NCBI GenBank assembly: GCA_003020945.1
Contig: PXRU01000002.1
Location: 32,060-96,059 of the forward strand
DNA length: 64,000 nt
DNA from: Halobacteriales archaeon QS_6_71_20
GTDB lineage: Archaea > Halobacteriota > Halobacteria > Halobacteriales > Haloferacaceae
Direction of reading: 5' to 3'
Shown here: positions 1 to 64,000 of the stretch, piece after piece
Layout: the number at the start of each line of letters is the position of its first letter
Position numbering within the stretch: the stretch's first letter is position 1
Translations under genes and position numbers: made by a program
Notes under the pieces: generated by a model
What the model saw: the letters and a program-made list of their open reading frames with translations, nothing else
Databases searched by the model: none
Told to the model about the DNA's origin: nothing

Positions 1-54
1 GGCGCCGTGGCCCCGGTCGCGCTTGTAGTCGTTGAGTGCCGTTCGCAGCCGCAT
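1..54 (-). CDS. N-terminus of a protein running off the window (MRLRTALNDYKRDRGHGA...)
   Basis: ATG on minus strand at 54, open to the window edge; only 18 codons visible. Confidence 0.4.
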   Translation of the reverse strand, partial: MRLRTALNDYKRDRGHGA

Positions 55-133
55 CCACCGGTGTAACTACGCCACCGGTTAAAGTCTCCGCGGTACGTGA
101 CCGGTTCACACCTCCGATCCGCGGGAGGAGACG

Positions 134-244
134 GGCTCTCCGCCGGCCGCGAGACAACCCGGCTGTCCGCCGGTCGTGAGATGACACCGGCTGTCCGCCG
201 GTCGTGAGACGGAACGGGCTCTCTGCCGGGTGCGGGACCGAAGG
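134..244. repeat. four imperfect tandem copies of a 27-28 nt unit (ggctgtccgccggtcgtgaga...)
   Basis: units start at 134, 161, 189 and 217 by direct reading. Confidence 0.85.
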
Positions 245-261
245 GCCGTCCACGCGACGGC

Positions 262-2325
262 TCAGTCCCGGACCGGCACCACGACCACGTCGGAGACGGT
301 CACGGTCGACCCGTCGTCGACCCCCCCGCCCACGGACCCCTCGGCGTCGACGCCCACTACCTCCCCGGTCACGAGGTCCGTCCCGTCGACCGACTCCGAC
401 GGCCGGACCTCGGCGGCGTCCGTCGCGAAGTTGAGCGCCGCGACGACCGCGGTGCCGTCGGCGGCCTCCCGGCGGTAGGCGACGACGGAGTCGGGGTCGC
501 CCTCGGGGACGGCGTAGTCGATCCGGGACAGGTCGGCGCGGTGTGTCAGGGCGGGGTGGTCGTCCCGGAGCGCGAGCAGCCGGCGGTAGTGGTCCCGGAG
601 GTCCTCGCGGACGTTCGCGTGGTCCAGCCGGTCGCGCCGGCCCAGTTGGCCGGTCTCCTGGCCGGCGTACACCATCGGAGCGCCCGGCAGCGTCGTCAGC
701 GCGCCCGCGGCCGCGCGGGCGGCCGCCTCGCCGTAGGAGGCGAGGTAGCGCGACTCGTCGTGGTTCTCGTGGTACAGCATGAAGGAGGCGTGCTCGGGGA
801 AGCCGACGCGGCGGCGCCCCTCGACGGCGTCGAGGATCCCCTCGGCGGGCTCGTTGCCGGCGCCGACCTCCCGGACCGCGAACGCCGTCGTCGAGTCGAA
901 GTGCATGTCGAACAGCCCCGCCTGGAAGTCCGGGATGTACGGGATCGTCTCGTCGAGCAGGAGGAACTCCGAGTCGGCCGCCTTCACGCGGTCGTGCACT
1001 TCCATCCAGAAGCCGTTCGGCACCGCCCACGCCATGTCACAGCGGAAGCCGTCGACCAGCGGTGCCCACTCGTCGACGACGTCGAGGAGGTGGCGGCGCA
1101 CCGCCAGGGAGGCGAACTCGAAGTTGGCGATCAGCTCCCAGTCGAAGTACGTCCCCGGCTCGCCGCTCTCCTGCCACTCGTACCAGGAGCGGTACTCGCT
1201 GTCGGGGTTCCCGTATGCGTCCCGGAAGCGGGGATGGTCGCGCGCCGAGTGGTTGCACACCAGGTCGAACAGGACGGACATCCCGCGGTCGTGGGCCGCC
1301 TCGACCAGCGCCTCGTACGCCTCGCGGCCGCCCAGGTCCGCGGCGACCGAGAAGAAGTCCGTGATGTTGTAGCCGTGCGGCGCGCCGTCGTGCTGGAGCA
1401 CCGGGGTGAGCCACAGCGTGTCGACGCCGAGGTCGGCCAGGTCGTCGAGGCGCTCGCGGATCGCCGCCAGGGGGGAACCCCCGCGGTCCGACTCCGCGAA
1501 CGTCCGCACGTACACCTCGTAGATGGTCGAGTCGAGCGCCCACTCCGGGGGGTCGTACGGCCGCGCGACGGCGATCCCGTCGCCGTCGGTGGCCGCGTCG
1601 GCATCGGAGCCGGCGTCCTCGCCGGCCACACCGCCGGCGGCGTCGTCCCCGGCGCCCGTGCGTCGCACGTCGACGGCGTCCTGCACGCCGTAGGCGCGCC
1701 CGGTCACGGGAACCGCGTAGATCCGGGCGCGCTCCGGGAGGCGCTCGCGGGGCACCCGCAGGGTTCGCCCCTCGACGGTCACGTCCGAGTCGGCCAGGTC
1801 GTCGCGGTCGTCGATCATGAACTCGACGCGAGGGGGGTCGTCGCCGCCGGCGACGCCGCCGCCGCGCGGGCGCACCTCCGCCTCGACGCGCACCTCGTCG
1901 TCGCCGACGGCCGTCCGGAGGCGGACGCGGGGGCGCTCGACGTCGCCGTCGCCGTCGCGCGATGGGCGGGCGGAGCCGGCGGCCTCCCCGGGCGCGGTCC
2001 CGTCGGGGTCGCCGGTTAGCGCCCCGTCGGCGGCGGCCTCGGCCGCGGAGTACCCTTCGCGCTCGCCGACGGACGGTCGGGTCTCGGCCGCGAACGCGTG
2101 AACGCTCAAGTCGTGGCTCGTGTCGCCGGCGTCGAGCCGGAGCAGGTAGCGGCCGGCGACGTCCGGGCCGAACCGCTGGACGGCCCCCTCGCCAACGCTC
2201 GCGGTCGATCCCTCCGGCGCCCGGACGAGGCGCCACTCGTAGTCGGCGCTCGGGTCCGGATCGCGGGGCGCGAGCTCCACGGCCTCCCCGACCGCACAGA
2301 CGCGCGGTCGCCCCGGGTGTTTCAT
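262..2325 (-). CDS. alpha-amylase family glycosyl hydrolase (GH13)
   Basis: IYEVYVRTFAES, GVDTLWLTPVLQ, VDGFRCDMAWAVP, LLLDETIP, FMLYHENHDESR typical of GH13; start chosen at MKHPGRPRV, an upstream ATG at 2346 is possible. Confidence 0.93.
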   Translation of the reverse strand: MKHPGRPRVCAVGEAVELAPRDPDPSADYEWRLVRAPEGSTASVGEGAVQRFGPDVAGRYLLRLDAGDTSHDLSVHAFAAETRPSVGEREGYSAAEAAADGALTGDPDGTAPGEAAGSARPSRDGDGDVERPRVRLRTAVGDDEVRVEAEVRPRGGGVAGGDDPPRVEFMIDDRDDLADSDVTVEGRTLRVPRERLPERARIYAVPVTGRAYGVQDAVDVRRTGAGDDAAGGVAGEDAGSDADAATDGDGIAVARPYDPPEWALDSTIYEVYVRTFAESDRGGSPLAAIRERLDDLADLGVDTLWLTPVLQHDGAPHGYNITDFFSVAADLGGREAYEALVEAAHDRGMSVLFDLVCNHSARDHPRFRDAYGNPDSEYRSWYEWQESGEPGTYFDWELIANFEFASLAVRRHLLDVVDEWAPLVDGFRCDMAWAVPNGFWMEVHDRVKAADSEFLLLDETIPYIPDFQAGLFDMHFDSTTAFAVREVGAGNEPAEGILDAVEGRRRVGFPEHASFMLYHENHDESRYLASYGEAAARAAAGALTTLPGAPMVYAGQETGQLGRRDRLDHANVREDLRDHYRRLLALRDDHPALTHRADLSRIDYAVPEGDPDSVVAYRREAADGTAVVAALNFATDAAEVRPSESVDGTDLVTGEVVGVDAEGSVGGGVDDGSTVTVSDVVVVPVRD

Positions 2326-2426
2326 GGCCGGGCCGTCGAACGGCACCCGTTTCGCTCTTTCGCCCGCGCGCCGCCCGGCCGGAGCGCGGGGAACCGCTAA
2401 GTGGTCCCCCGGGGAACGAGCCCCGC

Positions 2427-2819
2427 ATGGACGGAAACGACGACGCCGACCGGACCGGGACGGCCGCGCGGCCGGTCTCGGTCGACATCGACATCGCCGA
2501 CGGCCGGACGACGATCGCGGTGAGCGGCGACCGGGACGCCGCCGTCGTCGTCCGGTCGGCCGCCGGCGAGCGGATCTACCTCCCGCCGGAGGACTTCGAC
2601 CGTCCGCCCGCGTCGGACAGCCCCTACCAGCCCGCGGGCGACGCCGACAGCCCGTACCAGTCGGCCGCCGGCGACAGCCCGTATCAGTCGGCGGACGGCT
2701 CCGACAGCCCCTACCGGCGCGGCGGCGGCGCGCGCGAGCACGTCGGGCTCGAACCGACGGCCGACGGCTTCCAGATCGTCCACCCGGAGCCGGCCGACGA
2801 CGTCCGGATCCTCCGGTAG
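2427..2819 (+). CDS. small haloarchaeal protein with repeated DSPYQ/SPYR motifs
   Basis: ORF MDGNDDADRTG...DDVRILR; four SPYQ-like repeats. Confidence 0.75.
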   Translation: MDGNDDADRTGTAARPVSVDIDIADGRTTIAVSGDRDAAVVVRSAAGERIYLPPEDFDRPPASDSPYQPAGDADSPYQSAAGDSPYQSADGSDSPYRRGGGAREHVGLEPTADGFQIVHPEPADDVRILR

Positions 2820-2892
2820 GCGCCCGAAAGCCCGCCGCAGACGGAGCCGACGCCCGAACGCTCCGCGACCGGCGTCCCCGGCGGAACGGCGG

Positions 2893-3957
2893 TCACTCGT
2901 CGTCCGCGTCGGCGAGGACCCGCTCGTAGAACGCCGCGTGTTCGTCCGCGACCGCCTCCCACGTCCGCACGTCGTACTCGATGGGCGTGTCCAGCGAGAG
3001 CGCGTACTCGATCCCGTCGGCGACGGCGTCGGAGTCGGGCTCCACCTCGATGAGGCAGTCCCCCGGCAGCACCTCCGAGGCGCCGCTGGGTCCGGCGACG
3101 ACGCGCGTGCCGACCGACAGCGCCTCGACGATGGTGATCCCGAACGGCTCCGCGAGCGACGGCGAGACGAACAGGTCCGCGCCGGCGTAGTAGTCGCCCA
3201 ACTCCTCCTCGGGGACGTAGCCGACGAACTCCACCCGGTCCTCGACGCCGAGCAGCTCGACGAACCGCTTCAGCTGGGCGGTGAGGTGGCCGGTCCCGCC
3301 GATCACCAGCGTCACGTCGTCGCGGCGGAGCTTCGGGAGCGCGTACAGCAGGTGCGACAGCCCCTTCTGGTCCGTATGGCGACCGACGAAAAACAGCATC
3401 GCCCCGTCGATCCCCAGCTCCGCCTTCAGGTCCCGGCCGGTCGGCTCGACCGACGAGAAGCCGTTGTAGATGACGTCGGCGTCGCCACCGTACTCGTGGG
3501 CGAGCTTCCTGGCGGTGAACTCGCTGACGGCCAGCAGGTGGTCCGAGCGGTTGACGACGCGCTGTTCGGTGCGCCTCTCGCGGTCGGGCGGCTCCGCGTT
3601 GCGGTCCGAGGACAGCGAGTGGAAGGTGGTGACCCACTCGACGTCGTGGCTGGACTGCGCGCGCGACCCCGGGTTGTAGCCGAACCAGTCGTTGGTGTGG
3701 ACGACGTCGGCGTCGGCCGCGTGCTCGACGAACGCGCCCGAGAGCCGCCCGATCCGGGTGATGATGTCCCCCTCGCCGGTCGAGACGCCGTGGATCCCCT
3801 CGCGACCCTCCGGGGCGTACTCCGCGGGCAACACCAGCTCCACGGTGACGCCGTCGCGCTCGCGGAGCCGCTCGAACAGCTCGCCGACCGCCGTGTCCAG
3901 CCCGCCGGTCACGTTCGGGGGGAACCCCCACCCCAGCATCAGGACCTTGTACGGCAT
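2893..3957 (-). CDS. GT4 family glycosyltransferase (glycogen synthase-like)
   Basis: MLGWGFPPNVTGGLD..., VHTNDW, FVGRHTDQKGL, PSLAEPFGITIVEA. Confidence 0.93.
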   Translation of the reverse strand: MPYKVLMLGWGFPPNVTGGLDTAVGELFERLRERDGVTVELVLPAEYAPEGREGIHGVSTGEGDIITRIGRLSGAFVEHAADADVVHTNDWFGYNPGSRAQSSHDVEWVTTFHSLSSDRNAEPPDRERRTEQRVVNRSDHLLAVSEFTARKLAHEYGGDADVIYNGFSSVEPTGRDLKAELGIDGAMLFFVGRHTDQKGLSHLLYALPKLRRDDVTLVIGGTGHLTAQLKRFVELLGVEDRVEFVGYVPEEELGDYYAGADLFVSPSLAEPFGITIVEALSVGTRVVAGPSGASEVLPGDCLIEVEPDSDAVADGIEYALSLDTPIEYDVRTWEAVADEHAAFYERVLADADDE

Positions 3958-4128
3958 CGCGTCGTGTATCGACGGACCGGCACTTAATCGCTCGGCGTGA
4001 ACGAACGGGTCACGGCCCGATCCGCCTCGGTCCGACACACCCCGGTTCGCCTTGCTCCGACTCGCCTCGGTCCGACTCGTTCCGACTCGGCCCGACCCTT
4101 GATACGGCCGCCCCGCGAGGTGTCGCCA

Positions 4129-5619
4129 ATGCGGTTCGACAGACGAAGCGGCGTGCTGCTCCACCCGACCGCGCTCCCCGGCCCGCACGGGATCGGCGAT
4201 CTCGGCGCGGGCGCACGATCGTTTATCGATTTCCTCGACCGGGCCGACCAGTCGATCTGGCAGGTGTGTCCGCTCGGCCCTACGGCCGGCATCCACGGCC
4301 ACTCCCCGTACCAGACGTACTCCGGGTTCGCCGGCAACCCCCTGCTGGTCGACCTCCGCGCGCTCGGCGAGCGCGGCTACCTGACCGACGACGACCTCGC
4401 GCCCGACGACGCCTTCTCCCGCCACGAGACGAACTACGACGCCGTCGAGTCGTTCAAGACCGACCGCCTCCGAGCCGCCTTCGAGCGGTTCCGCGCCGAC
4501 GCCCCGGACGACGAGCGGGCGGCGTTCGCGGCGTATCGCGAGCGCGAGGCCGACTGGCTCGCCGACTACGCGCTGTTTCGCGCGCTGAAACGCGAGTTCG
4601 ACGGCGACCCCTGGACGCGGTGGCCCGAGCCGGTCCGGACGCGCGACCCCGACGCCCTCGCGTCCCGCCGCGAGGACCTCGCCGACGAGGTCGCCTTCCG
4701 GGCGTTCTGCCAGTGGACGTTCGACCGCCAGTGGAGCGACCTCCGCGAGACCGCCGCCGACCGCGGGATCGAGCTGCTGGGCGACCTCCCGATCTACGTC
4801 GCGCTCGACTCCGCGGACGTGTGGGCCGCGCCGGCGGCGTTCGACCTGACCGAGGGGGGCCGTCCCGCCGCGGTCGCGGGCGTCCCGCCGAACCCCGGCG
4901 ACGACGGCCAGCGCTGGGGCAACCCCGTCTACGACTGGGGCCACCTCGCGGACACCGGCTACGAGTGGTGGCTCGACCGGCTCCGGCGACTGTTCGCGTT
5001 CGTCGACTACGCCCGGCTCGACCACTTCAAGGGGTTCGACGAGTTCTGGGCGATCCCCGCCGACAGCGACGACCCCGCCGACGGCGAGTGGCGTGAGGGA
5101 CCGGGGCGCGCGTTCTTCGAGGCCGTCCGCCAGGAGTTCGGCGCGCTCCCGTTCGTCGCCGAGGACCTGGGCTTTCTCGACCCCGACAGCGCCGCGCTCA
5201 GGGAGGCGTTCGACGTCCCGGGAATGCGCGTGCCGCAGTACGCCGACTGGTGTGAGGCCGGCCACCGCTACCAGCCGATGCACTACCCGGAGGACGCGGT
5301 CGCGTACACCTCGACCCACGACACCGACACGGCGGTGGGCTACTACGAGGGACTCGACGGACGCCAGCGCGAGTGCCTCCACTACAACCTCGGCACCGAC
5401 GGCGTCGAGATCGAGTGGGACCTCGTCGAGGCGGTGTGGAACTCCGACGCCACCCTCGCGGTGACGACCGTTCAGGACCTCCTCGGACTCGACAGCCACG
5501 CCCGCTTCAACACGCCCGGGACGGCGGAGGGGAACTGGCGCTGGCGCGTCACTGAGGCGGGACTCGACGGCGACGTCGCCGACCGGCTCGCGCGCGTCAC
5601 CGACGCGACCGTCCGCTGA
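4129..5619 (+). CDS. malQ: 4-alpha-glucanotransferase
   Basis: RRSGVLLHPTALPGPHGIGDLG, QVCPLGPT..GHSPYQTYSGFAGNPLLVDL, ARLDHFKGFDEFWAIP, AEDLG. Confidence 0.95.
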   Translation: MRFDRRSGVLLHPTALPGPHGIGDLGAGARSFIDFLDRADQSIWQVCPLGPTAGIHGHSPYQTYSGFAGNPLLVDLRALGERGYLTDDDLAPDDAFSRHETNYDAVESFKTDRLRAAFERFRADAPDDERAAFAAYREREADWLADYALFRALKREFDGDPWTRWPEPVRTRDPDALASRREDLADEVAFRAFCQWTFDRQWSDLRETAADRGIELLGDLPIYVALDSADVWAAPAAFDLTEGGRPAAVAGVPPNPGDDGQRWGNPVYDWGHLADTGYEWWLDRLRRLFAFVDYARLDHFKGFDEFWAIPADSDDPADGEWREGPGRAFFEAVRQEFGALPFVAEDLGFLDPDSAALREAFDVPGMRVPQYADWCEAGHRYQPMHYPEDAVAYTSTHDTDTAVGYYEGLDGRQRECLHYNLGTDGVEIEWDLVEAVWNSDATLAVTTVQDLLGLDSHARFNTPGTAEGNWRWRVTEAGLDGDVADRLARVTDATVR

Positions 5620-5686
5620 CGCCGCCGGCTCGCTCGCGATCGCCGGACTCACAACGCATAAGCGGCCGCCGGCCGACGCCCCGGCA

Positions 5687-6424
5687 ATGCGACACGCCCG
5701 CATCCGCGACCCGGCAGGCACGGTCCGCACCGGCACGTACGACGACGGCGTCGTAACCGCGGCCGGCCGGGCGTACGACACCGCGGACGACGACGTGGAC
5801 CTGCTCGCCCCCTGCGAGCCGACGAAGATCGTCTGCGTCGGCCTCAACTACGCCGACCACGCCGCCGAGCGCGACAGCGAGATCCCCGAGCGGCCGCTGC
5901 TGTTCCTCAAGCCGCCGAACGCGGTCGCCGACCCCGGCTCGACCGTCGAGCTTCCGGCCGGGAAACGGCGGGTCGACCACGAGGCCGAGATCGCGTTCGT
6001 GACGGGCGAGCAGGCGCGCGACGTCGACGCCGACGACGCGATGGAGTACGTCGCGGGGTTCACCTGCCTGAACGACGTCTCGAACCGCGACGACCAGAGC
6101 CGCGAGCAGAACTGGGTCCGCGGCAAGGCGTTCGACGCCTCCGCGCCGATCGGCCCCTGTATCGCCGACCCCGAGGACGTCCCCGCGGACGCGGCCGTCG
6201 AACTCCGCGTGAACGGGGAGCCGAGGCAGGCCTCCTCGCGCGAGGAGTTCATCTTCTCGGTCGGCGACCTCGTCGAGGAGATCACGACGTACATGACGCT
6301 GGAGCCGGGCGACGTGGTGTCGACGGGGACGCCCGCGGGCGTCGCGCCGTTGGCCGACGGCGACCGCGTCGAGGTGGCGGTCGAGGGCGTCGGCGTCCTC
6401 GAACACGACGTGTCCGCGGAGTAG
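5687..6424 (+). CDS. fumarylacetoacetate hydrolase family protein
   Basis: CVGLNYADHAAE, FLKPPNAVADPG, VDHEAEIAFV, GDVVSTGTPAGV. Confidence 0.93.
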   Translation: MRHARIRDPAGTVRTGTYDDGVVTAAGRAYDTADDDVDLLAPCEPTKIVCVGLNYADHAAERDSEIPERPLLFLKPPNAVADPGSTVELPAGKRRVDHEAEIAFVTGEQARDVDADDAMEYVAGFTCLNDVSNRDDQSREQNWVRGKAFDASAPIGPCIADPEDVPADAAVELRVNGEPRQASSREEFIFSVGDLVEEITTYMTLEPGDVVSTGTPAGVAPLADGDRVEVAVEGVGVLEHDVSAE

Positions 6425-6472
6425 CGGCCGAAGGCGGCGGTCTCCGGGGCGGCCGCGGACGCCCCGCGCCGG

Positions 6473-7132
6473 CTACAGCCCCGAAACGAGGTCGCGCAAC
6501 ACCGCCCGCGGGTCGTCCGCCTTCGCGACGCCGGAGGCGAGCAACACCCCCGTCGCGCCCAGTTCGCCGGCGGCGGCCACGTCCGCGCCGGCGGAGATGC
6601 CGGCGCCACAGAACAGGTCGACGTCGGCGTCGACCGCCGCCACGGCGGCGACGGAGTCCTCCACGACGGCGGGGTCGGCGCTGGCGACGGAGACGTCGCC
6701 GCCGATGAGCTCCGGCGGTTCGACCGCCACGGCGTCGGGTCCGAGCGCCGCGGCCGCGCCGGACTGCGCGGGGTTGTTGGCGCACACGACCGTCTCCAGG
6801 CCCGCGCGCTCGGCCGCCGACAGGGAGGCGTCGATGTCGGCCAGCCGCAGTCGGTTCTCCGAGTGGTTGATCAGCGTGCCCGTCGCGCCGGCGTCGGCGA
6901 CCGCCTCCGCGAGCGTCGACCCGGTGTGGCTCCCGTGCTCGACGGGGGAGACGTGTTGTGCCCATGTCTCGACGCCGGTGTCCGCGACCGCGGCGAGGTG
7001 GGCCGCCTGCGGCGCGACGGCGACGCGGGCGCCGGTGTCGTCGGCGACGGCCGCACAGGCCTCGGCGATCGCGACGGGATCACACGGGTACGCCTTCAGG
7101 TTGACGAGGATCAGCGTGTCGGAGTCTACCAT
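6473..7132 (-). CDS. tpiA: triosephosphate isomerase (archaeal)
   Basis: [31 protein letters not shown]. Confidence 0.94.
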
Positions 7133-7192
7133 GTCCGTCCCACGACCCGGCGGCCGAAAAGTCGCTTCGGTCGGGCGCGGCGCGACGGTCGG

Positions 7193-7717
7193 CTACTCGT
7201 CGTTGCGCTGGACCACGTCGCCGAGGGTCATGCTCCCCGAGGAGGAGCCCTCCCAGTCGGCGTCGTCGACCTCCCGTCCCTCGACCAGCGAGATGCCGAG
7301 CTTGCGCTCCAGCTTCTCCTGGATGTCGTCCTCCGGGAGGATGTCGGCCCGTTCGAGCTTCCGGACGACAGAGGCCTTCTCGTTGATGTCGCTCGCGAGT
7401 TCCTCCCGGCTCATCCCCTCGGCCTCGCGAGCCCGGCGGATCCGGTCGTCGTAGTCGGCCGCGACCGTCTCCATGTCGTCGAACATGTCCCGCTGGCGGG
7501 AGCTCGACGACGAGGACGAGCCCGACGACCCCGACGAGCCGGACGAGGAGGAGGAAGACGAGGAGGTGGAGTACTTCGTGGACGCCGAGGAGCCGCTCTC
7601 CGTGCGAACCTCGGTGCCGAACTCCGAGCAGTCGCCGCAGAGCTCCAGTTCCGCGCCCTCGACTTTCGTGGCGGTGAGCGACGCCTTCTCCGCACCGCAC
7701 ATCTCACACTGGGGCAT
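7193..7717 (-). CDS. archaeal multiprotein bridging factor 1-like (zinc ribbon + HTH) with Ser/Gly linker
   Basis: MPQCEMCGAEK...LCGDCSEFG, Ser-rich linker, RRAREAEGMSREELASDINEKASVVRKLE. Confidence 0.93.
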   Translation of the reverse strand: MPQCEMCGAEKASLTATKVEGAELELCGDCSEFGTEVRTESGSSASTKYSTSSSSSSSSGSSGSSGSSSSSSSRQRDMFDDMETVAADYDDRIRRAREAEGMSREELASDINEKASVVRKLERADILPEDDIQEKLERKLGISLVEGREVDDADWEGSSSGSMTLGDVVQRNDE

Positions 7718-7826
7718 ACGCCCCGGTAGCGCGTTGCCGCGTATAAAAGGTGTGCCACCCGTCGATCGGGAGCCCGTTTTATACTTCGATTATTGATAGA
7801 TAGTTCGGGGGTCGTTCTATCAGGAT

Positions 7827-7851
7827 GTTTCAGATATATTGATTCTGAAAC
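7827..7851. promoter_or_regulatory. perfect 8-bp inverted repeat GTTTCAGA-n9-TCTGAAAC flanking a TATA-like sequence
   Basis: gtttcagatatattgattctgaaac, 21 nt upstream of the 7872 ATG. Confidence 0.6.
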
Positions 7852-7871
7852 CGGCCTTCGTTGATGTTACG

Positions 7872-8009
7872 ATGTCACAGACCGACACGTCGATGACGGA
7901 GTGGCTGTCCGAGCACCCGCGGATGATGGGCGCGCTGTTCACGCTCGTCCTGCTGCTGTCGCAGGCGGGAAGCGTTGCGGGTTCGCAGGCCGCTACTGCC
8001 GGTCCGTAG
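7872..8009 (+). CDS. 45-aa small protein with one hydrophobic segment (resembles the short DUF7503-type haloarchaeal peptides)
   Basis: MSQTDTSMTEWLSEHPRMMGALFTLVLLLSQAGSVAGSQAATAGP; below the length cut-off of the ORF track; family name from memory. Confidence 0.75.
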   Translation: MSQTDTSMTEWLSEHPRMMGALFTLVLLLSQAGSVAGSQAATAGP

Positions 8010-10344
8010 AGTATCGATCGGTCAACCACTCGCGATCGATCGCTTCCGTCCAAAACAACCGATCCTTCGACCGGATCGCCGTCCTGCCGGCTTCTAAACA
8101 CTCCAGAAAGTCCGATATATCTACGCTGATCGTCTCGGAGCTACCCGAAGCGATGAACTGCGTAGTTACGCCCTTGATAGCCGGATGTGACATCGTTCCG
8201 ATCGCGAACGATCTGGTCGGATACGACCGAGAGATGAACCTAACGGTGTCCCCTTCGCTATCGACCGATTCGACTTCGAATACGGATCCGATACCGCTTT
8301 GACTCTGACACAACTGCACCATCGGATCCCCCGCGATACTGTACGCGCTGCCCGCGAACGGTCCCGTCCCCACCACGTCCAGCGCCGCGTACAGCGGGAA
8401 GCCGGCGTCGAACAGTCGCGCCAGGTCCCGACCGACCCGCGTCGCCAGCGAGTTCGGCACGTCCGTCAGCGAGACGACGCCGCCGAGCGCGCCCGCCTCC
8501 ACCAGCGCCATCCCCTGTCGGTAGGAGCTGCAGGCGTTGAGGAGGAACGCGTCGACGCCCGTCGAATCGAGCGTCCGGAGGTCGAGGAAGCCGTCGGAAC
8601 ACTCCATTCCGCGGTCGTCGACGTGGCCGACGTAGTGGAAGAAGTCGTGCTCGCCCGCCAGCAGGTCTCGGAGTTCCGCACGGGTCAGGTCGAGCTCCTC
8701 CCGGATGTCGAAGGTGACGTGGTCGCGGAAGCCGTACGTGTCGCCCAGCTCGTCGACCATCGCCTCGTCGTTGCAGACGACGGTGACGCCGATGGTGAGG
8801 TCCTCGGCGGGCGTCCGGTCGAGGCGCCGGCGGTACGACTCGACGGTCGGCTTGGCCGCCCGCATCGGGAACCCCGACCCGACCCACGCCTGCGCGATGC
8901 TGTCGGCGTCCCGCGGCGTGACGACCGTGTCGCTGTCGTCGGCGGCGTTCTGGGTCGTTCCCCGCGTCGGTCCGCCGAGGTCGACGGACGCGCCCGCGCC
9001 GGACGGGCCGTCCGCCCGACGCCGCGGGTCGCTCGCGCTCCGCGTCAGCGACGCGGCCCACACCGTCTTCCGGGGCGTACGGATGAAGTCGTCCAGCTGC
9101 GAGACGCCGTCGCCGTCGGCCGCGGTCCCGGCGTCCGGCGCCGGCGAGCGCACGACCGAGAGGTCCGACGCGAGAAACGGGAGCACGGACGCGTTCTCCC
9201 CGGCGGGCGCCACGTCGGTCGTGTGGGGCCAGTCGAGACAGTCGAGCGTCTCCTCGGTCGGCACGTCGAGGTAGGCGGCGGTGCGCTCCGCGAACTCCGC
9301 CCCGTACCACTCCGTCCACGGCGGGTCGAGCCGCTCGGTCAGCGTCTCGTGGACGTGGAGGTCCACGTCGTAGAGGCCGGCCGAACACGCCCGGGTCGCA
9401 CAGTCGAGCGTGAAACAGTGCCGGAGCAGCTCCGACAGCGCCGCCGCCAGTTCGCTCGGCTCCGCGGGGAGGTCGTGACGCACCTCGCCCGCGCGGAGAT
9501 ACGGCTCCTCGCTCTCCTCGACGTCGGCCGCGAGGTAGAACGACAGCGGCGTCGCCGAGAACAGCGCGCCGTACTCGAACGGGAGTCCGAGCGTGACGCC
9601 GGTGTCGACCCGCTCGACGAACCGCGGCGTCCGGAACGTCTCGCCGCGCTCGATCAGCGGGGGGTGTCCGCGGAGCGTGGGGAACGACCGCTCGGGCGAG
9701 GTCGTCGCGAGCGCCGAGCCGAACGTCGAGACGGCGCGCGCGAACCCGGCCGGCGTGTCGGGGACGGTCACGGTCCCCGCGGGGGAGGTGCGACGCGAGC
9801 GCGCGGCCAGCACCGGCCCGACGCGACCCTCGACCGCCCCCTCGACGGAGACGCGGGGGTAGCGGTCTTCGTAGGAGACGCGTGCCGGTCCCTCGACCGC
9901 GACGTACGTCTTGACGGGCGCCGTCGACAGCTCCAGCACGTGCGGGCCGGCCGGCACCCGCGCGGGGGCCTCCGCCGTCGCGGTCGCGACGACCGTGTTG
10001 TCCGCGTCGCGGACGTACACGTCGGCCGTACAGAGGGGCATGACGGCCGTCGCGTCGAGCCGCCAGCAGCCGTCGACGGGCGCCGGAAAGCGGTCGGTCG
10101 CGTCCGCCCGCTCGGCCGCCGGCGCCGCCCCGCGCGACCCGTCGAGCGCGACCGGGAGGCGGACCTCCTCGATGGAGTCGACGATGTCGTAGGCCCCGGG
10201 GGTCGCGGCCCCGGACTCGACGAGCCGCACCACGGACTCGACCGTCCCGCCGTCGGGGACGGCTCCCTCGACCCCGCTCCCGCCCGGGTCGCCGGCGCTC
10301 GGCGGACCCGAGCGCGACGGCTGCCCGGACCCGGGTCCCGTCAT
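7993..10344 (-). CDS. CHAT-domain (caspase-like) protein
   Basis: C-terminal FFHYVGHVDDRGMECSDGFLDL (His motif) and VDAFLLNACSSYRQGMALVEAGALGGVVSL (Cys motif). Confidence 0.85.
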   Translation of the reverse strand: MTGPGSGQPSRSGPPSAGDPGGSGVEGAVPDGGTVESVVRLVESGAATPGAYDIVDSIEEVRLPVALDGSRGAAPAAERADATDRFPAPVDGCWRLDATAVMPLCTADVYVRDADNTVVATATAEAPARVPAGPHVLELSTAPVKTYVAVEGPARVSYEDRYPRVSVEGAVEGRVGPVLAARSRRTSPAGTVTVPDTPAGFARAVSTFGSALATTSPERSFPTLRGHPPLIERGETFRTPRFVERVDTGVTLGLPFEYGALFSATPLSFYLAADVEESEEPYLRAGEVRHDLPAEPSELAAALSELLRHCFTLDCATRACSAGLYDVDLHVHETLTERLDPPWTEWYGAEFAERTAAYLDVPTEETLDCLDWPHTTDVAPAGENASVLPFLASDLSVVRSPAPDAGTAADGDGVSQLDDFIRTPRKTVWAASLTRSASDPRRRADGPSGAGASVDLGGPTRGTTQNAADDSDTVVTPRDADSIAQAWVGSGFPMRAAKPTVESYRRRLDRTPAEDLTIGVTVVCNDEAMVDELGDTYGFRDHVTFDIREELDLTRAELRDLLAGEHDFFHYVGHVDDRGMECSDGFLDLRTLDSTGVDAFLLNACSSYRQGMALVEAGALGGVVSLTDVPNSLATRVGRDLARLFDAGFPLYAALDVVGTGPFAGSAYSIAGDPMVQLCQSQSGIGSVFEVESVDSEGDTVRFISRSYPTRSFAIGTMSHPAIKGVTTQFIASGSSETISVDISDFLECLEAGRTAIRSKDRLFWTEAIDREWLTDRYSTDRQ

Positions 10345-10348
10345 GGGT

Positions 10349-11167
10349 TCACCGGAGCGAGTTCCAGTCCGTCCGGCCCCACTCCAGGATGTGCCACCGC
10401 TCCTCGGGGACGGACGAGCGCTCCCGCGTCCGGAGCTCCACGATCGCGTCGAGCGCGTCGCCGAGCGCGTCCGCCACCGCCCCGACGACCGGGTCCGAGC
10501 GCGGGTCGCCCTCGGCCGGTCGGGGGAGGTGGAAGTGGGCCATCCCGCCCCGCTCGCGCGTCGTCTCGGCCACGTCGCGAAGCAGCGGTCGCGCGCGCTC
10601 CTCGCCCAGCGCCGCACACAGCGTGTCGATCCGGTAGACGCCGACCCGGAGTCGGAGCCGCCCGCCCGCCTCCCCGTCCGCGACGGCGTCGATCGCCCCC
10701 GACAGGGTCGACCGGGCGTCGGCGGCCGCCGCCTCCGGCGACTCCCCGTCCCCGTCGAGGTCGAGGCGGGCGGGCGAGGTCCTGCCTCCCGGCTCCCCGT
10801 CGCCGGGCAAGCCGGTGTCGGTTTGGCCGTCCGGCTCGGGGGCCGACGCGTCCGCCGCGGCGGTCGGCTCCCGCACCGCCCCGGGGAGCCGCCGCACCGC
10901 GACGCCGTCGTCCCCGGGCGCGACCCCGTCGGGGAGCCACCCCGCGGCGTCGGCGGGGTCGCGGGTGAGCGCGAGCACGCGTCGACGGTCCCGGTCGGGA
11001 ACGCCGAAGTACCGCGAGGCCGCCGCGCGGTAGGCGTCGTCGGGAACGTCCCCGGTGACGAGGACGCCGCACCCGTCGTCCAGCTCCGCGAGCGCGGCCG
11101 AGAGCGTCGACTCCGGTCCCCGGAGGAGCGCCCCGTCGGCCCCGGCGCGGTTCGTCGTGCCGGTCAT
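10349..11167 (-). CDS. haloarchaeal partner protein of CHAT gene (DUF7504-like)
   Basis: MTGTTNRAGADGALLRGPESTLSAALAELDDGCGVLVTGDVPD...; ends 5 nt before the CHAT start; family name from memory. Confidence 0.7.
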   Translation of the reverse strand: MTGTTNRAGADGALLRGPESTLSAALAELDDGCGVLVTGDVPDDAYRAAASRYFGVPDRDRRRVLALTRDPADAAGWLPDGVAPGDDGVAVRRLPGAVREPTAAADASAPEPDGQTDTGLPGDGEPGGRTSPARLDLDGDGESPEAAAADARSTLSGAIDAVADGEAGGRLRLRVGVYRIDTLCAALGEERARPLLRDVAETTRERGGMAHFHLPRPAEGDPRSDPVVGAVADALGDALDAIVELRTRERSSVPEERWHILEWGRTDWNSLR

Positions 11168-11245
11168 GCGTCCGTCATTCGCGGGGGAGCACAAAAGCGT
11201 TCGTCACGCCGCGGCGGCTCGCGGCCGTCCCGTCCGGCGCTCGGC

Positions 11246-11863
11246 TCAGTCCAGGTCGGCCCACGCGCCGCGGAACCGCTGGAGCGCGGTGAGGTGACCG
11301 ACGACGGCGAACACCGCGAGGAGGAGCCCGACGGCGCCGAGTCCGGCGACGAGCGGCTCGGAGTACGCGGCGGCGACGACGCCCGCGACCCCCACGAGCG
11401 CGAGCCGGTCCGCCCGGCCGAGCAGCCCGCCGTACTCCCGGCCGATGCCGACCGCCTGGATCTGCGTGCCCAGGTACGACGTCATCAACACGCCCGTCAC
11501 CGCCGCGAGGCCGAGCCCGTACCGGCCGACACCGGCCGCGAGCCCGACCAGCACCGCGATGTCGGCGTAGCGGTCGAGCACGTGGTCGAGGAAGTCGCCG
11601 CCGGAGGAGTCGGTCCCCCGCGCCCGGGCGAGCGCCCCGTCGACGAGGTCGAGCCAGCCGTTGAGGAACACCAGCGCCGACCCCGCGACGTACGACAGCG
11701 GCGCCTCGCCCGGCGGCGCCAGCCCGAACGCGACGCCGGCGGCGACGGCGCAGCCGAACGCGACGACGCTCACGCCGTCCGGCGAGAGGCCGAGCGCGTC
11801 GGCCCCCCGGACGAACGGCGCCAGCCCCTTCTCTGCCACGGGTCTGAGGCGGTCCAGCGTCAC
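11246..11863 (-). CDS. CDP-alcohol phosphatidyltransferase family protein
   Basis: DLVDGALARARGTDSSGGDFLDHVLDRYAD matches the CDP-OH-P transferase motif; GTG start. Confidence 0.93.
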   Translation of the reverse strand: MTLDRLRPVAEKGLAPFVRGADALGLSPDGVSVVAFGCAVAAGVAFGLAPPGEAPLSYVAGSALVFLNGWLDLVDGALARARGTDSSGGDFLDHVLDRYADIAVLVGLAAGVGRYGLGLAAVTGVLMTSYLGTQIQAVGIGREYGGLLGRADRLALVGVAGVVAAAYSEPLVAGLGAVGLLLAVFAVVGHLTALQRFRGAWADLD

Positions 11864-12417
11864 AGGTGCTCGACGAACTCGACCTCGCCGGCCGACGGCT
11901 CGCGCTCCCCGTCGAGCACGCGACCCAGCTCCGTCGCGACGGCCGACGGCTCGCGGTCGGTCGTGTCTATCTCGTGGACGCGCTCGGTCCCGAACCGCTC
12001 GACGGCCTCGCCGAGGACCACGTCCAGCGCCTCGGCGGAGCGGTTCTCCCGCGCGCTCGCCTCGTCCTCGCCGCGCTCGATCAGCCGCCGTTCGAGCTCG
12101 TCGGGGCGACACCGCAACACGGCGACGCGGTCGACGTCGAGGTGGTGCGCCAGGTGGGAGTCGACGGCGCCCGACCAGTCGCCCAGCCGCTCGGCGACGG
12201 CGTCGAGGTCGGCGACCAGCGAGTCGCGCTCCTCGTCGCGCTCGGTGTACAGCCCCTCCTCCCGGATCAGGTCGTTGAGGTGGACCGCGCGAACTCCCCG
12301 CCGCTCGGCGAGCAGCTCCGTCGCCGTCGTCTTCCCCGTTCCCGGGGTGCCCGTGACGGCGAGCCTGTCGACCGCATCGCCGTCGCCCGTCCCGCCGTCG
12401 GTGGCGGTCCCGCTCAC
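11860..12417 (-). CDS. adenylate kinase family (Fap7-like NMP kinase)
   Basis: LAVTGTPGTGKTTATELLAERRG, VLRCRPDELERRLIERGE; GTG start, 4-nt overlap with hisC. Confidence 0.9.
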   Translation of the reverse strand: MSGTATDGGTGDGDAVDRLAVTGTPGTGKTTATELLAERRGVRAVHLNDLIREEGLYTERDEERDSLVADLDAVAERLGDWSGAVDSHLAHHLDVDRVAVLRCRPDELERRLIERGEDEASARENRSAEALDVVLGEAVERFGTERVHEIDTTDREPSAVATELGRVLDGEREPSAGEVEFVEHL

Positions 12418-13520
12418 GCTTCGGCTCCGAGGTCGAGGTCCGGGTCCAGGTCCGCGAGCACCTCGTTCAGCGTCGCGACCGCCTCCCGCGTCTCCGCCTC
12501 GGTGCCACAGGAGATCCGGACGTGTTCCGGGAGCCCGAACGAGGAGGTGTCGCGGACGATGACGCCGCGCTCCCGTGCGCGCTCGGCGACGGCCGCGCCG
12601 TCGCCCACCTCCGCGAGCACGAAGTTGCCCGCGCTCTCGACGGTCGGCGCGTCGAGTTCGCTCGCGACGTGCTCGCGGGCCCACCGCGCCGCCTCGACCG
12701 TCCGCTCCACGTGCTCGTCGTCGTCGAGGGCCGCGAGCGCGGCGTCGAGCGCGACGGCGTTGGCCGCGAACGGCGTGTTCACGCGGGCGTAGGCGTCGGC
12801 CCACGCCTCGGGGACGAGCGCGTAGCCGACGCGCAGCCCCGCGAGGCCGTACGCCTTCGAGAAGGTGCGCGTGACGGCGACGTTCTCGTACTCGTCGAGC
12901 AGGCCGGCCGCCGAGGGCGTCTCGGTGTACTCGCCGTACGCCTCGTCGGCGACGACCAGCGTCTCCTCGTCGACGCCCTCAAGCAGCGCGACCAGCTCCT
13001 CGCGGGGGAGTTCGGTCCCCGCGGGGTTGTGCGGGCTGGTGACGTAGACGATCCGCTCGCCGTCGTAGGCGTCGAGAACCGCGTCGGCCGTCTGGGCGAA
13101 GCCGTCGGCGGGCGCGACGGGATACTCGGCGACAGTGCCGTGGTGGTAACGGGCGCTCATGGGGTAGTAGGCGAACCCGGGTTCGGGGACGAGCACCCCG
13201 TCGCCCGGCTCCAGCGTCGCCCGCGCGAGGTAGTCGAGCGCGCCGTCGGCGCCGGGGCTTACCCACACCTGGGCGGGGGACACCCCCCACTCGTCGGCGA
13301 GCGCCTCCGTGAGGTCGGTGTGGGCGGCCTTCGGGTAGACGTGCGCCGCCTCGGCGGCCGCCCTCGCGGCCTCGACGGCTTTCGGCGACGGGCCGAACGG
13401 GTTCTCGTTCGAGGAGAGCTTCACCAGGTCCTCGGGCTCTGCCCCGAGGTCGCGGGCCACCTCCTCGACGCCGCGGCCGGGAACGTACGGCTCGTTCGCC
13501 GAGAGGTCGCGCGTGTTCAT
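12414..13520 (-). CDS. hisC: histidinol-phosphate aminotransferase
   Basis: LVKLSSNENPFGPSPKAVEA, ADEAYGEY, RTFSKAYGLAGLRVGY. Confidence 0.95.
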   Translation of the reverse strand: MNTRDLSANEPYVPGRGVEEVARDLGAEPEDLVKLSSNENPFGPSPKAVEAARAAAEAAHVYPKAAHTDLTEALADEWGVSPAQVWVSPGADGALDYLARATLEPGDGVLVPEPGFAYYPMSARYHHGTVAEYPVAPADGFAQTADAVLDAYDGERIVYVTSPHNPAGTELPREELVALLEGVDEETLVVADEAYGEYTETPSAAGLLDEYENVAVTRTFSKAYGLAGLRVGYALVPEAWADAYARVNTPFAANAVALDAALAALDDDEHVERTVEAARWAREHVASELDAPTVESAGNFVLAEVGDGAAVAERARERGVIVRDTSSFGLPEHVRISCGTEAETREAVATLNEVLADLDPDLDLGAEA

Positions 13521-13644
13521 GCCCACAGAGAGTGGCGGCCGCTTCTTAAGCGTGCTCACACGGACTCGGACGGCCGTCGCGGCCGGCGGCGTGCACCTCG
13601 CCGCCGCCCGTGGATTCAGGGAGCTTCGGCCCCTACGGCTGTCG

Positions 13645-14406
13645 ATGACAGAGTTCGATCCGACGGCCCGCCGCGCCGAGGCGGTCCGCGCGCTCGTCGA
13701 CGGGGAACCCGCCCGCGCGGCCGACCGCTACACCGTCGCCGGCCGCGGGGCCCTCGCCGGCCGGGAGGCGGAGGCGCACGGCCGGGACGTGCTCGGCGCC
13801 GACGCGGGCCGCGGCGCGTACGGCCTCCGTTACCTCCTGCTCGCGACGTTCGCCCACCGCGCGGCCGGCGACGACCGCCGCGCCCGCCTGCGGGCCACCG
13901 AGGGCCGCGCCGTGGCCGTCGACTACGCCGCGGTCGTCGACTCGACCGTCGAGCGAGCCTGCTGTCTGGAGGCGGCCGCGGACTTCGTCGCCGCCGGCGG
14001 CCTCGACGCCTCGACCGAGGACGCCTACGACCGCGCCCTCGCGGCGTACCGCGGCGCCGACGAGCCGGAGCCGCTCGACCGGGCGACCGACCCGCTGTTC
14101 GAGGCGGTGCGACTCGGCCCCCAGCAGGCCGCGCGCAACACCGGCCACGGCTTCGACTGGGACGAGCTCCACGGCTCCGACCCCGACGACGTCGACTACC
14201 TCGTCGGCCGCCCGCGGCTCAAGCGCTCGCGGCTCCCCCGGGTCGCGGAGACGGTCGCGGAGACGGGCGTGCTCGCGCCGCCGCGCGGGACGACCGAGCA
14301 CAACAACGCCGACTACGTCTGCCCGGAGTGCGGCCGCTCGGAGGTGAACTGGATCGCCGGCATCGAGGCCTGTCTGGACTGCGACGTGCGGATGGAGCGG
14401 AAGTAA
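13645..14406 (+). CDS. conserved hypothetical protein with C-terminal zinc ribbon
   Basis: CPECGRSEVNWIAGIEACLDCD. Confidence 0.8.
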   Translation: MTEFDPTARRAEAVRALVDGEPARAADRYTVAGRGALAGREAEAHGRDVLGADAGRGAYGLRYLLLATFAHRAAGDDRRARLRATEGRAVAVDYAAVVDSTVERACCLEAAADFVAAGGLDASTEDAYDRALAAYRGADEPEPLDRATDPLFEAVRLGPQQAARNTGHGFDWDELHGSDPDDVDYLVGRPRLKRSRLPRVAETVAETGVLAPPRGTTEHNNADYVCPECGRSEVNWIAGIEACLDCDVRMERK

Positions 14407-14523
14407 GCTCGGTCGGACGCCGGCGGTAGACAACCGCCGAGCAGACCCTGGCGGTAGACGACAACTGTGCAAATACCGACGGCAGAGACAGCCGAGCGGA
14501 CCGTCGGCGACGGTCCCAACCCG

Positions 14524-14970
14524 TCATCGCCCGCCGAACAGCCGCCGGAGGCGATCCATCAGCCCGCCGTCGTCGCCCGCGTCGCTCCCGCCGTCCGCGT
14601 CGCTCGCGAACAGCTCACGTTCCACGGCGTCGAGTTCCCCGTCGCCGTACCGGTCGTCCGTGCGGGCGTCCGTCAGCCAGTCGCGCCACGCCTCGTCGGC
14701 GAGGACGCCCCGCGACTCCGGCCCCCACTGCTCGACCAGCTCGTCGCGGCCCTCGAAGGGGACGTCCATGTCGCCGCCGCCCCAGTACAGCGGCGACAGC
14801 TTGAACTCGTACTCCTCGTGGTCCAGCGGGACGAACCGGTACGGGTAGCCGTTGAACGAGAACACCTCGCCCGCGGCGACCGTCTCCCCGGACGGGAGAT
14901 CGAGCGTCTCGGTCCCCTCGGGCGCTCCGGACGGCTCCCCGGCCGCGGCCGACCCCGACGGCTCGCTCAT
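14524..14970 (-). CDS. conserved hypothetical protein
   Basis: ORF MSEPSGSAAAGEPSG...RRLFGGR. Confidence 0.7.
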   Translation of the reverse strand: MSEPSGSAAAGEPSGAPEGTETLDLPSGETVAAGEVFSFNGYPYRFVPLDHEEYEFKLSPLYWGGGDMDVPFEGRDELVEQWGPESRGVLADEAWRDWLTDARTDDRYGDGELDAVERELFASDADGGSDAGDDGGLMDRLRRLFGGR

Positions 14971-15080
14971 GCGGCGACGGAGGTGCCGGAGGCGCATGTG
15001 CCTTCGGTCCGACCCCTCACCGGGATGACATCGTCGCCGCGGTCACTCGCGGTGGCGGCCGCCCGCTGTCGCCACCGGCG

Positions 15081-16385
15081 TCACTCCCGGAGGTCCGCCG
15101 CCCGACGCCGGGCCTCCGCGACGACCGCGGGTCTGCCCGCGAACCGGATCTCGACCGTCTCGGCGCCGTACGTCGCCTCGGTGTCGCCGCGGTCGTGGAG
15201 CCAGGAGACCAGCGCCCGCGCGTCCCCGGAGTTCGGCACCGAGAGCTCGACCGCCTCGCGCGGCAGCGCCGTCGACAGCGCCGCGCGGAGCTCCCCGATC
15301 CCGTCGCCCTCGCGCGCGCTGACCGTCACCGGCTCCCGCGTGTCGACGTCGGCGTCCGCGAGCGCGTCGGCGACCGTCGCCGTCGCGGCCGCGCGCTCGC
15401 GCTCGGTCAGCCGGTCGGCCTTGTTCACGACCGGGATCACCGGGCCGGTCGCGTCGCCCGCGAGCACGTCGACGGCGGTCGCCAGCCGCCGGCGCAGCGT
15501 CGCCGCCTCCGCGCTCGCGTCGACGACCGCGAGGACGGCGTCGGCGGCGGCGATCTCTTCGAGCGTCGCCGAGAACGACCGCACGAGCTCGTGGGGGAGG
15601 TCCGCGACCAACCCCACGGTGTCGGCGAGCAGTACCCGCCGGCCGTCGACGGTCGCGCGCCGCGTGGTCGTCTCCAGCGTCTCGAAGAGGCGGTCCGCCG
15701 TCGCCGCCGTCTCGGGGAGGTCGTCGTGGTCGGCGGCCTCGCTCTCGACGGTCAGGTCGTCCGCGAGCCGGCGCAGCAGCGTCGACTTGCCCGCGTTGGT
15801 GTAGCCCGCCAGCGCGACGAGGTCGAACCCCTCCTCGCGGCGCCGTTCGCGCCGGTCGGCCGCGGCGTCGGTCAGCTCCTCCAGCCGTCGTTCCAGGTCG
15901 TCGATGCGGCGCTCCACGTCGAGCACCGGCGACCCCTTCTCGGTGGCAGCGTTCAGCAGCGACTCCTCGGTCGCCCGGCGCACCCGCGGCAGCTCGTAAC
16001 GGAGCGTCGCCAGCCGCACCTGCGTCGTCGCGGCCGCGGAGCCGGCGCCCGCGGCGAAGATCTCGAGCACGAGCCGGTAGCGGTCCACCAGCGTCGTCGC
16101 CGGGGGCAACAGCTCCAGCAGGTCGGTGTACTGGCCGGGCGTGAGCTCGCCGTCGACCACGACCGCGTCGGCGCCGGCGTCGGCGACGACCCCGGCCAGC
16201 TCCCGGGCTTTCCCCTCGCCGAGGTGGTAGCGGCGGTCCTCCCGGCGTCGCTGCGTCACCTCGCCGACGACGTCGTAGCCGGCGGCGGCCGCGAGCCGCC
16301 GGATCTCCGCCGTGTCGGGTGTCGAGTCCGCGTCGCGGGCGGCGACGACCGCCCGCCCGCCGTCGAGTCTGTCTCGTACGTTCAC
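15081..16385 (-). CDS. hflX: GTPase HflX
   Basis: VVDGELTPGQYTDLLELL, LAGYTNAGKSTLL, DTVGLVADLPHELVRSFSATLEE. Confidence 0.95.
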   Translation of the reverse strand: MNVRDRLDGGRAVVAARDADSTPDTAEIRRLAAAAGYDVVGEVTQRRREDRRYHLGEGKARELAGVVADAGADAVVVDGELTPGQYTDLLELLPPATTLVDRYRLVLEIFAAGAGSAAATTQVRLATLRYELPRVRRATEESLLNAATEKGSPVLDVERRIDDLERRLEELTDAAADRRERRREEGFDLVALAGYTNAGKSTLLRRLADDLTVESEAADHDDLPETAATADRLFETLETTTRRATVDGRRVLLADTVGLVADLPHELVRSFSATLEEIAAADAVLAVVDASAEAATLRRRLATAVDVLAGDATGPVIPVVNKADRLTERERAAATATVADALADADVDTREPVTVSAREGDGIGELRAALSTALPREAVELSVPNSGDARALVSWLHDRGDTEATYGAETVEIRFAGRPAVVAEARRRAADLRE

Positions 16386-16650
16386 TGTGTGTCGTGACCG
16401 CGGGTCCGCCGGGACCGGGACTGCGAGCTCCCGGGTCCGGCCGACCGCGGTCGGCCCTCCGCTCGACCGTGCTCCAGGGGGGACCGTCGCCCCGTCCACT
16501 CCGGGGGCGACGGTCGCCCCGCCGTGCCGACCGACGCGTCCTCGCCGACGCGCCGGTCAGCGGTCCGAGGGGCGGGTCTCCATACCGCGACGTTCGGCCC
16601 CGGAGGTATGAGGCTTGCTTCGGTGTGGGAGTCGTTGACGGGGTGGGCCC

Positions 16651-16932
16651 CTACTCGACGGCCTCGATCAGGTAGTGGTCGTCGTCCTGTCGCACCAGCT
16701 CTGCGTCCTCGCGCATGCTCACGGCGTAGCCGGTCGGCCCCCGCTCCAGGTCGTGGGCGGCGTTCACCCGGACGAGGTTGCCGATGAGCTGTGCCGAGGG
16801 CGGCTTCTGGGCGGCGCCGCAGTCGTAGACGGTGAGCAGCTCGTTGCCGTCCTCCGTCTCGTAGACGATCACCCGCGCGTGGGGGGCGAGCCGCCAGCGG
16901 CCGTCGCCGCTGGGCGGGAGCGTCAGCGTCAC
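16651..16932 (-). CDS. small conserved hypothetical, coupled to HerA gene
   Basis: VTLTLPPSGDGRWRLAPHARVIVYETEDG...LIEAVE; GTG start, 4-nt GTGA overlap with the upstream gene. Confidence 0.8.
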   Translation of the reverse strand: MTLTLPPSGDGRWRLAPHARVIVYETEDGNELLTVYDCGAAQKPPSAQLIGNLVRVNAAHDLERGPTGYAVSMREDAELVRQDDDHYLIEAVE

Positions 16933-19900
16933 GGCGACGGCTCCGTGTCGAGGCCGGCACGCGCCTCGATCTCTGCGACCATCTCCACGAGCTCCTGCTC
17001 GTCGGTCCGGTCGCCGTACGCCCGTCGCACGAGCCGCGGGAGGGCGTACGCGTACTCCCCCTCGCTGCGGTGGTCGACGAACCCCGCCCGCCTGAGCGTC
17101 CTGTTTCGCGCGTACGCGTAGCGGCGGTCGCCCGACCCGTCGGCCGCGAGGTGTGCCTCGACGGGCGTCGCGCGGCCCGCCTCCCGGTAGGCCGAGAGCA
17201 TCCGTCGTGTCACCGGCTCCAGCGACTCCACCGCCCGGACGAACCCCGCGACGACCGCCTCCCGGCGGCGGAGCTCGTCGCCGTCGAGGAACGCGGCGGC
17301 GTCGTCGGCGTCGGGGAAGCCCGTCCGCGACCGCGCGGCCGAGATGTCCACGCCGTCGGTCGCCGGAACCGCGCGCCGGACCCGGTCGTCGCCGGCCCCT
17401 CGCCCGCCCGTCGCGGGCTCGGCCGTCGCCGCGCCGTTCGTCTCGGTGGCGCCGTTCGTCTCCGGCGTTCCGGCCGCCTCGCCGGCCTCGGCGGCCCCGT
17501 CGTCGGCCGCGGAGCCGTTCGTCGCGGCCGCGACCGAGGCCGGCTCGGCCTCGGCGTCCGTCCCCGTCTCCCCGGGCTCGTCCGCCGCCCGGGTAACGTC
17601 CGCTGCGGTCGCGTGTTCCGTCGACCCCGTCGCGGCCGTCCCCTCCGTCGACCGACTTCCCGACTCCGCGGTCCCCGCCGACGCCGGCTCCTCGTAGTCG
17701 TGGCGCTCGGACTGGTCGTCGGGAGCGTCCCCGAGCGGGCCGGGGGCGTCGTCCTCGCGGCGTCGCGGCTCCGGCGCCGAGCCGTCGCGGTAGGAGGCGC
17801 CGGACTTCCGTAGCAGCGCCTGCGCGAAGGTGTCGGCCATCTCTGACATGTCGCGCGCCTCCTCCAGCTCCCGCTCCAGTTGGGTGATCCGCTGCCGCTT
17901 CTTGTCGAGCTCCTGGCGGAGGTCCGCCAGCTCCGACTCGGTGCGCTCGCGCTCCTCGGTGATCGACTCCAGCTCCGACACCAGGTCGCCGGAGACGGAT
18001 TTCAGGTCGGGGCGCTCGAAGTCGTCGAGGCCGGGCGTCGCGCCCGCGTCGAACGTCTCCTTGCGGTGGAACTGGACCCGGCGGATCGACTCCGCCCAGT
18101 CGGTCATCAGGAACGCCTCGCCGTCGTCCATGTCCTCGATGGCCTCGCCGTACTCGCTCCCCAGTATCTTGGAGACGACCTTCGTGTCGTTGTCCCAGGT
18201 GAGGCGGTGCCAGCAGAGCCAGTCGCACTGGGTGATGAAGTCCTTCTTCACGTCGGCGGGGCGCTGGGAGATGCCGACGATGCCGAGGCCGTGTTTCCGT
18301 CCGCGCTTGCCGATCTTGATCAGCGTCTTCCCCGTCTTGTCCATCCCGGCGCCCTCCGGGATGTACTCGTGACACTCCTCGACGAGCATCAGGAACGGCT
18401 TCTTCAGCTTCTTCTCCTTCGCGAACAGCTGTCGGGCCGTCTCCCGGATCAGCTCCGAGGCCTCGTCCTCGTCGAGGTACCCCGACACGTCGAGGATGAT
18501 CGGGACGTTCTGCTCCAGCGCGAGCGAGGCGATCTTCCCCGCGTGCTCGGCGGAGACCTGGATGTCGCACTCCCCGTCGGCGCCGACGTGGAGGATCTCG
18601 AACTCCTCCTTCAGCCCGTAGTACTCGCCGTCGCTGTCGACGATCAGGACCGGAAAGCTGTTCGCCAGCAGCTTCTCGATGACGACCGAGGCGGTGTTCG
18701 AGTTGTGGACGAACACGCCGTTCGCCACGAAGTTGTCGTTGAACGCCACGTCGAGGTCGTACACCGACCGCTCCTCGTCGAGCGGCTCGACCGACGCGAC
18801 CCGCTTCCAGTGAATGTCCGAAGATCCGAACGCCCGCGCGCGACCGTGGATGTCGAGTTCGTCGACGAGTCGATTGTAGGTCGCTCTGGATGCCGTCTGT
18901 CGCCGCGTGAGGTTGTGGACCGATGCGCCGTCGACTCGCCGGTCGCTGTCCCGTTTCGTCCACTCCGCGCTCCGGGCGGCGGCGTTGAGCACCGGCCCGA
19001 AGTTCGGGATCATGTCCTTGGAGTCGTATCGTGTGGTGCCGTCGCGCTCCGAGACCAGATCGGTCAGCCGCTCGGCTTTCGAGTCGACGCTCAGGTCGAC
19101 CACCTCGGCGAATCGCTCCAGACAGAACGCATCGACCGTGATGCGTCGATACCGTCGGCGCTCGCCGTCGTACAACGTGAACTTCTCTCGAACCGTCGAG
19201 GAGACGCCGAACTGGCGGAGCAGCTCCTGCAGCCCGTCGACGAGCTCGTCCGACTTCGACATCGCGGCGGCGGTCGTCTCTCCGACCGTTCCGTCGCCGT
19301 CGACGTAGCCGGAAACGACTCCGGCCCGGAATCCCGCGGGCGTATCGAACACCCACCCGGGGATCGTTTTCGCGGCCGAACCGCGTCCGAACTCGGATTC
19401 GAGAAACCGTGCGTACGGCTGAAACCCCTTGTTGCACGTTCGGTCGTAGACGTTGTAGCCGCGCGACCCGAGGAACTCCCGAACCCCGTCGTCGACGTTG
19501 GAGATCTGGAGTGTCAACTGCGAGTCGAACGATCCCTCGGCGAGATACAGACCGACCTCCTTCCCGGCGTCGAAGTCCAGTTCGAGCGTTCTCGACTCCG
19601 TGCGCGGACCACTGTGAACGACACCGCCGTCGACGATGACGTTGTTCGCGTCCCCGAGATACTCCGCCAGGTCGATCTCGGTGACCGACTCGGCACTCGG
19701 GAGCGTCCGCGACAGCGGCATCCACGTCCCCTCCTCGACCTCGCTCCCCTCGACGGCGGTGATCTCGAGCCCGTCGGCGGTGAGGAAGCTGTGGTCCTCG
19801 GTTCCGACGATCTCGGTTCCGTCCTCCAGTGTTATCCTGACGAGTCTGTCGTCGGTGTGCTTGATCGTCGCCTGGACCTCGCGGAACTCCTGTTCGTAGG

Positions 19901-20144
19901 TGTGTTTGTTCAGCGAGAGGACTTCATCGCCCTTCGAAACCGCTTCGATCGGTTTTCTCCCGTCGGAGGTGTGGACCGGGGTGCCTTCGAGCACGCTCTT
20001 TCCGCCGCCCGATTTCCCGGTGATGAACCCGCGCCCGGTGAGGATCTCGACGACGGGGAGGGAGACGGACGTGCCGGCCGCCAGCTCCGACTCCCCGCCG
20101 GGTCCGTCGCTCACGTCCGCGACGGTGATCGTCTCGTCGCTCAT
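16929..20144 (-). CDS. herA: HerA-type DNA translocase/helicase with in-frame intein
   Basis: extein FITGKSGGGK|SNTASVVIEKLLAN, VLIVDSDGEYYGL, KPFLMLVEECHEYIPEG, KHGLGIVGISQRPADV; intein interrupts Walker A. Confidence 0.93.
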   Translation of the reverse strand: MSDETITVADVSDGPGGESELAAGTSVSLPVVEILTGRGFITGKSGGGKSVLEGTPVHTSDGRKPIEAVSKGDEVLSLNKHTYEQEFREVQATIKHTDDRLVRITLEDGTEIVGTEDHSFLTADGLEITAVEGSEVEEGTWMPLSRTLPSAESVTEIDLAEYLGDANNVIVDGGVVHSGPRTESRTLELDFDAGKEVGLYLAEGSFDSQLTLQISNVDDGVREFLGSRGYNVYDRTCNKGFQPYARFLESEFGRGSAAKTIPGWVFDTPAGFRAGVVSGYVDGDGTVGETTAAAMSKSDELVDGLQELLRQFGVSSTVREKFTLYDGERRRYRRITVDAFCLERFAEVVDLSVDSKAERLTDLVSERDGTTRYDSKDMIPNFGPVLNAAARSAEWTKRDSDRRVDGASVHNLTRRQTASRATYNRLVDELDIHGRARAFGSSDIHWKRVASVEPLDEERSVYDLDVAFNDNFVANGVFVHNSNTASVVIEKLLANSFPVLIVDSDGEYYGLKEEFEILHVGADGECDIQVSAEHAGKIASLALEQNVPIILDVSGYLDEDEASELIRETARQLFAKEKKLKKPFLMLVEECHEYIPEGAGMDKTGKTLIKIGKRGRKHGLGIVGISQRPADVKKDFITQCDWLCWHRLTWDNDTKVVSKILGSEYGEAIEDMDDGEAFLMTDWAESIRRVQFHRKETFDAGATPGLDDFERPDLKSVSGDLVSELESITEERERTESELADLRQELDKKRQRITQLERELEEARDMSEMADTFAQALLRKSGASYRDGSAPEPRRREDDAPGPLGDAPDDQSERHDYEEPASAGTAESGSRSTEGTAATGSTEHATAADVTRAADEPGETGTDAEAEPASVAAATNGSAADDGAAEAGEAAGTPETNGATETNGAATAEPATGGRGAGDDRVRRAVPATDGVDISAARSRTGFPDADDAAAFLDGDELRRREAVVAGFVRAVESLEPVTRRMLSAYREAGRATPVEAHLAADGSGDRRYAYARNRTLRRAGFVDHRSEGEYAYALPRLVRRAYGDRTDEQELVEMVAEIEARAGLDTEPSP
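18702..19997 (-). mobile_element. intein (432 aa) with DOD/LAGLIDADG-type homing endonuclease
   Basis: begins SVLEGTPVHTSDGRKPIEAVSKGDEVLSL, block motifs GTEDHSFLT, VGLYLAEGSFD, VVSGYVDGDGTV, ends FNDNFVANGVFVHN|S. Confidence 0.95.
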
Positions 20145-20344
20145 TGTCGACCACTGGCCGCCGTCCGGGCTTAAGTCCAGCCGTCACGTCTGACACGCGT
20201 CCGACGACGCTGGTTCCGTCGGTTACGGGGCCGTCGCGTCCCCGTCACACGCCCGGGGTGAACTCGGGTGCCGTGCCGGCGATCGCCTGCCCGTGGACAC
20301 GAGTCCGGAACTCCACACGGCCGGAGCGCGCCGGCCGTAGCCCG

Positions 20345-20746
20345 TCAGGACGCCGCCCGGACCGCCTCGACGGCGTCGTGCCACTTCCGGGCCACCTCGT
20401 CGGCGCGCTCCGTCTTGTCCTCGATGTCCTGCTGGTCGCGGAGCCAGTAGAGGTCCGTGTAGAAGGCGACGATCGCCTCCACCTCGCGGTCGGTGAGGTG
20501 GCCGATCCGGTCGGCGTTGTTCTCGTACACCTGCGGCGGCTCCACGCTCGCGGCCAGCGCCTCGTAGCTCCCCGCCTCCGTCAGCTCGGCGACGTACGAC
20601 AGCGCCTCCAGCTCGGTCCGGAACGCGAGCCTGAGGTGGTCCGTCTCCGCGCGCCGCCGGCGGCGGAACACGAAGTAGGAGCCGGCTGCCGTCGCCACCG
20701 CGCCGACGAGGCTCCCGAGCACGAGCCCGGTCACGACCTCCACCAT
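20345..20746 (-). CDS. hypothetical protein with N-terminal transmembrane helix
   Basis: MVEVVTGLVLGSLVGAVATAAGSYFVFRRRRR... Confidence 0.75.
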   Translation of the reverse strand: MVEVVTGLVLGSLVGAVATAAGSYFVFRRRRRAETDHLRLAFRTELEALSYVAELTEAGSYEALAASVEPPQVYENNADRIGHLTDREVEAIVAFYTDLYWLRDQQDIEDKTERADEVARKWHDAVEAVRAAS

Positions 20747-20814
20747 GGACGGGGAGTCGCCGGCGCGCCGGAAAGTCGTCGTGGCCGTTCGTGGGCCGGC
20801 GGGGCCCGGGCCGC

Positions 20815-22088
20815 TTACGCGAAGTCGTCGAGGTCGACCTGGCCGTCGCGTCGCCGCTCGGGGCGCTCCCGCTCCCGCTCGCGTCCGTCCTCGTCGGCCC
20901 ACTCGTCGAGCGTCGCCGCGCCGTCGGCGGACCTGTGGACGACGCCGTCCGCGTCGCCGCCGTGCACCCCGGCGGTCCCCCTTGCCTCTCTTTCCGCCCC
21001 CTCGTAGCCGCCCAGCGTCGACTGCTCGGCGGCGGCGAAGGAGAGCTTCGAGACGCGGACGCCCAGCTTCCGGACGGGTTCGCCCTCGAACTCCCGCAGG
21101 AGGTCGAGCGCGACCTCCTCGACCAGCTCCGGGTCGTCGACCGGGCCGGACAGCGAGTCGGCCCGCGTGTTCACGTCGAACGGCGGACACACCACCTTCA
21201 CGCCGATGGTGCGGTACAGCGCCTCCCGGGAGCGCGCGCGTTCGGCCACGTCCGCCGCCAGCGCACGGGCCTTCTCGCGTTTGGCCTCCTCGTCGTCGGT
21301 CGCGTCCGCGAACGCCGACTCCCGCGACAGCGACTTCGGCCGGCCGGTGGGCGTCACCTCGCGGTCGTCGCGGCCGTTCGCCCGGTCGTGGAACTCCCGC
21401 CCCCGGGAACCGAACCGCGCTTCGAGCGCCGCCGGGTCGGCCGCCGCGAGGTCGCCGGCCGTCTCGATCCCCATCTCCGCGAGGTCGCCGGCGGTCACCG
21501 GGCCGACGCCGTGGATGGCCGAGACGGGCAGCGGCGCGAGGAAGTCGGCGACCTCGCCGGGGGGGACGACCGTCAGCCCGTCGGGCTTGTCGTGGTCGGA
21601 GGCGACCTTCGCGGTCGCCATGTTCGGCGCGACGCCGACGCTGGCGGGCACGCCCGCCTCGCGCTCGATGCGCTGGCGGACGTGTCTGGCGGACCCCTCC
21701 GCCAGCGTCCGGCCGCCCGTCCCGCCGTCGGGTTCGGCCGTCTCCGTGTCGCCGTCGGTCGCCCCGCCGTCGACGGTCGCCCACGACGTCACCCCGGTCA
21801 CGTCGAGGTACGCCTCGTCTCGGCGTCCGCCATCCGCGGGAGTCGTTCCAGCGCCTGCGAGATGGGCTGGGCCGACTCGACGCCGTACTCGCGGGCCTCG
21901 TAGCTGGCCGTCGCCACCGCGCCGACCGTCTTCCCGGGCTCGTACCCCATCCCCACGACGACCGGCTCGCCCGCCAGTTCGGGCTCCTTCAGGCGCTCAC
22001 AGGAGGCGTAGAAGCAGTCCATGTCGACGTGGAGCACGACGCGCTCCCCGGGCCCGCTCGTCGGCGCACCGGGCAGCGTCTCCTCCAT
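20815..22088 (-). pseudogene. dinB: DNA polymerase IV (Y-family), internal deletion plus frameshift
   Basis: ORF1 [32 protein letters not shown] then frame change to [37 protein letters not shown]. Confidence 0.85.
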
Positions 22089-22181
22089 GCTCCCCCCTGG
22101 GCGGCCGGCCGTCGAAAACCTTCGCCCCGCGCGGTGGAACTGAAGCGGCGCGGTCCTCCGCCCGGCCTCCGGCGGGATCGA

Positions 22182-22200
22182 CGCGGGGATCGAACCCGCG
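22182..22200 (-). other. tRNA T-arm-like sequence CGCGGGTTCGATCCCCGCG (no complete tRNA found)
   Basis: GCGGG-TTCGATC-CCCGC on minus strand; no D-arm or anticodon arm upstream. Confidence 0.4.
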
Positions 22201-22241
22201 CGGTCCCGGTCCGACCCCGGCCGACTCGTCGCCGCGGCCGG

Positions 22242-22670
22242 CTACTTGAGCCGCTCCTGCAGGACCGAGGGGTGAGCGGCGGTGACGCCGTCGACGCCGC
22301 CGATCGCCTCGGAGATCACGTCGCCGAGCTCGTCGCCGTCGGTGGCGCGCACCTCGGCCATGAACATGTGGTCGCCGGAGGAGCTGTACAGCGACTCGAT
22401 GGCGTCGAGTTCCTTCAGCTCCCGCGTCGCCTCCACGTAGCGCTCGCTGTCGACGTCGATGCCCACGAGCGCGATCGTCTTGCCCGAGAGCTTCTTCGGG
22501 TCGACCTCCGCGGAGTAGCCGACGATGACGCCGTCGTCCTCCAGTCGGTTGATGTACTTGCGAACCGTCGGCTTGGAGACGCCGGCCCGGTCGGCGATCT
22601 CCGCGTAGGAGGCCTGTGCATCCTCCTCCAGCGCCTCGAGGATGCGGTCGGCCGTAGAGGACGTGCTCAT
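22242..22670 (-). CDS. Lrp/AsnC family transcriptional regulator
   Basis: ILEALEEDAQASYAEIADRAGVSKPTVRKYINRLEDDGVI. Confidence 0.94.
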   Translation of the reverse strand: MSTSSTADRILEALEEDAQASYAEIADRAGVSKPTVRKYINRLEDDGVIVGYSAEVDPKKLSGKTIALVGIDVDSERYVEATRELKELDAIESLYSSSGDHMFMAEVRATDGDELGDVISEAIGGVDGVTAAHPSVLQERLK

Positions 22671-22794
22671 TGGGACGGTGTTTCGTGCGCGCGAAAAAAT
22701 ACCTTCCGAAGGAGAAAACGGGTTTGTGGTTCGGGAGGGGCCGTCGTCCGAACGCCGGCCCCCCGCCCCGAGGGCGGGTCGCCCGCCTACCGGC

Positions 22795-23733
22795 TCACTT
22801 GTGCTTGTCGATGAAGCGGTCGTGGGAGCGCTCCCACTCGTAGTCGTCGTCGAAGTACCGCTGTGCCAGCGGCTCCTCGGGCATCTCGCCGATCCGGCGC
22901 TTCTCCTCGCCGTACGAGGGGCGGTCGTCGTCGCGGTAGTAGACGCCGGTGAGCACCTCGCCCTCGTACAGTTTGTCCTCCGTCTCGCGCATCAGCCGCT
23001 GGGCCTCCGCGCGGTCGGTCGGGTCGAAGTCGTAGTCGTCCGAGTCGTTGATGTCCGTGTACGGGACGTACTGCTTGGCGTCCTTGTTCCACGTCGGACA
23101 CTGCGTCAGGAAGTCGATGTGGGCGAACCCGTCGTGTTCCATCGCCTCCTTCAGGACGCGCTGGGCCTGGTTCGGGTTCACCGCCGCCGTCCGGGCGACG
23201 AACGACGCGCCCGACGTGAGCGACAGCGACAGCGGACGGATCGGCGTCTTCGCCGAGCCGTGGGGCTGGGTCTTCGACTTGTGCCCCTTCGGGCTGGTCG
23301 GGGAGGTCTGCCCCTTCGTCAGCCCGAAGATCTCGTTGTTGAACACGATATACGTCATGTCGTGGTTCTCCCGGGCGGTGTGCATGAAGTGGTTCCCGCC
23401 GATGCCGTAGCCGTCGCCGTCGCCGCCGGCGGCGACCACCTCGACGCCGGGGTTGGCGAGCTTCGCGGCCCGGGCGACCGGGAGCGCGCGGCCGTGGATC
23501 GTGTGGAAGCCGTAGCTGTCGAGGTAGCTGTTGAGCTTCCCCGAACAGCCGATCCCCGTGACCAGCAGCGACTCCTCGGGGGAGCGCCCGACCTCGGGCA
23601 GCGCCCCCTTCAACGCCTTGAGGACGCCGAAGTCGCCACAGCCCGGACACCACGTCGGCTGCGGCTCGACCTCCGGGGTGTACTCGTCGCGGTCGATCTC
23701 CCGTTCCTCGCCGATCGCAGTGAATGCGCTCAT
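22795..23733 (-). CDS. korB: 2-oxoacid:ferredoxin oxidoreductase beta subunit
   Basis: TWCPGCGDFGVLKALK, GIGCSGKLNSY, GGDGDGYGIGGNH. Confidence 0.94.
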   Translation of the reverse strand: MSAFTAIGEEREIDRDEYTPEVEPQPTWCPGCGDFGVLKALKGALPEVGRSPEESLLVTGIGCSGKLNSYLDSYGFHTIHGRALPVARAAKLANPGVEVVAAGGDGDGYGIGGNHFMHTARENHDMTYIVFNNEIFGLTKGQTSPTSPKGHKSKTQPHGSAKTPIRPLSLSLTSGASFVARTAAVNPNQAQRVLKEAMEHDGFAHIDFLTQCPTWNKDAKQYVPYTDINDSDDYDFDPTDRAEAQRLMRETEDKLYEGEVLTGVYYRDDDRPSYGEEKRRIGEMPEEPLAQRYFDDDYEWERSHDRFIDKHK

Positions 23734-23735
23734 TG

Positions 23736-25628
23736 TTAGTCACCTGCCGCGGGGACGAACTTCGTCTCGTGGCCGGGGAGATCCCCCTCCTCGACGATGC
23801 TCGTCGTGAACCCCTCGACGATCTCCGCCGGCTCGAAGGGGTTGCCGTTGTACTTCAGCAGCGAGGAGAGCATCTCCCCGTGCGTGCCGAGCTCCTTCTG
23901 GGTGAGGCCGCGGAACTGTGCGGACGCGTTCATCTCGACGACGAGCGCCTCGTCGACGGAGTCGAGGAAGTCGGTCACCGCCTCGACCGGGTACGGCGCC
24001 AGTTCGGCGACGGTCAGCGCCTTCACCGAGTGACCGTTCCCGTTCAGTCGGTCGACGGCCTCCTCGACGGTCCCCTGCTGGGAGCCGAAGGTGAGGACGC
24101 CGTACTCCGCCTCCTCGGGGCCGTGCTCGACGAGCAGGCCGTCCCCGTCGAGGTCGGCGCGGATGGCGTCGAGCTTCCGCTGTCGACGGTCCATCTGCGC
24201 GACCCGGTTGTCGGGGTCCTCGCTGATGTGACCGACCGGACTGTGCTCGTTCCCGGTCGCCAGGTAGCGGCCGCCCTTCTGGCCGGGCACCGAGCGGGGC
24301 GAGACGCCGCCCTCGCCCTCGTGTTGGAAGCGGTGGAACTTCCCGTCGTCCGTGTGCGGCTGCTCGGCCAGTTCGTCCTCGGTGAGCGTCCGGCCGATGT
24401 CCGGGTTGGGCTCGCGGTCGAAGTGCGAGGCCGGGACGTTGGTGAGCTCGCCCGAGAGCTTCTGGTCGTACAGGATCATCGTCGGGATCTGGTACTCGTA
24501 CGCGAGCTGGAACGCCCGCCGGGAGGCGTCGTACGCCTCCGCGACGGTGCCCGGCGCGAGCACGACCCGCTGGGAGTCGCCCTGCGACGTGTAGAGGACG
24601 TGCTCTAAGTCCGCCTGCTCCGGCTTGGTCGGCATCCCGGTCGACGGGCCGGCGCGCATCGCCTCGATGAGCACCAGCGGCGTCTCCGTCATCTCCGCGA
24701 GCCCGAGCGGCTCGCCCATCAGGGCGAACCCGCCGCCGGAGGAGCCCGACATCGCCTTCACGCCCATGTGGGAGGCACCGATGGCGAGCGCGGCCGCCGC
24801 GATCTCGTCCTCGACCTGCTCGGAGATCCCCCCCAGTTCGGGCAGGTTCTGACTCATGATCGTGAACACCTCCGTCCACGGCGTCATGGGGTAGCCGGCG
24901 ATGAACCGACAGCCCTCGTCGATGGCGCCGTAGGCGATGGCGTCCGAGCCGGACATCAGTACCTGCTCCTCGTCGTGTTCGCCCGTCGGGACGGAGACGT
25001 CCGGCGCGTCGACGTCGTACTCCTCGCGGACGAGGTCGTACGCCGTCTCCATGATCTCGACGTTCGGTTCGAGGATCTTCTCGGGCATCGTGTCCCGCAT
25101 CAGCTCCTCGATCGCGTCGAGCGGGATGCCGGTGATCGCGCAGGTGACGCCGACGCCGGCGGTGTTGCGCATGACTTCCCGACCCTGCTCGCGCGCGAGC
25201 GAGCGCAGGTCGACATCGTACACGTGCCAGTCGTTCTCGTCGACGCGCTCGTCGAAGTTCGGAACCTCCGACGGGTCGAGCAGCCCGGAGTCGTAGACGA
25301 TGACCCCGCCCTCGCGGAGCTCGTCGAGGTTCTCCGCGAGCGGCTTGGCCTCCTCGTTGCCGTAGTAGGCCTCCTCCTGCGGGTTGCGAGCGAAGGAGTC
25401 GCCAAGCGCCAGCAGGAAGTTGTAGCCGTCGCCGCGGGACTTCACCGGGTCGGCCCCGGCGCGTACCTCGACGTACGTGTGGCCGCCCCGGATCCGGGAC
25501 GGGTAGTGGCGATGCGTGAAGACGTGGAGCCCCGACCGCATCAGGGCCTTGGCGAAGTTCTGGCTGGTTGAGGCGATCCCGTCCCCGGACCCGCCGGCGA
25601 TCCGCCAGATGAGTTCGTCCTGTGACAT
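23736..25628 (-). CDS. korA: 2-oxoacid:ferredoxin oxidoreductase alpha subunit
   Basis: WRIAGGSGDGIASTSQNFAKA, FIAGYPMTPWTE, MSGSSGGGFALM, GPSTGMPTK. Confidence 0.94.
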   Translation of the reverse strand: MSQDELIWRIAGGSGDGIASTSQNFAKALMRSGLHVFTHRHYPSRIRGGHTYVEVRAGADPVKSRGDGYNFLLALGDSFARNPQEEAYYGNEEAKPLAENLDELREGGVIVYDSGLLDPSEVPNFDERVDENDWHVYDVDLRSLAREQGREVMRNTAGVGVTCAITGIPLDAIEELMRDTMPEKILEPNVEIMETAYDLVREEYDVDAPDVSVPTGEHDEEQVLMSGSDAIAYGAIDEGCRFIAGYPMTPWTEVFTIMSQNLPELGGISEQVEDEIAAAALAIGASHMGVKAMSGSSGGGFALMGEPLGLAEMTETPLVLIEAMRAGPSTGMPTKPEQADLEHVLYTSQGDSQRVVLAPGTVAEAYDASRRAFQLAYEYQIPTMILYDQKLSGELTNVPASHFDREPNPDIGRTLTEDELAEQPHTDDGKFHRFQHEGEGGVSPRSVPGQKGGRYLATGNEHSPVGHISEDPDNRVAQMDRRQRKLDAIRADLDGDGLLVEHGPEEAEYGVLTFGSQQGTVEEAVDRLNGNGHSVKALTVAELAPYPVEAVTDFLDSVDEALVVEMNASAQFRGLTQKELGTHGEMLSSLLKYNGNPFEPAEIVEGFTTSIVEEGDLPGHETKFVPAAGD

Positions 25629-25798
25629 AGTAGTGATCGGCCCTCGGGTGGGCGGTAGTCGAGATTGAGTTGCCCAGCAGAAATGCCTTGCTATGGTTTC
25701 GCACAGGGATGATCGTGAGGGTTCGGTCGCTGTCGCCGACTCTCCGACCGCCGGACGGGATGAGCACCTTCGAAATAATTGCGATACGGTTCGCGTAA

Positions 25799-25808
25799 TT
25801 TTATATAC
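25799..25808 (+). promoter_or_regulatory. TATA box of the PKD gene
   Basis: ttttatatac about 25-30 nt upstream of ATG 25833, spacing typical of leaderless haloarchaeal transcripts. Confidence 0.6.
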
Positions 25809-25832
25809 GGTTCCGGTTCAACATGCCGCGAC

Positions 25833-28535
25833 ATGAGACGTGTTTCGCTGGCGATCGCGCTCGGCGTTCTCCTGATATCCGGAGCCGTGGCGACCCCCGC
25901 TCATGGGGCGACGGCGAACGACCCGCCGCTGGCCGACGCCGGACTCGATCAGCGGGTGGAACGGGGAGCGGTCGTGTGGCTCGACGGCGGCGGCTCCGTC
26001 GATCCGGACGGCGAGGTCGTCGCCTACGAGTGGTCGATCCGAACGCCGGCCGGCGAGACGATCCGTCCCGAAGACCCCGCCGCCTCGTCGACGACGTTCA
26101 CCCCCACGGCAGTCGGTCGATACGAGGTCACGCTGACGGTCACGGACGACGACGGGGCGACCCGCAGCGACACGCTGTACGTCGACGTGACCGCACCGGA
26201 GACGAACGGCGACCCCTCGGAGCCGGAGTCGAACGAGCCGCCCACCGGTGAGATCGAAGGTCCCGATACCGTTGCCCGGGGCGAACGAGCGACGTTCACC
26301 GCCGACGTGTACGACCCCGACGGTGAGATCGTCGCCTACGAGTGGTCGAACGGCCGTTCCGGCCGAGCGATCACGCGAACCGTCGACCGTCCCGCCGGCG
26401 AGACGTTCGAGTTCACGGTCCGCGTCACCGACGACGACGGCGCGACGAGTACGTTCCGGAAGTCCGTCCGCGTCCGCTCGGTCGACCCCGGGGGGTCGCA
26501 GACGGTCGATCCCGCGAACGAGGGTCCGACCGCCACGATCGAGGGGCTGGACCGTGTCGCGGTGGGGGAGACCGCGACGTACGTCCTCCGTGGACGCGAC
26601 TCCGACGGAACGGTTGCGCAGCGGCTGTGGCCCGATCGAAGCGGGACGGGTGCAGTGCTCGAACCCGCGTTCGACGAGGCCGGCACGTACACGCTGCGGG
26701 GCGTCGTCGTCGACGACGACGGAGCGCGAACAGTTGCGACGAAATCGATCGAGGTGTACGAGGAGGGTCCGCCCGTCGCCGAGATCAGCGGTCCCGACAC
26801 CGCTTCGGCGGGGAGCACGCAGACGTACACGCTGGAGGCGTCCGATCCCGACGGCGGTGAGCTAACGGTTCGATGGGAACCCTCGCAGTCGCTGTCGGAA
26901 CGGGCGAATAGTGAGTACAGGAACAGGGTCGATATCGAGGGCGAGCTCGGAGACACTGTTGAGGTCTCCGCCTTCGTGACCGACGACGAAGGGAATACCG
27001 TCGTTGCGGTGAAGGAGACTGATGTAGAGGCGGAGACAGATTTCAACGAAAGAGGATTAAATCCGCAGGTTTCTGAAATCCGGTGGAAATATTATCTCGA
27101 TAACTCAACTCAGACTAGCGAGATAGACTCCGTTGAGCTAGGCACATATTTCTTATCAGCGAAAATCAATCATGGAGAACAAAAAACTGTTCGCGCGACA
27201 TGGGAAATAAACGATTCCAAGAGAGCCATTATTGTCGACACCTTAGGCGTAGTTCCTGAAGAAACCCGGACAAATATCAAACACACATTCGTCTCACCAA
27301 ATGGAAAGTTTGTGTCTCGTGAGGTTACGGTTAGTGCAGTAGATTCTGATGGTGATCGGCATACGCGGAAACGAATTGACAGATTCCATTCTGTTCAATC
27401 ACATGATGACATTCTTTTCTATGCGACTGGTCCAGAGAGTTCTGAGCCGGCGAGGCATCTGGAAATCGAGCCAGGAGAACAGGTAGTTTTCACCGTCGGA
27501 TCATATCAGAACTATCGGCTTGAATTCGGCGACGGTACACGAACCAGGGGATCTGGAACGAGAGCTGGTGTCAATCCGAAGATTAGCCATTCGTACGATA
27601 ATGCTGGAAGGTATCGAGCACGATTGATCTCGACACAGGGACCGAAGGGCGAAGCTCTAAGAACTATCGATATTCTTGTCAAACCCGAATCTTATACAGA
27701 ATACTGGTACAAAGAAACAACGAACACTACTAGCCAGGTTATTTCTGAAAATTCACCTGCTGGTAGTGACTGGACAAAGAAATCAGTGCGCAGGTCGACA
27801 ACTTACTATACGGGTAAGACCGTTACACTTCGGGCCGGGTCTGGCCGTGCAGAGATGCTTGGTGACGGCTGGGAAATAAACGAAACAACGACCGAACAGC
27901 GCACTAAGACGGTCTCGCAGATCAGCAAGACAGATCCTGACGGAACCGGTGATAAATGGAGACTCAACAAGAGAAGTGTCCGGACCAAAGAACGAACTTT
28001 TTACGAAAACAAATACCGTTGGATGTCGAGTCAGTTCCGTCGGCCTGGGTGGACATTTACAGGTGAAACACGAACTGAAAAAGTCATAGTTGGGGACGGC
28101 CACGACCACGACCGGACGAGACACAAAGAAACGACACGAACATGTACGGACTGGGATCTTGAACCGTCTCCTTTCGGAGGCCTCTCACGGCAGTGTACTA
28201 ACTGGAAATATGACACCGATATTTGGTACACTGGTCACGAACATAGTGGACGGTCGTATTACGACAAGGAGTACCAGTACAAGACTGAGGTGGCGCAAAC
28301 CGAAACTGTCCACTACCATGAGTACATCGGAGAGCGAACACAGACAGTCACTTTAAAAACGTTCGCTGAGACAAAAACTCAGAAAGAGTGGTTGTGGGAG
28401 CGGAAAGCGACTGAGACACGTCAAAAGTACTCTTTGCAGAAACCTGATAACGAATCGTATATTGCTGGAACGCTCAAGACGGTGGAAGTTCGATGCGGCA
28501 CAAATAAAAGTCATCATGATGCGGTTATGTGCTGA
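25833..28535 (+). CDS. secreted multi-PKD-domain protein with AT-rich C-terminal half
   Basis: signal peptide MRRVSLAIALGVLLISGAVATPAHG; repeated DPDGEVVAYEWS/VTDDDGA PKD motifs. Confidence 0.9.
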   Translation: MRRVSLAIALGVLLISGAVATPAHGATANDPPLADAGLDQRVERGAVVWLDGGGSVDPDGEVVAYEWSIRTPAGETIRPEDPAASSTTFTPTAVGRYEVTLTVTDDDGATRSDTLYVDVTAPETNGDPSEPESNEPPTGEIEGPDTVARGERATFTADVYDPDGEIVAYEWSNGRSGRAITRTVDRPAGETFEFTVRVTDDDGATSTFRKSVRVRSVDPGGSQTVDPANEGPTATIEGLDRVAVGETATYVLRGRDSDGTVAQRLWPDRSGTGAVLEPAFDEAGTYTLRGVVVDDDGARTVATKSIEVYEEGPPVAEISGPDTASAGSTQTYTLEASDPDGGELTVRWEPSQSLSERANSEYRNRVDIEGELGDTVEVSAFVTDDEGNTVVAVKETDVEAETDFNERGLNPQVSEIRWKYYLDNSTQTSEIDSVELGTYFLSAKINHGEQKTVRATWEINDSKRAIIVDTLGVVPEETRTNIKHTFVSPNGKFVSREVTVSAVDSDGDRHTRKRIDRFHSVQSHDDILFYATGPESSEPARHLEIEPGEQVVFTVGSYQNYRLEFGDGTRTRGSGTRAGVNPKISHSYDNAGRYRARLISTQGPKGEALRTIDILVKPESYTEYWYKETTNTTSQVISENSPAGSDWTKKSVRRSTTYYTGKTVTLRAGSGRAEMLGDGWEINETTTEQRTKTVSQISKTDPDGTGDKWRLNKRSVRTKERTFYENKYRWMSSQFRRPGWTFTGETRTEKVIVGDGHDHDRTRHKETTRTCTDWDLEPSPFGGLSRQCTNWKYDTDIWYTGHEHSGRSYYDKEYQYKTEVAQTETVHYHEYIGERTQTVTLKTFAETKTQKEWLWERKATETRQKYSLQKPDNESYIAGTLKTVEVRCGTNKSHHDAVMC

Positions 28536-28626
28536 GACACAGCCGAAATATTATATACATTCACCTCATCAACGAATATATGATAATTGCAGACAATCGA
28601 GTTGGCTACAGTGGGGGTGAGAAGTA

Positions 28627-29289
28627 GTGAGCAGTAGTTTGCACACGAGCATTGTGCTCGTCCTTCTGGTCCTCATAGCCGGCTGCGCTTCCTCAACCGA
28701 CCCTGGGAGTCCACAAACGGAGTTTCAGACGGAATTCGGTTCGGAATTTACGGATTATGAATCGTCGAAGTTTGCGCATGAACAACCAGATGACGAGGTT
28801 GACGTTCCACCTCCTTTACAGAACAAGACTTCTAGAGACGACATTGATGTATCATCGATAGAATATTTAATCGTAATTAGGTTGAACGATCATCGTAGAG
28901 CCAATGATGTAGACCCGTTAGTAAGAGATCCTCGACTCGCCCGAATCGCCCGCCACCACTCGTATGATATGGCGACACAGAACTTCTTCAACCACACAAA
29001 TCTTGACGGCGAGACGTTCTCCGACCGGTTACGAAAGAGTAATTACGACTGTGTTAGCGGCGGAGAAAATATCAGGATGGTCGATTGGAAAAGTGACAGA
29101 GCTCAGACAGAAGAGGAGCTGGCTGAGTTTATTATGACCGGATTCATCGAATCCCCCGAACATAACGCCGGAATGTTACGTCCGAATCTAACCACCGTCG
29201 GTATTGGGGTATACGTCAGAGAGGACGGACGAACGTACGCCACGATGAATCTCTGTGAAGCCTACTCGGCGAGTGAGGGTAACGAATGA
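28627..29289 (+). CDS. CAP (SCP/PR-1) domain lipoprotein
   Basis: lipobox LIAGC; LNDHRRANDVDPLVRDPRLARIARHHSYDM, HTNLDG, GFIESPEHNAGMLRPNLTTVGIGVY; non-ATG (GTG) start. Confidence 0.88.
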   Translation: MSSSLHTSIVLVLLVLIAGCASSTDPGSPQTEFQTEFGSEFTDYESSKFAHEQPDDEVDVPPPLQNKTSRDDIDVSSIEYLIVIRLNDHRRANDVDPLVRDPRLARIARHHSYDMATQNFFNHTNLDGETFSDRLRKSNYDCVSGGENIRMVDWKSDRAQTEEELAEFIMTGFIESPEHNAGMLRPNLTTVGIGVYVREDGRTYATMNLCEAYSASEGNE

Positions 29290-30005
29290 CCGACCGCACC
29301 AGTCGACAAAGTCGAACCAGACGACGACTCTTGGCCACAACAGGAGCGGCCGCCGTCGGCGGACTCTCGGGCTGTCTCGGCTGGCTCCGAAACGATCAGC
29401 CGGAGGAACCACGAGGCGGCTGGTACACCGACGAGTCGTACACGACCGCTGAGCCTACGGAGACGTTCAGCCGCCGCACCGGCACACGGACCCCGTATCC
29501 CGGTGTCAAACAGATCTACGCCGGCGGGGGAACGCTCGTCGCCGTCTACTTCGATTACGCCCACGAGCCGTCGATCGAGTGGTGGCGAGAGGAGTTCCCG
29601 AAACTCTCCGACCTGCTCGAAGAGGGAGCGTTCCGTCCGACACTGCTCATGTTCCCGGTCCCGACCAACGAGTGGTCGATGCTGCTCCCGAGCGCGGTGT
29701 TCGAGGTCCGGGCCCGCGGAACCCGCGAGGAGGCGTGGCGATTTCACGAACTGCTCGTTGAGGCGGCTCCCGACTACTCGTTCGACCTGCTTCGCGGGTT
29801 CGCCGGCGAGGTCGGCGTCGACGGCGACGCCGTCGTCGAGGCGGCCGACACGCGCAGGCGTCGCAACCAGACGTTCTCCGATCGCCAGCTCGGCCGCGAC
29901 AGCGGCGTCGACGCGGACTCGCTCCCCGCGTTCCGCTGGGGAACCGATCCGATCGAGGGGAAGACGGCCGCCGATATCCGGGCGTTCATCGAGGAACGTC
30001 GGTGA
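29286..30005 (+). CDS. Tat-type lipoprotein, thioredoxin/DsbA-like fold possible
   Basis: TRRRLLATTGAAAVGGLSGC; VAVYFDYAHEPSIEWWREEFPKL ... LPAFRWG; ATGA overlap with CAP gene. Confidence 0.75.
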   Translation: MTDRTSRQSRTRRRLLATTGAAAVGGLSGCLGWLRNDQPEEPRGGWYTDESYTTAEPTETFSRRTGTRTPYPGVKQIYAGGGTLVAVYFDYAHEPSIEWWREEFPKLSDLLEEGAFRPTLLMFPVPTNEWSMLLPSAVFEVRARGTREEAWRFHELLVEAAPDYSFDLLRGFAGEVGVDGDAVVEAADTRRRRNQTFSDRQLGRDSGVDADSLPAFRWGTDPIEGKTAADIRAFIEERR

Positions 30006-30038
30006 GGGGCTCTTCCATCGGAGTCGCGACGGTGCCGT

Positions 30039-31226
30039 CTACTCCTCGTTCCCGGGACTGCGCGGGTGGTAGTCGGTGTCGTACTCGCCGGGTCGGTCGT
30101 CGAGCCGGTCGGGATTGATCCGTCCGCCCAGCAGCATGAAGTCCAGCACCGTGCAGTACAGCATCGCCTCCACGACCGGGACGGCCCGCGGCGGGAGCAC
30201 CGGGTCGTGGCGGCCGACGACCTGCGCCCGCTTCCGCTCGCCGGTCTCCCAGTCGGCGGTCGTCTGCTCCTTCGGGATCGAGGTGGGCGCGTGCCACGTC
30301 ACCTCGCCGTGGATCGGCTCGCCGGTGGTGATCCCGCCCTGGAGGCCGCCGTGGTCGTTGCCGACCGGGACGGGGTCGCCCGCGTCGCTCACCGTCTCCG
30401 GGTGGTCGCCGTCGTCGAACTCCCAGTCCTCGTTGCGGTCGTGGCCGGCGACCGACCGGGCCTCGCGGCCGAGGCCGAACTCGAACGCCGTCGTCGCCGG
30501 GACGGACATCATCGCTTGCCCGAGACGGGCGGGGACGGAGTCGAACCGCGGCGCGCCGAGCCCGCGGGGGACGCCGCGCGCCTCGAACTCGATGGCGCCG
30601 CCGATGGAGTCGCCGGCCTGCTGGTACTCGTCGATCCGGTCGCGCATCCGCTCGGCGGTCTCCGGGTGCGCGCACCTGACCTCGTTGTCCTCGCTGTGTT
30701 CGAGCAGCTCCTCGAAGCTCACCTCGGGAGCCACGATGTCGCCGATCTGGTTGACGTGGGCCTTGATCTCGACGTCGTGGTCGCTCTGGTCGAGCACCGC
30801 CTTGGCGACGGCGCCGGCGGCGACCCAGTTCACCGTCTCCCGGGCCGAGGAGCGCCCGCCGCCGCCCCAGTTGCGCGTGCCGAACTTCGCGGAGTAGGTG
30901 TAGTCGCCGTGGCTCGGCCTGGGCGCGGTGACGAACGGCTCGTACTTGCCCGAGCGGGCGTCCTTGTTCCGGATCACCATCCCGACGGGCGTACCCGTGG
31001 TGTAGCCGTCCTGGATCCCGGAGTTGATCGCCACCTCGTCCGGCTCGCCGCGACTCGTCGTGATCATCGACTGTCCGGGCTTGCGCCGGTCCAGGTCGCG
31101 CTGAATTCGCTCCTCGTCGAGCTCCACGCCGGCCGGCACCCCGGACACCGTACAGCCCATCGCGGGACCGTGGCTCTCGCCGTACGTCGTCAGCCGGAAC
31201 AGCCGGCCGAACTCGTTGCCGTTCAT
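30039..31226 (-). CDS. aroC: chorismate synthase
   Basis: FRLTTYGESHGPAMGCTVSGVPAG, RRKPGQS, GGGRSSARET, DSIGGAIEF. Confidence 0.97.
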   Translation of the reverse strand: MNGNEFGRLFRLTTYGESHGPAMGCTVSGVPAGVELDEERIQRDLDRRKPGQSMITTSRGEPDEVAINSGIQDGYTTGTPVGMVIRNKDARSGKYEPFVTAPRPSHGDYTYSAKFGTRNWGGGGRSSARETVNWVAAGAVAKAVLDQSDHDVEIKAHVNQIGDIVAPEVSFEELLEHSEDNEVRCAHPETAERMRDRIDEYQQAGDSIGGAIEFEARGVPRGLGAPRFDSVPARLGQAMMSVPATTAFEFGLGREARSVAGHDRNEDWEFDDGDHPETVSDAGDPVPVGNDHGGLQGGITTGEPIHGEVTWHAPTSIPKEQTTADWETGERKRAQVVGRHDPVLPPRAVPVVEAMLYCTVLDFMLLGGRINPDRLDDRPGEYDTDYHPRSPGNEE

Positions 31227-31341
31227 TACCGATCCTCGGTCGTTCGGCGATATAAAATCCGGCGAAGGGAGCGAACGACCGACCGCGGGGTCGGCGGCCG
31301 CTCCGGCGAGCGCCGGACGGCTGTTCGGAACCCCGCGCGCC

Positions 31342-32718
31342 TCAGCGCTCGTGGACCCGCATCCGGACGGGCCGCCGGGGTCGGGTCGTGATGCTCGCCT
31401 CCAGCTCCGACTCCAGGTCGACGGGGTCGACGACCTCGAAGCGGTGGCGGCGAAGCAGCGTCGCCAACACGAGCTTCGTCTCCATCAGCGCGAAGCGGTC
31501 CCCCACGCACCGCCGCGGCCCCGAGGCGAACGGGAAGTACGCCAGCGGATGCAACCGCGACTCGAACTCGTCGGTCCACCGCTCCGGACGGAACCGAAGG
31601 GGGTCGTCGTAGTGGGCGGGGTCGCGGTGGACGACCCACTGACTGATCGCCAGCGGCGTTCCCTCGGGGACGCGATAGCCGCCGAGTTCGACGTCCTCGG
31701 TCGGCTCCCGGAGGATCCCGTGGACCGGCGGCAGCAGCCGCATCGACTCGGTGACGACCGTGTCGAGGTACTCCAGGTCGCGGACGTCACCGAACCCGGC
31801 CGGCTCCCCGCCCAGTTCCGTGTCGAGTTCCGCGAGCAGCCGCTCCTCGACGCCGGGATTGCGCGCGAGCAGGTGGAACGTGAACGTGAGCGAGAGCGCG
31901 GTGGTCTCATGGCCCGCCAGTAGCAGCGTCTTCACCTCGTCGCGGACCTGTTCGTCGGCCATCCGCTCGCCGTCGTCGTCCTCGGCCGACAGCAGCGCCG
32001 ATACCACGTCGTCGCCGGGAGCGACCTCGCCGGCTCGCAACGCCTGTCGCTTCTCGTCGACCAGCTCGTCGACGATGCGGTCCAGCGAGACGACCGCCTC
32101 CCGGAGGCGCTCGCGGCCCGGCGTCGGTACCCACGGCGGGAGGAGGTCGACCAGGCTGCCGCCGGGGGACTGCTCCATGACGGTGTCGAGCGCGCCGCCG
32201 ATGGCGGGCGTCCGGTCGCGGATGTCGACGCCCATCAGCGCCCGGGCGACGATCTCCAGCGTCAGTTCCATCATCTCGCGGTGGACGTCGCGCACCTCGC
32301 CGTCGGTCCACCGGTCGCTCGCGCGCTCGCTCGCCCCCACCATCATGTCGGCGTAGCCCGCGATCCGGTCGGGCGTGAACACCGGCCGGATGAGGTGGCG
32401 CTGGCGTCGCCAGAACTCCCCCTCGCTGTTCAACAGCCCGTTGCCGAGCACCGGCTGGAGCTGCCGTTGGAACAGCTCGCCTTTCACGTACTTCTCGTTC
32501 TCCGTGACCAGCACCCGACGGATCGCGTCCGGGTCGGTGAGGAGGAACACGTCCCGGCCGAGCACCTCGTAGCGCGCGACGCGGCCGTGTTCGTGTGCGA
32601 CCCGGTCGCGGAACGCGAAGAAGTCGCGCCTGCTCTCGAGGAACGACCCCACGAACGGGAGTCCGTCGGGGCCGGGCGCCGCCTCCGGCGGACGGGGGGC
32701 GCCGTCCGTGTCGCTCAT
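31342..32718 (-). CDS. cytochrome P450
   Basis: LLLAGHETTALSLTFTFHLL, ESMRLLPPV, YFPFASGPRRCVGDRFALME. Confidence 0.97.
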   Translation of the reverse strand: MSDTDGAPRPPEAAPGPDGLPFVGSFLESRRDFFAFRDRVAHEHGRVARYEVLGRDVFLLTDPDAIRRVLVTENEKYVKGELFQRQLQPVLGNGLLNSEGEFWRRQRHLIRPVFTPDRIAGYADMMVGASERASDRWTDGEVRDVHREMMELTLEIVARALMGVDIRDRTPAIGGALDTVMEQSPGGSLVDLLPPWVPTPGRERLREAVVSLDRIVDELVDEKRQALRAGEVAPGDDVVSALLSAEDDDGERMADEQVRDEVKTLLLAGHETTALSLTFTFHLLARNPGVEERLLAELDTELGGEPAGFGDVRDLEYLDTVVTESMRLLPPVHGILREPTEDVELGGYRVPEGTPLAISQWVVHRDPAHYDDPLRFRPERWTDEFESRLHPLAYFPFASGPRRCVGDRFALMETKLVLATLLRRHRFEVVDPVDLESELEASITTRPRRPVRMRVHER

Positions 32719-32828
32719 ACCCGCGTTTGCGGTCCGGCGGTCAAAGCCCTTGCCGAACTCCCGGCGGGTTCATCGCGGTTTCCGGTCGGGCCGGAATCCG
32801 ACGGGGGGCCGGAACGCGGGACGGTCGG

Positions 32829-34022
32829 TCAGAACGCCGCCTCCAGCACGGCGCGGGCGTCGGCCTCGGTCAGTTCGTACCCCTCGGGCGCGTACGACAG
32901 CAGGGCGTCAGCGGCCGTCACCCGCGCGGCCTCGTCGAGTCCGCCCTCGTCGACGCCGTCGACCGCCGAGAGGGTCGCCGGGAGCCCGAGCGCGTCGCGG
33001 ACGCGCTCGATCCCCCCGATCGCCGCCTCGGCGGTGTCGACGTCGAACGCAGCCGTCAGCGTCGAGAGGTCGACGCCCGCCTCGTCCATCGCGCGGAGCG
33101 CGTGCGGGGCGACCGTCGCGTGCGCGAGCCCCTGCTGGACGCCGAAGGCGTCCCGGAGGCCGTGACCGTAGGCGTGAACCACGTTGATCAGCATGCTCCC
33201 CGGGCGGGAGACACCGTACTGCGCGAGGACGATCCCCGCCACGGTCCGGTCCATCGCCGTCGCGTCCTCGGTCATCGCGGGCAGGCCGTCGACGAGCAGA
33301 CGGACCGCCCGCGTCGCCGTCGCGTCGGTGATCGCGGTCCGGTCGCGGGCGTACAGGGCCTCGATCGCCTTGTCGAAGCCGTTCATCGCCGACCCCGCCA
33401 GCACGCCCTCCGGCGTCGTCTCGAACAGGGCGGGGTCGTAGAACAGTGCCTCGGGCATCAGGTCGGCGCCGCCGACGCCGGTCGACACCACCTCGGTCCC
33501 GCCGGCGCCGTCGTCCACCTCGGCGGCGATGCCGGCGACGACCGAGAGATCCGCGCCCGCCAGCGTCGTCGGCACCGGGAACAGCGGCGTGAGCGCGTCC
33601 GGCTCCTCCGGCGTCGCGATCCCCCCCGTCTCGCGCACCTCGCTTCGGGCGTCCGACAGCGAACGGTCGCGGGCGCGCAGCACCGACGCGATCGTCGCCA
33701 CGTCGAGGCTGGAGCCGCCGCCGACCGGCACGAACGCGTCGGCCCCGAGTTCGTCGGCTCGCTCGACCGCGCGGTCCGCCTCCCGCAGCCGCTTGTCGGG
33801 CGTCGTTCCGGCGAACACCTCGGCGAGCCGGTCGCCGAGGCCGTCGCCGACGGCGTCCATCAGCTCGGCGTTCCCGGCGACGTTCGAGCCGCAGACGACG
33901 AGCGCGGTGTCGCGGCCGCGGTCGGCGAGCGCGTCGCCGAGCTCGGCGACGCTTCCGCGCCCGTAGCGGATCGCTCCGGGGTCGTAGTCGAACGCGAACG
34001 GCGGCGTGTCGAGGTCGGTCAC
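32829..34022 (-). CDS. iron-containing alcohol dehydrogenase
   Basis: VCGSNVAGN, FVPVGGGSSLDVATI, VHAYGHGLRDAFGVQQGLAHATVAPHAL. Confidence 0.92.
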   Translation of the reverse strand: MTDLDTPPFAFDYDPGAIRYGRGSVAELGDALADRGRDTALVVCGSNVAGNAELMDAVGDGLGDRLAEVFAGTTPDKRLREADRAVERADELGADAFVPVGGGSSLDVATIASVLRARDRSLSDARSEVRETGGIATPEEPDALTPLFPVPTTLAGADLSVVAGIAAEVDDGAGGTEVVSTGVGGADLMPEALFYDPALFETTPEGVLAGSAMNGFDKAIEALYARDRTAITDATATRAVRLLVDGLPAMTEDATAMDRTVAGIVLAQYGVSRPGSMLINVVHAYGHGLRDAFGVQQGLAHATVAPHALRAMDEAGVDLSTLTAAFDVDTAEAAIGGIERVRDALGLPATLSAVDGVDEGGLDEAARVTAADALLSYAPEGYELTEADARAVLEAAF

Positions 34023-34263
34023 GGCCGTGGCGAGGCCCGCAGGCCCGAAAACGATAGCGGCGGCGGAAGCGAGCGACGCGACCGCGCCCGCTCGTGTCGC
34101 CGCCGTGCTCCCGACCGCGCGGACGACGCGAGCGTGGCCCCCTCACTCCGGCTCGATCGTGGGTTCCGTTCGGTCGCCGGCAGCTGACATCCGTACCGAC
34201 GCTCTCACCGCGCTGCGTGTGTCCTCGACCGACCGTTCCCGGGGTGACCCGCAACCACCTCCG

Positions 34264-35550
34264 CTACTCGACGGACACGTCCGCGCCAAGGTCCGCCATC
34301 GCCTCGAAGAAGCCCGGGAACGACACGTCGACGTGTTCGGCGCCGGCGACGGTCGTCTCCCCCTCGGCGACGAGCCCCGCGACCGTCAGCGCCATCACGA
34401 GGCGGTGGTCGCCGCGGCCGCGGACGGTCGCCCCCGATAGCTCGGAGTCGCCGCCGTGGACCGTCAGCGCGTCCCGCTCCTCCGTGACCGACGCGCCCAG
34501 CGCCTCCAGCGACTCCGCCATCGCGGCCACGCGGTCGGTCTCCTTGTAGCGGACGTGCTCGGCGTTGCCGATCCGCGTCTCGCCGTCGGCGACCGCGCCC
34601 AGGACGGCGATCGTCGGGAGCAGGTCGGGCGTGTCGCCGACGTCCACCTCGACGCCGGCGAGCGCGGAGCCGCGGACGGCGATCTCCCCCGCCTCCCGGT
34701 CCCAGTCGACGTCGGCACCCATCCGGTCGAGGACGTCCACGACGGCGGAGTCGCCCTGCGCGCTCGGCCGGGCGCCCTCGACGACCACCGACTCGCCCGG
34801 CTCGCCCGCGACGGCGCCGGCGGCGAGCAGGTACGAGATCGACGAGAAGTCGCCCGGCACCGCGTACTCGTCGGCCGCGTACGTCTGGCCGCCGGGCACC
34901 CGGAACCCCGCGTCGGTGCGCTCGGCGTCGACGCCGAAGTCCGCGAGCACCTCGCGGGTGATCTCGACGTACGGCGCGGACTTGAGGTCGGTCTCCAGCT
35001 CGATCTCGACGCCCGACTCGGTGACGGCGCCGGCCATCAGGAGGGCGGTGACGAACTGCGAGGAGACGTCGCCCGGAATGGCGACGTCGCCGCCGGCCAT
35101 CGTGTCGCCGACGACCAGCGGGGCCCGCCCGTTCCGCCGCGTCGACTCGGCGCGCCCGCCCAACTGTTCGACGGCGTCGAGCAGCGGCCCCTGCGGGCGC
35201 GAGCGCAGCGATCCGTCGCCGGTGAGGACTGCCAGCCCCTCGGTGAGTCCGGCGGCCGCGGCGACGAGTCGCATCGTCGTCCCCGAGTTCGCGCAGTCGA
35301 TCACGTCCTCGGGCGTCGCCGGCCGGCCGCCGAACCCGTCGACGGCGACGGCGTCGTCCCCCCAGGAGACGCGCCCGCCGAACGCCTCGACCGCGCGGCC
35401 CGTCGCCCGCGGGTCCGCGGAGTCGAGCGGGCCGGTGACGGTCGTCCCCTCGCCGTAGCCGGCCGCGAGGATCGCTCGGTGGGTGTAGCTCTTCGACGGC
35501 GGCGCCCGCGCGCGTCCGGCGACGCGGGACGGCGAGACGTGTGCGTCCAT
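34264..35550 (-). CDS. aroA: 3-phosphoshikimate 1-carboxyvinyltransferase
   Basis: [49 protein letters not shown]. Confidence 0.96.
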
Positions 35551-35740
35551 GTCCGCCACGTTCGCTCGCCGGTGCAAGTGTGTACCGGACGCGGCACCGG
35601 CACCGCGACGACGCACGGCGGGAGTCGCCGCCGACCGACCCCGAACGCCGGCGCTGGCGTCCGACCGTCGCGCCTCGACGGCCCTCCGGGAACGGGTCGG
35701 GGACGAAAACGCCTATGAGCGGCCTCCCCCACCCTCCACC

Positions 35741-36955
35741 ATGACGCGCAGTCTCGCCGCGCTCGACGCCCGCCTCGACTCGACGGGGGCCGACGCCTAC
35801 TGCATCGAGGCGGACAACGCCGACGCGAACCAGCTGTACCTGTCGGGGTTCGACGCGCCCGACCCCTTCCTCACCGCCTACACCGGCGACGAGCTCGCGC
35901 TGCTCGTCTCCGGGCTGGAGTACGGCCGGGCGCGAACGGAGTCGGACGCCGACACCGTCGCCAGGCTGTCGACGTACGACTACCAGCGGCGCGCCGCGGA
36001 GGCGGGGCAGGCGACGGCGCTTTCGGGCGTGTACGCCGACTTCCTCGCCGACCTCGGCGTCGACTCGGCGCTCGTCCCCGAGCGGTTCCCCCTCGGCGTC
36101 GCCGACGGCCTCCGCGAGGCGGGCGTCGCCGTCGGCGTGGACCGCGACGGCGCCGTCGAGACCGTTCGCGCGACCAAGCGCGACGAGGAACTGGACGCCG
36201 TCCGCCGCGCACAGGCGGCCAACGAGGCCGCGATGGCCGCCGCCGAGGCGCTGATCGCCGACGCCGACGTCCGCGAGGACGGCACGCTCGTGATCGCCGG
36301 CGACGGCGCCGCCGACGGCGACGACGCCGACGGCCCGGCGCCGCTCACGAGCGAGCGCGTGCGCGAGGAGATCGAGACGACGCTGCTGCGACACGGCTGC
36401 GCGCTCGACGAGACGATCGTCGCCTGCGGCGCCGACGCCGCGGACCCTCACGACCGCGGGAGCGGCCCGCTGCGCGCCGGCGAACCCGTCATCGTCGACA
36501 TCTTCCCCCGCGAGAAGTCCAGCAAGTACCACGCCGACATGACCCGGACGTTCTCGAAGGGGGAGCCGAGCGACGCGGTCGCGGAGCGGTTCGAGCTGAC
36601 GCGGGAGGCGCTGTCGGCCGCGCTCGACGCGCTGGAGCCCGGCGCGACCGGCGCCGAGGTCCACGCCGCCGCCTGCGACGTGTACGAGGCGGCGGGTTGC
36701 CCGACGCTGCGCTCGGACCCCGACACCGAGACGGGGTTCATCCACTCGACGGGCCACGGCGTCGGTCTCGACGTTCACGAGCGGCCGAGCGTCAACGCCC
36801 GCGGCGAGGAGCTGCGCCCGGGCCACGTGATCACCGTCGAGCCCGGACTGTACGACCCCGCGGTCGGCGGCGTCCGGATCGAGGACATCGTCGCCGTCAC
36901 CGAGGACGGCTACGAGAACCTCACCGACTACCCCGTGGAGCTGGTGGTCGAATGA
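35741..36955 (+). CDS. M24 family Xaa-Pro peptidase
   Basis: [62 protein letters not shown]. Confidence 0.95.
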
Positions 36956-37036
36956 CCTCGCGGTCCGCGTCTCGACCGCGCGAACGCTCTACGGGGTCCA
37001 CGGCGGGAGCGCCGACCCGCCGGCGCCGATGCCGCT

Positions 37037-37624
37037 TTGTCGCCGGCGACCCTGTCGACGGACGTGAGCCTGTTCGAGCGTGTCGCCGCCGCCTTCCGGG
37101 AGCCCGGCGCCGCGGACGGCGCCGACGGCGACGCCACGGAGGGGACCGCCGACGGCGGAGGGCGACCCGTGAGTAATGGGTCGGACGATCCGAGCGCGGG
37201 CACCGACGGCGGGGACGCAGGCGAGGGCGCCGCGGCCGACGGGAGGAGTGGAAGCGACGACGACGGCCCCGCGGACGACGAGACGACCGACGCCGTCGTC
37301 GCGGTGTGTCAGCGCGCGCCCGAGGGGGTCCGGACGTACACGCTGGACGTCGAGGCCGAGGGCGCGGAGGTCGTCGAGGTCACGCCGGGGGTGCTGGAGG
37401 CGCACTTCGAGGTGATCGAGGGGGGCGTTGGTCACGACTCCGTCCGCGTCCGCGCCGTCGACTTCCGCGGCGAGGCGCGCCGCGTCGAGGCGGAGACGCT
37501 CGTGGGCGTCCGCTTCGCGGCGCCGGTGCCGCTCCCGGACGTGCGGATGCGGCTCGTCTCCGCCGAGGACCACGACGGCGACACGCTCCCCTCGGAGTGG
37601 TTCCGGATCGCGTCGGTCTCGTAG
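37037..37624 (+). CDS. hypothetical protein, acidic linker plus conserved C-terminal domain
   Basis: ORF with haloarchaeal composition; start uncertain. Confidence 0.6.
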   Translation: MSPATLSTDVSLFERVAAAFREPGAADGADGDATEGTADGGGRPVSNGSDDPSAGTDGGDAGEGAAADGRSGSDDDGPADDETTDAVVAVCQRAPEGVRTYTLDVEAEGAEVVEVTPGVLEAHFEVIEGGVGHDSVRVRAVDFRGEARRVEAETLVGVRFAAPVPLPDVRMRLVSAEDHDGDTLPSEWFRIASVS

Positions 37625-37769
37625 GGAACGTCCCGGAGCCGTCGGCGTTCCGTTCGCCCCTTCCGGTCGGGTTCCACCGAGTCCGTCCTGCCCGCTCGGA
37701 GGACAGTTCCCGCACGCCCGGACCGCCCCAACCGATACGCTTTCCAGCGATACGCGGATACCGGAGGGC

Positions 37770-38666
37770 ATGAAGCTGCTCGTCGTCGGCGCGGGCGAGA
37801 TGGGCCGGTGGGTCGCCCACACCCTCCGTCCAGTCGTCGACCGGGTCGCGCTCGCCGACACCAACCCCCAGGCCGCGATGGACGCCGCCGAGGCGGTCGT
37901 GGACGGCCGGGTCGTCCCGCTCGACACCGACGAGCCGTTCGACTGCGTCGTCCTGGCGGTCCCGATCCCGGCGGTCACCGACGCCGTCGCCGACTACGCC
38001 CCCAACGCCGCCGACGGCGCCATGGTCGACGTGTCGGGCGTGATGGGCGAGCCGCTGGCGGCGATGGAGCGTCACGCCGACGGCGAGTACGCCAGCCTCC
38101 ACCCGCTGTTCGCGCCGCCGCGCGGCCCGGGCCGGGTCGCGTACGTCCCCGGCGAGGCCGGCGAGGCGGTGGCGACGCTCCGTGAGGGGCTCGCCGACGC
38201 CGGCAACGACGTGTTCGAGACGACCGCGGCCGAACACGACGGCGCCATGGAGTCCGTGCAGGCGGGCGCCCACACGGCCGTCCTCGCGTACGCGCTGGCC
38301 GCCGGCGACGTGGACGAGCGCTTCCACACACCCGTCTCCGAGCCGCTGGCGGAGCTGGCCCGCACCGTCACCGAGGGCGAGCCGCGGGTGTACGCCGACA
38401 TCCGGGAGGCGTTCGACGGCGCGGCGGAGCTGGCAGCCGCGGCCGACGCGCTCGCCGACGCCGACCGCCGACTGACCCCGGAGCGAGCCGGCGACGGTCG
38501 AGCGGGGCCGACGGGTCGCCTCCCCGCCGTCGAGGCGTCCGCCCCGGGGCGAGACAGAACCGATAACCCGGCCGGACGCGAACCGCCGGCGATGACCACA
38601 CCGAGCGGCACACGCTGCGTCGAGCCGGCGGTCGGAGGGCCGTCGGAACGGGGGGTGGCGCCGTGA
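37770..38666 (+). CDS. tyrA: prephenate dehydrogenase
   Basis: MKLLVVGAGEMGRWVAHTL, FDCVVLAVPIPAV, SLHPLFAPP. Confidence 0.9.
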   Translation: MKLLVVGAGEMGRWVAHTLRPVVDRVALADTNPQAAMDAAEAVVDGRVVPLDTDEPFDCVVLAVPIPAVTDAVADYAPNAADGAMVDVSGVMGEPLAAMERHADGEYASLHPLFAPPRGPGRVAYVPGEAGEAVATLREGLADAGNDVFETTAAEHDGAMESVQAGAHTAVLAYALAAGDVDERFHTPVSEPLAELARTVTEGEPRVYADIREAFDGAAELAAAADALADADRRLTPERAGDGRAGPTGRLPAVEASAPGRDRTDNPAGREPPAMTTPSGTRCVEPAVGGPSERGVAP

Positions 38667-40087
38667 GCGTCGACCGCGAGGCGCTGCGTGACACCGCGAA
38701 GTACCTCCGCCACGTCCGCCCGATCGACCCCGACGAGGTGTACGAGTACCTCCCCGACCAGCCCCACCAGGCGGTCGTGCGAACCGCGCTGCGCGAGGAG
38801 GCGTTCGACCTCGGGCTGTTCGAGCGCGAGGACGGGGCGTTCGTCCCCGCCGGCGAGGAGCCGGTCGACCCGCCCGGCTGGTCGCCCGACCGCCTCCCGG
38901 CGGCGCACGTCGAGGCCGTCGAGGACCTGCTGTTCGAGCGCTACGGGCTCGACTGGCACGAGGGGGAGGGCGGCGACGAGCTGCGGGAGACGGTCGACCG
39001 CATGAAGGAGGACTACGTTCGCGGCCGCTCGGTCGAGTACGACGCCGACGCCGCGCTCGCGTACGCCCTCTACCACCAGCCGGACTTCTACGCCGCCGTG
39101 GGCTACGTACTCGACCGGCTCGCCGACCGCGGCCTGCTCCCGCGAACCCTCCGGGTGCTCGACGTGGGCGCGGGCACCGGCGGCCCCGCGCTCGGGCTCC
39201 ACGACTACCTGCCCGACGACGCGCTCGTCGACTACCATGCGATCGAGCCCAGCGCGAACGCCGACGTGCTGGCGACGCTGCTCGAGGGCACCCGTCGCAA
39301 CTTCCGGACGACCATCCACCGGGAGACGGCCGAGGCGTTCGGCCCGGAAGGGCTGGGCGAGGTGGACCTGCTGCTGTTCGGCAACGTGCTCTCGGAACTG
39401 GCCGACCCCGAGGCGGTCGTCTCGCGGTATCTGGAGACGCTCGCCGACGACGGCGCCTGTCTCCTCCTGGCGCCGGCGGACCTGGGGACGTCGACGGAGC
39501 TACGCCGGGTGGAGCGCGCGGTCGCGCCGCCGGCGGCCGGCGTGAGCGTGTACGCGCCCGACCTCCGGCTGTGGCCCGACGCGGCGCCCGCCGACCGCGG
39601 GTGGTCGTTCGAGGAGCGGCCGGAGCTTGCGACGCCGTCGTTCCAGCGGAAGCTCGACGCGGCCGCGACCCGCGACTACGACGACGAGCCCGGGACGTAC
39701 GTGAACACGGACGTGAAGTTCTCGTGGGCGATCCTCCGGCCGGACGGGGAGCGTCGCCACCCGGTCGTCGCGAGCGAGGAGCGGCACCACCGGATGGCCG
39801 ACTCCGAGGCCCACGTCACCGACCGCGTGAACCTCCTCTGTGTCAAGCTCTCGGGCGACCTCTCGCCCCACGACGCCAACCCGCTGTTCAAGGTCGGCGA
39901 CGGGAGCGAGCGGCTGGAGCACTACCTCGTGCTCACGGGGGAGTCGTCGCTCAACCGCGACCTCCGCGAGGCGCCGTACGGCGCCGTGCTGTCCGTCGAG
40001 AACGTCCTGATCCTCTGGAACGACGACGAGGGCGCGTACAACCTCGTCTGCGAGGCCGAGACGGTCGTCGACCTCGTCGCGGCCTGA
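38663..40087 (+). CDS. Rsm22-like small ribosomal subunit methyltransferase family protein
   Basis: RVLDVGAGTGGPALGL, DLLLFGNVLSELADPE; GTG start. Confidence 0.82.
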   Translation: MSVDREALRDTAKYLRHVRPIDPDEVYEYLPDQPHQAVVRTALREEAFDLGLFEREDGAFVPAGEEPVDPPGWSPDRLPAAHVEAVEDLLFERYGLDWHEGEGGDELRETVDRMKEDYVRGRSVEYDADAALAYALYHQPDFYAAVGYVLDRLADRGLLPRTLRVLDVGAGTGGPALGLHDYLPDDALVDYHAIEPSANADVLATLLEGTRRNFRTTIHRETAEAFGPEGLGEVDLLLFGNVLSELADPEAVVSRYLETLADDGACLLLAPADLGTSTELRRVERAVAPPAAGVSVYAPDLRLWPDAAPADRGWSFEERPELATPSFQRKLDAAATRDYDDEPGTYVNTDVKFSWAILRPDGERRHPVVASEERHHRMADSEAHVTDRVNLLCVKLSGDLSPHDANPLFKVGDGSERLEHYLVLTGESSLNRDLREAPYGAVLSVENVLILWNDDEGAYNLVCEAETVVDLVAA

Positions 40088-40137
40088 GCGGGGAAGGGTC
40101 CGACCCCGCCGCGTCCCGTCCTGTCCCCGCGGCCCCG

Positions 40138-40858
40138 TCAGGCCGGGCCGTACCGCGCCACTCCGGTCCGCGCAGCCATCACGGCAACGGCACCCGGCGC
40201 GACCACGGCGCCCACCGCGAGGGAGACGCCGGCGTCGGCGTTGCCGATCGCCAGCCGTGCGGCGACGTTCGCGGGGTTGACCGGGGACAGCGCCGCCGCG
40301 CCGAACAGCCCGAGCACGCCCGGCGAGTACACCGTCCGTGCGGCGCGGTGGTCGGGCGCCGCCGGCGCGTCGAGGAACTCCAGCGGCACCGGGCGCTGGG
40401 TGAACATGTCCTCCTCGCGGTAGACGCCCGCGCCCATCGCGAACAGGGTGCCGGCCGTGAGGCAGAACGGTCCCGTCGAGAACAGGTACTCCCCGAGCGC
40501 GACCGCCTCGCCCTGGAGGTCACGCACCACCAGCGTCAGCGGCGAGATGAGCGCGATCGGCGTCACCGTCGCGAAGATCGCCGAACAGCGGCCCCGCGGC
40601 GCCGCCCAAGTCCGGGACCCTTGAGGCCGCCGTCGGCGCTCCCCGAGCCGTCGCCATCCCCGTCCCCGTCGCTCCCGGCGGCGCCGCCTCCGCCGTCGCC
40701 GTCGTCGCCGGTACCGTCCGTGCTGCCGGCGTCGTCGTCTTGCCCGCCCCGTTCGGGGCGACGACGCCGAAGATCTCCCCCGGCTCGACCGAGAAGGTGC
40801 TCCCGTGTACGGCGACGAACTCGCCGTACACCTTTCGTAGGTCGTCGACGGTTATCAC
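40138..40858 (-). pseudogene. remnant of an ABC transporter (ATPase N-terminus joined to permease C-terminus)
   Basis: VDDLRKVYGEFVAVHGSTFSVEPGEIFGVVAPNGAGKTT then unrelated low-complexity, then frame change to permease-like SPLTLVVRDLQGEAVALGEYLFSTGPFCLTAGTLFAMGAGVYREEDMFTQRPVPLEFLDA. Confidence 0.75.
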
Positions 40859-41015
40859 ACAACTACCTTCGGGGAACCGACTAAACGCACGTCGCCGTGC
40901 CTATCGCTGCTGAGAACACCGCGTCGGGTCCGTGCGTCGACGTTCGGCGGTCGCGCCGCTCGGTACGGCGGTCGCTCTCGGGCGGGAGCGTCCGGAGAAC
41001 GCGTCGCGGCCGGTC

Positions 41016-41147
41016 TCAGTCGTCCCCGTCGCGGTCGCCGTCGTCCGCTCGGGGATCGGGCCTCTCGCCGCCTCGCTCCCAGACTCGGTCCGCGGACGAT
41101 CCGTTCGGTGCCGTGTGGCTGATGTCTCCCATGGTGCGTTCTGTCAT
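41016..41147 (-). CDS. possible 43-aa small protein
   Basis: MTERTMGDISHTAPNGSSADRVWERGGERPDPRADDGDRDGDD; haloarchaeal-like composition only. Confidence 0.35.
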   Translation of the reverse strand: MTERTMGDISHTAPNGSSADRVWERGGERPDPRADDGDRDGDD

Positions 41148-41586
41148 GTGCTTCCCACCCAACGTCTCCCGGTATTTCAGCGTTGCATGAGGGGTGCCTT
41201 AGACACTCCGTACCGTATTAGGAACGTTATATGCTGGGCATCAGGACCCCGACGAACGGCCGGATTTCCCGCACGGCGCCGGGAGCATTCGTTCGATCCA
41301 ACCACCCGGTCGGCGCCGCGGTCCGGACGGTCGCTGTCATGACGAGCCAAAGCTATGCTGGTCACCCCCGACCGCATCGGTGTGAACTCGACGGTCGTCG
41401 ACCTGCTGGCGGGCCAAGCCGGCCACGCGCGGGAGTTCGCCGCCCCCTTCGACCGGGTGCAGAACGTCCAGCACCCGCGGGCGGAGGAGAGACACTCGCC
41501 CTTCGATCAGGCGGGTCGAAGACACCGGTCGGCGAGAGAGGCCTATGTCGTGGCAGAACGTCGTCGACTCCGACGCCTGCTCACGA

Positions 41587-43035
41587 TCAGTCGTCGGCGT
41601 GTGACTCCGCGGGCGTGAAGGTGATCCCGTCGATCTCGATCTCGTCGGGAACGCGGCCGGCGTCGTGGGTTCCGACGGGGGGGACGTTCACCTCCGCGGC
41701 GGGGGAGCCGTCGAGGTCCGTCTCGTCTCCGATGTCCGTCATCTCCCCGTCGGCGTCCCGCGCGTCCCGGTCGATCCGCATCGAACAGAACTCCGCGCCG
41801 CACATCGAACAGAACCGGGCCTCCTTGTAGTTGTCTCCGGGCAGCGTCTGGTCGTGATAGCGCCGGGCACGCTCCGGGTCCAGGGCGAGTTCGAACTGTC
41901 GACGCCAGTCGAACTCGTAGCGCGCCTCCGAGAGGGCGTCGTCCCAGTCGCGCGCGCCCGGCAGGTCGTTGGCGACGTCGGCGGCGTGTGCCGCGATCCG
42001 GTAGGCGGCGAGTCCGTCCCGAACGTCCTCCTCCTCGGGGAGGCCGAGATGCTCCTTGGGGGTAACGTAACAGAGCATCGCCGCGCCGGCACGGGCGGCC
42101 TCGGTCGCGCCGATCGCGCTCGTGATGTGGTCGTACCCCGGGGCGATGTCGGTCACCAGCGGTCCGAGCACGTAGAACGGCGCGCCGTCACAGACCTCCC
42201 GCTGCCGTTCGACGTTGCCGGCGATCTCGTCCATCGGGACGTGACCCGGTCCCTCGACCATCACCTGGACGCCGTGGTCCCACGCGGTGCGCGTGAGCGC
42301 CCCGAGCGTCTCGAGTTCGGCGAACTGCGCCTCGTCGCTCGCGTCGGCCAGACAGCCCGGACGGAGTCCGTCGCCCAGCGAGACCGTCACGTCGTGTTCC
42401 GCGAAGATCTCACAGATCTCCTCGAACCCCGTGTACAACGGGTTCTGCGTCCCGTTCTCCTCGATCCACCGAGCCAGGATCGAGCCGCCCCGGGAGACGA
42501 TGCCGGTCTTACGGCCGTCGGTCAGCGGCAGATGCTCCATTAGCACGCCAGCGTGGACAGTCATGTAGTCCACGCCCTGTTCGGCCTGTTTCTCGATGAC
42601 GTCCAACAGCAGCTCGCGAGTGATGTCCGCGGGGTCGTCGGCCCGCTTGACCGCCTCGTAGATCGGCACCGTTCCGACCGGGACCGGGGACTGCCCGATG
42701 TTCGCCTCGCGGGTCTCGTCGAGAGCCTCGCCCGTCGAGAGGTCCATCACCGTATCGGCGCCGTAATGCACCGCGGTGTGGAGTTTCCGTAGCTCTCCCT
42801 CCGGGTCGCTCGTCGTCTCGCTGTTCCCGATGTTGGCGTTGACTTTCGTGGAGAACTCCCGACCGATGATCATCGGGTCGAGCGACTCGTGGGCGTGGTT
42901 GTTCGGGATCACCGCCCGGCCGTCGGCGACCTGGCGACGGACGAACTCCGGGTCGCGGTTCTCCCGCTCGGCGACGCGCTCCATGGCGGGGGTGATCTCG
43001 CCCGCCCGAGCCCGCAGGATCTGGGTTTCCACCAT
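41587..43035 (-). CDS. thiC: phosphomethylpyrimidine synthase
   Basis: [61 protein letters not shown]. Confidence 0.97.
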
Positions 43036-43037
43036 CA

Positions 43038-43050
43038 ACAACTGAGTTGT
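43038..43050. promoter_or_regulatory. 13-nt palindrome ACAACTGAGTTGT at thiC start
   Basis: 6+1+6 perfect palindrome immediately upstream of the ATG. Confidence 0.4.
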
Positions 43051-43210
43051 ATCACCGGATAATAGTCGTTGTGGGTGTTCCCCCGCTCCCTATCGAGCCG
43101 TGAGGCGCTCCAGGGACAACGGGGACAGCGAGCGAGGTCGCTCTCGGACGACGAGTCCCGGTCGTACCGGCGGTTTCGGGGCGGGATCGGCCGTCGTTCT
43201 GCTGATGGAT

Positions 43211-43249
43211 CCGCTGCTGCTCGACCTCGTTCAGGTTGCTAAATCGATA
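43211..43249. repeat. aroQ-3'-end-like repeat A (most diverged)
   Basis: ccgctgctgctcgacctcgttcaggttgct; minus-strand translation NLNEVEQQR. Confidence 0.6.
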
Positions 43250-43374
43250 CCATATTCCCGGAAAATCGTCTCCCGATACGATCTCAAACGGCGAATATTG
43301 GACTTTCAATCCGTTTATGGACCCGCATGTAGAAGAAGCACTGTTCGCACTTCAGCGTCAGCGCTCCGGGTCGG

Positions 43375-43790
43375 CTAGCGCGTATCGAACGAGTCGATCA
43401 CGTCGATCGTCGAATACACGTCGGCGAGGTCCTGCTCCTCAAATCGCTGTCGTCACTCCAGACGGCGGCATCCTGAGCGATGGCACAGGCCACGTACAGC
43501 ACGTCGTCGGGATCGGTCCTGCCGATGGCTTCGTTCGCCTCTCCGATGCCGTGGTGGAACTCGTCCGCTGAGACGACCTTGATGTACTGGAAGAGCAAGT
43601 CGACGAACTGTCGTACCCGCTGAGGCTCCATCCCGGATTTCTCTACGATCAGGGCTTCGTAGTTCTCGATCTCGTCGTGGACGAACTGTGGTGTCAGCAG
43701 ACCGGGTTCGAGTGTGACGATGAGTTCACGCGTCTTCGAATCGGCGACGAGTGCGGAGATGACGACGTTGGCGTCGACGACTAGCCGCAT
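43375..43790 (-). pseudogene. VapC-like PIN-domain toxin with apparent 1-nt deletion near the 3' end
   Basis: MRLVVDANVVISALVADSKTRELI..., DPDDVLYVACAIAQDAAVWSDDSD; +1 frame then reads EEQDLADVYSTIDVIDSFDTR-stop. Confidence 0.75.
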
Positions 43791-44021
43791 TCAGTTCGCC
43801 TGTTCGTCGGCACGCTCGCGTCCGCGCTCGTTGATCCTGTCGGCGATCTCAGCCACATCACTCTCGGTGAGTTCACTCGCGGACGTGAGTTCGTCCATCA
43901 CTTCCAGCGTCTCGATTTTCTCCTGAATGGCCTGCCGTGTGATCTCGCTCCAGTTGATCTCCGGGTGCTTCTCCATCCGGTCTTTGAGGTCGTCATCGAT
44001 GTTGACCGTGATCGTGGGCAT
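43791..44021 (-). CDS. VapB-like antitoxin (RHH-type)
   Basis: MPTITVNIDDDLKDRMEKHPEINWSEITRQAIQEKI; directly upstream of the PIN gene. Confidence 0.88.
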   Translation of the reverse strand: MPTITVNIDDDLKDRMEKHPEINWSEITRQAIQEKIETLEVMDELTSASELTESDVAEIADRINERGRERADEQAN

Positions 44022-44232
44022 ACAGTAGACTATGGGTACACAGAATTGTGTGTCTTTGGGTGAGAGCCCTCCGAGACAGAGGACGGTCAGGTCCCGGGAC
44101 ACTCAACGACGAATCACCCCATTCAGTACGTTCCCGTCGCTCCACCGGCGACCGATAGTGCAGCTATCTGAAGGGGAATGTCGCTTCCGACCCCTGTGAA
44201 ACGTTTTGAGAGAGCCGATTTCGACTGTTTGT

Positions 44233-44272
44233 CTTCCCGCTGTTCGACCTTGTCCAGGTAGCTGAAATTCAT
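44233..44272. repeat. aroQ-3'-end repeat B
   Basis: cttcccgctgttcgaccttgtccaggtagctgaaattcat; minus-strand YLDKVEQRE. Confidence 0.75.
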
Positions 44273-44518
44273 AACGGGATACAACGAAACGGTCTGGAAC
44301 GGGAAGTGTCAGGTCCTCGAAAAAGAGAGATGTAGGCGTTTTCTCAACCTCGAATACAAATACAGCCGTGACAGCGATGGTGAAGACTCGTCGGAACCTC
44401 TGGTAGTGAGATCCCGATCAGTCAGTAATGAATGTGTATCAGTTTCACCATGCGGCCGGCGGGGACGGAACGACCGGTCGTCAACGCGTTCATACCCGTC
44501 TCCGTCGTACGATGCCGC

Positions 44519-45265
44519 ATGCGCGAACTCGTCTTCGCCCTCGAATACGCCCCGGGAACCAACGCCGTCGCCGATATCCTCGCCGACAACCCGGAGGCGA
44601 AGATCCGCTCCCTCTCCTGCCACGTCACCCCCGAGAACCTCTGGCGCGTCGACCACGTGACCGGCGGACGGGACGCACTGGATGAGCTCGCCGAGACCGT
44701 CGCCGACGCCGCGTACTACACCGACTGTTTGGCCCGCCGCGACTGCGAGGCCGACTGGGAAACTCGAGTTCTCGACCGCACCGACGACGCGCTCGTTCTC
44801 TACTCCTACTGGTCGCGCACCCCCTCCTGCACCTCCATCCCGCACCTCGCCATCGACCGCTTCGGCGACGGCCTCATCTTTCAGACGACGTGGGTCGGGC
44901 GTCGCTACGAGTGGCGCATCGTCGCTCCGAAGGAAACGACCTACCGGGAGTTCCGGGACGCCATCGAGACGGAGATCGACGAAACGACCGGCGTCAGCTT
45001 CGTCCGGGTCGGCGACGCGGACGGTGCCGTATCGAATGACGACGACTCCACGTTGACCCCCGAGCAGGATGCCGCCGTGCGGGCCGCCGTCGAACACGGC
45101 TACTATCGAACCCCGCGTGAGATCGAGACCTACGAACTCGCCGAGAAACTCGGCGTCCCCGGCTCGACGCTCTCCTATCGACTCCGTCGTGCCGAGGCAG
45201 AACTGGCCGACGCGTACGTCGCCGACCACTCCCCCTCGGCACGCCTCTCCTCGCGCGACGCCTGA
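44519..45265 (+). CDS. HTH-10 (bacterio-opsin activator type) regulator
   Basis: LTPEQDAAVRAAVEHGYYRTPREIETYELAEKLGVPGSTLSYRLRRAEAEL. Confidence 0.93.
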   Translation: MRELVFALEYAPGTNAVADILADNPEAKIRSLSCHVTPENLWRVDHVTGGRDALDELAETVADAAYYTDCLARRDCEADWETRVLDRTDDALVLYSYWSRTPSCTSIPHLAIDRFGDGLIFQTTWVGRRYEWRIVAPKETTYREFRDAIETEIDETTGVSFVRVGDADGAVSNDDDSTLTPEQDAAVRAAVEHGYYRTPREIETYELAEKLGVPGSTLSYRLRRAEAELADAYVADHSPSARLSSRDA

Positions 45266-45323
45266 CCCGGTTCGGTACACACCAAACGAAGGGGCTTGTC
45301 CTCGGGCATCGTCCGTACACGCG

Positions 45324-47876
45324 ATGAGTGCTGACGCGTCCGGCTCGGACGACTCGGAGTCCCGAGCCGTGACACTCGACGTGCCGGGGATGGACTGTCC
45401 GTCCTGCGCGGAGAAGATAGTCGATAGCGTCTCGAAGCTCGACGGCGTCGTCGCCGTCGAACCGCAGGTGATGACCGGTACCGTCCGCATCGAGCACCGC
45501 CCGGAGACGGTCGAAGCGGACGCCTTGGTCGAACGCGTGCGGGCTGCCGGGTACGACGTCGACGGACGGGACGACCTCCGGACCGAGCGGCTCGACGTGC
45601 CGGGGATGGACTGCGCGTCCTGTGCCGGCAAGATCGGGAACGCTCTCGACGGCGTCGAAGGGATCGTCGAGCGTGAAACCCTCCCGACGACCGGCACCGT
45701 CATCGTCACCTTCGATCCTGAACGGACGTCTCACGGCGACCTCGTCGCCGCCGTCGAGGGCGCGGGCTATGAGGTCGAGGACACCGGGACGGACGGAGGG
45801 GAGGACGACCCTGTCGAGGAGAGCCGGGTCCGAGAGGTCTGGCTGAGCCCGCGCGCGCTCGAGACGTGGGTCGGCGGCGGACTGCTGCTCGTCGGCCTCG
45901 CGTTGGAGTTCCTTCTGACGGGGCTCGATGTGACGCTCGTCAGTCTCGTCGGACGGGAGTTCGGCACCGCCGAGTCGTTCTACTTCGCCGGCGCGGCGAT
46001 CGGCGGCGAGCGGATCCTCCGCAACGGCTACTACTCCGCCCGGACGCGCTCGCTGGACATCGACCTGCTGATGAGTCTCGGTATCGTCGGCGCGATCGCC
46101 GCGAGCGTCGTCTTCGGCGAGGCGCTGTATCTCGAAGCCGGGATGCTCGCCGTGCTGTTCAGCGTCGCCGAGCTGATGGAGGAGTACGCGATGGATCGCG
46201 CTCGCTCCTCGCTCCGCGAACTGATGGACCTCTCGCCGACGACCGCGACCGTCCGCAGGGACGGCGAGGAGACGACTGTCCCGGTCGGACAACTACGCGT
46301 CGGCGACCGCGTCGTCGTGCGTCCCGGCGACCGTATCCCCGCCGACGGTACCGTCGCCGAGGGCGAAAGCGCCGTCAATCAGGCACCCATCACCGGCGAG
46401 AGCGTCCCCGCGGACAAGACCGACGGCGACGAGGTGTACGCCGGAACGATCAACGAGGAGGGCTATCTCGAAGTCGAGGTGACGGCGGCGGCCGAGGACA
46501 GCACGCTCGCCCGCATCGTCGAACTGGTCGAGGACGCACAGCGGGACAGGACCGAACACGAGCAGTTCGTCGACCGCTTCGCCGGCCAGTACACGCCGGT
46601 TGTGGTCGCGTTGGCCGTCCTCGTCGCCGCCGTGCCGCCGTTGCTCATCGACGGCGCCGTGTCGATGAGACTCGGTGGCCGGACGCTCGTGTTCGCCGGC
46701 GATTGGGCGACGTGGTTCAAGCGCGGACTGGCGCTGCTCGTCCTCTCGTGCCCGTGTGCGCTGGTCATCAGTACCCCCGTCAGCGTCGTCTCCGGCATCA
46801 CCAGCGCCGCGAAGAACGGCGTGCTGATCAAAGGCGGGACGCACCTCGAATCGGTCGGGACGGTCGGGGCCGTGGCGGTCGACAAGACGGGAACGCTCAC
46901 GCACGGCCGGCTCACCGTCACCGACGTCGTCCCCGCCGAAGGCGAGTCCCGTGCGTCGGTGCTGTCCGTGGCGGCGAGTCTCGAGGCCCGCAGCGAGCAC
47001 CCGATCGCGGAGGCGATCATGGATACCGCCGAGGAGGAGGCTATCGAAACCGAGGGCGTCTCCGGGTTCGAGAGCCTGACCGGGAAGGGCGTCCGGGCCG
47101 AACTGGACGGCGAGACGTACTTCGCCGGGAAGCCCGCCCTGTTCGAGGAGTTGGGCTCCTTCGAGGGCGCCCGTACCCTGCCCGACGGTGGTGTCACAGC
47201 TGCGGGTTCCGACAGTGCCGACGACGCCGCCGGTGGACCGATCGAGGACTTGCAGGCCGACGGGAAGACGGTCGTCCTGGTCGGCACCGAGGAGCGAATC
47301 GTCGGCGTCGTCGCGGTCGCCGACGAGGTGCGTCCGGAGGCGACGCAGACGGTCGACCGACTCCACGACCTCGGCGTCGAGCGCGTCGTAATGGTGACCG
47401 GCGACAACGAGATGACAGCACGAGCGGTCGGCGAGACGGCGGGCGTCGACGAGGTTCGAGCCGAGCTGCTCCCCGAGGGGAAAGCCGAGACGGTGGCCGC
47501 ACTCGACGAGGAGTTCGGCGGCGTGATGATGGTCGGCGACGGCGTGAACGACGCCCCCGCGCTGGCGACGGCGACCGTCGGGATCGCGATGGGTGCGGCG
47601 GGGACCGATACGGCGGTCGAGTCGGCGGACGTCGCGCTGATGGGGGACGAACTGTCGAAGCTCCCCTACCTCTACGCGCTGTCGGGGAAGGCCAACGGCG
47701 TCATCCGGGAGAACATCTGGGCGAGTATCGGCCTGAAGGCGCTGCTGGCCCTCGGAGTCCCGTTCGGGCTGGTGAACGTCGCGGTCGCCGTCGTCGTCGG
47801 CGACATGGGGATGAGCCTCGGCGTGACGACGAACGCGCTTCGGCTGGCGAGAATCAGGCCCGAACGGTTCGAGTAA
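45324..47876 (+). CDS. P1B-type heavy-metal ATPase (Zn/Cd-type, two N-terminal HMA domains)
   Basis: GMDCPSCAEK and GMDCASCAGK HMA motifs; LSCPCALVISTPVS; DKTGTLTHG; GDGVNDAPAL. Confidence 0.96.
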   Translation: MSADASGSDDSESRAVTLDVPGMDCPSCAEKIVDSVSKLDGVVAVEPQVMTGTVRIEHRPETVEADALVERVRAAGYDVDGRDDLRTERLDVPGMDCASCAGKIGNALDGVEGIVERETLPTTGTVIVTFDPERTSHGDLVAAVEGAGYEVEDTGTDGGEDDPVEESRVREVWLSPRALETWVGGGLLLVGLALEFLLTGLDVTLVSLVGREFGTAESFYFAGAAIGGERILRNGYYSARTRSLDIDLLMSLGIVGAIAASVVFGEALYLEAGMLAVLFSVAELMEEYAMDRARSSLRELMDLSPTTATVRRDGEETTVPVGQLRVGDRVVVRPGDRIPADGTVAEGESAVNQAPITGESVPADKTDGDEVYAGTINEEGYLEVEVTAAAEDSTLARIVELVEDAQRDRTEHEQFVDRFAGQYTPVVVALAVLVAAVPPLLIDGAVSMRLGGRTLVFAGDWATWFKRGLALLVLSCPCALVISTPVSVVSGITSAAKNGVLIKGGTHLESVGTVGAVAVDKTGTLTHGRLTVTDVVPAEGESRASVLSVAASLEARSEHPIAEAIMDTAEEEAIETEGVSGFESLTGKGVRAELDGETYFAGKPALFEELGSFEGARTLPDGGVTAAGSDSADDAAGGPIEDLQADGKTVVLVGTEERIVGVVAVADEVRPEATQTVDRLHDLGVERVVMVTGDNEMTARAVGETAGVDEVRAELLPEGKAETVAALDEEFGGVMMVGDGVNDAPALATATVGIAMGAAGTDTAVESADVALMGDELSKLPYLYALSGKANGVIRENIWASIGLKALLALGVPFGLVNVAVAVVVGDMGMSLGVTTNALRLARIRPERFE

Positions 47877-48148
47877 TGGTCTCGTCGAAGTCCAGGTTCG
47901 TCACGGGAGTTCGGGCCGCCGATGCCTGCTTTCGTGACGCATCGCCCGAGCGATGTGTTCAACCGCTATCGAGACCCGGAGCAGGGCGATCCCAGACTAT
48001 CGATGGCCGCCCCGTGAGCATCCTTTCGGTATCGAGGTCGCCCGTGTCACTGCGTTCTTACTTACCGGCCCTACACTGTGAACGCAGCTGCCGGAAGAAC
48101 ATCCACTTCTCCAAGTGGGAGTGTACGGTCTGAAACGACCGAACTCGG

Positions 48149-48210
48149 CTACCTGCTCTCCCGCTGTTCGACCTGATGCCGACGTTCTTGTTCAAGTCGA
48201 TGAAATTCAT
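48149..48210. repeat. aroQ-3'-end repeat C, split by a 14-nt insertion
   Basis: ctacctgctctcccgctgttcgac-ctgatgccgacgtt-cttgttcaagtcgatgaaattcat; minus strand IDLNK / VEQRESR-stop. Confidence 0.75.
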
Positions 48211-48286
48211 GGTGCGTTTGTGAGAAAACGAGCACTGTGGGTAATAGTGGGTAAGCGTTATACAACGGTGAGTTGTAGTACACGAC

Positions 48287-48526
48287 ATGACGAAAGTGAA
48301 CGCTCGCGACCTGCGGACCAACGAAACCGACGACCGAGGTCGGATCTACCTCGGGACGGAGTACGCCAACAAGCGCGTGACCGTCGCCGTCGTCGAAGTC
48401 GAGTCGGACCGACCCGACGATGAGGAACTGGCCGCCGCGTACCGTGAGGCTTCCGAGAGCGCCGACCGTCTCGCTGAGGAGTGGACGGAGACGTCCCACG
48501 AGGCGTGGAGCGGACTCGATGAATGA
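48287..48526 (+). CDS. antitoxin partner of MazF-like toxin
   Basis: MTKVNARDLRTNETDDRGRIYLGTEYANKRVTVAVVEVE; ATGA overlap with toxin gene. Confidence 0.78.
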   Translation: MTKVNARDLRTNETDDRGRIYLGTEYANKRVTVAVVEVESDRPDDEELAAAYREASESADRLAEEWTETSHEAWSGLDE

Positions 48527-48876
48527 GCGACGACACCGAGGTTCGGCGTGGCGATGTCGTGGTCGTCCGTCTCGACCCTGCGGAAGGCTACGAGATGAAG
48601 AAGACTCGACCCGCGGTGATCGTACAGAACGATATCGGAAACCGCAACTCCGGTACGACCATCGTCGCTCCGGCGACGAGTACGCATCGAGGATACCCGT
48701 TCGAGGTACCGGTCGAGTCGGACAGTTCGCCGTTCGAGAAGGACTCCTCAGTTCGTCTCGATCAGATCCGTGTCATCTCCGTCGAAAGGCGGATCCACTC
48801 GGTTCTCGGGAGTCTGAGCGAGCCGACGATGGCCGAGGTGGACGAAGCACTGAAGCTGAGCCTCGGGCTGGATTGA
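48523..48876 (+). CDS. MazF/PemK-family toxin
   Basis: VRRGDVVVVRLDPAEGYEMKKTRPAVIVQND, TTIVAPATS, VRLDQIRVIS. Confidence 0.93.
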   Translation: MSDDTEVRRGDVVVVRLDPAEGYEMKKTRPAVIVQNDIGNRNSGTTIVAPATSTHRGYPFEVPVESDSSPFEKDSSVRLDQIRVISVERRIHSVLGSLSEPTMAEVDEALKLSLGLD

Positions 48877-48982
48877 GTCACCGACCTCCGGCTGCTCACC
48901 GACCCCGATGGAACACGTCGAACGCCGCGGAGCGATGCTCGAATCAGGACCGGGGAGAGTCGCTAGAACCGACTGGAGGCCG

Positions 48983-49018
48983 CTACCGGCTCTCCCGCTG
49001 TTCGACCTTGTTCAGCTC
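48983..49018. repeat. aroQ-3'-end repeat D (best preserved)
   Basis: ctaccggctctcccgctgttcgaccttgttcagctc; minus strand ELNKVEQRESR-stop, same peptide as the living gene. Confidence 0.85.
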
Positions 49019-49155
49019 TACAACTCACGTAACACGCTCGCGTATATTTTCCGCTTTCCGAATACCCCGTATCTAGCAGTTCGATGGAAATAGTCGAGGT
49101 CGAAACGCCGATCCAGGGTGTCGCGTAAGCTGAGGCGATCCCGACCCGTCTGTCA

Positions 49156-49707
49156 TCAGTCGATCAAAAGGAGATCATCCGAGGTACCGTCTTCGCTCAA
49201 CTCGATGAGGCTATGGTCAAGCAATTCGCGGAGAACGAACTCCTCGTAATGCTGGGTTTCGCAGTAATCACACGGCTTCATTTCCCGAGCGACCGCCTCG
49301 ATTTCGTCGCCGTGTTCGGCGTACAGTGTATCAACGAGCGACGCCAGTTCCTTGATCGCGGTCGTCTGGGCCGGTGAGAGCATCTCGTCGGCGTCGTCAG
49401 GGAGGTCGTAAGAGAAGATGCGCGTGTTCGACTTGTAGAATTTCCGTGTCCCGCCGCCGGCTTCCTCCAATCGAGCGATCTCCACCATGTCAACATCTTT
49501 CAGGATGTTCACATGGTGGCGTACCGTCGTTTCGGCCTTCTCCTCGCCACGTCGTGCTAATTCCTCGTGAATAGCTTCGATCGTCATTTCCTCATCGGCG
49601 AGCATATCGAGCATTTTCGCGCGAACCTCGCTCTCCAGAGCTTTCGCCTTCTCTGGGTCGGTCGTCACGACCTCCTGGATCGGAACGTCGGATTCGAGCA
49701 GGGCCAT
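49156..49707 (-). CDS. ArsR-like winged-helix regulator with C-terminal CxxC
   Basis: EVRAKMLDMLADEEMTIEAIHEELARRGEEKAETTVRHHVNILKDVDMVEI; KPCDYCETQHY. Confidence 0.9.
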   Translation of the reverse strand: MALLESDVPIQEVVTTDPEKAKALESEVRAKMLDMLADEEMTIEAIHEELARRGEEKAETTVRHHVNILKDVDMVEIARLEEAGGGTRKFYKSNTRIFSYDLPDDADEMLSPAQTTAIKELASLVDTLYAEHGDEIEAVAREMKPCDYCETQHYEEFVLRELLDHSLIELSEDGTSDDLLLID

Positions 49708-49838
49708 CCTGACAGCACCTATACTCTACGACGATAGTAAGAGTAACGCTACAGAACTACACACTGGTATGAAGTAATGAAGACCGCTACAATCGACGGC
49801 GTAATGGTTATGGGTCCCACTGGACAATGTAAACGTAT

Positions 49839-52163
49839 ATGGGGACGACACAGGAGCAATTCAACGTCGGCGGGATGTCCTGCTCGTTCTGTGCTGAGAG
49901 TATCCGCAAGGCCTACGACCGGACATCCGGTGTCGAGGATATCGACGTCAGTCTCGCTCACGAAGAAGTCCTCGTCCGATACGACGACGACCAACTCGGC
50001 GAGCTGGAGTTGAAGGATACGCTCCGGGACCTCGGCTATACCATCCGCGACCCCGATAAGGAGAAACGGTTCGAAGAGCAACAGGACGAACTCGCCGATG
50101 GGAAGCGGCGGCTGCTACTCGCCGGCGGGGCCTCCGTTGTCACGGGGATCTTGATGCTCTGGATGATCTTCGTGATGGGACGGTTCGAGTCAGAGTTGCT
50201 CGCGATGGATCTCGCCACGCTCGGACTGGCACTGGGAACGGTGTTCGGCCCTGGTCGGTACATCATCGAGAAAGCGTATCAAAGCCTCCGGCGAGGTATC
50301 TTCAACCAGCACGTGCTGCTCGAAGCAGGTGCGTTCGCCGGTTTACTCGGCGGCTTTCTTGGGCTCTTTATGTTCCCGGGCTTCCCGACCGTCCACTTCT
50401 TCGCCGTCTCCGTGTTCATTACCACCTACCACGTCCTCTCGGAGTACACCAGCCTCGTCGTCCGAACCCGTGCCTCGCAGGCGGTACAAGATCTGCTCGA
50501 TCTCCAGCCCGAAACCGCTCGCCGTGTGGCCGCCAACGGTGAGATCGAGGAGGTTCCCGTCGCCGATATCGAGGTCGGTGATCGTGTCCGGATCAAGCCG
50601 GGGGAGAGTGTCCCCGTCGACGGCGCGGTCGTCGGGGGCACATCGACCGTTGACGAGTCGGTGGCCACCGGCGAATTTATTCCCGAAGAGAAGACCACGG
50701 GCGACCGAGTGATCGGCGGCAGCGTCAACGAAACCGGAACACTTCTGATCGAGGTGACCGCGACGGGCGAGGATGCGTTCTTGAATCGGGTCGCCCGCGA
50801 AATCGAGGAAGCTCGGGCGATGAAGCCCGGAATTGTTCAGTTGACTGACCGCGTTCTCAAGCGCTTCGTCCCCGCCGTGTTGGCGATCGCTGGCCTCGCG
50901 TTCCTCTTTTGGACGATCGTTCCCGCCGTCTGGCCGAGCGGCCCGTTCGGAACCGGGCCAAATGTCCGGCGTGGGGCGTTCGCGGCGCTCGCCGTCCTCG
51001 TCCTCGGGTACCCGTGTGCGCTGGGGATGGCGACACCGTTGGCGCTCATCAGAGGTGGTGGAAAGGCCGCGAATCACGGAATCCTGATGCGCTCTGGTGA
51101 CGCCTTCCAGATCTTCCCTGACGTCGATCACATCGTGTTGGACAAGACCGGCACTATTACGATCGGTGAACCTGCTGTCAGTGAAGTAGTCTCCCTCGAC
51201 GACGATGAAGCGGGCTTGTTAGCGACTGCGGCGAGCGCCGAAACGTTCAGTGAACACCCACTTGCCGACGCCATCCTCGGCCATGCGGAGGAACACGGGG
51301 TCGAATACGGCGATCCCGAGGCGTTCGACTCCGTGACCGGGAAGGGCATCCGGGCGACCGTCCGCGGCGACGACGTGCTCGTCGGGAAGCCGGACTGGCT
51401 CACCGACGAAGGGATCGACCTCTCGGGGGCCGACGACGCTATCGAGCGGCTCCAGCGCCGCGGCCTCACAGTCTCCGGAGTCGTCCGTGACGGCGACCTT
51501 CTCGGTTTGATCGGTATCGGCGACGACATCAAGCACGATGCCAGCGAGACTATTCGGTGGATGAAGAACGCCGGCGTCACGCCCGTGATGATCACCGGCG
51601 ACGACGAGCGCACCGGGCAGGCAGTCGCCGACGAGGTCGGCATCGACCGGGTAACGGCCGATGTTCTGCCGGACGAGAAGCGCGCGGAGATCGATCGCTT
51701 GCAAAGCGGGGGTGAGCGAACCACCGGGCCGCGAACGTCGTCAGCGCGAAGCTGTGACGGAAGTCATCGAGTGGCGATGGTCGGCGACGGCATCAACGAC
51801 GCGCCTGCCCTGACGCAAGCCGATATCGGTATCGCCATCGGTGCAGGAACGGACATCGCTATCGAATCCGCCGACGTTGTGTTGCTGGGCGAGCGGCTCG
51901 GTGGTGTGATGGACGCGTACGAGATCGGCGAGGAGAGTTATCGCAAGACTCGGCAGAACCTCGCCGCCGCGTTCACATTCAATGGCATCGGGGTGGCTGC
52001 CGCGACGACCGGCCTTGTGCACCCAGTGTTTGCGATGATCGCAATGGTGCTGTCTGTCTCCGCCGTCCTCGCCAACAGCTTCGCGGGCCAACTCCTCTCC
52101 GGCGAGGGCGTCAACGCTGACTTCGCAGTAGCAGAGGCTGAAACAGCGACTCCAGCTGACTGA
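49839..52163 (+). CDS. copper-type heavy-metal P-type ATPase
   Basis: GMSCSFCAESI HMA, LGYPCALGMATPLAL, DKTGTITIGEP, GDGINDAPALTQADIG. Confidence 0.95.
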   Translation: MGTTQEQFNVGGMSCSFCAESIRKAYDRTSGVEDIDVSLAHEEVLVRYDDDQLGELELKDTLRDLGYTIRDPDKEKRFEEQQDELADGKRRLLLAGGASVVTGILMLWMIFVMGRFESELLAMDLATLGLALGTVFGPGRYIIEKAYQSLRRGIFNQHVLLEAGAFAGLLGGFLGLFMFPGFPTVHFFAVSVFITTYHVLSEYTSLVVRTRASQAVQDLLDLQPETARRVAANGEIEEVPVADIEVGDRVRIKPGESVPVDGAVVGGTSTVDESVATGEFIPEEKTTGDRVIGGSVNETGTLLIEVTATGEDAFLNRVAREIEEARAMKPGIVQLTDRVLKRFVPAVLAIAGLAFLFWTIVPAVWPSGPFGTGPNVRRGAFAALAVLVLGYPCALGMATPLALIRGGGKAANHGILMRSGDAFQIFPDVDHIVLDKTGTITIGEPAVSEVVSLDDDEAGLLATAASAETFSEHPLADAILGHAEEHGVEYGDPEAFDSVTGKGIRATVRGDDVLVGKPDWLTDEGIDLSGADDAIERLQRRGLTVSGVVRDGDLLGLIGIGDDIKHDASETIRWMKNAGVTPVMITGDDERTGQAVADEVGIDRVTADVLPDEKRAEIDRLQSGGERTTGPRTSSARSCDGSHRVAMVGDGINDAPALTQADIGIAIGAGTDIAIESADVVLLGERLGGVMDAYEIGEESYRKTRQNLAAAFTFNGIGVAAATTGLVHPVFAMIAMVLSVSAVLANSFAGQLLSGEGVNADFAVAEAETATPAD

Positions 52164-52301
52164 TCAGTAATACGATGGATTCTGTAATTCATTGCAGAAA
52201 TGAATCCCTCCATTGACCGCCGAATCGGAACGGGAGGACTCGGCGTTACAGGCCCAATCGGACCGCCACGGGTGGATGCTCCTTTCGTTAGCGTGGCGGA
52301 A

Positions 52302-52508
52302 TCAGGTGGCGACATCGAAGCCCGCCCGCTCAATTGCCGCAGTGATGTCCTCGTCAGCCGTGTTGTCATCGACGACGACCTCGACGGTTTCAGCCTCGTT
52401 GTTGGCATCGACGCGGCTCACGCCCTCGATCTTCGAGAGGGCACTCTCGACGGTTTGTTCGCAGCCGTTGCATGACATTCCGGTAACGGCGATCGTTTCT
52501 CGTTTCAT
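52302..52508 (-). CDS. 68-aa heavy-metal-associated (CopZ-like) protein
   Basis: MKRETIAVTGMSCNGCEQTVESALSKIEGVSRVDANNEAETVEV. Confidence 0.93.
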   Translation of the reverse strand: MKRETIAVTGMSCNGCEQTVESALSKIEGVSRVDANNEAETVEVVVDDNTADEDITAAIERAGFDVAT

Positions 52509-52750
52509 GTCCTCCGGTCGTGTTCCCGCTTCAAAGACAGTTACGATAGATATGATTGTGGTACCAGATCTTTGGTCGCGAAGGTACTTCTCCTTATCCA
52601 GAGAGATCGAACGGATGCCGGATCGTCCGGCACCTGACGCACTCACAGAAATCGTAACGCCGTTCATCGACCGAGAATCTGGAGAACAACTATCGGAAGG
52701 AAACCCAGTAGCCAAACAGAAATCGAATAGCCTGAAACACCTGTTTGAAG

Positions 52751-52790
52751 CTATCTGGACTCACGTTGCTCAACTTTGTTCAATTCGATG
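52751..52790. repeat. living aroQ 3' end (presumed hybrid integration site)
   Basis: ctatctggactcacgttgctcaactttgttcaattcgatg encodes IELNKVEQRESR-stop with different synonymous codons from copy D. Confidence 0.8.
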
Positions 52791-53062
52791 AGCAGCCGGA
52801 AGACGGCCTTCACGAGGTTGGCGTCCACGTCGAACCGCTCGGCGTTCGCGCCGGCGCGGTCCATCACGGCCCGCTCCTGGCTCTCGTCGGTCGTGGGCAG
52901 GTCGTCGCGCTCCTTCACGCCGGCGATGGTGTCGGCGACGTACGTCCGTCGCGCGATCAGCTCGACCAGCTCGCGGTCGATGCTCTCGATCTCCGCGCGC
53001 AGCTCGTCGAGGCTCATCGCCTGCAGGTCGTCGCCGGTCTCGGTCGTGTCGTCGTAGCTCAT
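52751..53062 (-). CDS. aroQ: chorismate mutase
   Basis: LDELRAEIESIDRELVELIARRTYVADTIAGVKERDDLPTTDESQERAVMDR. Confidence 0.94.
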   Translation of the reverse strand: MSYDDTTETGDDLQAMSLDELRAEIESIDRELVELIARRTYVADTIAGVKERDDLPTTDESQERAVMDRAGANAERFDVDANLVKAVFRLLIELNKVEQRESR

Positions 53063-53078
53063 GGTGTCGTGGTGTCGC

Positions 53079-53951
53079 TTACAGCACCCGCGCGCCGCGG
53101 TCGCGCGTCCGGGTCAGCCGCGTCTCGCCGTCCCGCTCGTCCCACCGCTCGCGGACGGTCTCGAGCGCCGCTCGATCCCCGACGGCGACGACGCTCGGCC
53201 CCGTCCCCGACAGGGAGACGCCGTCGCAGTCCGCCATCGCCTCGACGGCGGGGGTCGTCGGGAACCCCAGCGCCGCCGAGAACGCGAGCCCGTTGACCGT
53301 CATCGCCGAGCCGTACGCGCCCTCCAGCGCGAGATCCGTCGCAAGCTCCGCCATCGGCGCCACTCGCTCGCAGGCGGAGACGTCGGCGTCGGCAGAGTAC
53401 GCCCGCTCGGGCGGCGTCCACACGAGCGCGTCCCGGTCGAACGACTCCCGGGACAGCAGCTCGTCCGCCGTGTTGTCGGTGACGGTGACGCCGCCCAGCA
53501 TCGACGCCGAGGCGTCGTCGAACGCCCCGGTGACGGTGACGCCGGCGGCGCGGGCCGCGCGCACGCCGACGCGGCACGCCTCGGTCGTCGTCACGTCCGC
53601 GTCGGGGTCGTCCGCCACGTCCAGCCCCAGCGCCGACAGCGTCGCCAGCACGGTCGCGTTGGCGGCCGCGCTGGAGCTCTTCAGCCCCGCGGCCGTCGGC
53701 ACCGCCGTCTCCGTCCGGACAGTGCCGCCCTCCCCGGCTCCGAAACGCTCGACACAGCGCCCGACGCAGCGCTCGATCAGCGTCGTGTCGCCGTCGGGCG
53801 CGCCCGCGATGCTCCCGGTCACGGTCGTCGCGTCCGGGTCCAGTCGGACCTCGGCGGTCGTCTCCAGGTCCAGCGCGAACGCGCTCCCGACGCCCGTCGC
53901 GAGCGCGTTGACGACGGTGCCGGCTCCGGGCGCGGCGGCGCGTCCCTCCAT
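53079..53951 (-). CDS. archaeal-type (GHMP) shikimate kinase
   Basis: PGAGTVVNALATGVGSAFALDL, TAAGLKSSSAAANATVLA, VSLSGTGPSVVAVG; next to aroQ. Confidence 0.95.
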   Translation of the reverse strand: MEGRAAAPGAGTVVNALATGVGSAFALDLETTAEVRLDPDATTVTGSIAGAPDGDTTLIERCVGRCVERFGAGEGGTVRTETAVPTAAGLKSSSAAANATVLATLSALGLDVADDPDADVTTTEACRVGVRAARAAGVTVTGAFDDASASMLGGVTVTDNTADELLSRESFDRDALVWTPPERAYSADADVSACERVAPMAELATDLALEGAYGSAMTVNGLAFSAALGFPTTPAVEAMADCDGVSLSGTGPSVVAVGDRAALETVRERWDERDGETRLTRTRDRGARVL

Positions 53952-54007
53952 GCGCGAACGGCCGCGTCCGGCGGGCAAAACCGTGGCGGTCGTGTCGGGT
54001 GTGCCCG

Positions 54008-54613
54008 CTACCGGTACCGGACGCGACGGAACGCGAACGCCACGTCGAACCGCTCCGCGTCCGTCGAACGGTCCGCCCGCCCGTCCCGGAGATACCGGAT
54101 CTCGCCGGAGATCGCCCGTCGATCGCCCGGCCGGAACCCGCCTTCGCCGTCGAACTCCTCGATTCCGTAGCCGCTTGCGATCTGTCGGCGGCTGTCGCTC
54201 CGACCGAGCGGGGTGTAGTGGAGGTCGTAGCGTAACTCCAGTAGCTCGTACGTCACGTCGCCGACGTTGTCGAGCACGACCCGCGGCGTCGCCTCGGTGT
54301 AGCCGTCGTCGTTGGCGACGGCGACGTCCGTGCGGACCAGCGACAGCGATCCGCGCGGCGGCACTCGGGCCTCCATCGGCGTCGCGGTCGGCGTGGACGA
54401 CGCCATCGACTCCGACGTGGGCCGGTCCGTCGACGTCGCGGTCGCCTCGGGAGCGTCCGTCGCCGTCGGCGTCGCTGCGCCACCGATCTCCTCCGAGGGG
54501 ACCGCTGTCACCGAGTTGCCGCTCTCACTACAGCCCGCCAGCCCGATGGCACACGCGAGGCCGCCCAACCCGGCGAGTACGGCGCGCCGGCCTCTGCGGT
54601 CGGGACCGCTCAC
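54008..54613 (-). CDS. lipoprotein with Thr/Pro-rich linker
   Basis: GRRAVLAGLGGLACAIGLAGC lipobox; GTG start. Confidence 0.75.
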   Translation of the reverse strand: MSGPDRRGRRAVLAGLGGLACAIGLAGCSESGNSVTAVPSEEIGGAATPTATDAPEATATSTDRPTSESMASSTPTATPMEARVPPRGSLSLVRTDVAVANDDGYTEATPRVVLDNVGDVTYELLELRYDLHYTPLGRSDSRRQIASGYGIEEFDGEGGFRPGDRRAISGEIRYLRDGRADRSTDAERFDVAFAFRRVRYR

Positions 54614-55086
54614 TCGCCGGCCCTCGCGCCGACCGCAGCCGTTCCGGCGACGACGCCACCTGCTGCGACGACGGTTACGGCTCCGGGAACGGCCGCTTGG
54701 CCCAGCGAGAACACCTGCCCGCCTCCCTCGCCGCCCGCGCCGCCGGCAATGCCGAGAAGGAGCGCGGCCGTGGCCGCCAGCGCGCCCGCGAGCCCGCTGG
54801 CCCCGCCGACGACTCCCGCCCGCTTGGGGTCGACGTGGCCGCCCCCGGCGAGCGCACCGAGAACGCCGCCGACGCCGACGACCGCGAGCAGTCCCGCGAC
54901 TGCGGCGGCGTAAGCCGCCAGCGCGAGATACGTCGGCCCGAACTCCGCGACCGCGCCGTCCGCGGCCGCGAGGAACTGTGCGCGCGCCCAGTCGCCCCCG
55001 GCGAAGCCGACGGCGGCCAGGCCCGCGCCGACGACGGCGTACCCCCCGCCAATGAGCGCGACCGTCCGGCGGTCCACACGCCGCAT
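54610..55086 (-). CDS. hypothetical multi-pass membrane protein
   Basis: several hydrophobic segments; 4-nt overlap with next gene. Confidence 0.75.
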   Translation of the reverse strand: MRRVDRRTVALIGGGYAVVGAGLAAVGFAGGDWARAQFLAAADGAVAEFGPTYLALAAYAAAVAGLLAVVGVGGVLGALAGGGHVDPKRAGVVGGASGLAGALAATAALLLGIAGGAGGEGGGQVFSLGQAAVPGAVTVVAAGGVVAGTAAVGARAGE

Positions 55087-55089
55087 CGC

Positions 55090-56373
55090 TCACGCCCCCC
55101 CGAGCCATGTCCGTACGTAGGGCGCTCCCCAGTCGACGCGCTCCTCCCATGCGGTCCGGTTCGCGCCGATCGCCAGGAGGAACTCTCCCGCCCGACAGAC
55201 CAGCGCGTACGTCACGTCGCCGTCGCGCTCGTAGTACACCCGCTCCCACGTCGTGTCGCCGACGGGGTACAGCCCCTCTCGGGTCGCCCGCCCGAGTAGC
55301 GTCGAGCGCGCCGCCTCGGCGGACGCAGGGTCGCGGTACCGCTGGACGAGGATCCCGTTGTTCGCCTCCGTACGCGGTCGGTCGTTCGGAAAGTCCCGAA
55401 CGCGGTCAGTCCGGTTGAGCCGGTGGACGCCGACCAAGAGCGTCGACTCGCGACCGCGGCGGACGAACACCGGGGGGTACGCCGCAGCGACGTCCCGCCG
55501 GCTGCGCTCGATCATCGGGGGTCGCTGCAGTCGTCGTTCCCCGATCGGGGGCTCACGGACATCGGGAACGTCGTCTCGGTCCTCCGTCGCCCAGTCGTAG
55601 GCGTACGCGAGAAACGCCGAGCCGCGGTCGAACGGGGTCGCCGGGTCGGGCGCCTCGGAGCGTTCGTCCGCCTCCCCGCCCCCGTCGGTGTCCGCGACCC
55701 GCGCAAGCTGGAACAGCAGCGGGAGGCGCGGGTCCCGCTCGCCCCGACGAAGCCGCGGCACCAGTCGGTTGCGGATGTCGGTACGCGACAGCTGCGCCCG
55801 GACGAACGGTTCGCTCCGCATTCCGGCGGCGAACTCGCGGAGTCGGCGAAGCTCCTCGCGGGTCCGGTCACGGTCGCCGCGGCGCGTGAACTTCTCGATC
55901 ACGTCGAGGTGGTACTCCGAACGGCGCTCCAGCCGGCTGTGGACCGCGAAGTGTCCCCCGACGGCCGTCGAGGCGCTGGCGACCGTATCGGCGTACACTG
56001 TTCGGAGGGCGTCTACGTCGCCGATAGCGATGCGCTCACGACCGGCCAGCTCGGCGGTCGCGTCCACCGCCCGCATCACCGCAGCCCGGTACTCGGCGAT
56101 CGCGTCGGGGTACGTCTCCGCGAACCACCGTACCTCGTCGGCGACCGCCCGCGTGCGCTCGGCCAGCGCCGGGTTCGACGGCGCGGCCCGGCCGGAGCCA
56201 CGGGCCTCCCCCGTCCCCTCCGCGTCCGCGGCAGCGATGGCCGAAGCTGCGTCGGTCCGTCCGGACTCGGGTTCGTTCGGATAGTTGACGTTCGATCCGG
56301 CGGCGAGACAGCCGCCGGACAGCGACGCGAGAGCGGCGCCGGCCCCCGTGAGCAGCTCTCGCCTGTCGTACAT
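55090..56373 (-). CDS. hypothetical lipoprotein
   Basis: MYDRRELLTGAGAALASLSGGC. Confidence 0.8.
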   Translation of the reverse strand: MYDRRELLTGAGAALASLSGGCLAAGSNVNYPNEPESGRTDAASAIAAADAEGTGEARGSGRAAPSNPALAERTRAVADEVRWFAETYPDAIAEYRAAVMRAVDATAELAGRERIAIGDVDALRTVYADTVASASTAVGGHFAVHSRLERRSEYHLDVIEKFTRRGDRDRTREELRRLREFAAGMRSEPFVRAQLSRTDIRNRLVPRLRRGERDPRLPLLFQLARVADTDGGGEADERSEAPDPATPFDRGSAFLAYAYDWATEDRDDVPDVREPPIGERRLQRPPMIERSRRDVAAAYPPVFVRRGRESTLLVGVHRLNRTDRVRDFPNDRPRTEANNGILVQRYRDPASAEAARSTLLGRATREGLYPVGDTTWERVYYERDGDVTYALVCRAGEFLLAIGANRTAWEERVDWGAPYVRTWLGGA

Positions 56374-56597
56374 GGCTCCCCCCTCGTATCGGCGCGAAAT
56401 AAAGACACGGGGAACGGTCGGTCGGGCCTCGCGATGGCGGTCGAGGCCGCGCCGTCGTGGCCGCCGCGGGCGGCTCGGAGTCGCTCCCGGTTTCGACCGG
56501 GAGCCTCGACGCTGGATGCGGGACGCCCGCTCCGTTCGCGGACCGCTCGCAGTTCGCTCTCGCCGCGCTTATCGGCGTCGATCCCCCAACTCGGGGT

Positions 56598-57206
56598 ATG
56601 AGCGCGCCGAACCGGAACGACGTCGCCCCCGCCAGCGTCTCGGTGTCCCTCCGGGAGGAGGGCGTCGAAGTGGAGTACCTCGACGGCCGGGTCTCGTTCT
56701 ACCGCGGCGTCCCCCAGCGCGTCGAGGAGAGCCTGACGACGCCGCCGGGCAAACAGACGCACGTCCTCGTCACCGACCCCACGGAGACGGAGGGCGTACT
56801 GGTGTACGTGAACGACCTGAAGACGCACGACGACATCCTCGAACAGACAGGCGTCGGTCGGGTCGTCCTCGGAGAGGGAGAGGCGGAGGAGCTGTTCCCG
56901 GGCGTCACGGCCCGGCGCCCCGGCGGCCGGCGCACCGAGATCGAGGCCGACCCGGCGGTCGCCGGCGGCCGCGTGTTCGTCTTCGTCGAGGACGACTGGG
57001 GCGAGGACAGCTACGAGTTCGTCGCCGCCGAGTCCGCGGACGGGACGGACGGGGCGCCCGCCGGAGACGACGAGGCAGACGGGGACGCCGATGGCGACGA
57101 CGTGGATGCCGACGGCGACGACGCGGACACGGACGCCGATGGCGGCGACGCTGACGTGGAGGCGGACACCGACGGCGAGACGGACGCCGGCGGCGGGAGG
57201 GAGTGA
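56598..57206 (+). CDS. DUF5796-like protein with Asp/Ala/Gly repeat tail
   Basis: VSVSLREEGVEVEYLDGRVSFYRGVPQRVEESLTTPPGKQTHVLVTDP; family from memory. Confidence 0.82.
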   Translation: MSAPNRNDVAPASVSVSLREEGVEVEYLDGRVSFYRGVPQRVEESLTTPPGKQTHVLVTDPTETEGVLVYVNDLKTHDDILEQTGVGRVVLGEGEAEELFPGVTARRPGGRRTEIEADPAVAGGRVFVFVEDDWGEDSYEFVAAESADGTDGAPAGDDEADGDADGDDVDADGDDADTDADGGDADVEADTDGETDAGGGRE

Positions 57207-57207
57207 G

Positions 57208-57441
57208 ATGAGCCTCCGCAAGGCGTGGCGCGACCTGGACCGGTCGACGGTCGGGGCGGCGCCGGACCGGTACGGCGTGTACGAACTGGGCGACGCGGAC
57301 GGCGAGCCGACCGGCCACGCCGTCGGCGTCCTCGCGGACGAACTCCGGGAGGAGCTGGCGTACGGCGACGCCGCGAAGGTCCGCTGGACCGTCGCCCGGT
57401 CGCGCGAGCACGCCGAGCGGCTGGCGGACGAACGGTTCTGA
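57208..57441 (+). CDS. small conserved haloarchaeal protein
   Basis: MSLRKAWRDLDRSTVGAAPDRYGVYELGDADG...ADERF. Confidence 0.82.
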   Translation: MSLRKAWRDLDRSTVGAAPDRYGVYELGDADGEPTGHAVGVLADELREELAYGDAAKVRWTVARSREHAERLADERF

Positions 57442-57491
57442 GGGGTGCGCCGGGCCGAGACCGGGGGCCTTACCTTCTACAGCGAGAGAGT

Positions 57492-58934
57492 CCCGCCGTT
57501 CACGGCGGGCGTGAATCGCGTAAGCTTCGTGGAACGTTCCACGGCGATGGCTGGCCGGATATTCACTTCCACCACACTCTCCGAACGTTTATGCGGTTAG
57601 CTTTCATAGGCTACGTATGGCGAATAGGTCGGTTACGCGCACTCACATTGCCTCCATCCGCAACCAGCGACAGGTGCGTGACGACCTCGATTCGCTCGGG
57701 TTCGCCGCCTCAAAACTCTGGAACGTCGCCCGATGGACCGCCGAGCGCGTCTGGAGCGAGACAGGCCACATTCCCGGCCACGCCGAACTCTCCTCGTACC
57801 TCAAATCCCACGAACGCTACGCGGACCTCAACGCACAGTCCAGTCAGCGAGTTATCCAAGAACTCGCTGAGGCGTTCAAATCGTGGTACGGCCACCGGCA
57901 GAACGGGAACCAGAACGCGAACCCGCCAGCATACCGCAAACACGGCGACCAGCATCCACGCTCAACGGTCACGTTCAAAGAGGACGGCTTCAAGCACGAC
58001 CCCGAACATGGGCGTGTCCGCCTCTCGAAAGGCCGGAACCTCAAAGAATCGTGGTCGGACTTCATCCTTTGCGAGTACGAAGCCGACCCCGACGTGGATA
58101 TCGAGAACGTCCAGCAGGCCCGGGCCGTCTATGACCGTGGCGAGTGGCGTCTGCACTTCGTCTGTCGCCACGAAATCGACCCGGACCCGCCCGGTGACGC
58201 AGTGGCGGGCATCGACCTCGGCATCTCGAACCTCGCCGCCGTGTCGTTCGGTGACGAGGCCGTGCTGTATCCCGGTGGTGCGCTCAAAGAGGACGAATAC
58301 TGGTTTCAAAAAGAGCGAGCCAAGTGCGACGATTCGGCGTCCACCAAGGCCGACCGTCTCGACCGGAAGCGAACCGAGCGCCGGACGCACTTCCTGCACG
58401 CGCTGTCGAAAGACATCGTGGCCGAGTGCGTCGAACGTGGCGTCGGCACCATCGTCGTGGGTGACCTCTCGGGCATCCGTGACGAGGGTGACACCGGAGC
58501 GCCCCGCAACTGGGGCGACCGTGGCAACCTCGGTCTGCACGGGTGGACGTTCGACCGCTTCACAGCGATGCTCAAATACAAGGCCGAAGAGGAAGGCATC
58601 GACGTGGAGCAGGTGGACGAACGCGGCACGTCAAAGACCTGTTCGGTCTGTGGGACCGAGGACGGGAGCCAGCGCGTCGAGCGCGGGCTGTACGTCTGCG
58701 AACCGTGTGGAACGGTCGCCAACGCGGACATCAACGGTGCGGAGAACATCCGCGAGAAGGTACTCCCGAGTCTCACCCCCGACGGGGGAGATAGGGATAA
58801 CGGCTGGATGGCACAGCCAGCAGTCCGCCTGTTCGATACATCTACGGGCCGGGTACGCCCACAAGAGCAGGTTGTGGACCGCGAACCCTAATATTCCCAA
58901 CCGCGGTCGGGAAACCCCGGCGTTCACGCCGGGG
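57492..58934 (+). mobile_element. IS200/IS605-group TnpB-only (IS1341-type) element, bounded by two hairpins
   Basis: left hairpin cccgccgttcacggcggg (57492-57509), right hairpin ccccggcgttcacgccgggg (58915-58934), no tnpA. Confidence 0.85.
57617..58891 (+). CDS. tnpB: TnpB-family RNA-guided nuclease (IS1341-type)
   Basis: AGIDLGISNLAAVSF, IVVGDLSGIRDEGD, CSVCG..YVCEPCG zinc finger, ANADINGAENI. Confidence 0.95.
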   Translation: MANRSVTRTHIASIRNQRQVRDDLDSLGFAASKLWNVARWTAERVWSETGHIPGHAELSSYLKSHERYADLNAQSSQRVIQELAEAFKSWYGHRQNGNQNANPPAYRKHGDQHPRSTVTFKEDGFKHDPEHGRVRLSKGRNLKESWSDFILCEYEADPDVDIENVQQARAVYDRGEWRLHFVCRHEIDPDPPGDAVAGIDLGISNLAAVSFGDEAVLYPGGALKEDEYWFQKERAKCDDSASTKADRLDRKRTERRTHFLHALSKDIVAECVERGVGTIVVGDLSGIRDEGDTGAPRNWGDRGNLGLHGWTFDRFTAMLKYKAEEEGIDVEQVDERGTSKTCSVCGTEDGSQRVERGLYVCEPCGTVANADINGAENIREKVLPSLTPDGGDRDNGWMAQPAVRLFDTSTGRVRPQEQVVDREP

Positions 58935-58940
58935 AGGATG

Positions 58941-59075
58941 TCATTGCAGGTACGACGGGTCCTCGGCGTCACAGTGCCCCTCGTGCCGGTCGGCGTCGTC
59001 CGGGTCATCGAACAGGAGCCCGCACGCGTCACACCGGTACCACGTCATGTCGTCCCGCTCCGTCTCGGTGACCAT
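58941..59075 (-). CDS. 44-aa zinc-finger protein
   Basis: MVTETERDDMTWYRCDACGLLFDDPDDADRHEGHCDAEDPSYLQ; missed by the ORF track; stop adjoins the TnpB element right end. Confidence 0.85.
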   Translation of the reverse strand: MVTETERDDMTWYRCDACGLLFDDPDDADRHEGHCDAEDPSYLQ

Positions 59076-59136
59076 GGATCGGAGTCGTCGGGCATCGGAT
59101 AAATCGGTACCGGCGGCCGGGGACCTCCCGGGGGAC

Positions 59137-59589
59137 TCAGAAGTCGGGGAGGTCCTCTGGCGCCTCGAACTCGCTTTCCCAGTCGACGTACTCCTCCTTC
59201 AGCACCTCACACACCACCTGACCGAACTCGGTGAGCGCGGCGTTGACCGCCGACACCTGCGCCCAGCTGTCCAGCTCCGGGTGGAGGTCGCGCTGCTTCC
59301 AGTCCTCCGGGACCCCCGGCGCGTGATAGCCCACGCGGTCGGCGAAGTCGTCCCAGAAGAAGTCGAAGCCGGCGAACAGTCCCAACTCGCCCGCGATCGC
59401 CCACACCTCCGCGTCGATGTCGGCGTCGGCCGACCAGCGGTCGAACGCCTCCTCCCACGCCCCCTCACGAAGGAACTCCTCCAGATCCTCGCGGTGGTAC
59501 TCGTCGCCGACGACCTCGGTGTCGTCGTACTCGCTCGGGGAGACGGTCTCCAGCGACGGCGGCGGCGGCGGCTCCGCGTCGAGGCTCAT
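59137..59589 (-). CDS. conserved hypothetical protein
   Basis: ORF MSLDAEPPPPPSLETVSPSEYDD... Confidence 0.75.
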   Translation of the reverse strand: MSLDAEPPPPPSLETVSPSEYDDTEVVGDEYHREDLEEFLREGAWEEAFDRWSADADIDAEVWAIAGELGLFAGFDFFWDDFADRVGYHAPGVPEDWKQRDLHPELDSWAQVSAVNAALTEFGQVVCEVLKEEYVDWESEFEAPEDLPDF

Positions 59590-59750
59590 GCCCGACAGTA
59601 CCGGGCGACCGGGCATAGGCCTGCCGGCGGCTCCCGACCCAATGTCCCGGCCTCACGCCCGTCCCGCGGTCGTTTCCCTCCGTGGGCCGCGATACCGCCG
59701 GGCCGGATCGAACGCCGGAGTTATTCGGATCACGCACGTACGGTTGTCGT

Positions 59751-60842
59751 ATGCCAACACGACGCGATCTCCTCGCCGCGGTCGGGGCGGCGACCGCCGG
59801 CGGACTCGCGGGCTGCGTACAGCTCGGCTCCTCGGAGGCGGCCGCCGGGGGGGCCGCCGGGCAGACGACCGACTCGTCGCAGTCGTCCGCCGACCCGACG
59901 CAGACGGCGGTGTACCGGTCGACGATCCCGTCGGTCGTCGGCGTGCTCAACTACGGCCGCAACGGCCCCCAGGGGAGCGGCTCCGGCTTCGTCGCCGGCG
60001 ACGGCTACGTCGTCACGAACCAGCACGTCGTCGCGGACGCCGACGAGGTGAAGATCCGGTTCGACGGCAACGAGTGGCGCGACGCCGAGATCGCCGGCAC
60101 GGACGCCTACTCCGACCTCGCGGCGCTTCGGGTCGACGACCGGCCGGAGTCTGCGACCCCGCTGTCGTGGGTCGACACCGACCCCGAGCCGCCCGTCGGC
60201 ACGCCCGTGATGGCGATCGGCTCGCCGTACGGCTTCAGCGGCTCGGCGTCGACGGGGATCGTCTCCGGCGTCGACCGCGTGCTCTCGGCGCCGAACAACT
60301 TCACCGTCGCCGACTCCGTCCAGACGGACGCCGCGCTCAACCCCGGCAACTCCGGCGGGCCGATCGTCACCTACGAGGGGAACGTGGTCGCGGTGGCCGC
60401 CCGCGGCGGCGGCGACAACATCGGCTTCGGCGTCTCCGCGGAGCTGTCGAAGCGGGTCGTCCCCGAGCTCGCCGAGAACGGCGAGTACGCCCACTCGTTC
60501 ATGGGCGTGCGCCTCGTCGAGGTGACGCCGGTCATCGCCGAGGCGTACGGGCTCGACGACGTCGGCGGCGTGCTGATCGTCGAGGTGCTTGAGGACGGTC
60601 CCGCCGCGGGGAGTCTCCGGGGCACCGACGGCACCGAAACCGTCGACGGCGTCACCGTCCCCGTCGGCGGCGACGTGATCGTCGGGATCGGCGGCAACGA
60701 CGTCGAGGTACAGGCCGACCTCTCAAACTACCTCGCGCTGGAGACCTCGCCGGGCGACGAGGTCGAGTTCGCCGTCGTCCGCGACGGGAGCGAGACGACC
60801 GTCTCGTTCACGCTGGGCGAGCGACCCGACCCCGGGGTCTGA
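59751..60842 (+). CDS. HtrA-type serine protease with PDZ domain (Tat lipoprotein)
   Basis: MPTRRDLLAAVGAATAGGLAGC; GSGFVAGDGYVVTNQHVV, DAYSDLAAL, DAALNPGNSGGPIV. Confidence 0.95.
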   Translation: MPTRRDLLAAVGAATAGGLAGCVQLGSSEAAAGGAAGQTTDSSQSSADPTQTAVYRSTIPSVVGVLNYGRNGPQGSGSGFVAGDGYVVTNQHVVADADEVKIRFDGNEWRDAEIAGTDAYSDLAALRVDDRPESATPLSWVDTDPEPPVGTPVMAIGSPYGFSGSASTGIVSGVDRVLSAPNNFTVADSVQTDAALNPGNSGGPIVTYEGNVVAVAARGGGDNIGFGVSAELSKRVVPELAENGEYAHSFMGVRLVEVTPVIAEAYGLDDVGGVLIVEVLEDGPAAGSLRGTDGTETVDGVTVPVGGDVIVGIGGNDVEVQADLSNYLALETSPGDEVEFAVVRDGSETTVSFTLGERPDPGV

Positions 60843-61109
60843 CCGGGCCGACGAGGGTTCGAGCCGGTTCGCCGATCCGTCGCTCCCCCGTTTCGCCGTC
60901 CTGCCGCTCCGCCGCCTCGCAGCCTCGCCGCCGAGCGAGGCGTCCGACCGTCGCCGCGGCCCGTTCGGAACTCGGCGACCGTCGGCGCCGAGGAGGTGGC
61001 CGTCCGGAAGTGCGCCTCGGTCGGTCCGCTCGCGGCCGTCGGTCGGGTTCGCCTCCCCGACGACGCCCTCGACGGTGACCCGGTCGCCCGGAAGCGCCAG
61101 CCGGCCGGC

Positions 61110-61445
61110 TTACACCGCCGGGGGGTCGAACGCCGGTGCCGGATCCGTCGGCTCGTCGGCGTCGCAAACGCGGATGCGGCCGTCCCCCCTGACGAACACG
61201 GTCCAGGAGCCGAACTCGATCTCACACACCGTCGCCGCCCCTCCGCCCGTCCGCGACAGCAGGCGGTCGAGCGCGTCCGTGTCGACGACGTTCGAGAGGG
61301 GCGAGATCGCGGTCGGGTCGGTCCCGGTCGCCTCCGACAGCGCCTCGACGATCGCCTCCACGGGCGTCCGGGCGCCGCCCGGCTCGTATCGCGCGTCGAC
61401 GACCGGGGCGCAGCGGCGGTACACGGTGGGTCGGTCCGAACTCAT
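61110..61445 (-). CDS. HalOD1 output-domain protein
   Basis: VEAIVEALSEATGTDPTAISPLSNVVDTDALDRLL. Confidence 0.8.
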   Translation of the reverse strand: MSSDRPTVYRRCAPVVDARYEPGGARTPVEAIVEALSEATGTDPTAISPLSNVVDTDALDRLLSRTGGGAATVCEIEFGSWTVFVRGDGRIRVCDADEPTDPAPAFDPPAV

Positions 61446-61589
61446 CGTCCGTCGTACCGGGCACGTCGGGGTAAGCTTTGAGGCGGCGGATCCGGTCGCT
61501 CCGTTCGAAACCCACGATCGGGCGGAGCGGGCGGAACCCGTCGACCGCGACCCGGTGGCTTTTCGGCCGGCGCGGTCCCGGAGTCGACG

Positions 61590-62027
61590 ATGCCGAACCT
61601 GCTCGACACCCACATCGAGAACCGGTGGATCGTCCAGCCCAACCACGCGAACAGCCTCGACACCGCCCACGGGGGGAACGTGATGAAGTGGATGGACGAG
61701 GCCGGGGCGATGAGCGCGATGCACTTCACCGGGGAGACGTGCGTCACCGCCCACATGGACGAGGTCAACTTCAAGCGGCCGATCCCCGTCGGCGAGATCG
61801 CGCTCGTGAAGTCGTACGTCTACCGCGCCGGGGACACAAGCGTCGGCGTCCGGACGCGGGTGTTCCGGGAGCGCCCCGGGACGGCGCCGGAGCAGCTCAC
61901 CACCGAGTCGTACGTGGTGTTCGTCGCCATCGACGAGGAGCGAACGCCGATCCCGGTGCCCGACCTCGTCGTCGACACCGAGCGCGGCCGGGAACTGCGC
62001 GAGGCCGCGCTGGCGGACGCGCCCTGA
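61590..62027 (+). CDS. acyl-CoA thioesterase (hotdog fold)
   Basis: NHANSLDTAHGGNVMKWMDEAGAMSAMHFTG. Confidence 0.93.
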   Translation: MPNLLDTHIENRWIVQPNHANSLDTAHGGNVMKWMDEAGAMSAMHFTGETCVTAHMDEVNFKRPIPVGEIALVKSYVYRAGDTSVGVRTRVFRERPGTAPEQLTTESYVVFVAIDEERTPIPVPDLVVDTERGRELREAALADAP

Positions 62028-62153
62028 CCGGCGACGACCGCGACCCCGGTCGCCGGGCGCTCCGACGGCGGTCGAGGAATCGGGTGGGAAACGAGAACGC
62101 AATGAGCGTCGGAGGAGCGGGGGAGGGGGACGAGTCTGTGGAAGCCCCGTCGA

Positions 62154-62681
62154 TCAGCGGTAGCGATACTCGTCGTCGGTGTCGGAGGACCCCGAGCGGC
62201 CGGGGTCGGGGTCGGGGTCCGGGTCGCCGGGGTTGCGGACGGCGGAGTCGTCGAGTTCGATCGCCTCCGGCGGCTGTCCGGCGGCGTCGACCACCTCGTC
62301 GCTCACCTCGATCGGACACTCGACGCGGCCCGCGAGCGCGATGGCGTCGCTCGGACGGGCGTCGAACACGAACCGGCGGGGCTCGCCGTCCTCGTACCGC
62401 TCGGCGTCGACCTTCCCGTAGAACGTGCCGTCGGCGATGTCGTCGATGCGGACGGAGTCGACGGCGCCGCCGAACTCCGTCATCATGTCGACGAGGAGGT
62501 CGTGGGTCAACGGCCGCTCGAACGGCTCGCCCGCGAGCGCCCCCCTGATCGAGCGCACCTGGTCGGCCGTCACGAATATGGGGAGGAACTCCTCGCGAAC
62601 GCGGAGCACGACCGCCGGCACCTCCTCGCCGTCCGGGCCGACCCCCACGCCGATGCCGGCGACCTCGGCCTCGTGGTTCAT
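62154..62681 (-). CDS. bifunctional nuclease family protein (DUF151)
   Basis: FLPIFVTADQVRSIRGAL, RPLTHDLLVDMMTEFGG, FDARPSDAIALAGRVECPI. Confidence 0.93.
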   Translation of the reverse strand: MNHEAEVAGIGVGVGPDGEEVPAVVLRVREEFLPIFVTADQVRSIRGALAGEPFERPLTHDLLVDMMTEFGGAVDSVRIDDIADGTFYGKVDAERYEDGEPRRFVFDARPSDAIALAGRVECPIEVSDEVVDAAGQPPEAIELDDSAVRNPGDPDPDPDPGRSGSSDTDDEYRYR

Positions 62682-62858
62682 ACGCGTTCCACGCGCGCCG
62701 AGCATGAATACCTACCGCGCGTTGCAGGACGGCGGCTCCCGTCGACGCGTCGCGCCGCGGGGCCGACACCCCGCTGAGACTCCGACAGGCGTTTACCGAC
62801 CGGACGGGAAGACGGGTCCGATGAGCACTGTGCCCGCAGCGCGCGCGGGGTGGCCCGC

Positions 62859-64000
62859 GTGAGCTCCGACCCCGACGCCGCCGACGCGCCCGGGGCGGAG
62901 GCCGAGCCGGCGGCTGACGACGCGGCTCCCGGCGGCACGCCGCGACCCTCCAACGCCCGCGGGGAGGGGAGCGTCCGCGTCGTCGGCACGGCCCACGTCT
63001 CGGAGGCGTCGGTCCGGGAGGTCGAGGAGACGGTCGCCGCGGAGCGCCCGGACGTCGTCGCCGTCGAACTCGACGAGGGTCGCTACCGGCAGATGAACGG
63101 GGAGACGCCCGACGACCTCGATCCGGGCGACCTGCTGCGCGGCAACACCGTCTTCCAGTTCCTCGCGTACTGGATGCTGTCGTACGTTCAGACCCGGATG
63201 GGCGACCGCTTCGACGTCGAGCCGGGCGCGGAGCTGCTGGCGGCCGTCGAGACCGCCGAGGACCACGGGATCTCCGTCGCGCTCGTCGACCGCGACATCC
63301 AGACGACGATCCAGCGCTTCTGGGCCCGGCTCTCCGTGCTGGAGAAGCTACGGATGGTCGGCGCGCTCGCGTTCGGCGTCACCGACCCCAGGGTCGCCGG
63401 GGCGACGCTCGGGCTGCTCGTCGGCGTCCTGTTGGGGCCCGCGATCGGGCTGTTCGGGGGCGCCGTCGGCATCACGGAGGCGATCCTCGCGCGGGCGGCC
63501 GCCGGCCTGATCGCGGGCGGGGTCGCCGGCTATCTCGCCCTGGCGGCGATCTGGGACGACCGCGACGGCGCGGTCGCGCTCGGCGCCGCGGCGGTCGCGG
63601 CTGTCGGCGTCGGCGGCGCGGTCGCCGCGACGGGCGTCGGATCGGGGCTGCTCGGCGGGACGCTCGCCCGCGGCGCGGGCGGGCTCGCGATCGGCCTCCT
63701 GGCCGGGCTGGTCGTCGGCGCGGTCGCGGCCCTCGCCGTCGACGCGCTCGGGCTCGCCCCCGCCGGCGAGGAGGGGGAGCTGGAGGAGTTCGACCCCGCG
63801 GAGCTGACCGACGCGGACGTGGTGACGGCGATGATGGAGGAGTTCCGCCAGTTCTCCCCCGGCGGCGCCGAGGCGCTCATCGACGAGCGCGACGCCTACA
63901 TCGCCCACCGGCTCGTCGGGCTCCGCGAGGAGGGGTACGACGTCGTCGCCGTCGTCGGCGCCGGCCACCGCGAGGGGATCGAGTCGTACCTCGCGAACCC
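62859..64000 (+). CDS. TraB/PrgY family protein (truncated by window end)
   Basis: GSVRVVGTAHVSEASVREVEETVAAERPDVVAVELDEGRY, VVAVVGAGHREGIESYL. Confidence 0.93.
   Translation, partial: MSSDPDAADAPGAEAEPAADDAAPGGTPRPSNARGEGSVRVVGTAHVSEASVREVEETVAAERPDVVAVELDEGRYRQMNGETPDDLDPGDLLRGNTVFQFLAYWMLSYVQTRMGDRFDVEPGAELLAAVETAEDHGISVALVDRDIQTTIQRFWARLSVLEKLRMVGALAFGVTDPRVAGATLGLLVGVLLGPAIGLFGGAVGITEAILARAAAGLIAGGVAGYLALAAIWDDRDGAVALGAAAVAAVGVGGAVAATGVGSGLLGGTLARGAGGLAIGLLAGLVVGAVAALAVDALGLAPAGEEGELEEFDPAELTDADVVTAMMEEFRQFSPGGAEALIDERDAYIAHRLVGLREEGYDVVAVVGAGHREGIESYLAN

Follow-up and report, generated by a model that had tools for sequence, protein, structure and literature searches.

A gene for a protein of predicted CHAT (caspase-haemoglobinase) fold and a convergent gene for a small DUF7503 peptide form a real and widespread unit in haloarchaea. 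The pair was followed up from a window of 64,000 nucleotides of Halobacteriales archaeon QS_6_71_20 (contig PXRU01000002.1), the whole stretch of DNA that was analyzed. Here, a third gene, encoding a DUF7504 partner, lies upstream of the CHAT gene, and a 4-nt spacer (ACCC) separates the partner stop from the CHAT start. The gene positions, the spacing and the 17-bp convergent overlap, as reported in a first-pass annotation made from the sequence alone, were exact to the base. The features are as follows.

7818..7844, plus strand: bipartite promoter element TATCAGGATGTTTCAGATATATTGATT, at -54 from the peptide ATG
7872..8009, plus strand: DUF7503 micropeptide gene (ATG 7872, TAG 8009; 45 aa), convergent to CHAT
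7914..7922, plus strand: HPR motif H15-P16-R17, directly before the hydrophobic segment (Pro in 101/101, R/K in 98/101)
7923..7979, plus strand: hydrophobic segment, residues 18-36, transmembrane or signal h-region (alignment, conservation)
7974..7982, plus strand: V-A-G, signal-peptidase-like AxA site, then the tail SQAATAGP (-3/-1 rule obeyed in 103/103 DUF7503 sequences)
7993..8009, no strand assigned: 17 bp over which the peptide and CHAT genes overlap at their 3' ends
7993..10344, minus strand: gene for the putative CHAT-fold protease (ATG 10344, TAG 7993; 783 aa)
8001..8006, plus strand: C-terminal Gly-Pro (exact GP end in 92/101)
8530..8532, minus strand: codon of predicted catalytic Cys605, NAC motif (invariant in 103/103 homologues)
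8623..8625, minus strand: codon of predicted catalytic His574, GH motif (invariant in 103/103 homologues)
8905..10242, minus strand: N-terminal region of the CHAT protein, ~residues 35-480, beta-rich and then alpha/beta in the model, with no Pfam match
10349..11167, minus strand: DUF7504 partner gene (ATG 11167, TGA 10349; 272 aa), predicted RecA/KaiC-like fold without Walker A

A convergent gene pair across the haloarchaea

Searches of 161 Halobacteria genomes detected CHAT in 146, DUF7503 in 134 and DUF7504 in all 161. DUF7503 without CHAT was seen in none of the 161, and CHAT without DUF7503 in about 12. Beyond Halobacteria, the 298-genome phylum sample yielded no DUF7503, and a distant CHAT in four genomes of one other family.

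The locus set comprised 100 DUF7503 loci from across the class and the window, 101 in total. A CHAT homologue lies close by in all 100, and the two genes converge in 100 of the 101, their stop codons lying a median of 3 nt apart (overlapping in 27/101, ≤50 nt in 75/101, ≤150 nt in 96/101 and as much as 250 nt in a few cases). Such recurrence far exceeds what chance would produce. The further neighbors of the pair vary and are unrelated genes, and the cassette usually occurs in one or two copies per genome, in the chromosome. The proposed linkage of a protease with a small hydrophobic peptide is supported. In genomes with several pairs, a peptide is closer to the one paired with the nearest homologue of its CHAT in another genome than to its genome mate in 29 cases versus 4, with 4 ties. 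The peptides thus track the CHAT lineage and not the genome, indicating that the pair is inherited together. Median identity is 58% for the peptide core versus 39% for CHAT (62% versus 37% between paralogous pairs), suggesting that the peptide core is constrained by more than CHAT. On a plasmid of Haladaptatus halobius (L293:1-4063), two S8 serine peptidase genes lie a few kb off a CHAT-DUF7503-HalOD1 cassette.

The partner belongs to DUF7504 (Pfam PF24336; E = 1e-25, 91.7 bits against a cut-off of 27). Its AlphaFold2 model (pLDDT 84) finds KaiC as best matches in Foldseek, and the Walker A pattern G....GK[ST] is absent in 40 of 40 DUF7504 partners. At times, it is fused to a HalOD1 signaling output domain. 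DUF7504 is directly upstream of CHAT in 39 of the 101 loci only, so what is conserved as a unit is the pair of convergent genes, with DUF7504 as a frequent but optional addition. In loci without DUF7504, the upstream genes are unrelated (biotin carboxylase, Cdc6, FtsZ, TrkH, thermosome), and therefore these loci revealed no overlooked third partner common to all. Of the three-gene locus described initially, the co-occurrence of CHAT and peptide stands, and the partner as a fixed member does not, DUF7504 being present in every genome in any case; yet all three genes are jointly missing in one relative.

The closest named relatives of the window are Halobaculum species (68 to 71% identity), which makes Halobaculum its most likely genus. 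In Halobaculum and near kin, the cassette site is flanked on one side by a CDP-alcohol phosphatidyltransferase gene and on the other by a gene that we read as encoding an MBF-like zinc-finger/HTH protein. Among these genomes, identity is ~70% for CHAT and ~55% for DUF7504 versus ~93% for the flanking TIM, so the cassette changes faster than its flanks. In the relative that lacks DUF7503 (G114, same genus), the flanking genes lie 106 bp apart and the three cassette genes are absent together: the cassette is gained or lost as one unit.

Fold and catalytic dyad of the CHAT protein

The CHAT protein of the window has no Pfam, NCBIfam or PADLOC match. Among its relatives, the best score against Pfam CHAT (PF12770) is 14.8 bits (E = 0.019), below the cut-off of 24, so the CHAT assignment is based on fold and motif. 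The AlphaFold2 model (71 homologues, pLDDT 86.7, pTM 0.88) matches gingipain R, SAVED-CHAT, separase and TPR-CHAT in Foldseek (E values of 7e-6 to 7e-4), and this predicted structure settles the CHAT, or caspase-haemoglobinase, fold. The transmembrane anti-sigma factor DdvA (8rw5, 8rot) is a further match, significant or near-significant. As the alignments span ~200 to 250 columns, the match appears to lie in the C-terminal CHAT domain; no known family was recognized in the N-terminal ~450 residues. Searching PDB sequences by profile returned no solved relative, and only fold comparison gave matches. Haloarchaeal CHAT is a divergent branch beyond the reach of the Pfam CHAT model.

The GH and NAC motifs noticed in the first-pass annotation are G573-H574 and N603-A604-C605. 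Conservation of this dyad had been named beforehand as a point on which the identification could fail; H574 and C605 are present in all 103 homologues, and H570 is likewise invariant (103/103). Together with the model and its matches to clan CD proteases, this supports the CHAT identity. From fold and dyad, we infer that the protein is an active protease.

The micropeptide, its promoter and a second peptide family

The short convergent gene, expected to encode one hydrophobic segment, does so and belongs to DUF7503 (Pfam PF24335; E = 3.9e-21, 74.8 bits against a cut-off of 27). The family motif before the segment is [HN]P[RK], with NPQ in place of NP[RK] in three peptides. The segment itself contains G in 99/101 and F in 101/101 and ends in LLLSQAG, followed by small residues. 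The signal-peptidase -3/-1 fit falls at positions +20 and +22; the h-region is far more conserved than that of an ordinary signal peptide. The AxA pattern could mean that a short peptide is cut off and exported, or could simply be due to small residues where the segment leaves the membrane. The tail is 8 to 11 residues long, variable and uncharged (22 charged of 967 residues, 101 loci). Nine peptides are without the GP end (L140, L149, L150, L156, L174, L177, L181, L188 and L189), ending for example in GGTIS, GTVT or STIG.

Between loci, the peptide gene differs by 0.36, 0.27 and 0.53 at its first, second and third codon positions, which is the pattern of a coding sequence and supports its translation. 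A spurious antisense ORF was considered and rejected on this codon-position pattern, the gene's own promoter and protein-level conservation.

That promoter is a bipartite element with consensus TATCAGAAAtnTTNAGATAAATTTATT, which starts at -54, -56, -55 or -51 (range -56 to -51) from the peptide ATG in about 88 of the 101 loci. A matrix fitted to it recovered 76 peptide promoters, plus 4 sites elsewhere, over 2.4 million positions of the loci; as these promoters had also served for training, it is the number of off-target sites that is informative. One of the four precedes a second peptide gene: at L126:5950-6297, the DUF7503 gene is duplicated in tandem next to one CHAT gene, the copies being identical across 39 aligned residues. 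In its own genome, the element has a single match at 2 mismatches. A whole-genome pattern scan of 61 genomes gave 21 matches, about 15 of which are peptide promoters by their coordinates. The remainder is near the reversed-pattern control, which argues against a regulon of this promoter in the 61 genomes. A conserved and nearly unique element indicates that the peptide is expressed under its own conserved control.

A second CHAT clade, found in this genome and relatives, has a convergent small gene 3 to 22 nt away. The paralogue in the same genome (G000:C30:3734-5602; L192:3524-5923) faces a diverged micropeptide (...RPRVALTVGMLALLLLAGDPASAEALDAGTTSVGDASEGP) missed by the DUF7503 profile, for which peptides of this second family score at or near noise. 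They contain [HR]PR (or HPRL), a hydrophobic segment and AxA, with a GP end in 4/5. The clade is single on the CHAT tree (support 100), where the peptide labels require 7 changes versus 20 in shuffles. Judged from these sequences, a common design despite divergence suggests that what counts is the motif, the segment, the processing site and the GP end. Upstream of the second-family peptide genes (L192-L194, L196, L197) lies another conserved element, ATTTAATAYTAACG.

A third CHAT subfamily (L199, L201-L203) has an intact dyad and no micropeptide found next to it, and is triplicated in tandem in L202. About fifteen sampled CHAT homologues in total had no peptide found, mostly with the dyad kept, so the peptide is not the sole substrate of the wider family. 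One methanogen-side CHAT relative has lost the dyad.

Known systems and candidate functions

TPR-CHAT (Csx29)/Craspase, with Csx30, shares the caspase-fold CHAT and its His-Cys dyad (Foldseek 7zoq) and has its substrate encoded alongside; CHAT substrates are commonly encoded next to the protease (PMC9729208). In contrast, the haloarchaeal cassette has no gRAMP, crRNA or TPR, its 45-aa membrane peptide is convergent, and it lies in chromosomes between housekeeping genes. SAVED-CHAT, a CRISPR-linked protease filament (8tl0) with the same CHAT domain, is among the best Foldseek matches (E = 8e-6), but no SAVED domain by Pfam and no adjoining CRISPR genes were found here. Separase and gingipain R, clan CD cysteine proteases, share the protease domain fold and differ in the N-terminal region. 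DdvA is transmembrane, whereas haloarchaeal CHAT has no evident membrane segment and the membrane part is a separate gene. The peptide and partner are members of function-unknown Pfam families, and the retrieved DUF7503 and DUF7504 entries do not contain the CHAT link, the promoter or the diverged second peptide family. In Rgg/SHP pheromone loci and convergent type I toxin-antitoxin systems, a tiny hydrophobic peptide gene also converges with a larger gene and overlaps its 3' end; the partner of the small gene is a transcription factor or an antisense RNA, respectively, as opposed to a protease here.

A defensive role related to gRAMP/TPR-CHAT, hinted at in the first-pass annotation, was not substantiated. 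PADLOC on the window proteins gave one weak match (E = 0.047) and nothing convincing, the three window proteins had no PHROGs match, and 50,697 phage records held no match to the cassette. No gRAMP, CRISPR, TPR or nucleotide-sensing part was detected in the proteins (Pfam, PADLOC) or beside the cassette, where the neighbors are housekeeping genes. The cassette falls outside type III-E/gRAMP.

The pair has the appearance of a protease with a dedicated peptide partner. We tentatively favor, at somewhat less than an even chance, a CHAT protease with its own membrane micropeptide as substrate or effector and DUF7504 as the likely signal input. The CHAT cysteine protease would be cytoplasmic, and the peptide would be produced on demand from its specific promoter and insert in the membrane N-in/C-out. 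The cytoplasmic, membrane-proximal [HN]P[RK] stretch would then be reachable by the protease and most likely be cut or bound, switching the peptide either off or on, in the latter case as a fragment that acts on the membrane or is exported. A DUF7504/HalOD1 protein, if present, would probably supply the signal that licenses the protease. This account is in line with the strict linkage and convergence of the pair amid otherwise unrelated neighbors, lineage tracking, the invariant dyad in a CHAT/separase/gingipain fold, the strict peptide motif, the dedicated promoter, the second-family peptide of like design and the gain or loss as a unit. Against it stand the three NPQ peptides, the dyad mostly kept in peptide-less CHATs and the peptide core being more constant than CHAT. 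Arg-specific cleavage at HP[RK] is a hypothesis drawn from gingipain and separase kinship. The residue that sets separase specificity, the Arg-pocket Asp, has been lost in TPR-CHAT (PMC9729208), so kinship does not allow Arg cleavage to be assumed.

The AxA pattern in all 103 DUF7503 peptides and in the diverged second family gives some weight to an exported signaling peptide, an appreciable though minority prospect. Here, ~37 residues would be a Sec-type signal peptide freeing an 8- to 10-residue Gly-Pro-ended peptide (~17 to 20 residues in family 2), which CHAT and DUF7504 would help to make or sense. In streptococci, short hydrophobic pheromone genes adjoin their sensors. The uncharged, variable tail with its fixed GP end, the dedicated promoter and the identical tandem peptide genes of L126 fit this. 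However, the hydrophobic segment is conserved far above what a signal peptide needs (F 101/101, G 99/101), no importer or receptor was seen adjoining, and CHAT is not a transcription factor. Haloarchaeal peptide signaling in a fuller form, with a promoter-driven precursor, a Gly-Pro-ended exported oligopeptide and CHAT (optionally HalOD1/DUF7504) processing or answering it, is in our view unlikely. If true, it would put a caspase-fold protease in archaeal cell-cell communication or cell-fate control.

The unusually constant core would also suit a peptide that is not a substrate but a regulator or membrane anchor, recruiting or inhibiting CHAT at the membrane, with the true targets elsewhere; other substrates must exist, given the peptide-less CHAT relatives with a dyad. 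We consider this distinctly unlikely, as it alone leaves the AxA site and the terminal GP unexplained.

There is a smaller chance still of a toxin-antitoxin-like pair, in which the micropeptide is a membrane toxin restrained by CHAT through degradation and/or by CHAT mRNA through the 3' antisense overlap. The bsrG/SR4 system is such a convergent type I pair. A small hydrophobic peptide, overlapping convergent 3' ends and linked presence and absence all agree with it, and CHAT without DUF7503 in about 12 genomes, with the reverse in none, is as expected for an antitoxin. But CHAT is large and under strong catalytic constraint, and we know of no antitoxin of that kind; the cassette is usually chromosomal in one or two copies, and gaps of up to 250 nt weaken the antisense part.

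Antiviral defense of the Craspase/SAVED-CHAT type is very improbable: the CHAT fold is common to SAVED-CHAT and TPR-CHAT and the cassette is accessory in Halobaculum, but it is found in most haloarchaea, usually in one or two copies between housekeeping flanks, and defense, phage, CRISPR and nucleotide-sensing searches gave nothing convincing.

A caspase-fold protein, probably a protease, and a putative membrane micropeptide thus occur together in about five sixths of the sampled haloarchaeal genomes. A literature search found no paper on DUF7503, on CHAT in haloarchaea or on the pair. Haloferax volcanii has strong caspase-like activity that cleaves after Asp, with no gene homologue reported (PMC3615174). 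DUF7503 and DUF7504 were both matched in H. volcanii in the profile search, so the CHAT pair is expected there; as the activity prefers Asp, the link to CHAT is a lead only. Under the favored substrate or effector reading, the pair may serve as a simple test case of a protease and its substrate that is amenable to genetics, and the regulator of the conserved promoter would show when the pair is used.
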